Of a stretch of DNA of 58,314 nt, positions 1 to 58,314 are shown piece after piece. The notes beneath the pieces are model-generated. The model worked only from the letters and a program-made list of their open reading frames with translations, made no database searches and was not told the origin of the DNA. A program made the translations under genes and the position numbers. The stretch's first letter is position 1, and each line of letters opens with the position of its first letter. The DNA is taken from positions 1 through 58,314 of the forward strand of contig MHBE01000017.1 in NCBI GenBank assembly GCA_001803205.1, in the 5' to 3' direction. This stretch comes from Lentisphaerae bacterium GWF2_38_69 (lineage in GTDB: Bacteria; Verrucomicrobiota; Lentisphaeria; Victivallales; GWF2-38-69).

Positions 1-80
1 AAACCAAAAAAATCCTAAAAATATTTTTATTCATTTACAGTTTATTCACTTACCATGATTAAACAATTTTAGTCAGGTAA

Positions 81-893
81 GGATGCCTGAATTTAGAATG
101 GCCAAGCAAACTTGATCGCCTTAATCTGGGCTCTCTGGGCGGCGGCAACCACTTTATCGAACTCCAGAAGAGCGCTGATAATAAAATCTGGCTAATGATC
201 CATTCAGGCTCTAGACATCTGGGACAAAAGGTAGCTAAATATTACTGGAGGCAGGCGGTAAAATTCTCTGAAAAAGAGAATATTCAACTCCCCAATGCTG
301 ATCTTGCTTTTCTGCCTGCTGATTTAGAAGAAGGTCTAAACTATATCCGCGATATGAATTTTGCCCTCGAATATGCTCAGGAAAACAGGAAAAGAATGAT
401 GGCAGTTTTCAAAGATAAAATAAGCGAGTTGCTGAATGGCAAAGTCATTTTTCTCCAGGAAGTCAATATTCATCATAATTATGCAGCTCTCGAGAACCAT
501 TTCGGCAAAGATTTATGGGTTCATAGAAAGGGAGCTACTTCAGCTAAAGATGGCGAAATCGGAATTATCCCAGGGAGTATGGGTACTCCTTCATATATTG
601 TCAAAGGCAAGGGAAATCTAGATTCCTTTCAATCCTGTTCTCATGGAGCTGGTAGGGCTATGAGCAGATCAAAAGCTTCTAAAAACTTAACTGTAGAAGA
701 GTGCAATAAAGATATGGAAGGCATTGTCTTTGACAGGTGGAACAAAAACAAGAAGTGTTATAGGAAGGATGCCGAATATGACCTCTCCGAGGCTCCGCAG
801 GCTTATAAAAACATTGAGTCAGTAATCGAATCAGAACTAGACCTTATTGACCCGATAGTAAAACTGTGGCCTTTAGCTGTATTAAAAGGCTAA
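81..893 (+). pseudogene. rtcB: RtcB-type RNA ligase, 5'-truncated
   Basis: The open frame runs from a stop at 78-80 to 893 and matches the C-terminal half of RtcB, the GTP- and Mn-dependent RNA ligase that joins 2',3'-cyclic phosphate or 3'-phosphate ends to 5'-OH ends. Visible motifs are GSLGGGNHFIE (codons at 129-161), IHSGSRHLG just after the ATG at 195, and CSHGAGRAMSR, which carries the histidine that is guanylylated. The end (PLAVLKG) is the normal family C-terminus. The usual protein is about 400 residues and the roughly 160 N-terminal residues with several metal ligands are absent. Nothing upstream in the window restores them, because 1-80 is AT-rich with many stops. A short ORF at 83 (MPEFRMAKQT) in another frame could be a frameshifted scrap. 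I see a remnant and not an active ligase, unless translation restarts at 195. Confidence 0.65.
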
Positions 894-913
894 TGAAAAG
901 AGTGTTTATTGGA

Positions 914-1204
914 TTAAATTCTGTTTTTCCAGTAGTCAGGAAATCTCTTGTGGTGGGCAACTGCTACAATCCAGATTATATCCTTTTCGAGCAGGTAAAT
1001 GATGAAATAGGGAAACCTGGCAAGAGAAATCCGCCTAGTCATATCATCTCTGATTGGCGAAAGCTCAGGGTTTTCTGAAATTTTATGGATTTGAGTTTTT
1101 ATCTCGGCTTGAAAATCTAACCCCAACTCTGTGTAAATAGACTTGTAATAAGAGGCTGCATCTCTAAGTTCCTGCACAGCTTCAGCATAGAATAACACTT
1201 TCAT
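914..1204 (-). CDS. ParE/RelE-family toxin
   Basis: This 96-residue protein has the ParE/RelE toxin pattern: an early YAEAVQELRDAASYY helix region, and a C-terminal strand series with ARFPYFIIY followed by IVAVAHHKR. In type II systems ParE poisons DNA gyrase and RelE cleaves mRNA on the ribosome; sequence reading alone cannot decide between them. Its ATG overlaps the stop of the upstream antitoxin gene by four bases (ATGA), the usual translational coupling of such pairs. It converges on the truncated rtcB with a 20-base gap. Confidence 0.85.
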   Translation of the reverse strand: MKVLFYAEAVQELRDAASYYKSIYTELGLDFQAEIKTQIHKISENPELSPIRDDMTRRISLARFPYFIIYLLEKDIIWIVAVAHHKRFPDYWKNRI

Positions 1205-1425
1205 TTTGAAAAACTGGAAGCAATCTTGGAGAAAACTTCCTCAGCAGGGATTCCTACAGCCTTGCCTGATCGGATTGCTGAGACTCTTCTTTTAATCTCT
1301 TTATCATAAGCTTCATAATCCTGTGAAGCATTATCAATACTTGCGATAAGATTGTGGATTAGCTTACCTCTTTCTTTCAGAGGCAATTTGTAAGCCTTAT
1401 TTTCTATCTCCTGAAGAACTGTCAT
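1201..1425 (-). CDS. addiction-module antitoxin (Unstab_antitox type)
   Basis: This 74-residue, highly charged protein has the pattern LPLKERGKLIHNLIASID followed by a long helix with KEIKRRVSAIRSGKAVGIPAEEVF. This is the layout of the small antitoxin family (stabl_TIGR02574/Unstab_antitox) whose C-terminal tail wraps the ParE-type toxin. It is the first gene of the pair and would neutralise the product of the overlapping downstream gene. Such antitoxins usually repress their own promoter, which would lie in 1426-1500. I could not identify an operator there. Confidence 0.83.
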   Translation of the reverse strand: MTVLQEIENKAYKLPLKERGKLIHNLIASIDNASQDYEAYDKEIKRRVSAIRSGKAVGIPAEEVFSKIASSFSK

Positions 1426-1510
1426 ATCTCGAACCCTGAATTTTGTATTAGTTATTCAATTACAAAAGTATAAACTGATGTTCCAATTTTTCTATATTAA
1501 ACGGCAAATC

Positions 1511-2002
1511 CTAACGATTTAAATAAAGAAACGCACAGGCTCTTGCATCGGAGAGAGCCTGATGATGCTGCAACTCAATTCCCATACGCTGACAGCAACA
1601 GTCAAGTCTTGCAGGATTAAACCCTTTTGACCGATATATCTTACAAGTACATTCCCAGCGTGGATTAAGATTCAGGTCGGAATAATCTAATGCGTAATGG
1701 CTCATTGTGTAAAATAGAACATTTCTATCAAAAGATTCGTTATGGGCGACCAATATCTTACCTGCCAGGCGCTTTCTGATTTCAGGATATATGCCAGAGA
1801 AAAGAGGCATATTCTTTGTATGCTTAGGTGTTATTCCATGAACTTCAATGTGTTTTCTATACCAATACTCATTTCCTGGAGGCTGAATCAAGGAGTAATA
1901 CTCATCAACCATACGACCATCCTGAACAGTAACAATAGCTACAGCACAGGCTGAATGCCTGTGTCCTGTAGCTGTTTCAAAGTCTATAGCTGCAAAATTC
2001 AT
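1511..2002 (-). CDS. DEDDh 3'-5' exonuclease (DnaQ/epsilon-like)
   Basis: This is a stand-alone exonuclease domain of about 163 residues. The DEDDh set is visible: AAIDFETATG (D and E of Exo I), VAHNESFDRNVL (Exo II Asp), and HHQALSDARACAF (Exo III His and Asp). I chose the ATG at 2002 because the domain starts with MNFAAIDFET. The open frame extends to 2209, but that part overlaps the upstream Cys-rich gene in another frame and looks non-homologous. There is no polymerase or BRCT domain, so a repair or RNA/DNA trimming role is more likely than replicative proofreading. It is the last gene of a three-gene operon with very short spacers. Confidence 0.85.
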   Translation of the reverse strand: MNFAAIDFETATGHRHSACAVAIVTVQDGRMVDEYYSLIQPPGNEYWYRKHIEVHGITPKHTKNMPLFSGIYPEIRKRLAGKILVAHNESFDRNVLFYTMSHYALDYSDLNLNPRWECTCKIYRSKGFNPARLDCCCQRMGIELQHHQALSDARACAFLYLNR

Positions 2003-2012
2003 ATATTGGTTG

Positions 2013-2279
2013 TTACTCTCGTTCTGGAGTTTCGTTGAAACTGTGTTTTCCCCATCCTTCATGAATGTACTTTTCGCATCCGAAATGTTCAAAAACCGTT
2101 TCTTTAAAAAATCTGGATTTAGTGTAACAGCAAAGTCCATAATCACAATTGAAAGGCGCAAAAAACGAACATCCGCCGCACTGGAATTCAATCCAGCCGT
2201 ATTTTGCATGCTTTTTCTCGTATTCCCAGTAGGTTACACGATTAGAGAAACCGAATGTAAGTATCTTATTTGTATTCAT
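2013..2279 (-). CDS. Cys-rich putative metal-binding protein
   Basis: This is an 88-residue protein with six Cys in a compact core: CGGCSFF, then FNCDYGLCCY, then HFGCEKY, plus several aromatic residues. The two CxxC-like pairs suggest a zinc ribbon or another metal site. It ends 10 bases before the exonuclease start and begins 6 bases after the stop of the gene at 2286, so it is clearly co-transcribed. I vaguely recognise the GGCS...FEHxGCE pattern as an uncharacterised family seen near exonuclease genes. Function is unknown; an adaptor or regulator of the exonuclease is inference from position only. Confidence 0.7.
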   Translation of the reverse strand: MNTNKILTFGFSNRVTYWEYEKKHAKYGWIEFQCGGCSFFAPFNCDYGLCCYTKSRFFKETVFEHFGCEKYIHEGWGKHSFNETPERE

Positions 2280-2285
2280 AGAGCT

Positions 2286-2723
2286 TCATTTAATTTCAGG
2301 ATGAGTTCTTGAGGTGGAAAAAATAATATTTTCGAGTTCCTCTATGCAGGTTTCAATATGATCCTGATTTTTGTCCTCCAGACTGGATTTGAGAGTGTCT
2401 ATCCACATAAGAACCTCTTCAGAAAAGCTATTAGACAGCTTTTCAAATACAGTAAGATTATAGAAATGGTGTATTGCCAGATAAAGTTTACCGAAGTCTA
2501 TTCCTCCCTCAGGTGAATTTAAGAAGTCATTAAATTCAGTCATCCAATCGATGCAGCCTTTAATGCTTTTTGCGGAATGAAAAGCAGCCATTTTTGTAAA
2601 ACTTTCGGAAACATTCGGGTAATGCTTGCTGAAAGTTAAGCTGGCTTTACTTCTGACTGCTTTCTCATCCTGTAATTGCTCAATGATTCCGATTAACTTT
2701 TCCCTGGATAATTTTACTTCCAT
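2286..2723 (-). CDS. hypothetical helical protein
   Basis: This 145-residue protein is predicted from composition to be almost wholly alpha-helical, with no signal peptide, membrane segment or Cys cluster. I do not recognise a family. It is the first gene of the operon with the Cys-rich protein and the DEDDh exonuclease. A purine-rich stretch (AGGAGGAATT on the minus strand, just upstream of the ATG at 2723) is a convincing ribosome site and supports the start. The 210 bases upstream, to the tRNA gene, hold no other gene that I can see. Confidence 0.65.
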   Translation of the reverse strand: MEVKLSREKLIGIIEQLQDEKAVRSKASLTFSKHYPNVSESFTKMAAFHSAKSIKGCIDWMTEFNDFLNSPEGGIDFGKLYLAIHHFYNLTVFEKLSNSFSEEVLMWIDTLKSSLEDKNQDHIETCIEELENIIFSTSRTHPEIK

Positions 2724-2933
2724 AATTCCTCCTAACTTTTATGTATGAAGGAAATAATAGAATAGTCATAAGGACATAGAGTGTTCCTGTAAAAATTTAT
2801 TGAGAACAATATCTAAATTCTAAACAGGACAATTTCATCAGTGTCTAACCGTGTAGAGGTAACCTAAAGTCGCTCGTTTTAAGGATAACAAGAAGTTATA
2901 ATGCTAAATATGATGCTAAAGAGTGAAGAAAAA

Positions 2934-3008
2934 TGGTAGCGGGGATTGGAATCGAACCAATGACCTTCAGGTTATGAGCCTGACAAGCTACCTCTGCTCC
3001 ACCCCGCA
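2934..3008 (-). tRNA. initiator tRNA-fMet (CAU), CCA encoded
   Basis: Reading the minus strand gives a 75-nt tRNA with anticodon CAU in the loop CUCAUAA, T-loop UUCGAUU and an encoded CCA. The body (GCGGGGUGGAGCAG, GGUAGC, AAGGUC) closely follows bacterial initiators. Position 1 is U and position 72 is U, so the acceptor end is unpaired there; this 1-72 mismatch is the hallmark that keeps fMet-tRNA away from EF-Tu and makes it a formyltransferase substrate. The anticodon stem is UCAGG/CCUGA, so pair 29-41 is A-U and not G-C as in E. coli. The formyltransferase gene fmt lies 5 kb away. Confidence 0.93.
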
Positions 3009-3029
3009 ATAAAATGGAAGACTCAATAA

Positions 3030-3058
3030 ATTATAAGCTAATCGAAAAAAAGCAAACG
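3030..3058 (-). promoter_or_regulatory. probable promoter of the initiator tRNA
   Basis: On the minus strand a perfect TATAAT lies at 3035-3030, 21 bases before the mature 5' end of the tRNA. A weak -35 (TTTGCT or GTTTGC) lies 15-16 bases further upstream. Position relative to the tRNA is right for a sigma-70-type promoter. Confidence 0.5.
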
Positions 3059-3182
3059 CATGAATGAAAAACAGTGCTTTATTATTTAAAGCTTTTAATG
3101 TTAAGTATTGCCTCAACCGGGGAATAATATACAATGAAGTCTGATTCTTTTTGAAGATCTTAAATAAATCCCGAGAAAAACA

Positions 3183-5366
3183 ATGAGAATAATTCATAAA
3201 CAGCATAAAGGGCATACCTATCTAAGCCACAGCCATTTTAGGTTCAAGATAACGCTCAGTACTTATATTATTACGGGTCTTGTCCTTGGAATAGTCGCAG
3301 GGATATTTCTCGGTTCTAGAGCAGCGCCTCTGTCCCAAATCGGTAGAACCTGTGTGGACTTGCTTCAAATGGGAGTTATTCCATTTATTGTAGTGAGTTT
3401 AATTTGCGGACTTGGAGAAATATGCGGCGCAAGCCTTAAAAGGCTTCTTATTTCCTTTGGTCTTTCAAGCATTGCAATGTGGCTGCTCTTCTTCATTACA
3501 GCTGTAGCATTATATATGACATTCCCTTCAATTGAACAGCATTCTCTTTATAAATTTTCCAAAGCAGCTGAAAAACCTCTATCTGAGATGTTTGTTCCTG
3601 AAAACCCATTTCATGCCATGGCTGAAGGTTTTGTCCCCGCAGTAGTAGTTTTCTTTATAGCTCTCGGAATAGCCATTATTCCGGTAAAAAACAAAAAACC
3701 TTTCCTTGAATCGATGAACACGCTTCTACAGGCACTATTAAAGCTGAACAGCTTTATGGTTAACCTAGTTCCGATTATTGTATTCTGTTATACTGCCAAC
3801 TTAGTAGGAAACAGTAATATGACAGTGGAGAAACTTCTGGAATTTCAGGTATTTCTGCTCTCTGCATTTCTGGGATGCATCATTACCTTCTTTTTCATTG
3901 TTCCTCTTCTGGTAGTTACCTTTACAGATATTGGATACTACGAGTTTATGCGTGAGTTCAAGCATATAGTCATAACCGCAATGTTAACTGCAAATACGAT
4001 CATCATGATACCTATGATTATTGACAAACTTGAGGAACTATCCAAGAAACATAAAATAGAAGGAGAAGGCAATACTTCTGTAATTCATACTTCCATCACT
4101 GTAGGCTTTAATATAACCGGCCCCTCAATGATCCCTACAGTAATTTTCATACTTTTTGCTTCCTGGTTTATAGGAGAAGATGTTTCTATGAGACTTCCGG
4201 GGATATTTGTTTATGCTGTTACAACCCTGTTTGGTGGGCAGACTTTTAGCGTGATAGCATTGTTAGATTTTCTTCATCTTCCGCCTGACATGCTAGGGAT
4301 TTACATGACATTCCAGCAGTTATATCTGGTAAACATCATTGCTGCGATCAAGCAACCATTCCTGGCAGCTCTTGCTCTGATTTGCGTGTTTGTCAATGTA
4401 AAAAGAGAATCCTTCAAAATCCTCCCATTCCTTAGGTTGGCAGTAATTGGAGTGACCTCAATAGCGATAACTCTGATTGGTCTTTCTATTTACTATAAAG
4501 ATACGGTTAAGGGCAATCCAAACGCATTCGCTTCTCTAGTAGATAAAATGGTTCTTGAATCGCCGGTTCCTGTAACAGTTGAAAACACTACCCCAAAACT
4601 GACACATGGAGAAGAATTCAATACTCTGGAAGATATCGTCAACAATAAAGAGATTGTTTTTGCATATAAAAACCATTTTGAGCCATTCACATTTAAGAAC
4701 TCCAAAGGAGAGCTCATGGGATTTATGACTGCACTTGTAGAAAGGCTTGCAGCCTCACTTAACTGTTCAGTAAAATTCGTTCCGGTAGATAACTACCAGA
4801 TCACAATGGAACTTTTGAAATCAGGAGATATAGATCTTGCATTTTATGAGTTCAATATAGACGATATAGATCATCTTCTTAATGTAGGATATTCAGATCC
4901 GATATTGTATCTTCAGTCAGGCTTAGTAGTACACAACTCTGATAGAAATATTTTCTCAAACTGGAAAAACATACTGAACAATCCTTCAATAACAATAGCA
5001 ATAAGCAGTTTATACCCGCTCAACCACATACTTGAAAATGAAATTAAAAAAGCAAACAAAGCAAAAATAGTTTATGTGGATCAATTTACTTTAAAAGATA
5101 TACCAAACACAAATTTCCCCGCCTATTTTACATCAGCTGAAAGAGGTCTATTCTTCTGTCTGGAATACCCAAAATACTCATTTATTATGCCTGACGGCAT
5201 TCCATCAATCAATCAAAACACTCTGATATTCATGACAAATCCAAAGAATAACGGATTGCTATATTACATAAACTATTGGCTCAAAATACAGAAGGAAGGC
5301 GATAATGAGAGCGAAGTCCAAAAGCTATACGAGTACTGGATCGAAGGCAAGATCGAAAAAGATTAG
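3183..5366 (+). CDS. dicarboxylate-type cation symporter fused to a periplasmic solute-binding domain
   Basis: This is a 727-residue fusion. Residues about 20-420 are a DAACS (glutamate/C4-dicarboxylate:Na+ symporter) membrane domain with the characteristic start (TYIITGLVLGIVAGIFLG, then LLQMGVIPFIVVSLICGL). The loop motif that is NMDGT in classical members here reads FNITGPS, and the usual serine-rich hairpin is TANTIIMIP, so the substrate may not be an acidic amino acid. An extra hydrophobic segment (IGVTSIAITLIGLSIYY, about 423-440) follows the transporter. Residues about 475-720 resemble a family-3 solute-binding protein (IVFAYKNHFEPFTF, GELMGFMTALVERLA, GDIDLAFYEFN). Classical DAACS proteins end in the cytoplasm, so one added helix would put the binding domain in the periplasm. 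A broken paralogue lies at 27496-28479. Confidence 0.85.
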   Translation: MRIIHKQHKGHTYLSHSHFRFKITLSTYIITGLVLGIVAGIFLGSRAAPLSQIGRTCVDLLQMGVIPFIVVSLICGLGEICGASLKRLLISFGLSSIAMWLLFFITAVALYMTFPSIEQHSLYKFSKAAEKPLSEMFVPENPFHAMAEGFVPAVVVFFIALGIAIIPVKNKKPFLESMNTLLQALLKLNSFMVNLVPIIVFCYTANLVGNSNMTVEKLLEFQVFLLSAFLGCIITFFFIVPLLVVTFTDIGYYEFMREFKHIVITAMLTANTIIMIPMIIDKLEELSKKHKIEGEGNTSVIHTSITVGFNITGPSMIPTVIFILFASWFIGEDVSMRLPGIFVYAVTTLFGGQTFSVIALLDFLHLPPDMLGIYMTFQQLYLVNIIAAIKQPFLAALALICVFVNVKRESFKILPFLRLAVIGVTSIAITLIGLSIYYKDTVKGNPNAFASLVDKMVLESPVPVTVENTTPKLTHGEEFNTLEDIVNNKEIVFAYKNHFEPFTFKNSKGELMGFMTALVERLAASLNCSVKFVPVDNYQITMELLKSGDIDLAFYEFNIDDIDHLLNVGYSDPILYLQSGLVVHNSDRNIFSNWKNILNNPSITIAISSLYPLNHILENEIKKANKAKIVYVDQFTLKDIPNTNFPAYFTSAERGLFFCLEYPKYSFIMPDGIPSINQNTLIFMTNPKNNGLLYYINYWLKIQKEGDNESEVQKLYEYWIEGKIEKD

Positions 5367-5382
5367 AATCTAAATTGTGTCT

Positions 5383-6651
5383 CTAAAACTTCTTTAAATA
5401 CTCCAGTCTTTCTGCGATTGGCGGATGAGAATAATGAAAAAGAGAATAGAGTTTATGAGGACATAGATTTGAAAGATTGTCTTTAGCAAGCTTCTTCAGC
5501 GAAGAAATCAGATTACTGCTGTTTCCGACAAGCTTACAGGCATATAGGTCAGCCTCCTTCTCATCAAGCCTGGACATATAGTTCATAAATGGTGAAAAGG
5601 GATACAATACCAAAGAGAATAGAAAATATACCATAAAGATAATGCAGGGAAGATATATTTCGTTAGAATAAAGATTTCCTTTTGTAGTTATCTCAAAAGC
5701 TCTTATGATAAAATCGCTGTTTATGACCTGATAGGCAAGATTACATATGAGCAGCAGAATTGCTTCAATTATAATTATTCTCTTTAAGATATGCTTTTTT
5801 TTCCAATGCCCGGCTTCATGGGCAAGGACTGAGACAATCTCTTGGGCATTTAGCTTTTCCAAAAGAGTGTCATAGAGAACTATTCTTTTTACTTTACCTA
5901 TACCGCTAAAATAGGCGTTAATATGTTTTGTTCTTTTTGAAGCATCTATTTTCACTACTTTTTTCAGTTTAATGCCAGCTCTGGCTAGAACTTCCGATAA
6001 AACGCCTAGTAGATTGTCATCCTCTACGGGAGTGAACTTATTGAAAAGAGGTTCAATTACATATGGTGAAATATAAAGCATAAAAATAGAGAACAGGAAA
6101 AGAGCCATCCACACCCATATCCACCAGTTGAATAAATATCTGATAATTGCAAAAGGAACTATTACGAGGATCGAGAGGAGTATCAGAGAAATAATCTGGG
6201 ATTTTATGAAATCCTCAATCCACAACTTAATAGACATAGTATTGAAGCCATACTTCTTTTCAATCTTAAAAGTCGAATACAAATTGAAAGGAATTTCAAT
6301 TACAGCTGCTATAAGAGCAATCAGATAGAAATATACAATACCGTTTAGATAGTAGTTCAGCTTCAAGGAGAAAATCATACCGTTATAATAATTTATCAGA
6401 CCTCCAAAAATAAAAACTAGCATTATTAAGCTGTGAAATGATTTATGAATTATTCCGAATGAAAGTTTTTCATCTGTATAGGAACTGATTTTCTTGAATT
6501 CTGCCGAGTCAATCATTTCCGTAAAAGACGCAGGTATATTTTCTCGATTGCTCCTTAGGTTCCTGATATTCAAAATATCCAGGAATACATCCCAAAGAAA
6601 GAAAATAACAAATGCAAGAAGTATAAGCCAGAAAAAGATATTCATCAGCAA
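5383..6651 (-). CDS. Ste24-type zinc endopeptidase (M48)
   Basis: This 422-residue membrane metalloprotease has the zinc motif HEAGH (LAHEAGHWKKKH, about residues 278-282), the downstream ligand Glu in LDEKEADLYA (about 364), and six or seven hydrophobic helices. This is the full-length CAAX prenyl protease 1/Ste24 family. In bacteria it acts as a membrane quality-control peptidase, since there is no prenylated target pathway. It follows rng by 6 bases and is the last gene of the fmt-rng-ste24 run, so it is probably co-transcribed. Confidence 0.9.
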   Translation of the reverse strand: MLMNIFFWLILLAFVIFFLWDVFLDILNIRNLRSNRENIPASFTEMIDSAEFKKISSYTDEKLSFGIIHKSFHSLIMLVFIFGGLINYYNGMIFSLKLNYYLNGIVYFYLIALIAAVIEIPFNLYSTFKIEKKYGFNTMSIKLWIEDFIKSQIISLILLSILVIVPFAIIRYLFNWWIWVWMALFLFSIFMLYISPYVIEPLFNKFTPVEDDNLLGVLSEVLARAGIKLKKVVKIDASKRTKHINAYFSGIGKVKRIVLYDTLLEKLNAQEIVSVLAHEAGHWKKKHILKRIIIIEAILLLICNLAYQVINSDFIIRAFEITTKGNLYSNEIYLPCIIFMVYFLFSLVLYPFSPFMNYMSRLDEKEADLYACKLVGNSSNLISSLKKLAKDNLSNLCPHKLYSLFHYSHPPIAERLEYLKKF

Positions 6652-6657
6652 ACTATA

Positions 6658-8187
6658 TCAGAAGAAACTTTCCCCATTTGAAGGGTCAACAATCTTAAAT
6701 TCTTCGATATGGAGAGAAGGTTCAGCCCTGAAACTAAGAGCTTTGCCATATCTGTCTTCGAGTTCCATAAGAAAACAGTTGTCTTCATTCTTGAGTCTGG
6801 CAAGAACTGTCGGATTCATTACTACTCTTACAGATAAATTTTTGTCATAACTCTTTCTTTTGAGGATTTCTTTTAGATGCCTCTGTATCTCAACACTTGT
6901 AGAGAGCGGCGATTTTACTTTGCCGGTTCCTCTGCAGTATGGGCACGGATCATAAACCCTGTCCAACAAACTCTGCTGCTCCCTCTGTCTTGTCATCTGC
7001 ATTAATCCGAATAGAGAAATAGGCAAAACATGGGTTTTTGCTTTGTCATTCTTGAGGTTCTTTCTCATTCTTTTAAGTACTACATCATTATGAAAAGGAG
7101 AAGACATATCAATAAAGTCAATAACTACCTGTCCGCCAATATTTCTTAATCTAAGTTGTCTTGCTATTTCGTCTGCTGCTTCAAGATTTGTATCAAGAAT
7201 AATTTCTGCATTATTTCTGCTTCCATGGCTTGAGCCGGTATTTACATCTATAGCTATAAGAGCTTCAGTTTCATCGATACAAATATATCCGCCGCTTGGG
7301 AGGGAAACTTTTCGTTCCAATATTTTTGCAAGCTGCTCTTCTACCTTATAGTATTCAAATATAGGCATAGCTTTTGAATGGAGCCTTATTTTGCTGCTCA
7401 ATCCTTTTCCTGCGGCCTTGTTTATAAAATCTTTCAGCTGGTTGAATTCATTATGATCATCGACAACGACTTCACATATGTCTTCGGTCAAAAAATCCCT
7501 AATGCTTTTTTCCAATAAAGATGGTTCCTGATAAAGCATTCTGGGACGCTGAGATTCTTTTCGTGCATTTTCAGCTGTGTTCCATTTTTCTAGAAGCATG
7601 TTGAATTCTCGTTTGAAAAAGATTCCCTTCTTGTCCTCAGCATTAGTTCTGCAAATAAGTCCCATGCCTTTAGGTATAGGCAACTTAAGAATTAACTTTT
7701 TTAACCTTTCTCGTTCTTTTCTGTCTTCAATTTTTCTGGAAATTCCAATATGATCCGAGAATGGCAGAAGAACAAGAAATCGGCCAGGCATGGCAATATT
7801 TGAAGTAACTCTTGGCCCTTTGGTTCCTATAGATCCTTTAGTTACCTGCACAAAAAGAGTGGAGCCTATAGGAAACTTACTGGGGATATCTTCCAGTTTA
7901 ACAAATTTCCTAGGATTATTCTGTTCTGATTCTCGTAAATTTGCCTGATCATAAGTAGCAGGTATCATATCTGAAAAGTGCATAAAAGCATTTTTATCCA
8001 TACCTATATCGATAAAGACTGCTTCAAGCGACTGCTGGATATTGACCACTTTTCCTAGAAAGATCGAATCAAGGACATTTACTTTATTCTTTCTTTCAAC
8101 CTGATAATCCTCGAGTTTGCCATCATTAAGCAAAGCTACGCGTGTTTCAAGTTTTTCACTGTTAATAATAATTTTTCTTTCTGACAT
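6658..8187 (-). CDS. rng: ribonuclease G (RNase E/G family)
   Basis: This 509-residue endoribonuclease cuts single-stranded AU-rich RNA and matures rRNA 5' ends. The N-terminus has an S1 fold (VLDSIFLGKVVNIQQSLEAVFIDIG). The catalytic region carries IAIDVNTGSS and the Zn-link motif DPCPYCRGTG (about 410-419), which joins protomers. The length matches RNase G and lacks the long unstructured RNase E scaffold. An AAGGA site precedes the ATG at 8187. It lies between fmt and the Ste24 gene with gaps of 33 and 6 bases. Confidence 0.94.
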   Translation of the reverse strand: MSERKIIINSEKLETRVALLNDGKLEDYQVERKNKVNVLDSIFLGKVVNIQQSLEAVFIDIGMDKNAFMHFSDMIPATYDQANLRESEQNNPRKFVKLEDIPSKFPIGSTLFVQVTKGSIGTKGPRVTSNIAMPGRFLVLLPFSDHIGISRKIEDRKERERLKKLILKLPIPKGMGLICRTNAEDKKGIFFKREFNMLLEKWNTAENARKESQRPRMLYQEPSLLEKSIRDFLTEDICEVVVDDHNEFNQLKDFINKAAGKGLSSKIRLHSKAMPIFEYYKVEEQLAKILERKVSLPSGGYICIDETEALIAIDVNTGSSHGSRNNAEIILDTNLEAADEIARQLRLRNIGGQVVIDFIDMSSPFHNDVVLKRMRKNLKNDKAKTHVLPISLFGLMQMTRQREQQSLLDRVYDPCPYCRGTGKVKSPLSTSVEIQRHLKEILKRKSYDKNLSVRVVMNPTVLARLKNEDNCFLMELEDRYGKALSFRAEPSLHIEEFKIVDPSNGESFF

Positions 8188-8220
8188 AAATCCTTCTTAT
8201 ATATAAAAACTTTCTAATAA

Positions 8221-9180
8221 TCACAAGTTAACACATTCTGATGCTAGTTCAACCCTGGTTCCCCTAAGGAACTCTTCAGCCGACATCTCTTTTTTCCCCT
8301 CTGGTATAAGTCTGTTTAATTTCAGTACCGAGTTGGAAGAAGCCCCTATCTCAAACCTCTTGCTATTTGCTGCTTCGATTTTTCCAGGCGCTGAAGAAAC
8401 CGAATCAGTGCATGATGCTGAAGTAATAATAATCTTTCTGATTCCTTTTTGAGTATGGATAAAAGTATACGCTCCCGGCCATGGATGGTACGCCCTTACC
8501 ATTCTTTCTATTTGTGTGGCGCTTTTATTTTTCCAGTCAATAAGTCCATCACTCTTTTTAATTTTTCCTACATTAGTCGCGCTTGATGCATCCTGGAGAA
8601 CTCCACTAACTTTACCGCTGCAGATATCGGAGAGAATAGCATCTACATGCTGAGCTGCCAACTTGCCAAGGCTCTTTTCAAGTTCGTCAGCTGTTTCATC
8701 TCCTCTAAGCGTATATCTAATCTCATTGAACACAGGTCCGGAATCTAGACCCTTTTCCATTTGCATAAAACAAACACCGGTTTCTGCATCACCATTTAAA
8801 ATAGCTGCCGTTACAGGTGAAGCTCCTCTGTACTTTGGAAGCAGTGAAGCATGAATATTTATACAACCAATAACTGGGATATTCAGAATGGGCTGTTTGA
8901 GTATTTGTCCGAAAGAAACAACCAGTATAAGGTGTGGCTGCCGCATCTTTATATGAGAAATAAATTCATCTGAATTTACAGATTTCGGCTTTACAACAGA
9001 TACGCCTTTTTCTTTTGCCCAAAGCCCTACAGGAGTAGGCGTAAGAATCTTGTTTCTGCCGGCAGGCTTATCTTCCTGTGTGCACACTCCTACAAGTTCA
9101 AAGCACTCGGAAGAATATAATTTATCTATTATGGGAACAGCTATTTCTCCTGACCCCATGAAATACAATTTCTCTTTCAT
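8221..9180 (-). CDS. fmt: methionyl-tRNA formyltransferase
   Basis: The 319-residue length is normal for the family. The N-terminal formyltransferase fold begins MKEKLYFMGSGEIAVPIID and contains the catalytic segment INIHASLLPKYRGASPV (Asn, His) and later GVCFMQMEKGLDSGPV (Asp). The C-terminal part (ERMVRAYHPWPGAYTF) is the tRNA-binding domain. It transfers formyl from 10-formyl-THF to Met-tRNA-fMet, whose gene is at 2934-3008. No good Shine-Dalgarno precedes the ATG. It is the first gene of a minus-strand run with rng and ste24. Confidence 0.95.
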   Translation of the reverse strand: MKEKLYFMGSGEIAVPIIDKLYSSECFELVGVCTQEDKPAGRNKILTPTPVGLWAKEKGVSVVKPKSVNSDEFISHIKMRQPHLILVVSFGQILKQPILNIPVIGCINIHASLLPKYRGASPVTAAILNGDAETGVCFMQMEKGLDSGPVFNEIRYTLRGDETADELEKSLGKLAAQHVDAILSDICSGKVSGVLQDASSATNVGKIKKSDGLIDWKNKSATQIERMVRAYHPWPGAYTFIHTQKGIRKIIITSASCTDSVSSAPGKIEAANSKRFEIGASSNSVLKLNRLIPEGKKEMSAEEFLRGTRVELASECVNL

Positions 9181-9327
9181 TCTAAATTATCCGTAATTGA
9201 AAAATGGTAAAATAGCTGACAGTTAGTCTATTAACAAACAGTAAATTATATTGAAGCACTACTTATTCCAGGAAAAGAATATTCATAAGGATAAAATGTG
9301 TAAAAGTTAGGTAGAAAAAATATTAAT

Positions 9328-9795
9328 ATGAACAAAGTAGCTATAGCCCTGGGCGGTAATGTCGGAAAGGTGAAAGATACATTCAATGAAGCAATACTGC
9401 TTCTAATGAAAGCAGGATTAAAAGATATCAAAATATCTCCAATTCTTATAAATCCTGCTGTCGGATGCATAGAAGGCACTCCTGATTTTGAAAATGCAGC
9501 AATCACAGGAAACTGGGGAAAATCAGCTTTAGAGCTCCTAGAAGCGTGCCAGAGGATTGAACTTACACTAGGAAGACCTCAGGAACATAAGAGTAATATG
9601 TCAAGAACCATAGATCTTGATATAATACTTTTTGGTAACATGATAATTGATACAAAAGAACTTAAAATACCACATCCCAGAGCAGAAAACAGAACATTCG
9701 TCCTAAACCCGTTAAGTAAAATTGCTCCAAACTGGGAATTCCTTAACACTAGAAAAACTGTGAAAAAATCATTAGAACAGCTTGTGAATAAATAA
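9328..9795 (+). CDS. folK: HPPK, folate biosynthesis pyrophosphokinase
   Basis: This is 155 residues, the standard size for 6-hydroxymethyl-7,8-dihydropterin pyrophosphokinase, which moves pyrophosphate from ATP to the pterin in folate synthesis. Motifs are ALGGNVGK near the N-terminus, a LGRPQEHKSNMSRTIDLDIILFG block with the metal-binding Asp pair, and IPHPRAENRTFVLNPL. It is divergent from fmt; the 147 bases between them must hold both promoters. Confidence 0.93.
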   Translation: MNKVAIALGGNVGKVKDTFNEAILLLMKAGLKDIKISPILINPAVGCIEGTPDFENAAITGNWGKSALELLEACQRIELTLGRPQEHKSNMSRTIDLDIILFGNMIIDTKELKIPHPRAENRTFVLNPLSKIAPNWEFLNTRKTVKKSLEQLVNK

Positions 9796-9854
9796 ACTTA
9801 CCTTGAAAGAATTATCAATTTATATATGCCTAGTAATTAAGAAGGATGAATAAT

Positions 9855-11090
9855 ATGTTCAGCAAAGATAAAAGACTGGTTTTCCTGCTCACCTTTGTAA
9901 TAGTTTTGGCTTTGTCAGCCACTGATATATATGTATCATCTTTACCGGAAATGACACGCTATTTTAATACAACTGGAGAAATAGTTAATATGACTTTAAG
10001 TGTATTTGTCATAGGTTTAGCTATTGGAACACTTTTTTCAGGCCTGTTGAGCGATAGATTTGGAAGAAGAACAGTTCTTTTGTGGGCTAATGGATTATTC
10101 ATAATTATTACTATTTCTATAGCCTTTCTAAATAGTATTTGGCTTATAATAGCACTAAGATTTCTTCAGTCTTTGTGCGTATCTTGCAATGTTATCATTT
10201 CACGCCAGATAATAAGAGATTATTTTAATGTAAAACAGCAAATAACAGCCACGGCAACCATGCTTTCAGGTGTTATTTTATCCCCAGCCCTTGCTCCTGT
10301 AGCAGGTGCTTATCTATCAGGCTTGTATAATTGGAAACTCTGCTTCATCGCCAGCTCCGTTATAGGTCTAGCAGTTTTTATATGGCTATATAAATCGCTT
10401 CCAGAAACAAATAAGAATAAACTTGAAAAACTTCCCTCTCTAAAAGATTTCCTGAAAGTATATCTAAGCTTGGCTGTATCAAAAAGATTTTCTGGTTATG
10501 CAATAGTCAATGGTTGCGCTTACGCAACTTATTTTACTTTTATTACTATTTCGAGTTATGTTTACATAAGAGAATACGGAATCTCACCACAAACATACTC
10601 ATTTGTGTTTATTTTATTGGCTGTTGCTTATCTAATAGGCAACTCGATAACCAAGATTTTCGTAAAAAAGAAAGTCAGACCTAAAATAGCAGTCCTTACT
10701 GGATGTTATTTAAGTGCAATTTGCGGTTTTATAAATTGTTTATATTTTCTATCGCCACACAATTCAACACTGGCTATAACAGTATTTACAGTCAGCGCTT
10801 TGTTAGCCAGAATAGGAATTGGCATTATAAATGCCCCCATGCAGGTACTGACAATGAATGATTATTCTGAAAAATCTGGACAGTCTATCGGATTATTATA
10901 TTTTCTTATGTTTATCTTTGAATCAGCTGCAGCTACCCTGGTATCTGAATTTCACAGAAATCCACCATTGGGGCTGGTAATCATAACTGCTCTTTTCAGT
11001 ATTATTACCGTCCCTCTTTGGATCATGACTATGAAAGCCAGGAGAAAACCTCACAATTTTCTCCCGGAATTTCTCAAAAACTTCGAGTAA
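9855..11090 (+). CDS. MFS drug exporter, Bcr/CflA type
   Basis: This is a 12-helix major facilitator protein of about 411 residues. It opens with TFVIVLALSATDIYVSSLPE, and the loop after helix 2 carries LSGLLSDRFGRRTVLL, the classic MFS signature A; the Bcr/CflA drug-resistance subfamily fits best. I prefer the ATG at 9855 over 9846, because GAAGG at 9841-9845 directly abuts the first ATG but sits nine bases before the second. It lies 60 bases after folK and converges on gnd. Confidence 0.85.
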   Translation: MFSKDKRLVFLLTFVIVLALSATDIYVSSLPEMTRYFNTTGEIVNMTLSVFVIGLAIGTLFSGLLSDRFGRRTVLLWANGLFIIITISIAFLNSIWLIIALRFLQSLCVSCNVIISRQIIRDYFNVKQQITATATMLSGVILSPALAPVAGAYLSGLYNWKLCFIASSVIGLAVFIWLYKSLPETNKNKLEKLPSLKDFLKVYLSLAVSKRFSGYAIVNGCAYATYFTFITISSYVYIREYGISPQTYSFVFILLAVAYLIGNSITKIFVKKKVRPKIAVLTGCYLSAICGFINCLYFLSPHNSTLAITVFTVSALLARIGIGIINAPMQVLTMNDYSEKSGQSIGLLYFLMFIFESAAATLVSEFHRNPPLGLVIITALFSIITVPLWIMTMKARRKPHNFLPEFLKNFE

Positions 11091-11111
11091 ACTTTTTCTG
11101 CTTAACTTAGA

Positions 11112-12566
11112 TTAGACATTGTAGGTCGAAGATGTAGTTTTTCCTCCATGCCCTGTCCAGTCTGTATGGAAAAATTCCCCTCTCTTGCCGTCTATTCTTT
11201 CATATGTATGCGCGCCAAAAAAGTCTCTTTGAGCCTGAATCATATTAGCCGGTAAAACCTGGCTTTTGTAAGAGTCGTAATAACACAGAGCCGAAGAGAA
11301 AGTCGGGATGGCGATTCCTAATTCAAAAGCCGTACAAACCACTTTTCTCCAAGATTCCTCACAATTTTTAATAATCCCTGCGAAGAAAGGATCCAGAAGC
11401 ATATTAATTAATTCAGGGTTTGAATTGTATGCAAAGGATATGTTCTGCAAGAATTTTGCTCTTATAATACAGCCGCCTCTCCATGCCATAGCAATTTTCC
11501 CATAATTAAGCTTCCATTTATATTCTTTTGCTGCTGCTCTTATTAGCTGAAAACCTTGAGCATAAGAACATATCTTAGATGCATACAAAGCATTGCTGAT
11601 GTCTTCAATAAATTTAGTCTTGTCTCCATCAAAAACTTTTCCTTGAGAGCCAAAAACCTTTGCAGCTTCAAGCCTCTCAGCTTTTACAGCAGAAATACAA
11701 CGAGCAAAAACTGCCTCAGAAATTGTAGGAATAGCTATTCCTAGATCCAACCCTATCTCACTTGTCCACTTGCCAGTTCCTTTCTGTCCTGCAGCATCTA
11801 AAATAATATCTAATACATATTTGTCCGTTTGAGTGTCTTTTATTTTAAGAATATCCGCAGTAATTTCTATCAGGTAGCTGTTTAGTTCGCCCTTGTTCCA
11901 TTCTGTGAAAATTGAATGCATCTCTTCGTTTGATAGTTTGAGTACTTTCTTCATCAGAAAATAAGCCTCGCTTATCATCTGCATATCACCGTATTCAATA
12001 CCGTTATGCACCATTTTCACAAAATGACCTGCGCCATTTTCTCCAATCCAGTCACAGCATGGTAACCCATCTGAGGCTTTTGCGGCCATAGCCTGAAATA
12101 TTTCTTTTACTTCAGGCCATGCTTCAGGAGCTCCGCCAGGCATCAGAGAAGGTCCATGAAGAGCTCCCTCTTCACCTCCAGAAACTCCGGTTCCTATAAA
12201 AAAGATCCCTTTTTCTCTCAATGCTTTTGTTCTACGGTCTGTATCAGCAAAATAAGAGTTGCCTCCATCAATTAAAACATCTCCTTTTTCTAGATAGGGA
12301 GTAATTTCGTCTATTACCTGATCCACTGGAGAGCCAGCTCTTATAAGCATCATTATTTTTCTAGGTCTTTTTAACTTTGAACAAAGATCTTCATAACTAG
12401 TTGATCCTATGAACTTCCTTTCTGGCATATCTGTAAGCATGCTTTGAACTTTTTTATAGTCTCTGTTATATAAAGCAACTGTATAACCTCTGCTCTCGAT
12501 ATTCATAGCCAGATTCTTGCCCATAACTGCAAGTCCAACCATAGCAAAATCAGCTTTAGTACTCAT
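11112..12566 (-). CDS. gnd: 6-phosphogluconate dehydrogenase (decarboxylating)
   Basis: This 484-residue enzyme oxidises 6-phosphogluconate to ribulose 5-phosphate and CO2, making NADPH. It shows the Rossmann start MVGLAVMGKNLAMNIESRGY with the NADP-binding NRDYKK, the substrate segments GTGVSGGEEGALHGPSLMPG and GAGHFVKMVHNGIEYGDMQ (catalytic Lys and Glu), and the C-terminal GAHTYERID. The start at 12566 is chosen because GGAGG lies five bases upstream; the ATG at 12578 overlaps that site. It is divergent from zwf, which supplies its substrate with pgl. Confidence 0.96.
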   Translation of the reverse strand: MSTKADFAMVGLAVMGKNLAMNIESRGYTVALYNRDYKKVQSMLTDMPERKFIGSTSYEDLCSKLKRPRKIMMLIRAGSPVDQVIDEITPYLEKGDVLIDGGNSYFADTDRRTKALREKGIFFIGTGVSGGEEGALHGPSLMPGGAPEAWPEVKEIFQAMAAKASDGLPCCDWIGENGAGHFVKMVHNGIEYGDMQMISEAYFLMKKVLKLSNEEMHSIFTEWNKGELNSYLIEITADILKIKDTQTDKYVLDIILDAAGQKGTGKWTSEIGLDLGIAIPTISEAVFARCISAVKAERLEAAKVFGSQGKVFDGDKTKFIEDISNALYASKICSYAQGFQLIRAAAKEYKWKLNYGKIAMAWRGGCIIRAKFLQNISFAYNSNPELINMLLDPFFAGIIKNCEESWRKVVCTAFELGIAIPTFSSALCYYDSYKSQVLPANMIQAQRDFFGAHTYERIDGKRGEFFHTDWTGHGGKTTSSTYNV

Positions 12567-12673
12567 AGAAACCTCCATTAATCATTCATAAGATTCATAT
12601 CACTCTAGTTTTAAAAATGTATTCTTAAAATAGAAAAAATCGTTATTGAATTTGAATTATATCGGAAAATCAA

Positions 12674-12702
12674 TTTTTAATTGAGACTCAAATGGATATA
12701 AT
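12674..12702 (+). promoter_or_regulatory. possible zwf promoter with palindrome in the spacer
   Basis: TATAAT lies at 12697-12702, 51 bases before the zwf ATG, with a weak -35 (TTTTTA) 17 bases upstream. A perfect 11-base palindrome, TTGAGACTCAA (12681-12691), lies inside the spacer, where a repressor would block RNA polymerase. The -10 is convincing and the rest is inference. Confidence 0.35.
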
Positions 12703-12752
12703 TGTTAAATATTTTTAGAAATTTAAAAAACTTAACATAAATGAGGAATTAA

Positions 12753-14297
12753 ATGTTAAATCAAACAATAATTTCCGAGGGTATATGCCAGATAAGTAAA
12801 GCTTGTCCTTGTTCAATAGTGATATTCGGAGCTTCAGGCGATCTCACAAGAAAGAAGCTTATTCCAGCGCTTTTTAACCTATACAACAATGGCAATATTC
12901 CTGACAACTTTTTTCTGGTAGGTTCTGCAAGAACAAAAATTTCTGACGAAGACTATCAGAAAATCGTTTCTGACATCCTTATAAAAAATGAATTATTCGC
13001 AGCCTCTCCAAAAATTAATGACTTTGCAAAAAGATGTTTTTACCATTCAGGCGACTATGGAGATATAAATTCATACATAGAGCTTAAAGATAAAATGAAT
13101 TCTTTAAGCACGCAATTTAAAACAGAGGGCAACTGCGTTTTTAATTTGGCTATTCCTGCGACACTTTACACGAAAGTCGTTGAAATGCTCGGCAAGAGCG
13201 GCCTTCTAATACGCGGTAGCAATGAAAAACCTTTCCATAGAATAATAATAGAAAAACCTTTTGGAAGAGATTACAACTCTTCTGTAGAACTTAATAGTTT
13301 TATAGACACATATGCTTCTGATAAACAGGTTTATAGAATAGATCATTACATGGGAAAAGACACTGTTCAGAATATTTATGTTTTCAGGTATGGAAATTCT
13401 ATTTTCGAACCAATATGGAACAGAAACTGTATTGATCATATTCAGATAACTGTGGCAGAAGATATTGGAATTGGAAACAGAGCCGGCTTCTATGACCAGG
13501 CAGGGCAAATGAGGGATATGCTCCAGAATCACCTTATGCACCTTTTGACTTGTATAGCAATTGAGCCTCCGGTCACTCTTTCCGAGGAAAATCTGAGAAA
13601 TGAAAAGAAAAAACTCTTGAGAAGCATCAGACCTTTCAATGTTGATAATATTTCTGAAGATTTCGTTTTGGGGCAATATGATTACGGTAAAATTAACAAT
13701 GAACAAGTTAAAGCCTATAGAAGCGAGACGGATGTTCCTCCAAATTCATATACTGAGACATTCTTTGCTACCAAGATATTCATTGATAACTGGAGATGGC
13801 AGGGAGTACCGTTTTATCTAAGAAGCGGAAAGCGCCTGAAAAGCAAACTTAGTAAAATTTCCATTGTGTTTAAGAAAACCCCTACCCTAATATTTCAGGA
13901 TCTCGGAATTTCTGACAGGCTTTCCAATGTTATTTCCTTCAATATTTACCCTGATCAGGGTGTTTCTTTGCAATTTCAGGCAAAAATACCAGAACAGAAG
14001 ATGTGTATAGGCACTCTTAATATGGACTTCAGCTATCAAAGAGAATTCGGCAGCGAACTGACATCAGACTACAATTATCTGATCCTTGACTGCATGATGG
14101 GGGATCAAACACTCTTTTGGAGAAAAGATAATGTGGAACTTTCGTGGAAACTGCTCACTCCAGTCCTGGAAAAGATAGAAAACCTCTCAGAAGCTGAAAA
14201 AAGAGAACTAGTCCATCAGTACCTGCCTGGAAGTTGGGGGCCTAAGGCTTCAGAAAAGTTTATAGAAAAAGATAACAGAAAGTGGATTAATAAGTAG
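12753..14297 (+). CDS. zwf: glucose-6-phosphate 1-dehydrogenase
   Basis: This 514-residue enzyme is the entry step of the oxidative pentose phosphate pathway, converting glucose 6-phosphate and NADP to 6-phosphogluconolactone. The coenzyme motif IVIFGASGDLTRKKLIPAL, the catalytic RIDHYMGKDTVQN (about residues 196-208) and VPFYLRSGKRL are all present. A GAGGA site lies five bases before the ATG. pgl follows after 66 bases and gnd is divergent, so all three steps of the branch are together. Confidence 0.97.
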   Translation: MLNQTIISEGICQISKACPCSIVIFGASGDLTRKKLIPALFNLYNNGNIPDNFFLVGSARTKISDEDYQKIVSDILIKNELFAASPKINDFAKRCFYHSGDYGDINSYIELKDKMNSLSTQFKTEGNCVFNLAIPATLYTKVVEMLGKSGLLIRGSNEKPFHRIIIEKPFGRDYNSSVELNSFIDTYASDKQVYRIDHYMGKDTVQNIYVFRYGNSIFEPIWNRNCIDHIQITVAEDIGIGNRAGFYDQAGQMRDMLQNHLMHLLTCIAIEPPVTLSEENLRNEKKKLLRSIRPFNVDNISEDFVLGQYDYGKINNEQVKAYRSETDVPPNSYTETFFATKIFIDNWRWQGVPFYLRSGKRLKSKLSKISIVFKKTPTLIFQDLGISDRLSNVISFNIYPDQGVSLQFQAKIPEQKMCIGTLNMDFSYQREFGSELTSDYNYLILDCMMGDQTLFWRKDNVELSWKLLTPVLEKIENLSEAEKRELVHQYLPGSWGPKASEKFIEKDNRKWINK

Positions 14298-14363
14298 AGA
14301 ATTTTATTCACCTGCTATAGAATTCATTATATATATTTACAATTCTTTTAAGGAGTTTTCAAT

Positions 14364-15101
14364 ATGAAAGTTTCTAAGTTTGAAACTATCAAAGAGTTAA
14401 GTCATTGGTCCGCGAATTACATCTGCAAAACTGCAGATGAATGCATTGCAAAAAAAGGATTCTTCACTCTATGCTTAAGCGGAGGATCTTCTCCAGCCAT
14501 GCTTTACTTGCTTCTGGCAACAGAATATGTCTCAAGAATGAACTGGACTAAAACATATATTTTCTGGAGTGATGAAAGGTTTGTCCCTCATACTGACGGA
14601 AATAGTAATTTTCATATGGCATATGATCTTCTTCTATCAAAATGCCCTATCCGTGAAGCTAACATATTCCCGACACCAGTAACAGGTTCTCCTGAGGAAG
14701 CTGCAGAGCAATATGAAAAAACAATAAGGAACTTCTTCTGGGAAAAAAATCATACTGACTATAAAGCAATCCCTTCGTTCGATGTAATACTTCTTGGAAT
14801 GGGAGGAGATGGTCATGTTGCTTCTCTATTTCCCGGCATTCCTCAACTGGATGAGCCCAGAAGACTTGTATTGTCTGTGACAGCTCCATTCTATGCTCCT
14901 TCCAGAGATAGAATAACCTTCACTTTTCCCCTTATAAACTCAGCAGCTCACATCCTTCTTTTGGTTCCTGGCAAGGAAAAATCAAAATTGATTTCTCAGC
15001 TCATTAACCCTGATCCGAACCCAAACAGGAAAAAGTTACCGGCTGAATGCCTCAGACATGGAGATACAACACACCTGGTTATAGACAGCTATTACAGTTA
15101 A
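14364..15101 (+). CDS. pgl: 6-phosphogluconolactonase (DevB type)
   Basis: The 245 residues show the typical lactonase features: LCLSGGSSPAMLYLLL, IFWSDERFVPHTDGNSNF and the catalytic region LLGMGGDGHVASLFPG. It hydrolyses 6-phosphogluconolactone between the zwf and gnd steps. AAGGAG precedes the ATG at good spacing. A strong terminator follows at 15131. Confidence 0.96.
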   Translation: MKVSKFETIKELSHWSANYICKTADECIAKKGFFTLCLSGGSSPAMLYLLLATEYVSRMNWTKTYIFWSDERFVPHTDGNSNFHMAYDLLLSKCPIREANIFPTPVTGSPEEAAEQYEKTIRNFFWEKNHTDYKAIPSFDVILLGMGGDGHVASLFPGIPQLDEPRRLVLSVTAPFYAPSRDRITFTFPLINSAAHILLLVPGKEKSKLISQLINPDPNPNRKKLPAECLRHGDTTHLVIDSYYS

Positions 15102-15130
15102 TAATTACAATGTATTGATTTTTAAAGCAG

Positions 15131-15162
15131 GCACGGGTTTAACAAACCCGTGCTGTTTTTTT
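15131..15162 (+). terminator. intrinsic terminator after pgl
   Basis: A perfect 10-bp stem (GCACGGGTTT at 15131-15140 and AAACCCGTGC at 15144-15153) with a 3-base loop is followed by a T-rich tract to 15162. It separates pgl from the convergent aminotransferase gene. Confidence 0.93.
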
Positions 15163-15185
15163 ATAGGAAGTGACTTCTTTAGATG

Positions 15186-16499
15186 TTATCTTTTACTTTC
15201 GAACTCTTTGAAGAGCTTATCAAAGAGATACGGGACAATCATAATTTTTTCTGGTTTAGGAACATATGCTATTCTCAGCTGAGTCATACCAGGATTCTCT
15301 TCACCTTTTTTCACATCATAAAAACCTGACATAGGCGCTATCAGGAGGGTGTAATGCTTTCCTTCTATTTCCACATTGCCTTTCTGTGCACAGTAAAGAG
15401 AAAATTCGGTTGAATTAAATCCTTTTTTAGCAATATTTCTGACATCGACCACAGAATATAATGATGCCTCTGGAGAAGAAACAATTACCCCGGGAAGAAG
15501 TTCAATCAAAACTTTTCTTACTTCTGAAAATAGGGGTTTGTAATAGTCTCTTAGCTGCTGATACCATTTGTTTAAATCCTCATGGCTTTCATGTGCTATA
15601 GCTCCGAAAATGTACTGTCCAATAGCGTTTGCGCATAAATTTGTGGTATATTCAGCCAGTGCTTTATCATAGAATTCCTTATTGTCTGTGACAAGCGCTC
15701 CAATTCTAAGTCCGCACGCATTCCATACTTTGGAAGCGGTTTCGATGCTTATTCTTCTTCCTTCAATTCCTTGAACTAAAGAGTCATTTAGCGCCCATAT
15801 ACTTGATTTTGCCTCATTTATATAAAGCAATTCTCTGTAAGCTTCATCGCTTATCATCCACATATTGTATTTTACGCAGAGCTTTGCAAGTTCTATCATT
15901 GAGTCCATATTGCAGAAATGGCCTGTAGGATTATCATAGGGAATTACTACCAGCGCGCCAGGTTGATACTCTTGAATAACTCTCTCTAAATCCGGTAAAT
16001 CTGGAAGAGTAAATTTTCCGTTGTCCAGTAATTTACGGGTAACTGAAACTGTTTTTCTTCCTATTCTTTCAGCAAAAGCAATATAATTAGTATATGCAGC
16101 ATCAATCATGAGAAGAGGTTTTTTTCCAGTGCCGGCTTCTCCGCATACACCAACTAGAGCAATTTCCATCGCCTGGCTTCCACCGTCTGTAACCATAACG
16201 GAAAGATTGTCGCTTTTTAATCCGGAAGAAGCTATTATATTCCTGAAAGCATCCATAGTTTCCACTGTCCCTGAAGAAGGAGTATATCCGACAACACCAC
16301 TCCTGAAATATGACTCTTTTCCAGAACATAGATTATGCATTCTTTGAATCATTGCCGGGTGCATTGGAAGAGTAACATTTCCTATGGCAGTATTTACAGC
16401 TTCCACTTTATCATCTCTCTTAAGAAACTCAATCTGAGCCATTCTTATTGAAGATGGCTGTCTGGACTTAAAATGTTTTGATACTTCAGGTTTTTGCAT
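15186..16499 (-). CDS. class I/II PLP aminotransferase
   Basis: This 437-residue fold-type I aminotransferase has the PLP-binding lysine in SIETASKVWNACGLRIG, the Asn/Pro of VIPYDNPTGHFC and the Asp/Tyr of WMISDEAYRELLY. The layout matches the aspartate/aromatic aminotransferase superfamily (pyridoxal-5'-phosphate, amino acid plus 2-oxoacid). The N-terminus is slightly unusual (YFRSGVVGYTPSSGT), so the exact substrate is uncertain. A GGGGGG ribosome site lies just upstream of the ATG at 16499. Confidence 0.85.
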   Translation of the reverse strand: MQKPEVSKHFKSRQPSSIRMAQIEFLKRDDKVEAVNTAIGNVTLPMHPAMIQRMHNLCSGKESYFRSGVVGYTPSSGTVETMDAFRNIIASSGLKSDNLSVMVTDGGSQAMEIALVGVCGEAGTGKKPLLMIDAAYTNYIAFAERIGRKTVSVTRKLLDNGKFTLPDLPDLERVIQEYQPGALVVIPYDNPTGHFCNMDSMIELAKLCVKYNMWMISDEAYRELLYINEAKSSIWALNDSLVQGIEGRRISIETASKVWNACGLRIGALVTDNKEFYDKALAEYTTNLCANAIGQYIFGAIAHESHEDLNKWYQQLRDYYKPLFSEVRKVLIELLPGVIVSSPEASLYSVVDVRNIAKKGFNSTEFSLYCAQKGNVEIEGKHYTLLIAPMSGFYDVKKGEENPGMTQLRIAYVPKPEKIMIVPYLFDKLFKEFESKR

Positions 16500-16674
16500 C
16501 TATACCCCCCTTTACTTGTAATTATTGTTTTGTTAAAACTCCATTAAAAAACTATACATCAAAAGCAAACCGTTTGCATTGTTCAGAAAAAGATTATAGA
16601 ATCTATATTCTACTTTTTAAATATTGGGCTATTCCTCTATTAAATATAAATTCAAAAAAGGAGAGAGAATACTA

Positions 16675-17373
16675 ATGAAGAATTTTTTATATCTTAGTGG
16701 AACTATTTTTATACTTGTATTCATAGGGGGATGCGCTTCAACTGAACTTATTCCTCCACCGCAGGATAATTACGGTCTAAGCGTGGAATCTGCAGTTACT
16801 GGTGAACCAATGATAATCGATTCATCTACTCCTGTACTAAAATTTAATGACAGGCTCTATTATTTCCAAAATCAATCTGAACTTGATATGTTCAATAAAA
16901 ACCCTGATTATTATATAACAAGGCATCCTTTCAATGAACTTCCGAAAATAATATCTCCTCTCATAAGTGATTATGGATTAAGAACAAGCTGTTCTTATAA
17001 TTCGGATCCTATAGTAGTTACTCAATTCACCCCTACCCTTTCATATATGAGCAGAATTTATTATTTTGCCCACACTGAATCAAGAGACTCTTTCATACAG
17101 GATCCTCAAATGTATATAGCTAAGTTTCCGGCAAATAAAGTTGCTAGAACTATTTCTCCATTAAAATCAGCTTATGGATCGAAAACGATATGCGCGACGA
17201 CCGGTATTCCAATTCTTGTAGGACCTCATACCCCTGCCTTGGAATATATGGGACAAGTTTTTTACTTCAGTGATATCCCTTCGATGGAGGCATTTAAGAA
17301 AGATCCACTGGCATATATAAATAAGGAATTCAACTCAGAATCTCAGCCTCAAGCAGCTACACTCAGTAAGTAG
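16675..17373 (+). CDS. lipoprotein with three YHS-like repeats
   Basis: This is a 232-residue lipoprotein with signal peptide and lipobox IGGCAS (Cys about 20). The mature part consists of three tandem units of about 65 residues, each with the order conserved Cys/acidic region, ISPL/YG, D(P/G)xPI, then LxYMxxxYYFxxxxxxxxFxxxPxxYI. The last strand-helix block (YYF...F..DP..Y) is the YHS pattern, which is linked to copper or other metals. The ATG at 16675 has GGAGAG nine bases upstream, while an in-frame start at 16624 has none. Metal binding is inference. The first unit lacks the Cys seen in the second and third (SCSYNSDPI, CATTGIPI). Confidence 0.7.
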   Translation: MKNFLYLSGTIFILVFIGGCASTELIPPPQDNYGLSVESAVTGEPMIIDSSTPVLKFNDRLYYFQNQSELDMFNKNPDYYITRHPFNELPKIISPLISDYGLRTSCSYNSDPIVVTQFTPTLSYMSRIYYFAHTESRDSFIQDPQMYIAKFPANKVARTISPLKSAYGSKTICATTGIPILVGPHTPALEYMGQVFYFSDIPSMEAFKKDPLAYINKEFNSESQPQAATLSK

Positions 17374-17388
17374 CCATGCTAAAATAGA

Positions 17389-17433
17389 ACACCCAATCAA
17401 CAAATCTTTTAGATTGAAAATTGGGTGTCTTTT
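17389..17433. terminator. bidirectional terminator-like hairpin
   Basis: ACACCCAAT (17389-17397) pairs with ATTGGGTGT (17420-17428), with additional inner pairing (AATCT/AGATT), and is followed by CTTTT. It lies between the convergent lipoprotein and rlmI genes. Confidence 0.8.
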
Positions 17434-17443
17434 CCAGTTAAAA

Positions 17444-18631
17444 TTAAATTACTCTGCAAATTAACCCTTTAAGATAAGCAGACTCGGGAAAATTAAGAGC
17501 TATCGGATGATCCGGGGACTGACTAAGCTTCTCAAGGATTTGAACAGTTCTCCCTGAATCTGCAGAAGCATAAGAAAGTATTTTTTGAAATAACTCCTCA
17601 GTCATAGGCTGAGAACAGGAGAAAGTAGCAAGAATACCATTTTTTCTTAGAAGTTTCATTGCCAGAAGATTTATGTCTTTGTAAGCTCTTGATGCATGCT
17701 CTAGATGAGCTCTGTCATAAATAAATTTTGGGGGATCGAGAATTATCATGTCAAATTGTTTTCCGTAATCTCTGTATTTCCTGAGCTGTTCGGCAACCTT
17801 GGCTTCGATAGTTTCCGATTTAGTCAAATCAAGGCCGTTGAGTTCAACATTTCTTTTCAAAGATTCCAGCGCAGAACTAGAACTGTCCACGCTAGTGACC
17901 CTTTTTGCCCCACCCTTAAGTGAAGCAATAGAGAATCCTCCTATATAGGCGAAACAGTCCAGAACTTCCATTTCATTAGAATAATTTGCTACTCTTAAAC
18001 GGTTTATCCTTTGATCCAGATAAAAACCTGTTTTATGTCCTTTTTTTATATCTATATAGTATTTTATACTGCCTTCATTTATTTCAATCGAATCGGGAGG
18101 CTCTGAACCGGATAAAACACCCACACTAAGAGGAAGTCCCTCTTTTTCTCTAATATCTACATCCGATCTCTCATAAATGCCTTTATTAGGGACTAGTTCA
18201 TTAAGAATAGAAACAATAATATCCTTATGAAATTCAGTACCGGTAAAAAGAAACTGGCAAACAAGATATTCTGCGAATTTATCAACAATCAGTCCCGGAA
18301 TCCCGTCTGCCTCACCGAAAACAAGGCGAACACAGTTGCTGTTTCTGGAGAACATCCTGCTGCTTCGAAAATTAACTGCGCTTTCAACTTTTTGCCTTAT
18401 AAGTGATTCATCCAGCTTTTCCTTATCAGAGAAAGACCATATTCTAATTGCTATTTTAGACACAGGAGAATATGAACCGTAACCTATTATTTCATCGTCT
18501 TCCGAACGGATTTCGAGAGTCTCTCCCATAACAGGAGATCCATTTATTTTCTTGATTGCGCCTGAAAAAATCCAAGGATGCCGATATTTAAGGGTGTTTG
18601 CTGAACCTCTTTTTATAATTGCAGATAACAT
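17444..18631 (-). CDS. rlmI: 23S rRNA m5C methyltransferase, RlmI type
   Basis: This 395-residue protein has an N-terminal PUA RNA-binding domain (HPWIFSGAIKKINGSPVMGE), a central EEHEE-like domain, and a C-terminal Rossmann methyltransferase (VLDCFAYIGGFSIAS; SAM acidic residue in VTSVDSS; DPPKF catalytic loop; FSCSQPM with the nucleophilic Cys). RlmI/RlmK-type enzymes methylate C1962 of 23S rRNA. It is a single gene, convergent with the lipoprotein and divergent from the moxR operon. Confidence 0.88.
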   Translation of the reverse strand: MLSAIIKRGSANTLKYRHPWIFSGAIKKINGSPVMGETLEIRSEDDEIIGYGSYSPVSKIAIRIWSFSDKEKLDESLIRQKVESAVNFRSSRMFSRNSNCVRLVFGEADGIPGLIVDKFAEYLVCQFLFTGTEFHKDIIVSILNELVPNKGIYERSDVDIREKEGLPLSVGVLSGSEPPDSIEINEGSIKYYIDIKKGHKTGFYLDQRINRLRVANYSNEMEVLDCFAYIGGFSIASLKGGAKRVTSVDSSSSALESLKRNVELNGLDLTKSETIEAKVAEQLRKYRDYGKQFDMIILDPPKFIYDRAHLEHASRAYKDINLLAMKLLRKNGILATFSCSQPMTEELFQKILSYASADSGRTVQILEKLSQSPDHPIALNFPESAYLKGLICRVI

Positions 18632-18756
18632 TTTATAGCCTTTTTTCCTGTTTCTCTATTTGGTAGTATTCTGAAACTAAATTGTTTTATACATATGATA
18701 CTCTATAATTCATTTAATTTTAATAAATACTATCACTTTTCAGGTGTATAACTACA

Positions 18757-19698
18757 ATGAGTATTGCTGAATCATCAACGCTATGTTCGAAATTAATTGA
18801 GAACATTTCAAATGTTTTTATCGGTAAACCCGATGTTGTCCGGAATGCAGTTCTATCGCTAATTTCCGGAGGGCATATTCTGCTCGAGGATGTTCCTGGA
18901 GTGGGAAAAACCCTTCTTGCTAAATCTATTGCAAAGTCAATTCAAGGATCCCTTAAAAGAATTCAATTTACCGCAGACTTGCTGCCTACTGATGTAACAG
19001 GCGTTACAATGTTCTATCCGCATAAAGGAGAATTCGAATTCAGAAAAGGGCCTATCTTCTCAAATATCCTTCTTGCTGACGAAATAAACCGAGCTACTCC
19101 GAGAACTCAGTCAAGTTTATTAGAAGCCATGGAAGAAGGACAGGTCACAGTAGATGGCAATCTCTATTTTCTGGAGAAACCATTTTTCGTAATAGCTACT
19201 CAAAATCCTATTGAACTTGAAGGCACTTATATGCTTCCCTTTTCTCAAATGGACAGGTTTATCTCCAGACTCAGAATTGGTTATCTGGAAAGTAAGACAG
19301 AAAAACATATGCTCAAGGAACAAAAAATTACAATGCCTATCGATAACCTAAACACAGTTTTAGGCTGCCCTGCTCTTCTTGAAATTCAGGAAACGGCTAA
19401 ACATATAAAAGTTACAGAAGAACTATACGAATACATAATCGCAATAATCCACAAGACTCGAAACTCCGGAAAAATAGAGTATGGCGCAAGTCCAAGAGGG
19501 ACTTTGGATCTGATGAGATTCAGCCAGGCGCAAGCTTTACTTGAATCAAGAGATTATATTCTACCTGACGACATTAAGAAATCAGCTCCTGTGGTTCTAG
19601 GACATAGGATAATACTGAAAAAAGGAGCAAGACTTTCAACTGCCTCAAACAGCGATGTTATTCATGAAATAATCGAATCAATCCCTGTCCCCATTTAA
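18757..19698 (+). CDS. MoxR-family AAA+ ATPase
   Basis: The 313 residues show Walker A (DVPGVGKTLLAKS), Walker B (LLADEINRA), sensor I (VIATQNPIELEGTY) and the C-terminal lid (YGASPRGTLDLM). MoxR ATPases remodel or insert metals into partner proteins, often together with a DUF58 protein. Here it is the first gene of a moxR-DUF58-transglutaminase operon, with a 12-base spacer to the next gene. Confidence 0.93.
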   Translation: MSIAESSTLCSKLIENISNVFIGKPDVVRNAVLSLISGGHILLEDVPGVGKTLLAKSIAKSIQGSLKRIQFTADLLPTDVTGVTMFYPHKGEFEFRKGPIFSNILLADEINRATPRTQSSLLEAMEEGQVTVDGNLYFLEKPFFVIATQNPIELEGTYMLPFSQMDRFISRLRIGYLESKTEKHMLKEQKITMPIDNLNTVLGCPALLEIQETAKHIKVTEELYEYIIAIIHKTRNSGKIEYGASPRGTLDLMRFSQAQALLESRDYILPDDIKKSAPVVLGHRIILKKGARLSTASNSDVIHEIIESIPVPI

Positions 19699-19710
19699 AC
19701 CATCTTCCTG

Positions 19711-20886
19711 ATGCGTATTAAAATATATCTTACAAAAGCTGGTCTTTCTTTCCTGGGGTTACTAGCGCTTTTTTACTACTTTTCGCTTATTACCGAAATC
19801 GGTCTCCTCATTATTATTATAGGAATTTTCATCGGTTGTTATGTATTAAACCTTGTATCGGCTTACAGAACTATCAATAAAGTATTAATTGAAGATTTCA
19901 ATACTCTGAAAACAACTGAAAAATACATGTTCACTTCAAGCCTGACGATAGCTAACAAAGCAAGAACTTTTACAGGTTCATTTTCCTTAAATAGTGACTA
20001 TGGAACTATTCTAAGAGTAAGTTCAATTAAACCCAAAGAAACCCGCCATCTGACTCCGGAAATAATATTCAATAATCGTGGAGTCTATCCTATTGATTCC
20101 ATGAGGATTGAATCTCAATTCCCCTTTAGCCTTGTGAAGGTCTCCAGAAAAATTAAAATTAAAGGGGAATTTCTGGTACTGCCGGCAGTCTACGATTGCA
20201 ATCCGCCAAAGGCTTCAGGATTCGAACCAATGTTAGGTGGAACTTTCAGCGGGAAACATAAAACTCCCCATGGAAATGATTTTGCCGGAATTCGTCCTTT
20301 TCAGTCAGGCGACATGATGAAGCAAATACATTGGAAATCAAGCGCTAAAGGCTTGGGATTGATGGTTAAGGAATATACAGAAGAGCTGTCGGGTAAAATA
20401 TCATTTATAATTGATTCAACTTTTGTTCAGCTATCAGACAATGAATCAATTACTGACTCTGCTATACGCGCTGCCGGTTCTCTTATCTTTGCTTCTCTTG
20501 ATTCAAGTCACACAATTGAGATTCTCAATCTTAAGGAACAAATAATACACACTTATCAACCATTCTCAGACTCTGATATGATACTGGATTATCTTGCCAG
20601 GCTTGAGGTCTCAAAAAACCCTTATGAGATTGAAAAATTAAACAATTCCTTATCCCTTGTTTCAAAATCTTCATCATTGTGTTTTATCTTTTCTTTACTT
20701 AACAACAAAATATTAAACTGTCTTTATTATCTGGCTGAAAATGGCCGCGTCATCAATCTTTTGCTGCCCCATGAAAGTTTTGAATATAAGCGTGAAAATG
20801 AGAGAATATCGTCGCAAATAACTTCTCTCCTGTCCAGCAATGGAATTCAAATAAAATATTTTACAAAAGACTCTATTATTGCATGA
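19711..20886 (+). CDS. DUF58 membrane protein
   Basis: This is 391 residues with two N-terminal hydrophobic segments (about 8-50), a beta-rich middle and the DUF58 core GNDFAGIRPFQSGDMMKQIHWKSSAK. The core is followed by a von Willebrand A-like fold (ISFIIDSTFVQ). It is the usual partner of MoxR. Its TGA stop overlaps the next ATG (ATGA), so translation is coupled. Confidence 0.9.
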   Translation: MRIKIYLTKAGLSFLGLLALFYYFSLITEIGLLIIIIGIFIGCYVLNLVSAYRTINKVLIEDFNTLKTTEKYMFTSSLTIANKARTFTGSFSLNSDYGTILRVSSIKPKETRHLTPEIIFNNRGVYPIDSMRIESQFPFSLVKVSRKIKIKGEFLVLPAVYDCNPPKASGFEPMLGGTFSGKHKTPHGNDFAGIRPFQSGDMMKQIHWKSSAKGLGLMVKEYTEELSGKISFIIDSTFVQLSDNESITDSAIRAAGSLIFASLDSSHTIEILNLKEQIIHTYQPFSDSDMILDYLARLEVSKNPYEIEKLNNSLSLVSKSSSLCFIFSLLNNKILNCLYYLAENGRVINLLLPHESFEYKRENERISSQITSLLSSNGIQIKYFTKDSIIA

Positions 20887-22862
20887 GAAAATTTGAGGAA
20901 CCATTAAATCTGCTTATCCTGACAGGACTGATATGCCAGGGACTCTTCAATGAAACTTATTTTGTAGTGGTAAGTTTTGTTTCAGGATGGTTTCTGTGTA
21001 TTATTTTCAGGCAGCAAAAACAATTTATTCCCAAGACTTTGGAGTTTCTTATACTGCTTGCATCACTGTTATTATCTTTACAGTTTGCAGGCGCTGGAAT
21101 CTTTTTGAAGTGTTTTTCTCTTGGAAACGGGTTGACCTCTCTTCAGTTGATGAGAATGCTGTGGCCCATAGATATAAGATCAAAATACTTTTCTACGGCA
21201 ATTGCCCTTACTCAGATAGCAGTCGGAAGCCAGGTTCTCCTTGGTTATTCTTTTATCATTGCCATTGCAGCTGTTTTTCTTTTTCTGCCAAAAGTTCTTT
21301 ACTCTCTTCATATGGAAGAGGAGAAGCATCCCTTTGATTTATTTTCCAGAAGTGGCTACTGGCTATTCAATCATAAAATTCACTATCTCTCAATTGCCGT
21401 AATAGCTATTTTGTTTTTCCTCTTCTTTCCCAGAATTAGACTTTTTAATACTCTTAATATTTACGGATTTGGAAAATCATCAGAAAATATAGAACCGACT
21501 TTGACCACCTCTTTTGGCGGTGAGTCTGGAGATCAGAAACTCATATTCAGAATATCAGGCGAAAATATAAGTTATCTTAAACTTTTTACCCTTGATACAT
21601 TTGACGGTAATGTCTGGTCTCAAAGTCAGTCAAGTTTCAGAGCCCATTCCATTTTTACAGAAAAAACCAAACTAAATGATCCTAATTATAGAAAGGTAGA
21701 AATTGCCGACAATAGCTATTCGTCAAAATTTCTTCCCTCAGATGGTTATTTGTTAAAAGCAAAGGGGAACTTTTTCCTGAGTTCCTTTTTTAGTGAACAA
21801 GGCAATATTATGATTTCTGAAATGCCCAAACTTAACAATAAATATTACGAATATTTTTCCATTATTCCTGAGCCATATTTCAAATTGCTTCAAATAGATA
21901 AAATCAGATATACTCGTTATCCGGAAATTTCTGTAGAGATTAAAAGTTTTGTAGATAACATCCTAGGAGATGAGAAAATACCTGAAAAACAGGCATATAA
22001 ACTAGAAAGCTACCTTAGATTCAATTTCACTTATGAATTAGGCAGCCCTGAACTGGATTCAAGAAAACCTATTGATGACTTTATATTTAATAGAAAGCGA
22101 GGCCATTGTGCAAGATTCGCATCTGCTTTAGCTCTTTTTCTTAGGATTAAAGGTATTCCAGCCAGAGTAGTAATAGGGTTTTACTCTAACGAGAAAAACG
22201 AATTCGGAGACTTTTATAATATTCGCAATTCTCACACTCACGCATGGGTGGAGGCTTTTTTCTCCGATAAAGGCTGGAAAATTCTTGACTCCACACCTCC
22301 TGACATGCGAGGGGGCTCGACTCTGGCAAATCTCCCTTTATTGACTGTATTAAATGACTTAATTGAGTATATATGGTTTTCTAAAATAGTTAACTTTACG
22401 GCAAGCGACCAGAATTTATTTTTTGGCGCTATCATAGAAACCATCAGGAACACTTCACATAGATTCAAAGCAAATTACATTGGAATAGCTCTAGCTATCA
22501 TAATATGCATTTTACTAATGGTCATTTTTGTGCATAAGCTAAAAAAACTTTCTCTCCATTTCGCAGTGCGAGAAAAAAAGATCAAAGAGAGCATCAGATA
22601 TGCCGAAAATTTTTACGGAAAAATGTTAAAGATTCTGGCTAAATATAAATATGTCCGTCAATCGTGTATGACTCCTTTTGAATTCGTCGATTCTCTGAAA
22701 ATCAATAGGTTTCCGCAGATCGATTCAATTGAAAAACTCACAACTTATTTCTGTTTGGCTAAATACGGAGAAGTATCCCTTGGAAAAGAACAGAAGATTG
22801 ATATCCATAAAACACTCGAAAGCCTTAAAAACGGAAAACCTGAATCCAGTCGATTCAAATAA
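20883..22862 (+). CDS. TgpA-type membrane transglutaminase-like protein
   Basis: This 659-residue protein has about six to seven N-terminal helices, then a periplasmic transglutaminase domain with the catalytic triad Cys in KRGHCARFASALA (about 409), His in NSHTHAWVEAFF (about 453) and Asp in ILDSTPP (about 469), then one more helix and a cytoplasmic tail. This is the DUF3488/TgpA arrangement normally encoded with moxR and DUF58. Its precise substrate is unknown; a cell-envelope role is expected. Confidence 0.9.
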   Translation: MRKFEEPLNLLILTGLICQGLFNETYFVVVSFVSGWFLCIIFRQQKQFIPKTLEFLILLASLLLSLQFAGAGIFLKCFSLGNGLTSLQLMRMLWPIDIRSKYFSTAIALTQIAVGSQVLLGYSFIIAIAAVFLFLPKVLYSLHMEEEKHPFDLFSRSGYWLFNHKIHYLSIAVIAILFFLFFPRIRLFNTLNIYGFGKSSENIEPTLTTSFGGESGDQKLIFRISGENISYLKLFTLDTFDGNVWSQSQSSFRAHSIFTEKTKLNDPNYRKVEIADNSYSSKFLPSDGYLLKAKGNFFLSSFFSEQGNIMISEMPKLNNKYYEYFSIIPEPYFKLLQIDKIRYTRYPEISVEIKSFVDNILGDEKIPEKQAYKLESYLRFNFTYELGSPELDSRKPIDDFIFNRKRGHCARFASALALFLRIKGIPARVVIGFYSNEKNEFGDFYNIRNSHTHAWVEAFFSDKGWKILDSTPPDMRGGSTLANLPLLTVLNDLIEYIWFSKIVNFTASDQNLFFGAIIETIRNTSHRFKANYIGIALAIIICILLMVIFVHKLKKLSLHFAVREKKIKESIRYAENFYGKMLKILAKYKYVRQSCMTPFEFVDSLKINRFPQIDSIEKLTTYFCLAKYGEVSLGKEQKIDIHKTLESLKNGKPESSRFK

Positions 22863-22868
22863 ACTTAT

Positions 22869-23222
22869 TTAATCTTCACTCTGAATCCTATTAAGTTTTC
22901 GCCAAAATATTTTTAGTCCTAGAGTTAATAGAAAAACAAGAAAGAAAACTGCTTCATTTCCCAAGTCCTTTGGAAGCTCAATGTGAATAATTTTAATAGC
23001 AATATATAAAACGATAATATTTAAAAAAAAGTCAATTGTGCTGCCTATTATACAACCAGGAATATCAATAACTGTGAAAATAATCCAAGTCATTAAGTCA
23101 GCAAACAAAAATCCGGAAAAAATACTCAAAAGGAAATCGTTTTGCGATTTTTGAACATAATTCATGGTTATAAGAAATACTATATAAAAAAATGCTCTGC
23201 ATAATGTCTTAGCGATATTCAT
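22869..23222 (-). CDS. small integral membrane protein, unknown
   Basis: This 117-residue protein has three or four hydrophobic helices (FFYIVFLITMNYV, FLFADLMTWIIFTVI, FFLNIIVLYIAIKII, AVFFLVFLLTLGLKIFW) and a short basic C-terminus. No family is recognised. It converges on the tgpA gene with only 6 bases between stops. The hydrophobic periodicity makes it a credible gene. Confidence 0.6.
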   Translation of the reverse strand: MNIAKTLCRAFFYIVFLITMNYVQKSQNDFLLSIFSGFLFADLMTWIIFTVIDIPGCIIGSTIDFFLNIIVLYIAIKIIHIELPKDLGNEAVFFLVFLLTLGLKIFWRKLNRIQSED

Positions 23223-23378
23223 AAATGGATGAACTATCAGTATATTATTTATTAAATTTAATAATAATACTATTTAAGTATATTTGTTATATAAGAATTT
23301 GATTATCATCGACTTTATTTCCCATTTATTTAAAGTGGTTTAATGTTATAATTTTCATACTGTCAATTTCTTAAATTA

Positions 23379-23407
23379 TTGACTATTCTTAGCTCCGCTG
23401 TTATATT
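23379..23407 (+). promoter_or_regulatory. sigma-70-type promoter of ackA-pta
   Basis: TTGACT (23379-23384), a 17-base spacer and TATATT (23402-23407) lie 48 bases before the ackA ATG. This is a near-consensus promoter in spacing and sequence. Confidence 0.7.
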
Positions 23408-23454
23408 CACCATAGCGTTTTATCGTATAAAATTTAAAAATCGATAGGGTAGCA

Positions 23455-24723
23455 ATGAAAATCCTAGTTATCAACGCGGGCAGTTCTTCACTAAAATTCA
23501 CAGTATTTAACTTTTCATGGTTGGGAAAACAGACAGTCCTGGCATCAGGACAGGTAGAGTGCATAGGTCTTCTGACGGCATCACTTATTTACACCAAAAC
23601 AGGGAAAGCCAAAGTAAAAACTGAAATTCCTCTCAACGAAGAGAGACTCTTGACAAAAAAATATATCAATCATTCAGAAGCTCTAAAAGTTGTTTGTGAT
23701 AAACTTTTAAACAAAGATGACGGAGTAATAACAAGTATCAACGATATCCTTGCTATCGGGCACAGAGTAGTACATGGCGGGGAGAAAGCAACAAGACCGG
23801 TCATTATAGACGAAAAAATTAAGGAGCTCATCGTAGAGTGTACTCATCTGGCTCCATTGCACAATCCAGCTAATCTTGCAGGAATAACAGCATGTGAAGA
23901 GACTTTTCCAGGAGTTCCGAATGTAGCTATATTTGACACAGCCTTCCATCAGACTATGCCTCCTGAATCTTATCTTTATGCAATACCTTACGAACTCTAT
24001 GAAAAACATGGCTTCAGGCGTTATGGTTTCCATGGCACATCTCACCATTATGTAGGTAAACAGACAGCAAAGTATTTAAAAGTAGCTTTTGAAGAACTGA
24101 AGCTCATTACATGTCACTTGGGCAATGGCTGCAGTATGGCTGCCATTGACAAAGGAGAAGTAGTTGAAACCTCTATGGGAATGACCCCTCTTGAAGGGCT
24201 TGTAATGGGAACTAGGTGCGGAGATATAGACCCGGCTATCCCCATGGCTCTTGTAAATGATTGTGGGATGGCTCCAAGAGACGTTGATATCCTCCTTAAT
24301 AAGAAAAGCGGTCTTTATGGCCTAGCTGGAATAGGCACTGGAGATATGCGTGATGTAATCCAGGCTGCAGAAAAAGGAAATAAACAAGCTGAAATAGCTA
24401 AAAATATATTTATCAGAAGGATTGTTAAATATATTGGAGCCTATTATACAATGTTAGGTGGATCAGATGCGATAGTTTTTACTGGAGGAATAGGCGAGAA
24501 CAGTGCTCCGATAAGAGCTGGTGTGGTAAATATGCTCGAAGCTCTCGGCTCATGTTTGGATCCGGCAGCTAACCAGGGATGTACAGGTTCAGCAGCAGTT
24601 ATATCTACAAAAGACAGCAAAATGAAAGCTATAGTTATGCCCACTAATGAGGAATTGATGATAGCTACGCAAAGCGTCGAACTGCTCCTAGAAGAAGGTA
24701 AGCTTAAAGTAGTCTCGGTCTAA
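23455..24723 (+). CDS. ackA: acetate kinase
   Basis: This 422-residue enzyme interconverts acetyl phosphate plus ADP with acetate plus ATP. It has the phosphate-binding start LVINAGSSSLKF, FDTAFHQTMP, RYGFHGTSHHYV and the C-terminal IVFTGGIGENS. The length is slightly above the usual 400 because of a short insertion near residue 45. It is followed 39 bases later by pta, forming the standard acetate/ATP pathway. This points to fermentative energy metabolism. Confidence 0.97.
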   Translation: MKILVINAGSSSLKFTVFNFSWLGKQTVLASGQVECIGLLTASLIYTKTGKAKVKTEIPLNEERLLTKKYINHSEALKVVCDKLLNKDDGVITSINDILAIGHRVVHGGEKATRPVIIDEKIKELIVECTHLAPLHNPANLAGITACEETFPGVPNVAIFDTAFHQTMPPESYLYAIPYELYEKHGFRRYGFHGTSHHYVGKQTAKYLKVAFEELKLITCHLGNGCSMAAIDKGEVVETSMGMTPLEGLVMGTRCGDIDPAIPMALVNDCGMAPRDVDILLNKKSGLYGLAGIGTGDMRDVIQAAEKGNKQAEIAKNIFIRRIVKYIGAYYTMLGGSDAIVFTGGIGENSAPIRAGVVNMLEALGSCLDPAANQGCTGSAAVISTKDSKMKAIVMPTNEELMIATQSVELLLEEGKLKVVSV

Positions 24724-24762
24724 ACTAACAAATTTTCAACTTAAAATACGGGAGGCACAACT

Positions 24763-25776
24763 ATGTCGATAATGGACAAAATAATTGAAAAAGCAAGAGC
24801 TAAACAGAAAAAACTTGTTTTGGCTGAAGGGCACGACCAGAGAGTAGTAATAGCAGCAAACAAAATAATTGAAAAAGGTATTGCTAAGTCTGTGATTGTC
24901 ATTGGAACTGAGGCTGAAATCAGTAAATCTTGTAAAGATGCAGGGATTACTGAAAGAAAATTCACTTCCTACGATCATCTCACTTGCCCTAAAATGGTTG
25001 AATATGCTAAAATCCTTCAACAGTTCCGAGCTGAAAAAAAGAAAGATATCACTCTAGAAAAAGCCATTGAAACACTTAAGCAGCGCATATTCTTCGGAGC
25101 TATGCTGCTTAGAATAGGTGAAGTTGATGCATTGGTAGCTGGAAGCATAGCTTCAACCGCAGATATGCTAAGGGCAGCTTTTATGATAATAGGAACAACT
25201 CCCGGCATAAAAAGCGCAAGCAGTGCATTCCTTATGGATCTTGCCTCTCCTTCTCCTGGCGGAGAATCTACACTGCTTTATTCTGATGGCGCAGTGATTC
25301 CTGACCCTGATTCGGCGACTCTTGTTGACATCGCACTGGCTACAGCAAAAACTCATCTCTCGCTGATTGGAACAACACCAAAAATCGCTTTCCTTTCTTT
25401 TTCTACTAAGGGAAGCGCAGAACATCCGTTGATTGATAAAGTTCGCACAGCTACTGAAATGTGCAAAGCAAAAATAGCTGAACTTAAACTGGACTATCTG
25501 GTTGACGGGGAACTCCAGGCAGATGCGGCTCTGGTTCCTAAGGTTGCGGCTTCGAAGGCTCCGGACAGCCCGTTAGCAGGAAATGCTAATATTTTGATTT
25601 TCCCTGATCTAAATGTAGGAAATATCTGCTATAAGATTACCCAGCGACTTGCAGGCGCAGCTGCAATCGGACCAGTCCTTCAAGGTCTGGCAAAGCCTAT
25701 GAGCGATCTTTCCAGAGGCTGTTCTGCAGACGATATAGTTGGGACTGCAGCAATGGTTATCTGCCAGGCTCAATAA
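24763..25776 (+). CDS. pta: phosphate acetyltransferase
   Basis: This 337-residue catalytic-domain form converts acetyl-CoA plus phosphate to acetyl phosphate. Motifs are KKLVLAEGHDQRVVIAA, VDALVAGSIASTADMLRA and the C-terminal FPDLNVGNICYKI. It lacks the long N-terminal regulatory part of E. coli Pta, as in clostridial enzymes. GGGAGG precedes the start. It forms an operon with ackA. Confidence 0.96.
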   Translation: MSIMDKIIEKARAKQKKLVLAEGHDQRVVIAANKIIEKGIAKSVIVIGTEAEISKSCKDAGITERKFTSYDHLTCPKMVEYAKILQQFRAEKKKDITLEKAIETLKQRIFFGAMLLRIGEVDALVAGSIASTADMLRAAFMIIGTTPGIKSASSAFLMDLASPSPGGESTLLYSDGAVIPDPDSATLVDIALATAKTHLSLIGTTPKIAFLSFSTKGSAEHPLIDKVRTATEMCKAKIAELKLDYLVDGELQADAALVPKVAASKAPDSPLAGNANILIFPDLNVGNICYKITQRLAGAAAIGPVLQGLAKPMSDLSRGCSADDIVGTAAMVICQAQ

Positions 25777-25793
25777 TCATAATAACTCGAGAA

Positions 25794-25816
25794 GGTAGCT
25801 GATTAATTCAGCTACC
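25794..25816 (+). terminator. hairpin after pta
   Basis: A perfect 9-bp stem, GGTAGCTGA/TCAGCTACC, with a five-base loop ends 40 bases after pta. No proper T tract follows (AATCTATCTC), so termination may be weak. The remaining 240 bases to the transposase show no gene. Confidence 0.5.
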
Positions 25817-26057
25817 AATCTATCTCACCATTGTACATGCCATTCTGCCTGCGACAGTATGGGAAAATTGATAGTATCTTGTAATGGCTTTAAGGATAAA
25901 GTTTTTCATTGAAAGAAATTTCAGTAAATCATCACCTTCCTTTTATATTGAGAGACTATGGACTTTGTTCTTATCCTAATTTTACGCCTCGTCAGCTAAA
26001 TTTATTGGTTTTATTGAGTCTGTTTAAGCCCGATTAATTTTTGTTCAAGGAAAAACA

Positions 26058-27311
26058 TTACCAAAACTGATGTTCAAATTGGGGTTCTGGAAGGTCTCCG
26101 AGTTGATGATAAAGTGCGGTCTCTATGACTTCATAAGACCTATACCCAAATGCCTTCCGAACCATCGTGTTAATCTTATAATTTAGCCCTTCTACTATGC
26201 CGCTGTTATACTGTTTTTTAGCCTTAAACCAATTTAGAATCAAATCTCGATGTCTTTGAAGCATCATGGAAATATCCTTCATTGGTTGCAATCTGGATCT
26301 ATTAGCCTTGTCGCACCAGGTGTCAAGAAACTTCCTCGCCCAGGGTGGACTTTTATACTCCCAGAATAACTGGAATTGCTCTTTAAGCAGATACGCTCTT
26401 ATTACGCCTATATTCATTTTGAGGAGATCTTTGAGTTTAAAGCGTTCTTTGTCTGTAAGATTAGAAGGCCTTTTTAAAAAGCACCAGCGGGAGTGCTTTA
26501 GTACAGGAGGAGTTCCCTCTTTTCTGAGCTTTCTGGCTTCCTCTGCCCTGATTTTATCAATAGCTTTGCTGAACTTCTGCATGATATGAAACCGGTCGAG
26601 AATATGTATTACGCCGGGAAGTCGTTTTGCTGCTACTTTGATGTATGCTTTCCACATATCACTGCATAAGAATCTAATACCATGGCAAAAGCCATTTTGA
26701 GCTTTCTCCATCTCATCGAAGAAACTGTTGAAGGACTTGATAGTCCTGTCTCTGCCCACCCAGAGCAGTCTTCTTGCCGAGCCGTTAAGCTGATACACTA
26801 CTGTTAGATATTTATGTCCCTTCTTCCATTGTATTTCGTCAACTCCTATGGCATCAACTCCATCAGGTGACCTATGTTCAAGTCCATAAGAGACAGCAAA
26901 TTCTACTGCTCTTCTTACAGTATCCCAGCATGTTCTGTATCTTTCAGCAACAGTTTTCCATGAAAGCAGCTTTGCCCAGTCTGCAAGAAACCACCTGAAA
27001 TGAATAGTGATATTGTTTTTGCCGTCGCCCCAGGGAACTTTTTCAACCTTGATGCCGCAACTTGAACAATTAACTCGTCTCATGCTGTATTCAAAAAAAC
27101 ACTTTAACCCCCAGAATGGAATGAACTCAAAGAACCTTACAGGAAGCCTGTCATAAGAGGGGAATTTCTTCCCGCATCCGGAACAAATTCCCCTTGATCC
27201 CTTTCTTGCTTCAAATGTAAATATGCCTTTTTCCTGTTTACATATCCTGCATCCTGTTATTATAAATCCCTTGAAATTGCAGAGTTGTCTGATTACTGTT
27301 TTCAAGCGCAT
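26058..27311 (-). CDS. ISL3-family transposase
   Basis: This 417-residue transposase appears intact. The N-terminal zinc motifs (GCRICK, CSGCGKKF, NCSSCGIKV) are followed by the DDE catalytic core: Asp in AIGVDEIQWKKGHKY, Asp in FLCSDMWKAY, and Glu in SGIVEGLNYKIN, the signature end of ISL3. The terminal inverted repeats could not be identified. The right end probably lies near 27480, where coding homology of the neighbouring symporter pseudogene stops abruptly. The element is probably recent, because the frame is uninterrupted. Confidence 0.93.
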   Translation of the reverse strand: MRLKTVIRQLCNFKGFIITGCRICKQEKGIFTFEARKGSRGICSGCGKKFPSYDRLPVRFFEFIPFWGLKCFFEYSMRRVNCSSCGIKVEKVPWGDGKNNITIHFRWFLADWAKLLSWKTVAERYRTCWDTVRRAVEFAVSYGLEHRSPDGVDAIGVDEIQWKKGHKYLTVVYQLNGSARRLLWVGRDRTIKSFNSFFDEMEKAQNGFCHGIRFLCSDMWKAYIKVAAKRLPGVIHILDRFHIMQKFSKAIDKIRAEEARKLRKEGTPPVLKHSRWCFLKRPSNLTDKERFKLKDLLKMNIGVIRAYLLKEQFQLFWEYKSPPWARKFLDTWCDKANRSRLQPMKDISMMLQRHRDLILNWFKAKKQYNSGIVEGLNYKINTMVRKAFGYRSYEVIETALYHQLGDLPEPQFEHQFW

Positions 27312-27400
27312 CGTAGGTATTCCTTTTTCTTTTAGTAGTTGAAATCCGAAATATCTATTATGCGCTACTTTCTTTTATTTCCTGCTCCTAATAAAATTTT

Positions 27401-27468
27401 CCCCTTTTTCAAAAAATCAGTCTTGTCTGTAGACGAGAACCGCATTTATTGCTGGCTTTGAAAAGGGG
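27401..27468. repeat. inverted pair near the right end of the ISL3 element
   Basis: CCCCTTTTTCAAA (27401-27413) and TTTGAAAAGGGG (27457-27468) are inverted copies with a single-base bulge, separated by 43 bases. They lie upstream of the transposase start and could be a regulatory hairpin or subterminal transposase sites. Confidence 0.5.
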
Positions 27469-27495
27469 ATAAAAATGCCGCAAACATACCTACTC

Positions 27496-28479
27496 TTACA
27501 CTTCTCTTTGATCCATGAATTCTGCTGAAGAGCCAAAAAATATTACTAGAAACTTATAGCTTGCAGGAAAAACCCAAGCCAACGGAACAAGAATGTTTAT
27601 AGCATTTCTTCCTCTTTCTTTTGATACTTCCATAATGAAGCCTTCTTCTTCCTCGTTAAATTTATACATCTGATTGTAAATAACAGGAATGGAAAGAAAG
27701 ACGCTTCCGGTAGTAAAAGCAATTAAAGCAGCTGGCATGACGAAATGGAAAAATCAGCTGAATCTCATTTTGCTTATGCTCGTCAAAATCACAGGATAAA
27801 TTACCATTGGAATAAAAAGCAAGTAAAATATTGAAGCCATAATATAAAGTAGTACTCCTTTGAACTGCATATAACTCATGGTTCCGAATGTAAAAGTCGC
27901 CATTACCAGTACACCCAATGGAAGCATCATCATTAGATAGTTATTAATTTTATTCATAACCGATGCCCAAACTTCTGAAGACTTAACTAATTCGATCTTG
28001 TTTTCATGATTTATCAACGCTATCCCAATGAGTATGCAGAAAATAACTATTGCCGGGATAAAACCATTTGCCAAAGAGTTGAAAGGATTGGAAGGAATAA
28101 ACATTTCATAGAAATTAATGCCTCCTGCTTTATTAAAATTGCCTGGATGGAAGAAACTGCTTCGGAGAACATCAGGAAAAGAAAACTGAAGACCTATTGC
28201 ATAGAAAATACTTATTACCCATAGACGAATAAGAACTATACTGCCTTTCTTCCAAAGTCTTTTAGCCCGATCTTTAGTTAACGCACCTATAGAATGAACA
28301 ATACTGAAAACCATAAAAGGAATAATAGCTGTCTGGAAGAGCTTTATAAACATTGTATTGAGAGGATCTAATACGCTGCATTTGTCTCCGAAAAACATTC
28401 CAATGCAAAAACCAGCTGCCGTGGATATATATATTTTATAACTTAGGCTGCACTTTTTATATGATGTAATTATTGTCAT
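27496..28479 (-). pseudogene. broken dicarboxylate-type symporter
   Basis: This is a paralogue of the fused symporter at 3183: YISTAAGFCIGMFFGDKCS, LFQTAIIPFMVFSIVHSIG, MFIPSNPFNSLANGFIPAIVIF. The frame is interrupted by an in-frame TGA at 27756-27754 and continues with MPAALIAFTTGSVFLSIPVIYNQMY to a stop at 27496. The last third of the symporter and any binding domain are gone. The break coincides with the presumed right end of the ISL3 element, and the missing part is not found on its other side. The stop is unlikely to be recoded, because TGA ends other genes here. Confidence 0.8.
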
Positions 28480-29134
28480 ATGTAATTGAACATAAACTTT
28501 TACTTAATTTTATGTGATTTGAAGCAATGTCATACCTGAAAATTATTTAAATGCTTTCTCAGGCTCAAGTCTAGTAGGTGGGCATGGATATCGCTCGTTC
28601 TATAAACAAGAACGACCAGCCACTTGAAAGAATTTATAATTGGAATTGGTGGATTTAAAACAATTAATTGTTATCGCGAAGATAAAATAATTTTCTCAAA
28701 TAAACACCTTCCTGTCTTGATATATTTTTTATCAATGAGATAAAGTTATTCCACCTATGCTGTTGATTTCATCCTTGCCGTACTCTATATTCATCATCAT
28801 TGTATAGCCCCTGTTTGGATAGTTTTATCATACTTAGTTATTACTGACATAATAATTTACTATTTAACCCAAATTTTGCAGTTGGCTAATGAGCCGTAAA
28901 TACAAGGAAACAATATGAAGCTGTGGTAACCACTGCAATTAGAAGTTGACGAAGTAGTTATGGTTCATTAACCAACCCCCTCTGTGGTTTTAATTTTATA
29001 AATAAAAGAATATAAATATCTCCACCTGCAATACAGTTGGAACAATATGGAAATAAAACACTTAAATATATTTATAAAATTTAAATGCAAATTTTGGATT
29101 TAATGCTTTATATACCTTTTAATAAAGGAACTTG
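28480..29134. other. long intergenic region with a hairpin and a dispersed repeat
   Basis: No protein gene is evident in these 655 bases. They contain a perfect 7-bp hairpin (TCGTTCT/AGAACGA at 28595-28615) and copy A of the dispersed repeat at 28864-28979. The remainder is AT-rich. Confidence 0.6.
28864..28979 (+). repeat. dispersed structured repeat, copy A
   Basis: This is about 116 bases matching the reverse complement of 54088-54205. The best block is GTGGTAACCACTGCAATTAG followed by GTTGACGAAGTAGTT. TTGCAGT (28876-28882) can pair with ACTGCAA (28932-28938), GTGG/CCAC forms a small hairpin, and GGTT-CATT-AACC (28962-28973) is a third stem. In copy B the third stem is GGCT-CAAT-AGCC, a compensatory change that suggests an RNA. 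A short mobile repeat is the alternative. Confidence 0.7.
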
Positions 29135-29929
29135 ATGATGTTTTTGCATGTATCTTCTAGATTAGAATTTGAACTGAGTTCCCCTACTCCATTTATATTT
29201 ATTCTTCGCCCCAGGAAAAATGATTCATCTCAGATAATCAAGAAAGAAGAACTAAAAATACATCCACGCAAAAAGATATTTGAATATATAGATGGATTTG
29301 GTAACCGGTGTCAGCGCATTAATGCTCCTAAAGGAAAATTCAGCATTGCATCTAGTGCTGATGTAATAACTTCAGATGATGTAGATATTTTTTTTGACGC
29401 CCCATTTGAAGCAATACAAAATCTGCCAAACAAGATAATACCTTTTTTACTGCCAAGCCGATATTGTGAATCAGACAGGTTAGAACAACTCGCAGAAAGT
29501 ATTGTAGAGGATTCCCAATCCGGATATCCTCAGGTTTTTCGCATTTGTGAGTGGGTACGCAATTATATAAATTATTATCCTGGCTCAAGCTATATCCCCA
29601 TGACAGCAATTGAAGTTAAAGATCAGGGCTTTGGGGTTTGCCGTGACCTTGCACATCTTTGTATAGCACTCTGCAGAGGAATAAATATTCCGGCTAGGAT
29701 TGCTGTAGGTTACCTTTATAAATTAGAACCTATGGATCTTCATGCCTGGTTTGAGGCATATGTAGGAGGAAGATGGTATACTTTCGATCCTGTCCTTCCT
29801 TCACCACAGGGCGGCAGGATAGTTACTGCTTATGGGCGTGATGCTACAGATGTTGCAATATACACTAACTTTGGACCGCCTATAAACTACAGTACTTTAG
29901 AAACCGATGTAACTCTGATAGAGGATTAG
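29135..29929 (+). CDS. transglutaminase-like protein
   Basis: This protein of about 264 residues has an N-terminal beta domain and a transglutaminase core. Catalytic Cys is in GFGVCRDLAHLCIALC (about 169), His in MDLHAWFEAYVGG (about 202) and Asp in YTFDPVLPS (about 217). There is no signal peptide or membrane helix, so it is probably cytoplasmic and acts as a peptidase or amidase on an unknown substrate. The frame also allows TTG at 29132, but AAAGGA at 29124-29129 suits the ATG at 29135 or 29138. It is a single gene between an IS-damaged region and a toxin-antitoxin cluster. Confidence 0.85.
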   Translation: MMFLHVSSRLEFELSSPTPFIFILRPRKNDSSQIIKKEELKIHPRKKIFEYIDGFGNRCQRINAPKGKFSIASSADVITSDDVDIFFDAPFEAIQNLPNKIIPFLLPSRYCESDRLEQLAESIVEDSQSGYPQVFRICEWVRNYINYYPGSSYIPMTAIEVKDQGFGVCRDLAHLCIALCRGINIPARIAVGYLYKLEPMDLHAWFEAYVGGRWYTFDPVLPSPQGGRIVTAYGRDATDVAIYTNFGPPINYSTLETDVTLIED

Positions 29930-30274
29930 CCTGTAATACCTGAATTCAGTCGTTTACTGTTTTTATTCTGAGCAATGGTTTCAATAGCTTAATGTTTTTA
30001 ACAAAATGATACGAGCGCTTATTTTTGAGCCAATGTTAACGCGTCCAGATCTGGACTGATCCTCTGGATTACTTTTATGCTGCCACCCCTAGCCCTTGCT
30101 TGGAAGAGGTCATAGTTTGTGACCAGTTATTCTTCTTGACTGATGCTAGAGAATTAGTGATGCACTGTTAACATTATTATCTAGTAGGCTATTCTTAATA
30201 CTGGAATCACCTGAATTTCGAATTGTCGCCTTTATGGTTTGCGTTCTCTAAAAGAGATAGGAATTCAGGTTTTT
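29930..30274. other. intergenic region with palindrome and terminator-like end
   Basis: No gene is seen. GTCCAGATCTGGAC (30043-30056) is a perfect 14-base palindrome, GGTCA/TGACC forms a hairpin near 30109-30125, and CCTGAATT (about 30211) pairs with AATTCAGG (30262-30269) directly before a seven-T run. A structured small RNA or a long-loop terminator for the transglutaminase gene is possible. Confidence 0.4.
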
Positions 30275-30277
30275 TTA
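30211..30277 (+). terminator. possible long-loop terminator
   Basis: CCTGAATT and AATTCAGG pair over a loop of about 43 bases that contains its own small hairpin (TCTC/GAGA). The right arm runs directly into TTTTTTTA. The T run also overlaps the stop region of the DUF3800 remnant on the other strand. Confidence 0.4.
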
Positions 30278-30682
30278 TTTAGGCCATACTTGAATATAGA
30301 CTTCTTTACTGCTAATAAATTTCCTATAATCAATAGTATCTGACTTTTTTTGAATTTTGCGGCTAATTATACTGCAAATATAATCTGCCATTTGTAAGAG
30401 GTTATTTAAATGCGATTCCTGCATCTTAATTTTCTTTACCATCTCATGGTCAATTTCTGCTTTAGTCCGTAAGTATTTACCTAGCTGAGAACGAAAGTCA
30501 TAATCACCACTTTTGTCTATAACTACAATAGCGTGCCTTAGATAAGGTTTAATATTTTCAAAGACTAATCGGCAAGCGTATTTATATAGTGATTCTTTAT
30601 GCTTAAACCCTTCTCTATATAATTTCTCGGGATCTTTGTTTATTGCTATCCCTGCACCCTTCTTGATTCTTTCATCCGGTAC
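30275..30682 (-). pseudogene. DUF3800 C-terminal fragment
   Basis: This open frame of 135 residues lacks any start codon near its 5' end, being preceded by a TGA at 30683-30685. It carries the DUF3800 ending, with DKSGDYDFRSQLGKYLR and QESHLNNLLQMADYICSIIS. DUF3800 proteins are RNase H-like nucleases of unknown role, often near mobile elements. The N-terminal part with the first catalytic Asp is missing. The upstream sequence is a different small gene, so a recombination has probably replaced the 5' half. Confidence 0.6.
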
Positions 30683-30843
30683 TCAAGGCTTTGCGACTGC
30701 TTCTTACGGTATTTTGCTTTAGCTGCTCTGAGACTTGCCTGGCGACATTCCTCATCCCAACAGTAGTGCTGTGCATAAGGTTTGAACTTTCCTAGCCTGA
30801 AATACCTGCCGCAGTTTCTGCATCGCTTTTCCTTCCTTTTCAT
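30646..30843 (-). CDS. small zinc-finger-like protein
   Basis: This 65-residue basic protein has CRNCGRYFR near the N-terminus and YCWDEECRQASLRAAKAKYRK after it, a C2-C(4)C zinc-knuckle spacing. The family of short CRxCGRxFR proteins is common beside transposases and mobile genes in several phyla. Its end overlaps the DUF3800 remnant in another frame. It may itself be a truncated end of a longer protein. Function is unknown. Confidence 0.5.
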   Translation of the reverse strand: MKRKEKRCRNCGRYFRLGKFKPYAQHYCWDEECRQASLRAAKAKYRKKQSQSLEYRMKESRRVQG

Positions 30844-31205
30844 AGGCTATCAATCCTGAAAATTGTTAAGAAAAAGGAAGAAGATAGGTTTTATTGAATT
30901 ATCTCGGAAGAATATGAAGAAAATTGATTAAAAAAGAACTTTTAAGAAGATCTCAGAAGAAAATATTCGGAATTCCATGTTGCTAGAATTTCCGGGGTTT
31001 CAAATTGTTGCCGTCACTTTTCGAGCAATTCATTGACAAAAAGGTTTTGAGTTATGAGTGAAAATGTCTAATACTGGAAGTCTAAAGCGAAGCTTATTTC
31101 CAAACCGCTTATTGACGCTGATATGCACTGATAAAATACTTAGTGAAAATCAGTGCAGATAAGTCGTTAGAATGATTTGTTTTATCGTTCGTGTCTGTTC
31201 TTGAA
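30844..31205. other. intergenic region with direct-repeat copy 1
   Basis: No gene is visible. The block TTTTCGAGCAATTCATTGAC...GTTTTGAGTTATGAGTG at 31017-31060 recurs with a few changes at 31953-31995, on the other side of the toxin-antitoxin pair at 31206-31722. Confidence 0.55.
31017..31060 (+). repeat. direct repeat flanking a toxin-antitoxin module (copy 1)
   Basis: This is a 44-base block; copy 2 lies at 31953-31995 with about 80 percent identity by eye. Both are in the same orientation and bracket the RelE/Phd-type module, which suggests that the cassette moved or duplicated by recombination between these repeats. Confidence 0.6.
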
Positions 31206-31478
31206 CTAATAAACCTCATCATGAGTTCCTATACTTACAAGCATGATCGTATCTTCAATCATGATAAAATAAAGCATGATCCTGTAAGCCGCGTTTATGG
31301 ATACGCTGTAAAATTCCGATAAGTTGCCCTTCAGTTTGTGGAGTCTGAGCGAAGGATGAGAGGGATTTGTTTCAAGTAATAAAAGAGTTTTATAGTATTG
31401 CCTGACAAGATGAGGATTTTTCTTCAGGAATTTGCCGGCTGACTTGGTATATTGCTTATTTGTAATCAGTTTCGGCAT
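31206..31478 (-). CDS. RelE/YafQ-like toxin
   Basis: This 90-residue protein has the RelE-superfamily pattern KSAGKFLKKNPHLVRQYYKTL, then LHKLKGNLSEFYSVSINAAYRIMLYFI, and ends in SIGTHDEVY, the typical GxHxxxY C-terminus that supplies the catalytic residues for ribosome-dependent mRNA cleavage. It overlaps the upstream antitoxin gene by 23 bases. Repeats lie on both sides of the pair. Confidence 0.83.
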   Translation of the reverse strand: MPKLITNKQYTKSAGKFLKKNPHLVRQYYKTLLLLETNPSHPSLRLHKLKGNLSEFYSVSINAAYRIMLYFIMIEDTIMLVSIGTHDEVY

Positions 31479-31722
31479 ATCCCAATTCCTTCATATGTTC
31501 GTCAATATCCATTTTGTTTACATTGCCGTTTCTGTAATCCTCTTTCGCCTGCCTGAGGGCTTCGTGCAATTCCATTTCCCGGAGTTCGTCATACCTTTCC
31601 ACAGGCATGATTATGAATTTTCTTTTTCCCCTTACGGAAATAAGAGCCTCGGAATCTTTTTTCAGGACTTTTTCGATAATTGAAACTCCTTTTGTTTTCA
31701 GCTCGTTCGCAGTAATAACCAT
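31456..31722 (-). CDS. Phd/YefM-family antitoxin
   Basis: This 88-residue protein has the N-terminal Phd/YefM DNA-binding fold: ITANELKTKGVSIIEKVL, EALISVRGKRKFIIMPVERYDEL. It also has a charged C-terminal tail that would bind the RelE-like toxin. It is the first gene of the pair and probably represses its own promoter. GGAGG lies just before the ATG at 31722. Confidence 0.83.
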   Translation of the reverse strand: MVITANELKTKGVSIIEKVLKKDSEALISVRGKRKFIIMPVERYDELREMELHEALRQAKEDYRNGNVNKMDIDEHMKELGYAETDYK

Positions 31723-32172
31723 AGTATTCCTCCATTATTAATAATACTGTTAATAGTACTATAAATAATACTCTTCTCAAGTTATATGCTAGCATAATTA
31801 CCATGCAATTTGTTGATTTCTTCACGAAGGTTACAACTCCTGTATTCTCTGTGCCCTCGTGGTAAGAAGGTTTTGGGTTTTGAGTTATGAGTTTTAAGTG
31901 AAAGCGCCTAAAGCAGATTAGTGCTTAGAAGGATTTGTTTTATAATTCGTGTTTTTCGAGCAATTCGTTGATAAAAAAGTTTTGGGTTTTGAGTGTTAGG
32001 TTTTGGGGGTTGAGAGATTCCATGCATTACTCAGAAGTTCCCTGTTCGGATAAGAAGATAGCCTCCTGAATATATCCTAAAGAACTGTTATATATTCCTT
32101 GATATTGATAATTATAGAGGTGTACTATGTTGGCAGTCGTGAAAAAACCCCATATTGAGCTGTCAATAAACG
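31723..32172. other. intergenic region with direct-repeat copy 2
   Basis: No gene is seen before the XRE fragment at 32173. The direct-repeat copy 2 is at 31953-31995, and G/T-rich tracts (GGTTTTGGGTTTTGAG) recur around 31870 and 31980. The left part holds the promoter of the antitoxin gene. Confidence 0.5.
31953..31995 (+). repeat. direct repeat flanking a toxin-antitoxin module (copy 2)
   Basis: TTTTCGAGCAATTCGTTGAT...GTTTTGGGTTTTGAGTG matches the copy at 31017-31060. Confidence 0.6.
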
Positions 32173-32265
32173 GGGATTAAACAGAACATTATAAGCGATT
32201 ACGAAAGAGGCAAGAGAAAAATCAGCCCGGCAGCATCCGAAAAGCTCTACAGCGTTTTAAAGTAA
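32173..32265 (+). pseudogene. XRE-type HTH fragment (3' end)
   Basis: An open stretch of 30 residues reads GIKQNIISDYERGKRKIS then PAASEKLYSVLK and a stop. It is the second half of an XRE helix-turn-helix and matches the copy ending at 35476 in about 25 of 30 residues. The first half is absent. On the minus strand the IS256 remnant joins here, so the break is probably a rearrangement. Confidence 0.6.
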
Positions 32266-32267
32266 TG

Positions 32268-32685
32268 GCTGCTTTGGAATCCTTATGAGGCACATATTTT
32301 AATGAGTTCCTGATCATGGGAACTATGCAAAGCTGAATTTCAGCCTTTGGAAATACCGCATTTATAGCCTCTGGAAAACCCTTAAGCCCGTCTATGCAGG
32401 CTATAAGTATGTCATTGACTCCGCGGTTCTTAATCTCAGTTATGACATTGAACCAGAACTTGGCTCCTTCAGATTCGGCTATCCACATACCCAACAATTC
32501 CTTACGCCCTTCCATATTTACACCTAAAGCAAGATAAACAGCCTTGTTTTCTGTCTGTCCACTTTCTCTGCTTTTGACCATTATTGCATCAAAAAATACT
32601 ACAGGATAGAGCGAATCCAAAGGTCTGTTCTGCCACTGTTTTACATCTTCTATAACTGCATCAGTAGCATCAGGAATCTTGACCT
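32268..32685 (-). pseudogene. IS256-family transposase fragment
   Basis: The minus strand encodes the central part of an IS256 (Mutator-type) transposase: QWQNRPLDSLYPVVFFDAI, LGVNMEGRKELLGMWI, VNDILIACIDGLKGFPEAI and QLCIVPMIRNSLKYV. The first two catalytic Asp residues are visible (DAIMV and CIDGLKGF). Both ends are missing, the start after about residue 130 and the end after about 270. The frame at the 3' end runs on into the antisense of the XRE fragment, an artificial tail. Confidence 0.8.
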
Positions 32686-32802
32686 AATATTTGACTATGA
32701 CCATTTAGACAAAATTCAGAAAACCTTCGGGGAAGTCTATTTTAACCCTCTGTTTTTAAGTTGAGGCTAATTTGTTGAAGATAATGGATATTAATATTAT
32801 GT

Positions 32803-32997
32803 TTATCTTAATATTTCTTTAACTCTGCCGATTTCGCCTGTTGTAAGGCGGACTTTAATTCCGTGGGGATGACTGGAAGAGTTAGTCAGGATATCTTTAA
32901 CAATTCCCTGCGTCAGAGTTCCGTTTCGCTGGTCTTTTTTCAGAACGATTAAAACTTCTGCTCCTAGTTCAATCTCAGATCTGTTATTCCCATTCAT
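32803..32997 (-). CDS. YwbE-family small protein
   Basis: This 64-residue protein matches the YwbE (DUF2196) family: GAEVLIVLKKDQRNGTLTQG, VKDILTNSSSHPHGIKVRL and GEIGRVKEIL. YwbE proteins are uncharacterised and occur widely as single small beta-barrel proteins. The ATG overlaps the stop of the upstream RhuM gene by four bases, so the two are translationally coupled. That pairing is unusual and may be an accessory arrangement. Confidence 0.85.
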   Translation of the reverse strand: MNGNNRSEIELGAEVLIVLKKDQRNGTLTQGIVKDILTNSSSHPHGIKVRLTTGEIGRVKEILR

Positions 32998-34061
32998 AAA
33001 ATCTTATCCTCACTATCTTTTGGCAAAGCTTTAAGTATCTTGTCAAAATCGGATTCAAAGAGTCTGTCCTGGACAATTCTGTATTTTTCGAATTCGCTTT
33101 CAGCAAAAGACTTTGCAAGCTCTGCGCTTACCTTACCAGGATTATCCAGTATGTCTCTCTCATTAAACTTCAGGAAAGCATCCAGCTTCTCAACCCAATC
33201 ACTCATGTACATAACCTGTCTCTTCATTGCCTGCATCTCTGCATAATCCAGATACATGCTTACAATGCGATTTAATCCATCAAGTTCTTTTTCGTCGAGG
33301 TAGTTCTTGGCTATAGACACATCGTTTTTTCTTATTATGCCTTTTGGAGCGTTTTTCCATGAAGTCAAACCCATGTTTTGTTTGTCACTGCTGGCTCTTG
33401 AATAGACTATCTCAGCAACTGTCTGTCTGCTGATAGCCCAGTGAAGTTTATTTTGAACGGTGGCAAAAAATAATTGAGTTTCTCTACTGTTTTTATCATA
33501 GTCAGAGCTACACTGTAAATATATGTCGGTAATCTTCTGGTAAAACCTTCTTTCGCTCGACCGTATGTCGCGAATACGCTCAAGCTGTTCATCAAAATAA
33601 TCTTTTCCGAATATGTTATCAGGATTCTTAAGCCTTTTATCATCCATGGCAAATCCTTTGACAATATACTCTTTCAGGATTTTTGTGGCCCATATTCTGA
33701 AGTGAGTAGCTCTAGTAGAATTAACTCTGTATCCTACGGAAATTATTGCGTCAAGATTGTAATATTTTACACCTTTAGTCTGTGTCTTCTCTTCAATAGC
33801 TCCATGCTTAGTGGTATGTTCCAAAATGGAACTAACCACATTTTCATCAAGTTCTCCGCTATCAAAGATATTCTTAAGATGTTTTGTTATGGCTGGTCTT
33901 TGGACTCCAAAAAGTTCAGCTATTTGACCCTGAGTTAGCCATATAGTTTCATTCATTAAGAATATTTCGACTATGACATCCCCGTTTGGAGTTGTATAGA
34001 GCAGGAATTCTGTAGCGCCTTTTTTGATTAAACTATTTTTTTTCTTTTTATTATTGCTCAT
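32994..34061 (-). CDS. RhuM-family protein
   Basis: This 355-residue protein starts with a helix-turn-helix-like block (VIVEIFLMNETIWLTQGQIAELFGVQRPAITKHL shown in part) and continues with the RhuM core (YYNLDAIISVGYRVNSTRAT, FRIWATKILKEYIVKGF) and a conserved C-terminal half. RhuM was first noted in Salmonella pathogenicity islands. It is also often embedded in type I restriction loci, and an hsdR fragment lies 324 bases upstream here. Biochemical function is not established. The gene looks intact. Confidence 0.88.
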   Translation of the reverse strand: MSNNKKKKNSLIKKGATEFLLYTTPNGDVIVEIFLMNETIWLTQGQIAELFGVQRPAITKHLKNIFDSGELDENVVSSILEHTTKHGAIEEKTQTKGVKYYNLDAIISVGYRVNSTRATHFRIWATKILKEYIVKGFAMDDKRLKNPDNIFGKDYFDEQLERIRDIRSSERRFYQKITDIYLQCSSDYDKNSRETQLFFATVQNKLHWAISRQTVAEIVYSRASSDKQNMGLTSWKNAPKGIIRKNDVSIAKNYLDEKELDGLNRIVSMYLDYAEMQAMKRQVMYMSDWVEKLDAFLKFNERDILDNPGKVSAELAKSFAESEFEKYRIVQDRLFESDFDKILKALPKDSEDKIL

Positions 34062-34384
34062 CTCAGAATCTCCGAGTTAAAAGGTTAAAATGAAAAGGTA
34101 TCCACTTTGCGATTTGCTGATAAAATTTATCAGCCACAGATTTCATTGATTAAAACGGATTATAATCATATTTGAGACACAAAATCTTGTGTCTCTACCT
34201 ACATATCCTGTATTCTTCCGCATTCTCTGCGTCCTCTGCAGTGAAAATCTTTTTAACCGCTGAGATAACCTCGAGTTACGCAGAGAAATACTTGTTAAAC
34301 ATAAAATTTCTGTGTTCGCTTTATTTCGCGATCACCTTCAATTTGAACTATTAAGAAATCCTTAATAGTTGAAGATTCATTCAC
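34062..34384. other. intergenic region with REP-like hairpin
   Basis: These 323 bases hold no gene. The main feature is the perfect 9-bp hairpin at 34174-34195. The right part (CGCATTCTCTGCGTCCTCTG, then a CGCAGAG stretch) resembles the low-complexity spacer repeats seen elsewhere in this accessory region. Confidence 0.5.
34174..34195. repeat. perfect 9-bp inverted repeat
   Basis: GAGACACAA and TTGTGTCTC are separated by AATC. Such GAGACxxAA...TTxxGTCTC palindromes are common extragenic repeats in several bacterial groups. There is no T tract, so it is more likely a REP-like element than a terminator. Confidence 0.65.
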
Positions 34385-34525
34385 CTATCCTTCATCATAT
34401 ATGCTTGGCAAAGCAACAGGAATATCAAACTCAGTTATGACCTGGGTGAGGTTATTCACATCCCAACCAGCTAACTTGAGCTTTTTATCGATTAATTCTT
34501 TTCTGGTTTCTGCTTCGTTCTTCAT
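34385..34525 (-). pseudogene. HsdR N-terminal fragment (type I restriction)
   Basis: The 46-residue frame starts MKNEAETRKELIDKKLK and continues AGWDVNNLTQVITEF to a TAG. NEAxTRxxLIDxxLxxAGWD is the conserved N-terminus of type I restriction endonuclease subunits, which normally exceed 700 residues. The rest of hsdR and the M and S genes are absent from the window. It indicates a deleted restriction-modification locus. Confidence 0.75.
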
Positions 34526-34546
34526 ATTTAATATGGTTTTCTAATT

Positions 34547-34933
34547 TTACCAAATGACTTTGATGTTTTTATATTCAGTAAAGATCTTATCGGCAGTAAC
34601 TATTTTCATGTTATTTATTGCTGCTGTAGCAATTATTATCCGATCAAATGGGTCTCTATGAATTTCAGGAAGTTCAGCAGTATAGACTGCTATTGACTTT
34701 GTTACCGGAAGAATCGTCAGTGAATATTGAGAACAAATTTCATCTGTCCATTTATCAAAAGCAATAGGCAACTCTAATCTTCCCTTTTTCGCTTTAATGC
34801 CAATCTCCATAAAAGTTACAGGAGACACAGCTAAAGCATCCGAATAACGGTTCAATAAATCCAGAGTTTCAATAGAAAATAATTCTCTATTGCTATCCAG
34901 CCAGAGCAAAGCGCAAGTGTCGAGAAGGATCAT
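34547..34933 (-). CDS. PIN-domain toxin (VapC-like)
   Basis: This 128-residue PIN-domain ribonuclease shows the acidic metal-binding residues: Asp in MILLDTCALLWL, Glu in SPVTFMEIGIKAKKG and Asp in HRDPFDRIIIATAA, plus the final ITADK-like VTADK. I chose the ATG at 34933, which overlaps the antitoxin stop as ATGA; an in-frame TTG at 34939 is less likely. PIN toxins cleave tRNA or rRNA. Confidence 0.9.
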   Translation of the reverse strand: MILLDTCALLWLDSNRELFSIETLDLLNRYSDALAVSPVTFMEIGIKAKKGRLELPIAFDKWTDEICSQYSLTILPVTKSIAVYTAELPEIHRDPFDRIIIATAAINNMKIVTADKIFTEYKNIKVIW

Positions 34934-35169
34934 AAGCAACCCTGCGGCAAGTCTTCTTCATCTAATGGCTCTGTAGGGTTGTATTTAAGTTTTACAGCCA
35001 GTTTTTTATTCGGCTTAGGTAAACCTTTCTTAGCTTTTTTTAAAACTGAATGAATTTCTGCCACTGGATGACCGCTTCGACATACAAGAATAGTTTCGCC
35101 GTCTTTTTCAACAGCTCCAAGAAGAGTAGAAAACCGTGTTTTAGCCTCGTGCGTATTAACTGTAATCAT
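34930..35169 (-). CDS. Phd/YefM-type antitoxin
   Basis: This 79-residue protein has MITVNTHEAKTRFSTLL and ILVCRSGHPVAEI, the prevent-host-death antitoxin fold, followed by a Lys/Pro-rich tail and an acidic end that would block the PIN active site. It is the first gene of the module and is coupled to the toxin by a four-base overlap. The partnership of a Phd-type antitoxin with a PIN toxin is a common hybrid. Confidence 0.87.
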   Translation of the reverse strand: MITVNTHEAKTRFSTLLGAVEKDGETILVCRSGHPVAEIHSVLKKAKKGLPKPNKKLAVKLKYNPTEPLDEEDLPQGCL

Positions 35170-35289
35170 AACTATTTCCTTTAAACTTAAAGTTAGTCCT
35201 ACTTAGTCTAATATTTAGTATATTTGAATCAAATATTTTTTCAATTCACAAGAATAATCTTCGTTATAATCAACTCAATAGGAGGAACC

Positions 35290-35476
35290 ATGAGTATCAC
35301 TATTCTCAGAAATGACATAATAGAGGCTCAAAGGCCGCAGGCGGAAGACTGAACTTACCCAAAAACAGCTTGCCAAAAAAACAGGGATCAAACAAAACAT
35401 CATCAGCGATTACGAAAAAGGCAAGAGAAAAATCAATCCTGAAGCTTCTAATAAGCTTTACCGCGTACTAAAATAA
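35290..35476 (+). pseudogene. XRE-family HTH regulator, frameshifted
   Basis: GGAGGAACC precedes an ATG at 35290. The frame reads MSITILRNDIIEA and then shifts, ending at a TGA (35350-35352). The shifted frame continues LKGRRRKTELTQKQLAKKTG, then IKQNIISDYEKGKRKINP and a stop at 35476, a complete XRE helix-turn-helix. One base change restores the whole protein of about 61 residues. It belongs to the same family as the fragment at 32173. Confidence 0.7.
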
Positions 35477-35630
35477 AAATCAGCCTATTTAAACTCAGCT
35501 CAAGTTTTTGCTGTGGCGAAATAAAAGAAAATGCATTCTTCAATATTATGAATTGAAAGCCAATTGAGGAAGTCTATAATAGTGAGCTGTAACTAACTGA
35601 CTAACAATCTCCAGAATCGGAATAAAAACA

Positions 35631-36377
35631 ATGAACCTCAATACATTGAGAAGCACCCAGATAATCATACTTGGAATTTGTATTGCTGCTGCGACTATAG
35701 CATCCAGCTTTATAATTTCTCACGGACTGTACAGAATCATGAAATTCAGAGATGAACAAATTACTGTTACCGGATCAGCCCAAAAAGAGATTAAAAGTGA
35801 TTTTTTAACATGGAATTGTTCTTTTTCAGTAAGAAGCCAAAGCATGATTGATGCGTACAAGAAGCTTACTGAAGATCTTCCGATAGTAAAAGAATATCTT
35901 CTTTCCAAAGGCATAAGTGAAAATGAAATTGTAGTCTCACAAACTATTACAACTACTCTCTTTAAGAAGAATGAAAAAGGCAACGACACAAATGACATAC
36001 AAGGGTATTTGCTAACTCAAAATATAGAAATCAGATCGACAGATGTTGACAAGGTTACTGAAATTTCCAGGGAATCCACCGAACTGCTGAACAAAAATAT
36101 AGAGTATGTTTCATATGCTCCTCAGTATATCTACACAAAACTTGATGGACTAAAAGTGGAAATGCTTGCAGAAGCCAGCGAAAATGCAAAACTCAGGGCT
36201 CAGAGCATGCTTAATGCTACCGGCAACAAGATTGGAGTAATGAGATCGGCTAAAATGGGAGTGTTTCAGATTACGCCACTGACTTCTACAGATATATCTG
36301 ATTACGGAATCAATGACACGACATCTCTTCACAAGAAAGTTATGGCTGTTGTTTCTGCGAGTTTTGCCATACAATAG
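35631..36377 (+). CDS. SIMPL (DUF541) domain protein
   Basis: This 248-residue protein has one N-terminal membrane anchor (IIILGICIAAATIASSFII) and then the SIMPL domain starting ITVTGSAQKEIKSD, with the typical duplication and the terminal VSASFAIQ. SIMPL proteins are periplasmic or membrane-anchored and of poorly known function; some bind lipid or form large assemblies. The next gene, tex, starts 60 bases later in the same direction. Confidence 0.85.
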   Translation: MNLNTLRSTQIIILGICIAAATIASSFIISHGLYRIMKFRDEQITVTGSAQKEIKSDFLTWNCSFSVRSQSMIDAYKKLTEDLPIVKEYLLSKGISENEIVVSQTITTTLFKKNEKGNDTNDIQGYLLTQNIEIRSTDVDKVTEISRESTELLNKNIEYVSYAPQYIYTKLDGLKVEMLAEASENAKLRAQSMLNATGNKIGVMRSAKMGVFQITPLTSTDISDYGINDTTSLHKKVMAVVSASFAIQ

Positions 36378-36437
36378 CCTTCAAGATCTTGAGAATAAAC
36401 CTATCTTCTTAACAATCAAACACCTGATTTTCCTAAA

Positions 36438-38588
36438 ATGACAGATACCATCAGACAAAACATAACTATCATATCAAAAGAACTTAGCATATCCAATTCT
36501 CAGGCAAGTGCAGTAGTAAAACTCCTGGACGAAGGAGCTACGGTTCCATTTATAGCAAGGTACAGAAAGGAAGCAATAGGGGCTCTTGACGAAACAGTTA
36601 TTTTAAGAATTAAAGACAGAGTTGAACAGCTTGCGGAACTGGATAAAAGAAGAAATGCTATTCTGAAATCTCTCTCAGAGCGAAACTTGCTGAATAAAGA
36701 GATAGAAAGCCAACTTTTTAATGCTTCTTCTCTTATAGAATTAGAAGACATTTACCTTCCATATAAACCCAAGAAAAGAACAAGAGCCGCAATTGCAAGA
36801 GAAAAAGGGCTGGAAGAATTAGCTGATATAATTTTCAGTCAGCTTTCTGCAGATATTTATAATGAGGCAAAAAGATTTATCAATCCAGAAAAGGGGGTTA
36901 TCAGCATAGAAGATGCGATTGAAGGGGCAAAAGATATCGTTGCTGAGAGAGTTTCAGAAAATATTGAATGCAAAAATGAACTAAGACAGCTTTTCAGAAC
37001 AAAAGGAGTTGTCTATTCAAAACTTCAAAAATCAAAAGAAGAAGAAGCTGCGAAATTTGAAGACTATTTCGAATATGATGAAGAGGTAGCTAGAATCCCT
37101 TCCCATAGAATCTTAGCAATATTCAGAGGAAACAATGAAGGATTTCTTTCAATAAAAGTCAGAATCCCTGAAGAAACTGCAATGAAAGTTATGAGCAAGT
37201 GTTTTTTAAAGAATAACACTCCTTCAGAAGAACAGATGAAATCAGCGCTTGAAGACTCATATAAAAGGCTTCTCCTCCCGTCAATTGAAACAGAAATCCT
37301 GAATGAGCTTAAGGAGCTTGCTGATACTGATTCAATCAAGATATTTGCCAGAAACTTAAAAGAGCTTCTCCTGCAGCCTCCCCTCGCCAGTAAAAGAGTC
37401 ATGGCTTTAGATCCGGGATTCCGCACGGGCGTTAAACTGGTATGCCTCGGAAAGTGCGGAGAACTGTTGCATTTTGATACTATTTATCCTTTCAATTCTA
37501 CTTCTCCTCAGTTAAAAGATGCAGAAGTCAAGATTAAAACATATTGCAATAAGTTCTCGATTGAAGCAATAGCTATAGGGAATGGAACAGCAGGAAAAGA
37601 AACCGAAACATTTATTCGCTCTTTAGGCATTTCTAAAGAAATAATAATTGTTATGGTCAACGAGTCGGGCGCTTCGATATATTCAGCTTCAGAAACAGCC
37701 AGAAAGGAGTTTCCAAATCATGATATTACCGTCAGAGGGGCAGTCTCTATAGGCCGCAGACTCATTGATCCCCTGGCTGAATTAGTTAAAATCGATCCAA
37801 AATCCATAGGCGTAGGTCAATATCAGCATGATGTTGATCAGCAAAAACTGAAAAAAGAACTGGGCAATATTGTTGAAAGCTGTGTAAACTCAGTCGGAGT
37901 AGACCTTAATACGGCCAGCGCCGAACTGCTTGAATATGTATCAGGTTTGGGGCCGGTATTGGCAAAGAATATAGTGGACTATAGAGATAAAAACGGCCGA
38001 TTCTCCGCGAGAGATGAATTAAAGAAAGTTTCTCGGCTTGGAGCTATGGCATTTCAGCAGTCAGCTGGCTTTTTAAGAATTCAAAATGCTGAAAACCCGC
38101 TAGATGGATCTGCTGTACATCCTGAGAGTTATTACATAGTTGAAAAGATGGCGTCGGATGCAGGCTGCAATGTAAAAGACTTAATCGAAAAACCACAACT
38201 GAGGAAAGCCATTGATTTGAAACATTACATAACTGATCAAACAGGTTTGCCTACTCTTCAGGATATAATGTCTGAACTCGAAAAACCTGGACGGGATCCT
38301 AGGAAAAAATTTGAAGTGTTTTCCTTTACTGAAGGCATTAATAAAATTGAAGATCTTAAAATTGGTATGACTCTTCAGGGAATCGTCACAAATGTAACAA
38401 GGTTTGGAGCTTTTATCGATATTGGAGTCCATCAGGACGGGCTGCTTCACATAAGCGAAATGGCCGATCGTTATGTCGCAGATCCTAACGAAATTTTAAA
38501 AGCTCAGCAGAAGGTAAAGGTAAAAGTCTTAGGTATTGATCTCAAAAAGAAAAGAATAAGCCTGTCAATGAAATCAAAACCAGCTTAA
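36438..38588 (+). CDS. tex: Tex family S1 RNA-binding protein
   Basis: This 716-residue protein has the full Tex architecture: an N-terminal helical domain (ASAVVKLLDEGATVPFIARYRKE), the YqgF-like domain (MALDPGFRTGVKLVCLG), helix-hairpin-helix segments (LNTASAELLEYVSGLGPVLA), and a C-terminal S1 domain (GIVTNVTRFGAFIDIGVHQDG). Tex binds nucleic acid and influences transcription and ribosome function. The length and order are normal. Confidence 0.95.
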   Translation: MTDTIRQNITIISKELSISNSQASAVVKLLDEGATVPFIARYRKEAIGALDETVILRIKDRVEQLAELDKRRNAILKSLSERNLLNKEIESQLFNASSLIELEDIYLPYKPKKRTRAAIAREKGLEELADIIFSQLSADIYNEAKRFINPEKGVISIEDAIEGAKDIVAERVSENIECKNELRQLFRTKGVVYSKLQKSKEEEAAKFEDYFEYDEEVARIPSHRILAIFRGNNEGFLSIKVRIPEETAMKVMSKCFLKNNTPSEEQMKSALEDSYKRLLLPSIETEILNELKELADTDSIKIFARNLKELLLQPPLASKRVMALDPGFRTGVKLVCLGKCGELLHFDTIYPFNSTSPQLKDAEVKIKTYCNKFSIEAIAIGNGTAGKETETFIRSLGISKEIIIVMVNESGASIYSASETARKEFPNHDITVRGAVSIGRRLIDPLAELVKIDPKSIGVGQYQHDVDQQKLKKELGNIVESCVNSVGVDLNTASAELLEYVSGLGPVLAKNIVDYRDKNGRFSARDELKKVSRLGAMAFQQSAGFLRIQNAENPLDGSAVHPESYYIVEKMASDAGCNVKDLIEKPQLRKAIDLKHYITDQTGLPTLQDIMSELEKPGRDPRKKFEVFSFTEGINKIEDLKIGMTLQGIVTNVTRFGAFIDIGVHQDGLLHISEMADRYVADPNEILKAQQKVKVKVLGIDLKKKRISLSMKSKPA

Positions 38589-38764
38589 ACGGATAAAATC
38601 CTAGACAAAAGAGTTTCTTGAGACATTTCTGGGATTATCAAATTCAATTTATAATATATAAAAATCAAATTTTGTTGTTTTTAAAACAATGGTCTATCGA
38701 CTATACTAATTTTTATATTTAAATCATACGACAAGTTTTTCTATCAAGGAAGGAGACTTTTAAA

Positions 38765-39292
38765 ATGATTGCTGAACTAATTGCTTTTGCTATGAGTAAC
38801 TTTACTCTTACATTTGTTATTGTCGGTCTGATTATTTCTATTGTTCTTATTTTATATAAAATTAAAAATATTTCTCATAAAGTTGTTATTGAATATCTTT
38901 TTTCATATTTCCTGTTATTTAGCATTGGATTTAGTTTTATATATAATTTTATTTTTCACACATTTTTTGCTGAAATGGCCGCAGCCTTTATTGGGTGGGC
39001 TAACAGTCCATTTCAGTATGAAGTAGGTTATGCAAGCCTTGGCATAGGTATTGCAGGTTTGATTGCGTTTAAAGCTGGCGTAGGATTCAGAGCTGCTACC
39101 GTAATCATTCCGGCTTTTTTTCAATTGGGAGCCGCAGGCGGGCATATTTATCAAATGGTAGTTGCTCATAACTTTGCGCCGGGAAATGCAGGTATCATGT
39201 TCTGGTCTGATCTTTTTCTTCCAGCAATTGGATTCATTTTATTGTTTTTACAGTATAAAACTCAAAAAGAATCCATGCATACTAAAAAATAG
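38765..39292 (+). CDS. DUF6790-type membrane protein
   Basis: This 175-residue integral membrane protein has five or six helices. The central signature FFAEMAAAFIGWANSPFQYEVGYASLG and the later PAFFQLGAAGGHIYQM are typical of DUF6790 (formerly uncharacterised) proteins. AAGGAGA precedes the ATG. No function is known. Confidence 0.75.
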   Translation: MIAELIAFAMSNFTLTFVIVGLIISIVLILYKIKNISHKVVIEYLFSYFLLFSIGFSFIYNFIFHTFFAEMAAAFIGWANSPFQYEVGYASLGIGIAGLIAFKAGVGFRAATVIIPAFFQLGAAGGHIYQMVVAHNFAPGNAGIMFWSDLFLPAIGFILLFLQYKTQKESMHTKK

Positions 39293-39328
39293 TGTGCTGT
39301 TAATTATTGCGCACTAACTTCTATTATG

Positions 39329-39400
39329 TTAACAATATCCTAGCCTCAATAAGATTCCCTTTTCTCTCATTTCCTCTTCTGTCAATGCTATTTTGATCAT
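39329..39400 (-). CDS. possible 23-residue small protein
   Basis: The ATG at 39400 opens MIKIALTEEEMREKGILLRL and ends three residues later at a TAA. GGAG lies nine bases upstream on the minus strand. The acidic-basic helix pattern is plausible, but so short a frame can occur by chance. Confidence 0.3.
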   Translation of the reverse strand: MIKIALTEEEMREKGILLRLGYC

Positions 39401-39503
39401 TATGAGATTCTCCTTCTTACTTTATTTTGAGGAAACCCTACATATATTTAGCGGCAATACAATTCTTGCCCTGCTTTTCAATATTATAATTCATGGAATT
39501 ATT

Positions 39504-39534
39504 TAATTATTCGATAATTACTATCGAATAATTA
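39504..39534. promoter_or_regulatory. 13-bp perfect inverted repeat upstream of the GH64-like genes
   Basis: TAATTATTCGATA and TATCGAATAATTA are separated by five bases (ATTAC). The position 88 bases before the ATG at 39623 suits an operator for a dimeric regulator, or a hairpin in the leader. No T tract follows. Confidence 0.5.
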
Positions 39535-39622
39535 GTTAAAGCTACCATTGCCAATTTATAGCATAAATGTTTTCATCTCCTATACTCTTCTTTAGATCAT
39601 ACTTAAAATAAGGAGCGTTGCG

Positions 39623-41380
39623 ATGAAAAAACATAAATTGATATTGAGTTTTGTTTTTCTGGCCATCTTCGGAGGAACACTTTATTCAGATGCCCCGCCC
39701 ATAAGAGTAAATGTATATAACCATACGAATGATGAAGTCTATATATATTTGGACAATACGACGGTTACCGATCTGACAGATACGAGCATAGACAAAAAAT
39801 TCCTTGGATTGGATCCAAATAAATATAACGGAAAAAAGCCATACTCTTTTTCATGTTCAGCCATAGACAGCGGAAATCTTCTGTTTGTGATTCCTGATGT
39901 GACTTCAAATATAGTAACAGGCAGCACTATCAAACCTTCAGCTACAGGCAATTCAATATCTGGCTTCATCGAATTCTCATACATTTCGACAGCAAAAGGA
40001 CAACAGACGGTTTATTGGGATGTAAGCAATGTTGATAATGTCGGGCTTCTTTGCGGCGTGAAACTCAAAGACGAAGGAAATAAGAATCAGGTTCAGACTT
40101 TCGGATATAACGCTTCACAGTGTGAATTTTTGGGGCACCTGATAAAAGCTTGTAAGTTAAATGGAAGATCTGCAGCCTACGGAACATGCCATTCAAAAAA
40201 AACACCACCCTTGATTTATCATTTTCTTCGCGGGCCTACTATCTGTCCCGAATCTTACGATAAAATGTATCAAGAGTATCTGGATAAACTAATAGATAGT
40301 GGAACAATGGTTACTTTTACCACAGATGACCTTAGCACAAACAAATCCTATATCCCTGATTCGCATGGAACAAAATGGATTCCTACAAAGTTTATTGGCA
40401 ATTTCTGCCCTCCGACAACTATGAAAAGCCCGGACGGCACTAAGATTTCCGATGTTATTTTATTACTTAAAGCTATACCTAATGACGATATGCCCAGTAA
40501 GGAATTCACAAGCCCTGTTCATATTTATATAATCACCACAGCTTTAAATTCAGAAAATATTGTAAAGGGAGATAGTAAAGGAGGTGTATATGTTTATGCA
40601 GATTCCGCTATCTGCGATTCTCCAGTAAACAAAGATGTAAATTTAAACTGGGTTGGAACCGATTCTTCAAGTACAACTCGCTTTCAGCAATGGTGCGATA
40701 CTGTCATGTCAAGAGGTCTGATCTGCTCATTGAATTGCGGTGAAATTTCAGATACGGGAATGGCTTATGACAATATGGATCCATCAACATATTCACCCAG
40801 ATGCCAAAAGGAATTCTCAAATCCCTATAATACCTTCATAGTCAATAATTCAAATTCATATGGAATGGCCTATTCGGATGCGGCTCATTCAAAGGTACAG
40901 TATGTGACTACACCGAATGTAACTGCTGATGTCCATATTTTCGGTTCCAATGACCCTACTATTAGATACTTCTACAATACTAAACCACCTGTACCGCTGC
41001 CGCCTCCTACCGTTCCTCCTCAAATAGAAGTAAATCTGGCTGGAGGTTGTGGCAGTCTAGCACCTGTTGTCTACGATGGAACGACATTATCTACTGGCAT
41101 GCCTGTAAATGCTCTTACAGGATGGCACAGAGTATATTTTGGCGATAGTTCCCTTAATCAATGGATATGGGTGAAAATTGATTCCACTGGAGCTAATGTA
41201 TCGGGAGGTGCCGGATGCTTTAATCAAAAAACAGGTAATCCTCAACAGCCTTATATTCCTCAGGATGCTTTTTTTAGCACTGCAGGGGGTAAAGGAAATC
41301 CAATATATACTTTAAGCACGCCAGCTAATTGCTCATGGAATCCGGCTGTAACTCCAAGCTCAACTCCTCCTAAAGACTGA
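39623..41380 (+). CDS. secreted GH64/beta-1,3-glucanase-like protein
   Basis: This 585-residue protein has a signal peptide (LILSFVFLAIFGGTLYSDA). Residues about 30-440 resemble the GH64/thaumatin-like beta-1,3-glucanase fold: VNVYNHTNDEVYIYLDN, GFIEFSYIS, PESYDKMYQEYLDKL and NNSNSYGMAYSDAAH, the last corresponding to the YGFxYDD end of GH64. A proline-rich linker (VPLPPPTVPP, about 455-465) leads to a C-terminal domain of about 115 residues with three Cys. GGAGCG precedes the start. The next gene is a distant paralogue. Catalytic Glu and Asp were not assigned, so it could be a binding protein. Confidence 0.7.
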   Translation: MKKHKLILSFVFLAIFGGTLYSDAPPIRVNVYNHTNDEVYIYLDNTTVTDLTDTSIDKKFLGLDPNKYNGKKPYSFSCSAIDSGNLLFVIPDVTSNIVTGSTIKPSATGNSISGFIEFSYISTAKGQQTVYWDVSNVDNVGLLCGVKLKDEGNKNQVQTFGYNASQCEFLGHLIKACKLNGRSAAYGTCHSKKTPPLIYHFLRGPTICPESYDKMYQEYLDKLIDSGTMVTFTTDDLSTNKSYIPDSHGTKWIPTKFIGNFCPPTTMKSPDGTKISDVILLLKAIPNDDMPSKEFTSPVHIYIITTALNSENIVKGDSKGGVYVYADSAICDSPVNKDVNLNWVGTDSSSTTRFQQWCDTVMSRGLICSLNCGEISDTGMAYDNMDPSTYSPRCQKEFSNPYNTFIVNNSNSYGMAYSDAAHSKVQYVTTPNVTADVHIFGSNDPTIRYFYNTKPPVPLPPPTVPPQIEVNLAGGCGSLAPVVYDGTTLSTGMPVNALTGWHRVYFGDSSLNQWIWVKIDSTGANVSGGAGCFNQKTGNPQQPYIPQDAFFSTAGGKGNPIYTLSTPANCSWNPAVTPSSTPPKD

Positions 41381-41476
41381 TGTTATAGAGGAGAATAGTT
41401 TCATTGTTTTAGTAATATGAGCCTCTAGAATATTAACGATATTTACTATTAATAACACTAAATAAGAGAGGGATTT

Positions 41477-43546
41477 ATGAAAGAAAGCAAATCAATTTTT
41501 AACTTGCTGCTGTTCGCTTTGTCTTTTGCGTTTATTGCAAACCTTAGCGGATGCAACAGCATGGGAAGCAAGGAGGCTCCGGCCAATCAGCCTACCGGAG
41601 AATCATGGCTTTTCGCTCAGACGGCAGATTCTGGAACAGTAAAACATAATGAATCTGATGGCTCTTACACTGTTACTCTTAATGGTGCAGCCCCTGTAAT
41701 GATTAAATTTACAGACACTCCTGTCCGAAAAGCTTCAACAATCAAAGCAGAAGATTTCGTAGAAAATTGGAGCAAAATGTTTCCTAGCGGAAAGCCCAAT
41801 GCCGCAATCGTAGCTCTGATAGAAGCGCCTCCCGGGCATATCGAAGAAGCAGCAGTGTGTACCATAACTAATGTGGCATACGACAAAAAGACAGACATTA
41901 TGACATATACGGTTAAAGGTATTCCGGGAGAAAAAGCTTTCATTATAGACAAAAAAGGAAAGCCAATCCATAAACTTGCTACAGAATTTGGTCCGATAAT
42001 TATGTTTATCGATTCAGCTCAGATTAGTGGCAATTTTAATTTAGTAATTAAAAATCAGACAGGTGATGACGAACTGTATATTCAAACGGACCGACCTGCG
42101 ACATCCAAAGGAATTGACCTCAACAACAATCCTACCGTTATCACTCAACTAGAAGCAGGAAAAGAGCCAAATACATATCTTATAGATGTACCTATTCCTA
42201 CTTCAAGCCTGAGAGTTTATGTATTTAACGAAATACCTAACCCTACACAGGATGAATATGCTCCTAATGATCCTGTCATGAAAAACATAAGGTATGATTA
42301 CTTCGAATTGACTGTTGACGGCACTGATTATAGCTGCGGCGATTTGTCCAGCTTGGATCAACTGGGAAGGTGTATAGAACTCCAGTCAAGCAAAAACGGA
42401 AAATTGGTTGAAACTATGGGCTGGAAACAGCCTCTTACTACTGTAGTTGGGCAAATTAAAACGATAAATCCTTCCGCAGTGAAAGGAGAGATTGACAAAG
42501 ATCCTGTTAGATCAACCTTCGTTCGCGTATTGGGTCCTACACTAGGAGTAGAGGATTGGGAAAACACTCCAAACTGGGTCGACGCTTTCCAAGCGCTCCA
42601 GGGGCAAAAAATTACTATAACAGGTAAATTTAATGGTGTTGCTAACCCTAAGAAAAAGGGTCAGTGGCTTTTCCCTCCAGCGAAATATGATTATGTAGGA
42701 ACTTATGATTCTGGTGTTTGGACATTTACAGGCCAAGATGACAATCATATTCCAAATGAAAAACTTATATTCAAAAACATTACCCAGAAGGATATATTTG
42801 GGGGAGATTTTGATTTTACTATTATTGCGCCAGATGGTAAGACAACAACACATAAATCTGCTAACGATGTGTATGAGTGCGTACTCAGAGACTTTGCCAC
42901 AGGATTCAATCATGGATTTTTCGGGAAGTTTAATAGTTCAAAAGACTTTAGCGTGAAAAATCAATGGGCCAGCCAATACTACAATGTTTACTCTAAAACA
43001 ATTGAAGAGAACTCAAATTCTTACGGCGACGCATATTCAGACAATGTGGGAATGAATGTCCATATTGGCCTTTCTCCAAAGACAGTAGATACGCTTACAG
43101 CTATTCTCTTGGCTGACAATCAGTCTGGCGGATACAATAAAAAAGCTGCCGAAGGCGGCGGCGGATCAGTCCAAAGCAAATTTATGATCGGCTTTGGAAA
43201 TCCGGGAAAATATCCGATAAATACCTTGATTATAAATGGAGACGAGCAGGACAAAGATCCATCAAATAATTTCTGGATACCAGATGATATTGTTAAAGAT
43301 AAATGGATAAAAATTGCTGTAAAAGCACCGCTGATTTCGGGAGCGCAGGACATTGATCCGTGGTTCTGGGTGAAAATTCCTAAAGGAACGCCAAGTGAAG
43401 AGCTTCAACCATCTTTCAGTGCCACAGGGTTCCTTCCGGGATTTGTGTGGAATTGGGTTGATACTGACGGCGGAAGATGGGTTTTAGCCACGCCTCCGAT
43501 ATCAAAGATGGTAGGGAAATGCGATCCCAATCCTCCTGCAAACTAA
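41477..43546 (+). CDS. lipoprotein with GH64-like region
   Basis: This 689-residue protein starts with a lipobox signal (LSGCNS, Cys about 26). After a spacer of about 150 residues comes a GH64-like region (NLVIKNQTGDDELYIQTDR, YFELTVDGTDYSC), with SNSYGDAYSDNVG near 520 matching the NSNSYGMAYSD end of the upstream protein. A C-terminal domain includes IDPWFWVKIPKG, similar to QWIWVKI in the neighbour. It is therefore a tandem paralogue with a surface anchor. A strong terminator follows, so the two genes probably form one unit. Confidence 0.65.
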   Translation: MKESKSIFNLLLFALSFAFIANLSGCNSMGSKEAPANQPTGESWLFAQTADSGTVKHNESDGSYTVTLNGAAPVMIKFTDTPVRKASTIKAEDFVENWSKMFPSGKPNAAIVALIEAPPGHIEEAAVCTITNVAYDKKTDIMTYTVKGIPGEKAFIIDKKGKPIHKLATEFGPIIMFIDSAQISGNFNLVIKNQTGDDELYIQTDRPATSKGIDLNNNPTVITQLEAGKEPNTYLIDVPIPTSSLRVYVFNEIPNPTQDEYAPNDPVMKNIRYDYFELTVDGTDYSCGDLSSLDQLGRCIELQSSKNGKLVETMGWKQPLTTVVGQIKTINPSAVKGEIDKDPVRSTFVRVLGPTLGVEDWENTPNWVDAFQALQGQKITITGKFNGVANPKKKGQWLFPPAKYDYVGTYDSGVWTFTGQDDNHIPNEKLIFKNITQKDIFGGDFDFTIIAPDGKTTTHKSANDVYECVLRDFATGFNHGFFGKFNSSKDFSVKNQWASQYYNVYSKTIEENSNSYGDAYSDNVGMNVHIGLSPKTVDTLTAILLADNQSGGYNKKAAEGGGGSVQSKFMIGFGNPGKYPINTLIINGDEQDKDPSNNFWIPDDIVKDKWIKIAVKAPLISGAQDIDPWFWVKIPKGTPSEELQPSFSATGFLPGFVWNWVDTDGGRWVLATPPISKMVGKCDPNPPAN

Positions 43547-43562
43547 TTAATCAATTAAGTGA

Positions 43563-43588
43563 AAAAGCCGCGTGTGCGGCTTTTTTTT
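43563..43588 (+). terminator. strong intrinsic terminator
   Basis: AAAAGCCGC (43563-43571), loop GTGT and GCGGCTTTT, with the stem running into an eight-T run (43581-43588). It lies 17 bases after the GH64-like lipoprotein gene. Confidence 0.95.
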
Positions 43589-43870
43589 ATGCATGATTTT
43601 GCAGATGCGAACTTACAGAGAAGCACAAAGAGTTTATTATGGCATATAGAATTAATTGATGTCCAGAGATATGCTTTTGCCTTTGAATGGAAAGGAATTG
43701 GATGTAAAAAAAGTCTGATAGATAAATCTATTTATAATGTCAAAAAGACAAGGCAGCTTATAGATTATTTGAAGAATTTCCCGACATTCAGAAGACTTTG
43801 CGGATGAGAGAAAAAAGCGACATATCATCAGAGTCAACTAAAATTCCTTTAAAAGAAGGCTACGCAATAA
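43589..43870 (+). pseudogene. IS4/DUF772-type transposase N-terminal remnant
   Basis: The frame from the ATG at 43589 reads MHDFADANLQRSTKSLL, then IDVQRYAFAFEWKG, LIDYLKNFPTFRRLCG and a stop. A shift gives REKSDISSESTK, which completes the conserved LCGWExxxDxPSESTFSRAF motif. About 90 of the usual 400 or more residues remain and the Trp codon region is broken. The end runs into the LysR gene on the other strand. Confidence 0.65.
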
Positions 43871-44765
43871 AGCCGTCAAAATCTGGCGCAAGCAGTTTTA
43901 AAAATATCTTTGCAGATGAAGAAAATATCTTATTTTTTCTATAGATTATGCCTATTTTATATGTATCCTCAAGGATATTGCTTATATCCTTAATAAAAAG
44001 ACCCGTAATGTCATTGTATTTTAACCATGGTGAAACAGCAATAAATATCCCCATTCCGGCCATAATAAAAACTCTGCTGTTTGCCGGGGTATCCGGAGTT
44101 TCAATTGAAACGGTGTAACTCAGATTCTTACTTTTGATGTAATTATCAAACCTATTCCGATGAATGCTATTCATAGATGGCATAATAAGAGGGTACTTAA
44201 GCATTTCTTCAAGCGAAAAATCCTGTTTATTGACCAAAGGATGGTTGTCTTTCGTTACAATATACCAGGGAGAGTTAAAAAACTCATGATACATGATGTC
44301 AGCAGGATAAGAGTCAAAATAGCCCAAACAGAAGTCTGTTTCATTATTCCGTAGCATGTTGAAGTATTTTTCTCCTGGAGGATTATGTATACGGATCTTC
44401 ATATTTGGATATAAGAAAGCGGTTTTTTCTATTACATCTGGAATTACTAAACATGTTATCAACCCAGTCGAACAGAAATTAACTATACTGTCAGTATATT
44501 TCTTTCTAGCAGAAGCAAACTGTTCAACTATAGAATTGCTCTTGTAGTATAAATCTCTGGTTAGTTCTTTAAAAAGTATTCCTTCAGGAGTAAGTTCCAC
44601 TCTTTTAGAACCGATCCTTTTGAAGAGTTTCGTTTCCAGTTCATCTTCCAGTAATTTTATCTGATAGGAGGTAGCTGATTGGGAACGAAAAACACTTTTA
44701 GAGGCTGCGGTGAAGCTTTTATATTCTGAAACGAGATGAAAGACTTTTAATTGAAATAATTCCAT
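43860..44765 (-). CDS. LysR-family transcriptional regulator
   Basis: This 301-residue protein has the LysR N-terminal winged helix-turn-helix (MELFQLKVFHLVSEYKSFTA, AASKSVFRSQSATSYQIKLL, LFKRIGSKRVELTPEG) and a periplasmic-binding-like effector domain. AGGGG lies six bases before the ATG. No divergent metabolic gene is adjacent, because the 454 bases upstream carry no clear ORF, so the target is unknown. Its 3' end overlaps a transposase remnant. Confidence 0.92.
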   Translation of the reverse strand: MELFQLKVFHLVSEYKSFTAASKSVFRSQSATSYQIKLLEDELETKLFKRIGSKRVELTPEGILFKELTRDLYYKSNSIVEQFASARKKYTDSIVNFCSTGLITCLVIPDVIEKTAFLYPNMKIRIHNPPGEKYFNMLRNNETDFCLGYFDSYPADIMYHEFFNSPWYIVTKDNHPLVNKQDFSLEEMLKYPLIMPSMNSIHRNRFDNYIKSKNLSYTVSIETPDTPANSRVFIMAGMGIFIAVSPWLKYNDITGLFIKDISNILEDTYKIGIIYRKNKIFSSSAKIFLKLLAPDFDGFIA

Positions 44766-45219
44766 AATATACCCCTAGCGAATTAAAAACGGAAAAAGTA
44801 TTGCAAACTTAATCTGACACTTTAAAATGTCAGTCATTATGCAGTAAGGATAAAGGATTTTTAAGCGCAAATCAATGCTTCAGGAAAATTCCCAAGGAAC
44901 ATACATTCGTTGATGCAAAAACAATTTGTAAAGCCAAAGTAGATGAGCTAAAAACGATATAAGCGGACAGTTAATAGTAGTCTGACAATAGCTAACGCTC
45001 TTAGTGGTAATTGTCAGACCAAGTCTTAACTAATACATCTTATTCTTCGCTAATAAGTTAATTGAGATAGAGATACTTTTCTATAGAGCTTGAGTAGCAT
45101 AATGAAATAAGACAGAGCAAAGTTGCTATTGAATTAAAGTTTAAATTTGCTATAACCTATAAGATATTAAGGGATGAATATTTAACACTTGAATATTTAT
45201 ATCATCAAAAGGAGCGATT
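44766..45219. other. gene-free region upstream of lysR
   Basis: These 454 bases contain no supported gene. The only clear structure is the inverted repeat at 44980-45019. A short stretch around 44877-44960 is open (KIPKEHTFVDAKTICK) but has no recognisable homology or start. Confidence 0.5.
44980..45019. repeat. 10-bp perfect inverted repeat with inner stem
   Basis: GTCTGACAAT (44980-44989) and ATTGTCAGAC (45010-45019) enclose a CTAA/TTAG inner stem. It could be a small hairpin RNA, a mobile-element end or an operator. No T tract follows. Confidence 0.6.
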
Positions 45220-45681
45220 GTGCCGACAAAGAAAAATCTTCCTCCATTGTTGATAATCCGAGGACTGTTTCTTCTCTTAACAGGCAAATTAACTTTTCAG
45301 ACAAAGTTCAAAAACAAATATGTAAAAGTTGATGACAAGACTTTTACAGTTTTCCGAAAAGTACTTCTAAACACCATTCCTTCGAATTTAAAAGATCCAA
45401 AACCCAAAGCTATTCTAAAGATATTTTTTAAATTCAACAGATTTTCCCCTGCTACAAATAAAATATTATCTTTAATACCAATTCCTCTGATAGTTTCTCA
45501 GATTGGTTTTATATCAAAAACTTGGCTATTTTCCGAAGAAACAGGTGTTTTTTGTGGTTTATATGAATGGGAAACAACTGAAGCCGCCAAGAATTACATC
45601 AAGTCTTATGTGATAAAGCTAATGGAAAAGCGTTCCTTGCCTGGAAGTCTAAAATATAAAATAACAAAATCACCAGATTAA
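45220..45681 (+). CDS. YdhR-like dimeric alpha/beta-barrel protein
   Basis: This 153-residue protein begins with GTG at 45220, preceded by GGAG with good spacing. The C-terminal half (GVFCGLYEWETTEAAKNYIK, then MEKRSLPGSLKYKI) matches the monooxygenase-like dimeric barrel of YdhR, whose members have RS-PGS near the end. The N-terminal half is basic and not recognised. A hydrophobic segment (ILSLIPIPLIVSQIGFI) may be a core strand-helix. Function is inferred only from the fold. Confidence 0.6.
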   Translation: MPTKKNLPPLLIIRGLFLLLTGKLTFQTKFKNKYVKVDDKTFTVFRKVLLNTIPSNLKDPKPKAILKIFFKFNRFSPATNKILSLIPIPLIVSQIGFISKTWLFSEETGVFCGLYEWETTEAAKNYIKSYVIKLMEKRSLPGSLKYKITKSPD

Positions 45682-45688
45682 ACTTATG

Positions 45689-45712
45689 AAAAGGCTTTCG
45701 ATAAAAGCTTTT
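45689..45712. terminator. hairpin between convergent genes
   Basis: AAAAG(G)CTTT pairs with AAAGCTTTT with one bulged G and a five-base loop, giving A- and T-rich flanks on both strands. It lies between the YdhR-like gene and the HTH gene. Strength is uncertain. Confidence 0.45.
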
Positions 45713-45727
45713 AGATGAACTCTTCCC

Positions 45728-45961
45728 TTAAGTGAATATATCCTCAAGGGAATATTTCTTTCCTGAAGCTTTGTTCAATGCATTGAGAATCTTTGACTGC
45801 GTGTTACGGGTTAATAATCTTCCTTTGCACGCACGGTTAACCATTTTGAAAGTAAGTTGTTCAGCAGATGCTGATACAAGGTCTTTGGCAGTAAGATTAT
45901 GAGAATCCATAATTTGACAGATATGGAGTCCTTCATGATTTTGTTCATTCTCTGTATTCAT
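45728..45961 (-). CDS. small helix-turn-helix protein
   Basis: This 77-residue protein has ICQIMDSHNLTAKDLVSAS, LTFKMVNRACKGRLLTRN and QSKILNALNKASGKKYSL. The order (helix, turn, recognition helix with a basic face, final helix pair) is that of a minimal Cro/XRE-like regulator. It lies just beyond the 3' end of the large ncRNA, in the same orientation. A role in its control is speculation. Confidence 0.6.
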   Translation of the reverse strand: MNTENEQNHEGLHICQIMDSHNLTAKDLVSASAEQLTFKMVNRACKGRLLTRNTQSKILNALNKASGKKYSLEDIFT

Positions 45962-46126
45962 ATCACCATGTCCAGTTAGTCAGTTCAAAATTGTTATTTA
46001 TCTGCTCTCTATAAGGAGCAGAAACAGCAGCCCGGAATTTAAGCCCACATTAAAGTCAAAATTTACAAACTTTCATGTAGAGTAAAGAATAGCATAAACC
46101 TTGTATTGGAGACGAATTGTAGACAT

Positions 46127-47230
46127 AAAAAAAAAGGATGTCGTGAAGATTTCACAGTTCATATAGTTGCCTATATTGCTGTTACGCGATACTCAGGTTA
46201 AGCCTGTATTGCTTACTGTGGGCGTTTAATTCCTCAGTTGCTTAATATTGGCCGAAAACTGAACTTCCTTTTGATGTTATCTCAGGTTTCTTCGTCTTCT
46301 TTTCCCGATACTCTTCAGCATCAGGTCTGTTCAGAACTACCTCATTGTGTCACTTTCAGACTTTTTACTTCAGTTTTCACTGAAATTCTTTGTCTGTGGC
46401 TTTATTCTTTTGCCGTACAGATCTTATGTCCAACTGGTTTAGTATGTTGGGATATTTCAGATCCTGCTGCTTATTCCGGATTACTCTGGTATAAGCTGAC
46501 TTTATGTGTTTGTTCTGATCACTTCGGAAATGACCTCTGTATCTCTACAAAAAATCTTATCCGGCATTCCCATTGACCGTCTTTAGCTTCGTATATCCTG
46601 AAAAGGAATATTTATTTTCCTTCTCTGGCAATCTTTCGATTTGCCGACCTTATGTATGTTTTCATATCATCAAGGTTTTTCCTGCATTTCTGCTTCGGTA
46701 CAGCCTTCAGCAGTATTCTTCTGCTTTGTGCTGCACTGATATCGAGCATAACCTTTCGAGTACTTTAGAACATAAGTTTTATCTTATGGGGCTTTCTATG
46801 CCGTTATCCTGCATTAAGCTTCCGCACTCTTTAAAGACTATGAAGTAACCAACTTCAGTCTATTTGGAACTAGTTTTTCTTTCCAGTCCCTTTTGTCAGG
46901 GAATCCTCCAGCATGTCCTTTGGGTATTCTCCATACTGGATATCCTTAGGCCTGAACACTCCTGGATAGCTTTAGCTACCCTTCGTACCGTTTCCGATAC
47001 TCTTGGATTACCTTATTAATCCTTTTTAGGAATTTCTTCCTTTACTCCTATGAAAGTTTTTACGCTTTCACGGCTTCAGCGTTCATCGGCCTGGATCATT
47101 GAAACAACACCTTTTCTCGGTTTTATCCGTTACTCATGTCTATTGTTCCCCTTTAGCTATTGCTATCCTTTCAGATAACAATGCTCTTCCTTGTATCTAC
47201 CGCAATTTCTTACGGCCTTCACGACATCCT
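46127..47230 (-). ncRNA. large ornate structured RNA, about 1.1 kb
   Basis: The minus strand has no credible gene but dense RNA structure. The 5' arm AGGATGTCGTGAAG (47230-47217) pairs perfectly with the 3' arm at 46148-46135, and the 3' arm merges with nine U (46135-46127), so the ends close like a terminator. GNRA-capped stems: 47215-47200 (6 bp, GAAA), 47182-47159 (10 bp, GAAA), 47000-46985 (GAAA), 46645-46627 (GAAA), 46549-46538 (GAGA), 46385-46368 (7 bp, GAAA), 46176-46161 (6 bp, GCAA). Other stems: 46981-46964 (7 bp, UAAA loop), 46939-46908 (7 bp), 46861-46835 (10 bp plus bulge), 46788-46771, 46625-46600 (9 bp), 46535-46517, 46496-46469, 46421-46393. The GNRA loops fix the strand. The layout resembles OLE/GOLLD/ROOL RNAs, but identity is unknown. 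No clear promoter was found, so the true 5' end may be further upstream (to about 47340). Confidence 0.82.
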
Positions 47231-47520
47231 CAAATTTTCAAAGATCTTTTAATTCTCTTCAGTTTTCAACTTTGTTTTATCGCAGTTGCGCTGAGAGGGT
47301 CATTAAGATGCCAGCTTATTATTCTTTAGCAAATCAAGTATCTAAAATATTTTAAAGATTTCTTATAAACTTTTTAAAAAATCACAATTAGTTAATAATT
47401 ATGCTATTAAGAATATAATTAATGTTGTAATGAGGCTGTTTATGAATATTTACCTTACAGTTTTATTGGGCTTTTAAGCATAACAGCATAATTAAGCTGC
47501 AGTAAGCGCAAGCTAGTTTA

Positions 47521-49221
47521 TTAATCCAGGAGATTTTGTACAACGGTTATCTCTGTCTCATGCACAAAATAATCTGAAAAATTAAATCTTTTATCTGTTC
47601 GCCGCCATGTTTCCGGAATTACTGCTTCCATCCTTTTTTTAGTCCTTGAACTTTCAATATGAAGCCATGGCAAAGCAGCAAAAAAACGGTTATGCTTTCC
47701 TGTTAAATGGTCAGATGAACTTTCCATGGGAACCCAGCCTATATCAGGAATATAAAATTCAATCCAGACATGGTCATAATCGGGTCGGCATACAGTATTC
47801 AAAATACCGTATTCTAGTTTATAATCAGGAATTTTATAGTCTCCTACCGAACGACAGGGCACTCGGCATAGCTTCATCAATCCCAGGAGAAGTTCTGTAT
47901 ATTTGCCGCAAGTACCTTCTCCGTCTTTTAATGTTTGAAGAGGTTTTGTGTATCTTGAATTATACCGATATTCTAATTTAGTATAAACATACTCTCTTAT
48001 GGCTCTTACTACATTTATGATGCTATTTCTATCTTTCTCGGGAATAGATTCGATAATTTCTGCAGCAATATTTTTAAGCTCCTGTCGATGCATATCAAGT
48101 TTCCTATCGATATTGAGATATCTTCGAATATGTTTTGGAAAGGAAACAGGGAAAGGAGAAGCCTTTATAAAATAGCGAATATTATAAAGCTCCAGATCAG
48201 CTTTATAACCGAATAGGATTATTTCTCTGTCAAAATGTCTGTCTTTTAAATTAAACTCAACAATGTCTTCTCCATCCTCATCTTTCAGCATTTTACCTTC
48301 CGCCTGACCTATAATTTCGAGGGAGAGGACTTTCTGTCTTTCTGTATTGACCGGAACCGACATTCTTACATTGGGATGTAAATTAGTTAGTTCTTTTTTG
48401 ATATCATTCCTAGGAAGAAGCATCGTAAAATACTTGAATACTGAACGATATCCGCCTGAAATACAAACATTGCTGCCATTGTTAAAATTTTTAAGATTAT
48501 AGTCTAATGGTTCTATAAAAACATTTAGAGCATTTCTATCTAATTCTATATTTAATTTATTGCCTTTCTTTAATTCAGGATCAGTATTATCGTAAATTTC
48601 CCATGTTCTGTGGACATAAGAAATATAGAGTTTTTCTTCTTTCTTGTCTTTGCAGTACAGTGAAGCTAAACTGGTAGCTCCTTCATGCGGAACTGTTATT
48701 GAGAATAAATGATTTCCATTAAAATCATAGGCGTAAACAGCTCTACTGTCCCCATCTAGAAATAATAAGCAATCCCCTGTTTCAGCTCGGTGCAAGGTCA
48801 TGCTGTTTAATTTTGCATTTACATTCCATGCTCTTGTTTTAGAAGTGTTGCTGTCTATAACAATTACTTGACCATTAATATCTGAAATGAAATATAGGTC
48901 GTTAAAAAACACAATCCCTATGATACATCCGAGCTCTTCTAATCTTGTTTTTTTTATTAGTTTTGCCTGCCCGTTATGAATCTTAATAGTTCTTATTTCA
49001 TTGGAAAGCGCATATCTGATAATTCTTCCTTGTATGAGCAAAGCTTTCGCGTTTTTGAACTCTTCAGGCGATGCATAATTGATAACGCCAATATTTTCAG
49101 GTCTATCTGTGGAAGCATAATTCAATGTTCCCCTGTCGCCATCAACAAAAGCAAGCAAATCTCCGTTAAAATACGCCATTGCTGATATATTTCTAGCAAA
49201 AGGAATTCTCAATCTTTGCAT
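47521..49221 (-). CDS. large protein with C-terminal transglutaminase domain
   Basis: This 566-residue protein has no signal peptide. The first 250 residues are rich in short strands with repeats such as YFISDINGQVIVIDS and KLYISYVHRTWEIYD, suggesting a beta-propeller. Residues about 400-540 form a transglutaminase-like core with Cys in GEGTCGKYTELLLGLM (about 439), His in YDHVWIEFYIP (about 484) and an acidic residue in WVPMESSSD. It is the gene immediately upstream of the large ncRNA, in the same direction, with a 290-base gap to its closing stem. Substrate unknown. Confidence 0.75.
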   Translation of the reverse strand: MQRLRIPFARNISAMAYFNGDLLAFVDGDRGTLNYASTDRPENIGVINYASPEEFKNAKALLIQGRIIRYALSNEIRTIKIHNGQAKLIKKTRLEELGCIIGIVFFNDLYFISDINGQVIVIDSNTSKTRAWNVNAKLNSMTLHRAETGDCLLFLDGDSRAVYAYDFNGNHLFSITVPHEGATSLASLYCKDKKEEKLYISYVHRTWEIYDNTDPELKKGNKLNIELDRNALNVFIEPLDYNLKNFNNGSNVCISGGYRSVFKYFTMLLPRNDIKKELTNLHPNVRMSVPVNTERQKVLSLEIIGQAEGKMLKDEDGEDIVEFNLKDRHFDREIILFGYKADLELYNIRYFIKASPFPVSFPKHIRRYLNIDRKLDMHRQELKNIAAEIIESIPEKDRNSIINVVRAIREYVYTKLEYRYNSRYTKPLQTLKDGEGTCGKYTELLLGLMKLCRVPCRSVGDYKIPDYKLEYGILNTVCRPDYDHVWIEFYIPDIGWVPMESSSDHLTGKHNRFFAALPWLHIESSRTKKRMEAVIPETWRRTDKRFNFSDYFVHETEITVVQNLLD

Positions 49222-49364
49222 TAATTCCTAACTCCTCTTGTAGTAAGATAACTTCATATAAATTCTTTCATTCAATTTATTATAGTCTTGTTCTGTGGAT
49301 ATATAATCATAATCTTAGAAATTAGAACAGTATTTTGATCTTAACTCATTAATAAAACCAAACA

Positions 49365-50069
49365 ATGAAAAAACTTTACCTACCCTATTTCATACTGCAA
49401 TTTTATCTGATTGCGTTCTATCTATTCTCAGACGATAATAAAGAATATAAAATTATCGAAGGTTATCTGTATATAGGTTTTGAACAAAATGAATTCAGGC
49501 CGTTTAAAACAACTGATGTCTGGTGGATAAATTCCGACCGGACTGCATTAGCCGAATATTCGTTTTTGGTAGCGGCAGACAATATCGATTCTCACTCCAT
49601 ACAATGCAAAATTGAGGGCTATCTGAGTCCCAAAAAAACCCCTGGATATGGTCATTTCAGCGCCTATAAAAGAGAATTTAAACTTATCAGCATTAAAAAC
49701 ATTTCTTATTCTCATGAATATATTTTGAAAAAATATAAGGGATGTGAAGTAATTCCAGATTCATTATTATCAAATTATACCGAATTGGTTACCGCTCTGA
49801 GATTATGCGACAAATCCAGAGTAGAAAGTCTCATTGGCAAAGAAAAAATTACATTAACAGATACGGATAGAGCCACTGCTGCATCCGACTATGGAACAGA
49901 TATAAATTTGAATTTTCTCAAAAACAACTTTCAGCCGCAGATATTGATTGTCAGAAGGGATTCGGAAAATGACTTTCTACTGAGGACGGCCACCACGGCG
50001 TTCTGGTTCAAAAAAGACTCAAAGGGAAAATGGAAACTTGTGAATTATCTCGACAAACCTATACAGTAA
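49365..50069 (+). CDS. secreted hypothetical protein
   Basis: This 234-residue protein has a hydrophobic signal peptide (LYLPYFILQFYLIAFYLFS). The core has EGYLYIGFEQNEFRPF, then CKIEGYLSPK and YGHFSAYKREFKLISI, a beta-rich pattern (YGHxxAYxRE) recurring in small lipocalin-like periplasmic proteins. No catalytic motif was recognised. It is divergent from the transglutaminase gene. Confidence 0.6.
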   Translation: MKKLYLPYFILQFYLIAFYLFSDDNKEYKIIEGYLYIGFEQNEFRPFKTTDVWWINSDRTALAEYSFLVAADNIDSHSIQCKIEGYLSPKKTPGYGHFSAYKREFKLISIKNISYSHEYILKKYKGCEVIPDSLLSNYTELVTALRLCDKSRVESLIGKEKITLTDTDRATAASDYGTDINLNFLKNNFQPQILIVRRDSENDFLLRTATTAFWFKKDSKGKWKLVNYLDKPIQ

Positions 50070-50216
50070 CTGCGTTCAATTCATGTATTAAAAAGATGAC
50101 TATCTCCTCAATTACCATTTAACATAGGATAGAATATTGGTGGCTTTGAGTTTTACTCTATACTATAATGATTCTCCGTAAAAAATTATTTTGAATGTTA
50201 TTTTTGGTGTAAAATT

Positions 50217-51518
50217 ATGAAATTTCCTGGTAGAAGAAAAAGCCAACACTATTTCCCTGTGGGAGAAAACAAGCGTATTCCACTTGAAACTGATTTTGCA
50301 TCAGAAGAAAATACATACATTGTCGGAATCGAACAGCTTATAGTTGACATTGAAGCCAAAGTAGATTCTGCATGTCTTGACAAATATAAATTGACAAAAG
50401 GGCAATCTGTTGTTCTCGACGACAAAACTATTGAGGATATCTATAATGACCTTGTAGCGTCGGGAAAAATAGCCGGTGAATTTGCCGGAGGAACAATTGG
50501 AAACACGCTGCACAATTACTCGGTTCTTTCAGATGGAAGGTCTGTTTGCCTGGCCGCTATTCCGAAGAATATTATGGTCGGAGACCATGCCTTTAAATAT
50601 ATATGCACTACTAATTCTCATGTGGATTTTTCCTATCTTCAACCATGTGAAGGGAAAATGGCAAGAGCTATGTGTCTTGTAAGTGAAGACGGTGAAAGAA
50701 CTTTTGCCCTCGGCAAAGGCATAATGAATGAACTTTCTGAAAATTATATTCCTGAGGATGTTATAAAAAACTCTTCATGCCTGCTGATTACTTCATACCT
50801 GCTTAGGGACGAAAAAGCCCCGATGTTCAACGCTACAATGAAAGCAGTCCGCATTGCAAAAGAGCTTAAAGTCCCGGTGGCTCTTACTCTCGGAACCAGC
50901 GCATTAATTGAAGAGAAAAACCAGTTTTTTAAAGACTTTATCAGCGAATATGTAACGCTTATTGCGATGAATGAGAAAGAAGCAAAAGCATTTGTTGGAG
51001 AAACTGATTGTCTGTTTGCTCTGGACAAGACCCTTGAGTATTGCCATATGGCATTTTTAACTGCTGGAGCAGATGGCCTTTATCTGGCGGGATATGTAGA
51101 TAAGAAGGCGGCAAGGGAAACAAAAGACAAGATTCACAGTAAATCCATTCCTAAATACAATAAATATGAATACAGCCGCTGCATGTACAAAGATGACTGT
51201 GAAGAACCGATAAAGATATTCAGCCATATTAACCCCTACATGGGTGGACCTGGGAAGCAGATTAAGAACACAAACGGAGCGGGTGATGCCGCATTGTCAG
51301 CTCTTCTTCATGATGTTACAGCAAACTGTTTTCACAAATCGATAGTTCCTAATTCACCTAAACATATTTACAGGTTTGTGACTTATTCTTCCATACATCA
51401 GATATGCAAGTATGCAAACCGTGTCAGTTACGAAGTACTAAGCCATAACTCTCCTAGGCTTTCAAGAAGCCTACCTATAAAAGAGGACAGTCTGGATGAA
51501 GGCTACTGGGCGCTTTAA
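50217..51518 (+). CDS. gsk: inosine-guanosine kinase
   Basis: This 433-residue PfkB-family nucleoside kinase follows E. coli Gsk closely along its whole length: MKFPGRRKSQHYFPVGE, VDIEAKVDSACLDKY, FAGGTIGNTLHNYSVLSDGR, the catalytic GAGD in IKNTNGAGDAALSALLHD, and SPRLSRSLPIKEDSL. It phosphorylates guanosine and inosine for purine salvage. The similarity to the gammaproteobacterial type is striking in this background and may reflect transfer. Confidence 0.95.
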   Translation: MKFPGRRKSQHYFPVGENKRIPLETDFASEENTYIVGIEQLIVDIEAKVDSACLDKYKLTKGQSVVLDDKTIEDIYNDLVASGKIAGEFAGGTIGNTLHNYSVLSDGRSVCLAAIPKNIMVGDHAFKYICTTNSHVDFSYLQPCEGKMARAMCLVSEDGERTFALGKGIMNELSENYIPEDVIKNSSCLLITSYLLRDEKAPMFNATMKAVRIAKELKVPVALTLGTSALIEEKNQFFKDFISEYVTLIAMNEKEAKAFVGETDCLFALDKTLEYCHMAFLTAGADGLYLAGYVDKKAARETKDKIHSKSIPKYNKYEYSRCMYKDDCEEPIKIFSHINPYMGGPGKQIKNTNGAGDAALSALLHDVTANCFHKSIVPNSPKHIYRFVTYSSIHQICKYANRVSYEVLSHNSPRLSRSLPIKEDSLDEGYWAL

Positions 51519-51594
51519 ACACCTGTATCCCGTTTCAGGCTTAGTAAAAAACATCCCTCTGTGGGCATAATTTCATGGTTCATTTCAGCAATAT

Positions 51595-52545
51595 CTAAAG
51601 ATTCTTAATGGTTATACTTTTTGTTAGTGCGTTGAGCTCTTCACTCTTAGGCAGATCAGCTTCTATTCTAGACAGCGCCGAAATAGAGAATGCTGTTCCT
51701 AATCTGGCGCATTCCTCAAGATTCAGATCTTGAAGCTTTCCTGCTATGGTTCCGGACATCATTGCATCACCTGCTCCTACGGTACTGACCAAACGGACTT
51801 TCCCTGGGCGAGCCAAAACGGATTTTCCAGCTTCTGAGAACAGTGCTCCTTCAGCCCCCATCGAGACTATTACAGTCTTTATCCCATTATTGTTATAGTA
51901 TTGAGCTACCTTCTTTATATCTTCCGGAGAAAGAATTTTTCGCCCAATCAGTTCCTCCAGTTCATCTTTATTCGGTTTAATTAAGTCAGGGCATGAAATC
52001 AAAGCTTCTTTTAGCGGCTCTCCACTTGCATCAAGAGCAATTTTTACTTTTTCAGTTTTCAGTTCTCTGATTATTTTGCCATAGGTATCGGGCGAAACCT
52101 CATGAGGGAGGCTTCCTGCAAGAACTATCCAGTCAAACCTTCCTGCAATGCTTTTAATCAGATATGTAATTTTCTTAATATTTTCAAACGAAGACGTAGC
52201 TCCGCTGAAATTTATATCTGTGGTTTCTTCTTCTCTTTCATTTACAATTTTTATCCCTGTTCTTGTTGCTCCATCTATTCTTATGAACATGTCTTCAATG
52301 AATTTCTTCTTGAATAATTCTTCAAAGATAAGCGCATTTTCTCTGCCAAGGAAACCAGTTACTGAAAGAGAAAAACCGTAATCTGCTAGAAGAGATGCCA
52401 CATTTACACCCTTGCCACCGGCATTTAAGGAGTCCTTTTCTACTCTGTTAACTTTTCCAGATTTAAAACCGGGAATAAAAATAGTTCTATCAATAGCAGG
52501 GTTGAGTGTAACAGTCAGGATTCTAAACTTTCTAATATTTTCCAT
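51595..52545 (-). CDS. 1-phosphofructokinase/hexose-phosphate kinase (PfkB family)
   Basis: This 316-residue PfkB kinase starts ILTVTLNPAIDRTIFI and has SLNAGGKGVNVASLLADYG and the catalytic base in LVSTVGAGDAMMSG. This pattern is the 1-phosphofructokinase/tagatose-6-phosphate kinase (FruK/LacC) subfamily. It ends a minus-strand run after the SMR exporter and a Nudix gene. No PTS fructose genes are nearby, so the sugar substrate is uncertain. Confidence 0.85.
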   Translation of the reverse strand: MENIRKFRILTVTLNPAIDRTIFIPGFKSGKVNRVEKDSLNAGGKGVNVASLLADYGFSLSVTGFLGRENALIFEELFKKKFIEDMFIRIDGATRTGIKIVNEREEETTDINFSGATSSFENIKKITYLIKSIAGRFDWIVLAGSLPHEVSPDTYGKIIRELKTEKVKIALDASGEPLKEALISCPDLIKPNKDELEELIGRKILSPEDIKKVAQYYNNNGIKTVIVSMGAEGALFSEAGKSVLARPGKVRLVSTVGAGDAMMSGTIAGKLQDLNLEECARLGTAFSISALSRIEADLPKSEELNALTKSITIKNL

Positions 52546-52555
52546 CTTTAAATCA

Positions 52556-52840
52556 CTATTCCGTTCCTGAAGTTTTAACGGCGAAACATTTTACGGTTTT
52601 ATTATTTTTGTTTCTTACCTCTCCCAGCTCAATATAAGAAGAGCTGTCGTATGAAAGAGCTAACCCTGTTTCCTCTGTAAATTCACGGATAGCAGCGTCG
52701 AGAGGATGTTCTTTGTCATCGAGGATACCTTTTGGAATAGACCAGCAGCCATCATCTTTTTTGTCAAAGAAAGGCCCGCCCGGATGAACAAGGAATACTT
52801 TCGTGTCTGTAAAAAGAATAATCCCAGCCGAAATATTCAT
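52556..52840 (-). CDS. Nudix hydrolase, C-terminally short
   Basis: This 94-residue protein has the Nudix box GILDDKEHPLDAAIREFTE followed by ETGL (about 38-60). It hydrolyses nucleoside diphosphate derivatives. Family members normally have 130-160 residues; here the frame stops about 25 residues after the box, before the last helix and strands, only 10 bases before the kinase start. A natural truncation or a frameshift is likely, so activity is doubtful. Confidence 0.7.
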   Translation of the reverse strand: MNISAGIILFTDTKVFLVHPGGPFFDKKDDGCWSIPKGILDDKEHPLDAAIREFTEETGLALSYDSSSYIELGEVRNKNNKTVKCFAVKTSGTE

Positions 52841-52862
52841 AAAAAATCTTTGGTTTTAAATA

Positions 52863-53186
52863 TTAATTGCATTTGCTAAAAAGTTTTAATCCTACAATTC
52901 CAGCAACAATAAGAGTCAGGCAGATAATTCTGGCAATTTCTCTGGATTCTCCCAGAAAAACCATTCCTATTATAACCACACAAACTGCCCCTGTTCCTGT
53001 CCATACTGCATATGCTGTGCCTATCGGAATAGTTCTCATGGCTACAGCCAAAAGCCATAAACTTAAGCCCATCGTAACCACAGTAAACAAACTAGGCCAA
53101 AGTTTAGTGAATCCCTGGGTATATTTAAGCCCAACCGCCCAACAGCACTCAAAAGCGCCGGCTATAAACAATATTATCCAATCCAT
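52863..53186 (-). CDS. sugE: SMR-family guanidinium exporter (SugE/Gdx)
   Basis: This 107-residue, four-helix protein starts [26 protein letters not shown], with the essential Glu in the first helix, then [16 protein letters not shown] and [10 protein letters not shown]. This is the Gdx/SugE branch, which exports guanidinium. I looked for a guanidine riboswitch upstream and found none I could support. It is the first gene of the run with the Nudix and PfkB genes. Confidence 0.92.
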
Positions 53187-53435
53187 ATGACATCCTTTTT
53201 TGATTATCGTGGTAAGCTCTTTTGACTTCAGTAATTATACATCCTGTTACCATCGTCTTTTGCATGAATTGCTCCATTAATAAATGCATTTGCTGTCAAG
53301 TATAGTTTTATATTCTTTCTATTCCATCAGGCATGAAAATAAGATAATATTATTCTTTCTTTCCAGGTAAGACTCATTTTGTCCTATGTCCTCTCTTATC
53401 ATTTCCATATGTTCAAAAACTTACTGGAGGCAATC

Positions 53436-53525
53436 ATGGAAACTCTTATTGACAAAATCGTATGCAATCTCATCATCTGGATATTGTTCTTCTTTATTCC
53501 TGCCTATGCAATCTGGAACTGGTAA
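53436..53525 (+). CDS. 29-residue membrane miniprotein
   Basis: GGAGG lies seven bases before the ATG at 53436. The product METLIDKIVCNLIIW is followed by a hydrophobic stretch (ILFFFIPAYAIW) to NW and a stop, a single helix preceded by a short amphipathic region. Such tiny membrane proteins often modulate transporters or stress responses. The SD quality and helix make it credible. Confidence 0.6.
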   Translation: METLIDKIVCNLIIWILFFFIPAYAIWNW

Positions 53526-53719
53526 AAGTTAAGATTTTATCCAGCTGCAGGAGATAGACAATCTATGCCTGAATCTATTTATCTCTTTTCTGCAGTAGGA
53601 GTTTTGATAACCCGAAATGAAATGTACTTCATTCCTAACTGTAACCTAACTAAGCCTTCATTGTATTTCTAAAACAAACATGTAACTTAAAACTCGCTTC
53701 AGCTACAAGGAGGTGTAAT

Positions 53720-53860
53720 ATGAATACCTTAGAAGAAGTAAAGAAAAATATAGAAACGACAGATATTAATAAACTCATTAAACGAAATGAAGAGCTAGAT
53801 AAAGAACTAGCTATAATGAGAAGAAAATTATCTGAAGAACTGGGTCTGTATAGAAACTAA
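53720..53860 (+). CDS. 46-residue helical miniprotein
   Basis: A strong AAGGAGGTG precedes the ATG at 53720. The product MNTLEEVKKNIETTDINK and LIKRNEELDKELAIMRRK is a heptad-like, highly charged helix, probably a dimeric coiled coil. A good terminator follows 16 bases after the stop, which defines a complete small transcription unit. Function unknown. Confidence 0.7.
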   Translation: MNTLEEVKKNIETTDINKLIKRNEELDKELAIMRRKLSEELGLYRN

Positions 53861-53875
53861 ATATCTTCAATGCAA

Positions 53876-53910
53876 GTGGTGGGTCAGCTTCATAACTCAC
53901 CGCTTTTTTT
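53876..53910 (+). terminator. intrinsic terminator after the miniprotein gene
   Basis: GTGGTGGGT (53876-53884) pairs with ACTCACCGC (53895-53903), including two G-U pairs, and runs into seven T. Confidence 0.9.
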
Positions 53911-54030
53911 ATCCCCCCCAGAATGACATACAAACTTTATCATGCCCATGAATTAAGAACCATGCTTTAAACCCAGAAATTGCATTTGAGTTTTGTAAAT
54001 AGACTTAAGTTATTTATTTTTAAGCGGTTT

Positions 54031-54047
54031 CAACTGCATTGCAGTTG
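54031..54047. promoter_or_regulatory. perfect palindrome, 8-bp arms
   Basis: CAACTGCATTGCAGTTG is a perfect inverted repeat around a single base. It is 337 bases before the RRM gene start, and it repeats the core CTGCA of the nearby dispersed repeat. It could be an operator or a hairpin. Confidence 0.5.
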
Positions 54048-54087
54048 AATAAATTATATTATTTGATTTACTAAACTCAAATCGCAA

Positions 54088-54205
54088 GGGGTTGGCTATT
54101 GAGCCGCAACTACTTCGTCAACATCTAATTGCAGTGGTTACCACAGCCGCATCTCGTTTCCTAGTATTTACTAGGCTTACTAGACAACTGCAAAATCTGG
54201 GATAA
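54088..54205 (-). repeat. dispersed structured repeat, copy B
   Basis: The reverse complement of this segment matches 28864-28979 over about 117 bases, in the opposite orientation within the window. The small stem at 54105-54094 reads GGCT-CAAT-AGCC where copy A has GGTT-CATT-AACC, preserving pairing. Position upstream of the RRM protein gene may or may not matter, since the RNA-like strand points away from it. Confidence 0.7.
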
Positions 54206-54383
54206 ACTCTTCAAATCCAATACAAAAATGAATTATTCAAGTCATTACAGATATTCTTTTATGAAACTCATTGCTATTACGATTATATACTATAGATTTA
54301 TAGACATGTTATATCCAGCTAATTTTGTTTTACAGCAAGGTGCTGTATCTAAGTTGGAGAATGATTAATTACTCAGGAGAAAT

Positions 54384-54722
54384 ATGCCGAGTACAGTTTA
54401 TGTAGGGAACCTTCCCTACTCAGCAGATGGGGATGCATTGAATAAGATGTTCACAGCATTCGGGACAGTAATATCAGCTAAAGTAATTTCAGATTCTATG
54501 AGCGGAAGGTCAAAAGGCTTTGGCTTTGTTGAAATGGAAAATGCTGAAGATGCTCAAAAGGCGATAAAAGCTTTAGATCAAACAGAAAATGATGGCAGAA
54601 AGATTGTTGTAAATCTTGCTAAACCAAAAGAAGACAGACCTCGCGGCACCAGCGGTGGTTTCCGCAGAGAAGGCGGTTTCTCACCTCGTAGAGAAGGTGG
54701 GTACTCTTCCAGAAGAGGCTAA
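54384..54722 (+). CDS. RRM RNA-binding protein with Gly/Arg tail
   Basis: This 112-residue protein has one RNA recognition motif: RNP2 in VYVGNLPYSADGD and RNP1 in SKGFGFVEMENAED. A basic Gly-Arg-Ser tail follows (GTSGGFRREGGFSPRREGGY). Such short bacterial RRM proteins are widespread, often cold-induced, and bind single-stranded RNA. AGGAGA precedes the ATG and a strong terminator follows. Confidence 0.92.
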   Translation: MPSTVYVGNLPYSADGDALNKMFTAFGTVISAKVISDSMSGRSKGFGFVEMENAEDAQKAIKALDQTENDGRKIVVNLAKPKEDRPRGTSGGFRREGGFSPRREGGYSSRRG

Positions 54723-54743
54723 TTTTTTAGTTTCATTTTATAG

Positions 54744-54777
54744 AACAGTGAGAACTTAGGTTTTCACTGTTTTTTTT
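54744..54777 (+). terminator. strong intrinsic terminator after the RRM gene
   Basis: AACAGTGAGAAC (54744-54755), loop TTAG and GTTTTCACTGTT (one G-U) make a 12-bp stem that runs into eight T. Confidence 0.95.
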
Positions 54778-54824
54778 ATTTGTAATTATCAACGGACTAC
54801 TAGGCAATGCGGTTTTCACTTACT

Positions 54825-55526
54825 TCACAGATTAGGAATCAGCGTATTAAAATAATCCGGAACCTTGGCTTCAAAAGCCATCTTCTTGCCGCTGAAAGGA
54901 TGCTTGAAGGAAATCCATTTGGAATGAAGAGCTAAACGACTGTACTCATCCTTGATTTTTCCATATTTACGATCCCCTACGATCGGATGTCCTTTATCAG
55001 CCATATGAACTCGTATCTGATTCTTTCTGCCGGTCAAAAGATTAATCTCCAGCAGACTAAATTGTTTGGTCTCTTTAATCACCTTATAAGCAGTATGTGC
55101 CAGTTTTCCCTTTGTGATATCAGTTGTGGAATAGACGACATAAGCCTTGTTCTCTGCCAGATATGAGGTAATAATTCCCTCTTTTGGGGTCAAATGTCCA
55201 TAAACCACGGCAATATATTTCTTTTCCGTATCTTCCCGCCAGTGATCCTGCAAATGTAACTTAACTTCTTCGCTTTTTGCAAATATCAGCACGCCCGATG
55301 TCCACTGATCCAGTCTATGAACAATGAAAATTCGGTTTCGTGACTTTTGGCAGCCTTTGCATACATATTCGCTTAGAATATAGTATACCGTTTTGAACTT
55401 ATTAGTCTCAGTCCCCACTGTTAATAACCCTGCAGGTTTATCTACCACCAGAATATCTCTATCTTCGTAGAGTATCTCTAATCCCCTTGAGAGATGATTG
55501 TTAGACAAATGTTTTTTCTTAAGCAT
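54825..55526 (-). CDS. RluA-family pseudouridine synthase
   Basis: This 233-residue protein has the RluA motif II with the catalytic Asp in VHRLDQWTSGVLIFAK, GLLTVGTET upstream, and the C-terminal RKNQIRVHMADKGHPIVGDRKYG segment. It converts uridine to pseudouridine in rRNA or tRNA. There is no S4 domain, so it is probably an RluA/RluC-like form with unknown target sites. Confidence 0.9.
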   Translation of the reverse strand: MLKKKHLSNNHLSRGLEILYEDRDILVVDKPAGLLTVGTETNKFKTVYYILSEYVCKGCQKSRNRIFIVHRLDQWTSGVLIFAKSEEVKLHLQDHWREDTEKKYIAVVYGHLTPKEGIITSYLAENKAYVVYSTTDITKGKLAHTAYKVIKETKQFSLLEINLLTGRKNQIRVHMADKGHPIVGDRKYGKIKDEYSRLALHSKWISFKHPFSGKKMAFEAKVPDYFNTLIPNL

Positions 55527-55608
55527 ACTAATTACTCTTTTATCTTGTTCATTTTATTTCATTCGAATAAATCATTGCTGCTATATTTGCTGTTATTCAA
55601 ATTGTTCA

Positions 55609-55634
55609 TGCTATCCTATTACCATAGGATAGCA
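55609..55634. repeat. perfect 11-bp hairpin upstream of the RluA gene
   Basis: TGCTATCCTAT (55609-55619), loop TACC and ATAGGATAGCA (55624-55634). It is 83 bases upstream of the synthase start on the minus strand and lacks a T tract. It could be a leader hairpin or a REP-like element. Confidence 0.65.
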
Positions 55635-55721
55635 AATAAGTGTAAATCTCCAAATTATTTACACATATTAAAGCAATGTTTATAATATGTTTTGATAGGT
55701 TTGATTTCACACAGTCGAGAT

Positions 55722-55829
55722 TTGAGCGAAATAATTATTTATAAAACATCTGACAACAAGACTGAAATTGATGTTCAGTTTGATAAGGATACTGTCTGGC
55801 TTAGGAAAAGAGGCTTAATAAATAGCTAA
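55722..55829 (+). pseudogene. RhuM-family N-terminal fragment
   Basis: The frame from TTG at 55722 reads SEIIIYKTSDNKTEIDVQFD and KDTVWLRKRGLINS, then a stop. EIIIYKTxDxxTEIxVxFxxDTVWL is the RhuM N-terminus; only 35 of about 350 residues remain. It sits in a region of transposase remnants. Confidence 0.65.
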
Positions 55830-55913
55830 AGTTGAATTGAATAATCATTTTCTTCTTCTAGAGTTTTCAGCGATAAATCTCATACACCCCTACAAATAGG
55901 AGAAAGATTTTAA

Positions 55914-56731
55914 ATGAGATATTCCCCGGAAATAGAGAGTATTATGTTGAAGCTTTATTCAAGTCTTAACGAAAAAGATCGCAGGCGGGAACAGCGAATT
56001 TAGAGATGAACAATTTAAAAACATTGAAACGCTAATAGACTTGTACAAGGCTACCGGTAATCCTGTAAATAAGTATAGATGTTAAAAAGAAAGAGCTTAT
56101 AGGTAATTTTGCAAGAGACGGTGAACTTTATTCCCTGACAAGACTGCAAGTAAATGATCATGATTTTAAGTCAGATTCCACAGGAATTGCAATTCCTCAT
56201 GGGATATATGATTTAACTCAAAACAAAGAATACATCAACATCGGAAGTTCTCATGAGACAAGTGAATTTGCTTGTGACTGCATATTAAACTGGTGGAAGA
56301 AACATGGTAGTAAAATTTACAGGAACAAAGGTTCTGTTCTGATTTTGTGTGACTGTGGCGGAAGTAACAATGCCCGTTATTATATTTTTAAAGCTCAACT
56401 GCAGGAACTTGCAAATGAAATAGGAATAGAGATAAGAATAGCACCCTATCCCCCGTATACATCAAAATACAATCCAATAGAACATAGATTGTTTCCGCAT
56501 GTAACAAGAGCGTGTAAAGGATTAATTTTTGACAGTATTAAAACAATAAAAGAAGCAATTAGCCAAACAACCACCAAAACGGGATTGGAAGTATTGGTTG
56601 ATGTTACTGAAAAAATTTATAAAACAGGTCTAAAGGTTAAAGAGGAATTTAAGAAAAATATGAAGATCATTTTTGACAAGTTGTTGCCAAAATGGAATTA
56701 TCGGGCTGTTCCGGAAAGTTTAGCTACTTAA
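55914..56731 (+). pseudogene. ISAzo13-family transposase remnant
   Basis: The ATG at 55914 opens RYSPEIESIMLKLYSSLNEKDRR, and after a gap and frameshifts the sequence continues with DSTGIAIPHGIYDLTQNKEY, SHETSEFACDCILNWWKKHG, LILCDCGGSNNARYY and YPPYTSKYNPIEHRLFPHV. These are the ISAzo13 landmarks with the catalytic Asp and Glu (CDCGG, IEHRLF). The intervening domain after residue 24 and the reading-frame continuity are lost; the longest intact part is 56345-56731. Confidence 0.8.
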
Positions 56732-56884
56732 TTGGAATGCATTCCTTAGTGTCTCTTCCGGCATATCATAGTTGACTATTATTTGTTTCTTCTCCTTTTG
56801 CATCCAGGCCAAGACTTCAGTCCAATCTAATTGACTAACAGTCTCCATTGTTATTTCGTTTAATCCATTATATACCGCAATCAT
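56720..56884 (-). CDS. 54-residue small protein
   Basis: GGAGG lies seven bases before the ATG at 56884 on the minus strand. The product MIAVYNGLNEITMETVSQLD, then WTEVLAWMQKEKKQIIVNYD, has no recognised family but looks like a globular alpha/beta miniprotein. It overlaps the transposase remnant end by 12 bases. Confidence 0.5.
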   Translation of the reverse strand: MIAVYNGLNEITMETVSQLDWTEVLAWMQKEKKQIIVNYDMPEETLRNAFQLSS

Positions 56885-57207
56885 ATTCAGCCCTCCTGTT
56901 AAAATTATCTATATATGCCTCTATATATAGAAAGCAAAGGAAGATAATCGACTTTATTATATGGGCATCAATAGTTTATTGCTTTTTAGCTCTTATATAA
57001 ATTGTGTATAAACGCACTACTTATATGATTCCCATCCCCCCCTGGTTACTTCTCCGCAAATGGTGTATGGGGGGGGGGTATGTCCTTGAAGGAATTATAG
57101 CCAAATATAAAGAAAAAAGAATTATAAGATAGATAGGAAGCCTGAAATTTTAATAAACCTTCGGTCTTTCAGATTGATAGATAAACTTTTGCGGTAGAGT
57201 TAGAATC
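56885..57207. other. intergenic region with opposed C and G tracts
   Basis: No gene is seen. A run of seven C at 57036-57042 and of ten G at 57069-57078 are opposed, with ACCATACACC between them; they can pair and could slip. The tracts are striking in an AT-rich region. Confidence 0.5.
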
Positions 57208-57693
57208 CTATCTTCGGCTTATCGGAATGAGTTTCTTGAGGGCATTGATAATCTCAACAATAGTTTCACCATGATTATCTACTCTGCTTTCAAGTTCAGA
57301 TATTCTCCTGGCAATTTCCGAATGAGAAGAGACTATTTCCCTCATTCTTACAAAAGCTTCAATGATAAGAATGCTTACCTGAATAGCTTTCTCTGAATTG
57401 AGAACATTTGCTGACATCAAGGCTCCGTGCTCTGTAAAATCATAAGGCATACTTGTGGAATGTTTAAGAGTCTTGAACCGGTCGCAATTTGCGACCAGTT
57501 CCGCTTTCTCAGCCTCATTTAACCTAAACATAAAGCTATCCGGAAACCTATGTATGTTTCTTTTTACCTATTCATTCAGTCTTTTTGTCTCTACTCCATA
57601 GAGAAAAGCAAGGTCTTTATCAAGTAATACTTTCCTGACTCTAATAATAAGAATTCTGGATTCTATGCTTTCAACCGGTATAATCCTATTCAT
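57208..57693 (-). pseudogene. ORF6N-domain protein with an amber stop
   Basis: Starting at the ATG at 57693 (AGGGAG six bases upstream), the frame gives NRIIPVESIESRILIIRVRK, KDLAFLYGVETKRLNE, a TAG at 57570-57568, then VKRNIHRFPDSFMFRLNEAE, SMPYDFTEHGALMSANVLN and a stop. This is a complete ORF6N antirepressor-type domain plus a C-terminal coiled coil with a single Gln-to-amber change. An internal ATG at 57531 leaves a 107-residue C-terminal part that may still be translated. Confidence 0.75.
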
Positions 57694-57828
57694 TTTGCTC
57701 CCTTAATTATGCTTGATTCAAATTAACTTTCCGGAATGATAGCACATCATTAAGAGATTTCATCAGCAAAAAGCGACAGCCTCAAAATCAGGAATATTGA
57801 TCCGGCGGAAATAAGGATGGCACCTTTT

Positions 57829-58314
57829 TTAAGAAGAGCCGATTCTTGTATAGTGCAAGAGCATATTGGTTCCCGGGAAATTCACTTCAGCTTCATTCAG
57901 AACAGTGATTAGCTGATCAAGTATTTTATCATGAGCTCTACTTGAGAGATTATGAAGTCTGACAGTAAGGATTTTATTTTTGTTATCAGGAATAAGATCC
58001 GCTTCTGACAGGAAGACATCTCTAAGCAAAGCTCTGGCCTGTTCGAAAGTTCCACACTCCTTTACCATGAGGTTAGCCATTGCAGTTTCCGCTCTGTAGG
58101 CAACCATCTTGACTGCATCTGTCAAATTTTTTCTGCTTGACGAAAGAGCCTTGAAGCGTTCTTTTTCCGGCTATAATGCACGCTATTGGGTATTTATCCC
58201 ACATTTCTTTGAAGAAACCCGGACTGTATACCTCCCTGTCTAAGACGATAATAAACCTGTGTAATAGTTGATTTTCAGAAAGCATCTCTTCGCTGGGCTG
58301 ATTGGGAACTTCTT
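57829..58314 (-). pseudogene. large transposase-like protein, degraded, runs off the window
   Basis: The right-hand part encodes FIIVLDREVYSPGFFKEMWD and KYPIACIIAGKR, and another frame carries DAVKMVAYRAETAMANLMV, FLSEADLIPDNKNKILTVRL and NFPGTNMLLHY. Together these are the middle and end of a transposase-like family with the conserved fDREGYSPxFF motif. A deletion and frameshift lie near 58125-58200, and the 5' end lies beyond the window. Confidence 0.6.

Follow-up and report, generated by a model that had tools for sequence, protein, structure and literature searches.

What does a bacterial chromosome encode in more than 1 kb of intergenic DNA that holds no credible protein on the strand that seems to matter? 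This question was raised by the window studied here, a stretch of 58,314 nucleotides from Lentisphaerae bacterium GWF2_38_69 (contig MHBE01000017.1), in which a first-pass annotation made from the letters alone proposed a giant noncoding RNA on the minus strand. We place the structured-RNA gene on that strand at 47231-46127 and call this copy C17. Outside rRNA, very few RNA families known from bacteria are this large. We are highly confident that the conserved fold is real. We assign it to a new family of giant structured ncRNA, and the locus very probably encodes a functional giant RNA of which three diverged versions are present in one genome.

The first grounds for the proposal, the lack of a protein and a set of at least seven GNRA-capped hairpins on one strand only, held on recounting. 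The element has no minus-strand ORF of at least 50 aa. If stems of at least 5 pairs are required, the minus strand forms seven GNRA hairpins and the plus strand forms none; shuffled sequence contains 0.28 on average with a maximum of 3. When stems of at least 4 pairs are admitted, the minus strand has eight (six GAAA, one GAGA and one GCAA), the longest stem having 10 pairs, G-U included. The predicted minimum free energy of the minus strand is -352.6 kcal/mol (z = -19), where 40 dinucleotide shuffles average -233.8 ± 6.3; the plus strand reaches -285.5 kcal/mol. Controls of 800 nt from the same window gave z values from +2.4 to -5.1, compared with -13.6 for the RNA element. Elsewhere in the window, a 1.28-kb stretch at 29930-31205 without ORFs of 90 aa holds a match to the Rfam DUF3800-IX RNA (30209-30274, plus strand, 48.2 bits); its overall fold is not unusual by the shuffle control. 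At 31206-31478, a 90-aa minus-strand ORF has, by eye, the look of a RelE/YafQ-type toxin.

The element is not alone in its genome. A DNA search of the 3.12-Mb assembly (66 contigs) found diverged copies on three further contigs. Searches with larger pieces delimited two full-length ones, C48 (locus L006, about 4425-3397, minus strand) and C35 (locus L008, about 4298-5298, plus strand), and the third, C56 (locus L007, 2827-2940), is a decayed 3' fragment 78% identical to the C17 copy. Identity over aligned columns is 61% between C17 and C48, 51% between C17 and C35 and 50% between C48 and C35, and the folding z values of the three full copies are -19, -10 and -8.8. The copies sit at unrelated intergenic chromosomal sites among ordinary chromosomal genes, which are, site by site, a transglutaminase-like protein and a 77-aa ORF, a cyclophilin and a thioesterase, and a macro domain and a GNAT protein. 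At C48 and C35 the next gene downstream points towards the RNA, which is therefore not a leader of that gene. No clear phage gene was found among the tested neighbours, and no tRNA lies within 8-10 kb around the C48, C56 and C35 copies; the nearest in the window is 43 kb away. The 77-aa ORF (45728-45961), which lies on the strand of the RNA and downstream of it, has no significant Pfam or PHROGs match, and no counterpart was noticed beside the other copies. The C56 fragment lies just upstream of an RNase II gene; the 3' strand of its end-closing helix reads TTTTCATGACATCCTC.

These copies bear on whether the region might be a degraded protein gene or a plus-strand antisense gene. Such a reading could draw on two plus-strand ORFs of 112 and 91 aa that lie over the element, but they have no consistent homology in the other copies, which they match weakly in short stretches that track the conserved RNA blocks. 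Alignment gaps between the copies are mostly not multiples of three and no ORF is conserved, which contradicts a coding reading and which we count in favour of an RNA gene. We regard a degraded protein gene or a plus-strand antisense gene as extremely improbable.

The ends of the RNA are joined by helix P1, in which 47231-47217 (GAGGATGTCGTGAAG, the 5' strand, nearly invariant in all copies) pairs with 46148-46134 (CTTCACGACATCCTT, the 3' strand) through 15 pairs including one G-U. Its 14-bp core (47230-47217 with 46148-46135) had been described as perfect and beyond chance; re-reading of the sequence confirmed the former, and simple arithmetic, giving an expectation of about 0.002 for such a match anywhere in 1.1 kb, agrees with the latter. 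The nine U reported after the last arm are present as nine T at 46135-46127 of the minus strand, the presumed RNA 3' end, and a tract of the CTCTTTTTT type follows P1 in all copies. The local hairpin GUGAA/UUCAC (46155-46143), put forward as an alternative 3' structure, is missing from C48 and C35, and we dropped it because it is not conserved.

The helices are common to all three full copies, where compensatory changes preserve them. We specified thirty-one helices manually in these copies and checked every arm by script; since the choice was manual and several helices are short, the statistical test was placed elsewhere, on RNAalifold scores and pair counts. Covariation was read from only three full sequences, in which 22 pairs in the two tested domains changed on both sides. 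In domain A, 14 of 44 pairs in the MAFFT alignment did so, a count reached in none of 500 shuffles and at most 3 in slid versions. In domain B the figure was 8 of 21, again unequalled in 500 shuffles. RNAalifold windows compared with column-shuffled alignments gave z values of -4 to -6.8 in several windows; the signal is mostly stronger on the sense strand, and the antisense strand also scores, as expected from mirrored pairing. In P16 the three copies read GUGCAGC/GCUGUAC, GCACAGC/GUUGUGC and AUAUGAA/UUCAUAU, and 6 of the 7 pairs changed on both sides. The first-pass annotation had looked to homologues with covarying stems and a conserved closing helix for support, and the two diverged full-length paralogs, which show both, speak strongly for a new giant ornate ncRNA.

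The helices, all on the minus strand, are arranged from the 5' end as follows. Hairpin P2 (47200-47215) has a covarying stem and a GNRA loop that reads GAAA in C17, GAAA in C48 and GCAA in C35. Hairpin P3 (47160-47181) has a GAAA loop in C17 and C48, which in C35 (L008 4348-4371) is replaced by a palindromic tip, CCCAUGGG; this self-complementary loop could pair between molecules. P4 (47148-47143 with 47107-47102) and its inner hairpin P4a occupy 47102-47148, the arms of P4a being GAACAA/UUGUUU, GAACUU/AAGUUU and GUAAUACG/CGUAUUGC in the three copies. In domain A (46894-47095; RNAalifold z to -5.5), the long-range helices P5, P5b and P6 are set around P7-P10 and are followed by P11. P12 and P13 (46842-46885) lead to domain B (46616-46816; z to -6.8), which contains P14, P15, P16 and P17-P19 with GAAA loops, and then to P20 and P21 (46536-46622), the latter with a GAGA loop. 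The long-range P22/P22b (46331-46518) pairs 46518-46512 with 46337-46331 and 46500-46497 with 46352-46349, has the internal loop AAUGAGGUAGU, and surrounds a variable region, containing P23 and a hairpin with a GAAA loop, that is unalignable among the copies and has an RNAalifold z near 0. The 3' region (46161-46286; z to -4.9) holds P25-P28, and the GCAA loop of P28 in C17 is kept in the C56 fragment. Unpaired motifs are also largely conserved, namely AGGAYAAYG in the P14 loop, AAUAnCCAA in the P11 loop and the internal loop of P22, which suggests tertiary or protein contacts. We discarded two sets of long-range RNAalifold pairs (raw MAFFT columns 53-58/732-737 and 106-111/515-520), which were incompatible with P2 and P4, the better hairpins, and also a hammerhead-like reading of CGATGA...GAAA, which C35 lacks.

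Could the copies instead be a MITE-like non-autonomous transposable element that is bounded by 15-bp terminal inverted repeats and has proliferated in this genome, with C56 as a decayed copy? Inverted ends, several unrelated sites, one partial copy and absence from relatives would fit this. However, on the 5' side conservation continues for about 100 nt past the inverted repeat, on the 3' side it ends at the T-tract, compensatory changes keep the internal helices across 50-61% identity, and the GNRA loops are confined to one strand. The covariation in particular speaks against a transposable element, which we hold to be very improbable.

With over 500 nt, many covarying stems and no protein, the gene shows sequence features by which giant ornate ncRNAs are recognized, and the first-pass annotation left open whether it is a member or relative of the OLE, GOLLD and ROOL class or a new one. 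Rfam cmscan of all copies, at gathering and at permissive thresholds (E up to 5-10), gave no credible match to any family, and membership is not supported. This includes the models of ROOL (RF03087), GOLLD (RF01998) and OLE (RF01071), as well as HEARO/IsrB-linked RNA, the core or domain V of group I and II self-splicing introns, and SSU and LSU rRNA. The surroundings likewise differ: the phage or prophage context near tRNAs of ROOL is absent at the copies, no phage genes lie beside them as for GOLLD, OapA, the OLE partner gene, is not among the neighbours, which differ from copy to copy, and no IsrB or HNH gene adjoins. Nor does the pattern of conservation follow the GOLLD type of a conserved 3' and a divergent 5' region, the 5' and middle domains being no less conserved than the 3' region. 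If the models had missed a diverged ROOL, GOLLD or OLE, or else an rRNA derivative or self-splicing intron, this could account for the size, the GNRA loops and the closing helix, and the stretch ATGAACGCTG is reminiscent of the 16S rRNA 5' end. A 10-nt match will arise by chance between two RNAs as large as these, and three diverged copies, all without a match and without phage or tRNA context, leave such a reading only a slight probability.

The new family appears narrowly distributed. A model built from domain A (R1) found only the three known copies in 389 relatives and 388 genomes of the phylum (overlapping sets), and one from domain B (R2) only these in 294 relatives; model matches at G162/L045 and G079/L067 lie in coding DNA and are false. 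Neither blastn against phages and plasmids, with the copies as queries, nor pattern scans of GTDB genomes gave a homologue, and scans of viral contigs, made with exact patterns only, returned either nothing or ten chance matches without an R1 match. The sole match in genome contigs to a pattern of P1 and the boxA-like site described below, in Sphingobacterium prati, lies at a gene start and is due to chance. As no species of the same genus was among the genomes searched, the result is compatible both with a vertical, genus-specific family and with horizontal acquisition.

How might such a long untranslated RNA be made? The best-conserved 25 columns of the whole alignment, TTTGAAAAyTTGAGrATGTCGTGAA (23 of 25 invariant), consist of the P1 5' strand and a boxA-like site (TCTTTGAAAA, 47235-47244, minus strand; CTTTGAAAAyTTGAG among the copies) that lies 3 nt ahead of the closing helix. 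The assembly contains no 16S rRNA gene or rRNA operon, despite a stated completeness of 95%, and the comparison was made with the 16S (rrn) leaders of relatives, GTTTGAAAATTGAATAG (G012), GATTGAAAATTGAATAG (G003) and GATTTGAGAATTGAACTG (G001). TTTGAAAAyT is common to the G012 leader and partly to those of G003 and G001; the leader of G001 (TTTGAGAATTGAAC), the closest relative with a 16S gene, which is presumably a member of the Lentisphaeria (Verrucomicrobiota), matches inexactly. We read the block as a likely boxA. Farther upstream, TTTGCTA (47333-47327) and CTGGCATCTTAAT (47314-47302), as they read in C17, are separated by 12 nt, with the same spacing in the alignment of all three full copies; a sigma-70 scan did not call this block (47302-47333, minus strand), which we regard as a putative promoter. 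The order of parts recalls a pre-rRNA, with this promoter candidate, a boxA-like site, an end-closing helix and a U-tract.

A different view of the same block is that the giant RNA is real and the block is a promoter or leader element, the RNA being made without rRNA antitermination and serving a regulatory or protein-binding role rather than that of a scaffold or cage. The identification as boxA amounts to a similarity of about 10 nt to the leaders of relatives, TTCTTTGAAAA occurs 23 other times in the genome, and AAAGA/TCTTT may form a small hairpin. Against this, no other part of the gene is as well conserved as the block, the distance to P1 is 3 nt in each of the three copies, and Rho would target an RNA of 1.1 kb that is not translated. 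We consider this view unlikely, if worth keeping in mind.

Our favoured reading, which we hold to be reasonably probable, is a free-standing ncRNA gene of about 1.1 kb from a new family with three full-length paralogs, whose transcript recruits antitermination factors at the boxA-like site, is closed by P1 and acts in trans as a scaffold. In E. coli, boxA is both required and sufficient for the antitermination complex to form, and the anchoring of boxA to NusB has been proposed to aid pairing of leader and trailer once the rRNA is made (PMC10250234). By analogy with this order of parts, a boxA here would protect the 1.1-kb transcript and join its ends. RNA polymerase would start at the conserved block farther upstream, and NusB-S10, the rRNA antitermination complex, would be loaded at the boxA-like site. 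This complex would keep Rho off the long untranslated transcript and hold its 5' end until the P1 3' strand has been made; the molecule would then be closed by P1, and transcription would end at the U-tract. The closed, GNRA-rich RNA might act in trans as a stable scaffold, either as an RNA-only oligomer or within an RNP. The sequence itself shows the gene, its fold, its paralogs and the conservation of the boxA-like site and P1; we infer transcription and antitermination, and the scaffold or self-assembling role by analogy with OLE, ROOL and GOLLD. That a non-ribosomal giant RNA is made in the manner of rRNA, the boxA complex protecting and tethering it before the end-to-end helix forms, and that the three paralogs yield three specialised RNA machines, is a tentative idea, possible and just short of probable. 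The boxA-like site would hint at a way in which cells produce untranslated RNAs of great length and escape termination by Rho.

The systems nearest in kind are OLE, ROOL and GOLLD, which assemble into RNA-only complexes. OLE occurs mostly in Bacillota with the gene of its protein partner OapA adjoining; ROOL forms a homo-octameric RNA cage and is found in phages and prophages, often near tRNAs; GOLLD is phage-borne, near tRNA islands, with a conserved 3' and a divergent 5' region. The new RNA is not a member of these families and may work like them. It is longer than all three and is present as three diverged paralogs in one chromosome. It shares with OLE a large, structured, chromosomal RNA with conserved unpaired motifs, but has no model match and no conserved protein gene beside its copies. 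GOLLD and ROOL, ornate RNAs of about 660 and over 800 nt, resemble it in their large size, in stems backed by covariation despite low sequence conservation, in GAAA loops, in a variable linker barely similar among homologues, comparable to the region inside P22, and in having no known protein partner (PMC12286853). Unlike them, the new RNA, at about 1.1 kb, has a 5' boxA-like site and lies outside phages and prophages and away from tRNAs. In pre-16S rRNA, too, boxA precedes the 5' strand of a helix that closes the whole RNA over a long range, but the new RNA has no rRNA inside, and its boxA-like site is 3 nt from P1, whereas boxA and boxC are 18-19 nt apart in Enterobacteriaceae (PMC10250234). 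The Lactobacillus plantarum supermotifs (LPSMs; Wels 2009, cited in PMC5643018) are intergenic elements of 800-1000 nt with many copies in one genome, found in one species only and without an assigned function; their fold, in contrast, is described as cruciform-like. The LPSMs are the nearest known pattern of occurrence (PMC5643018).
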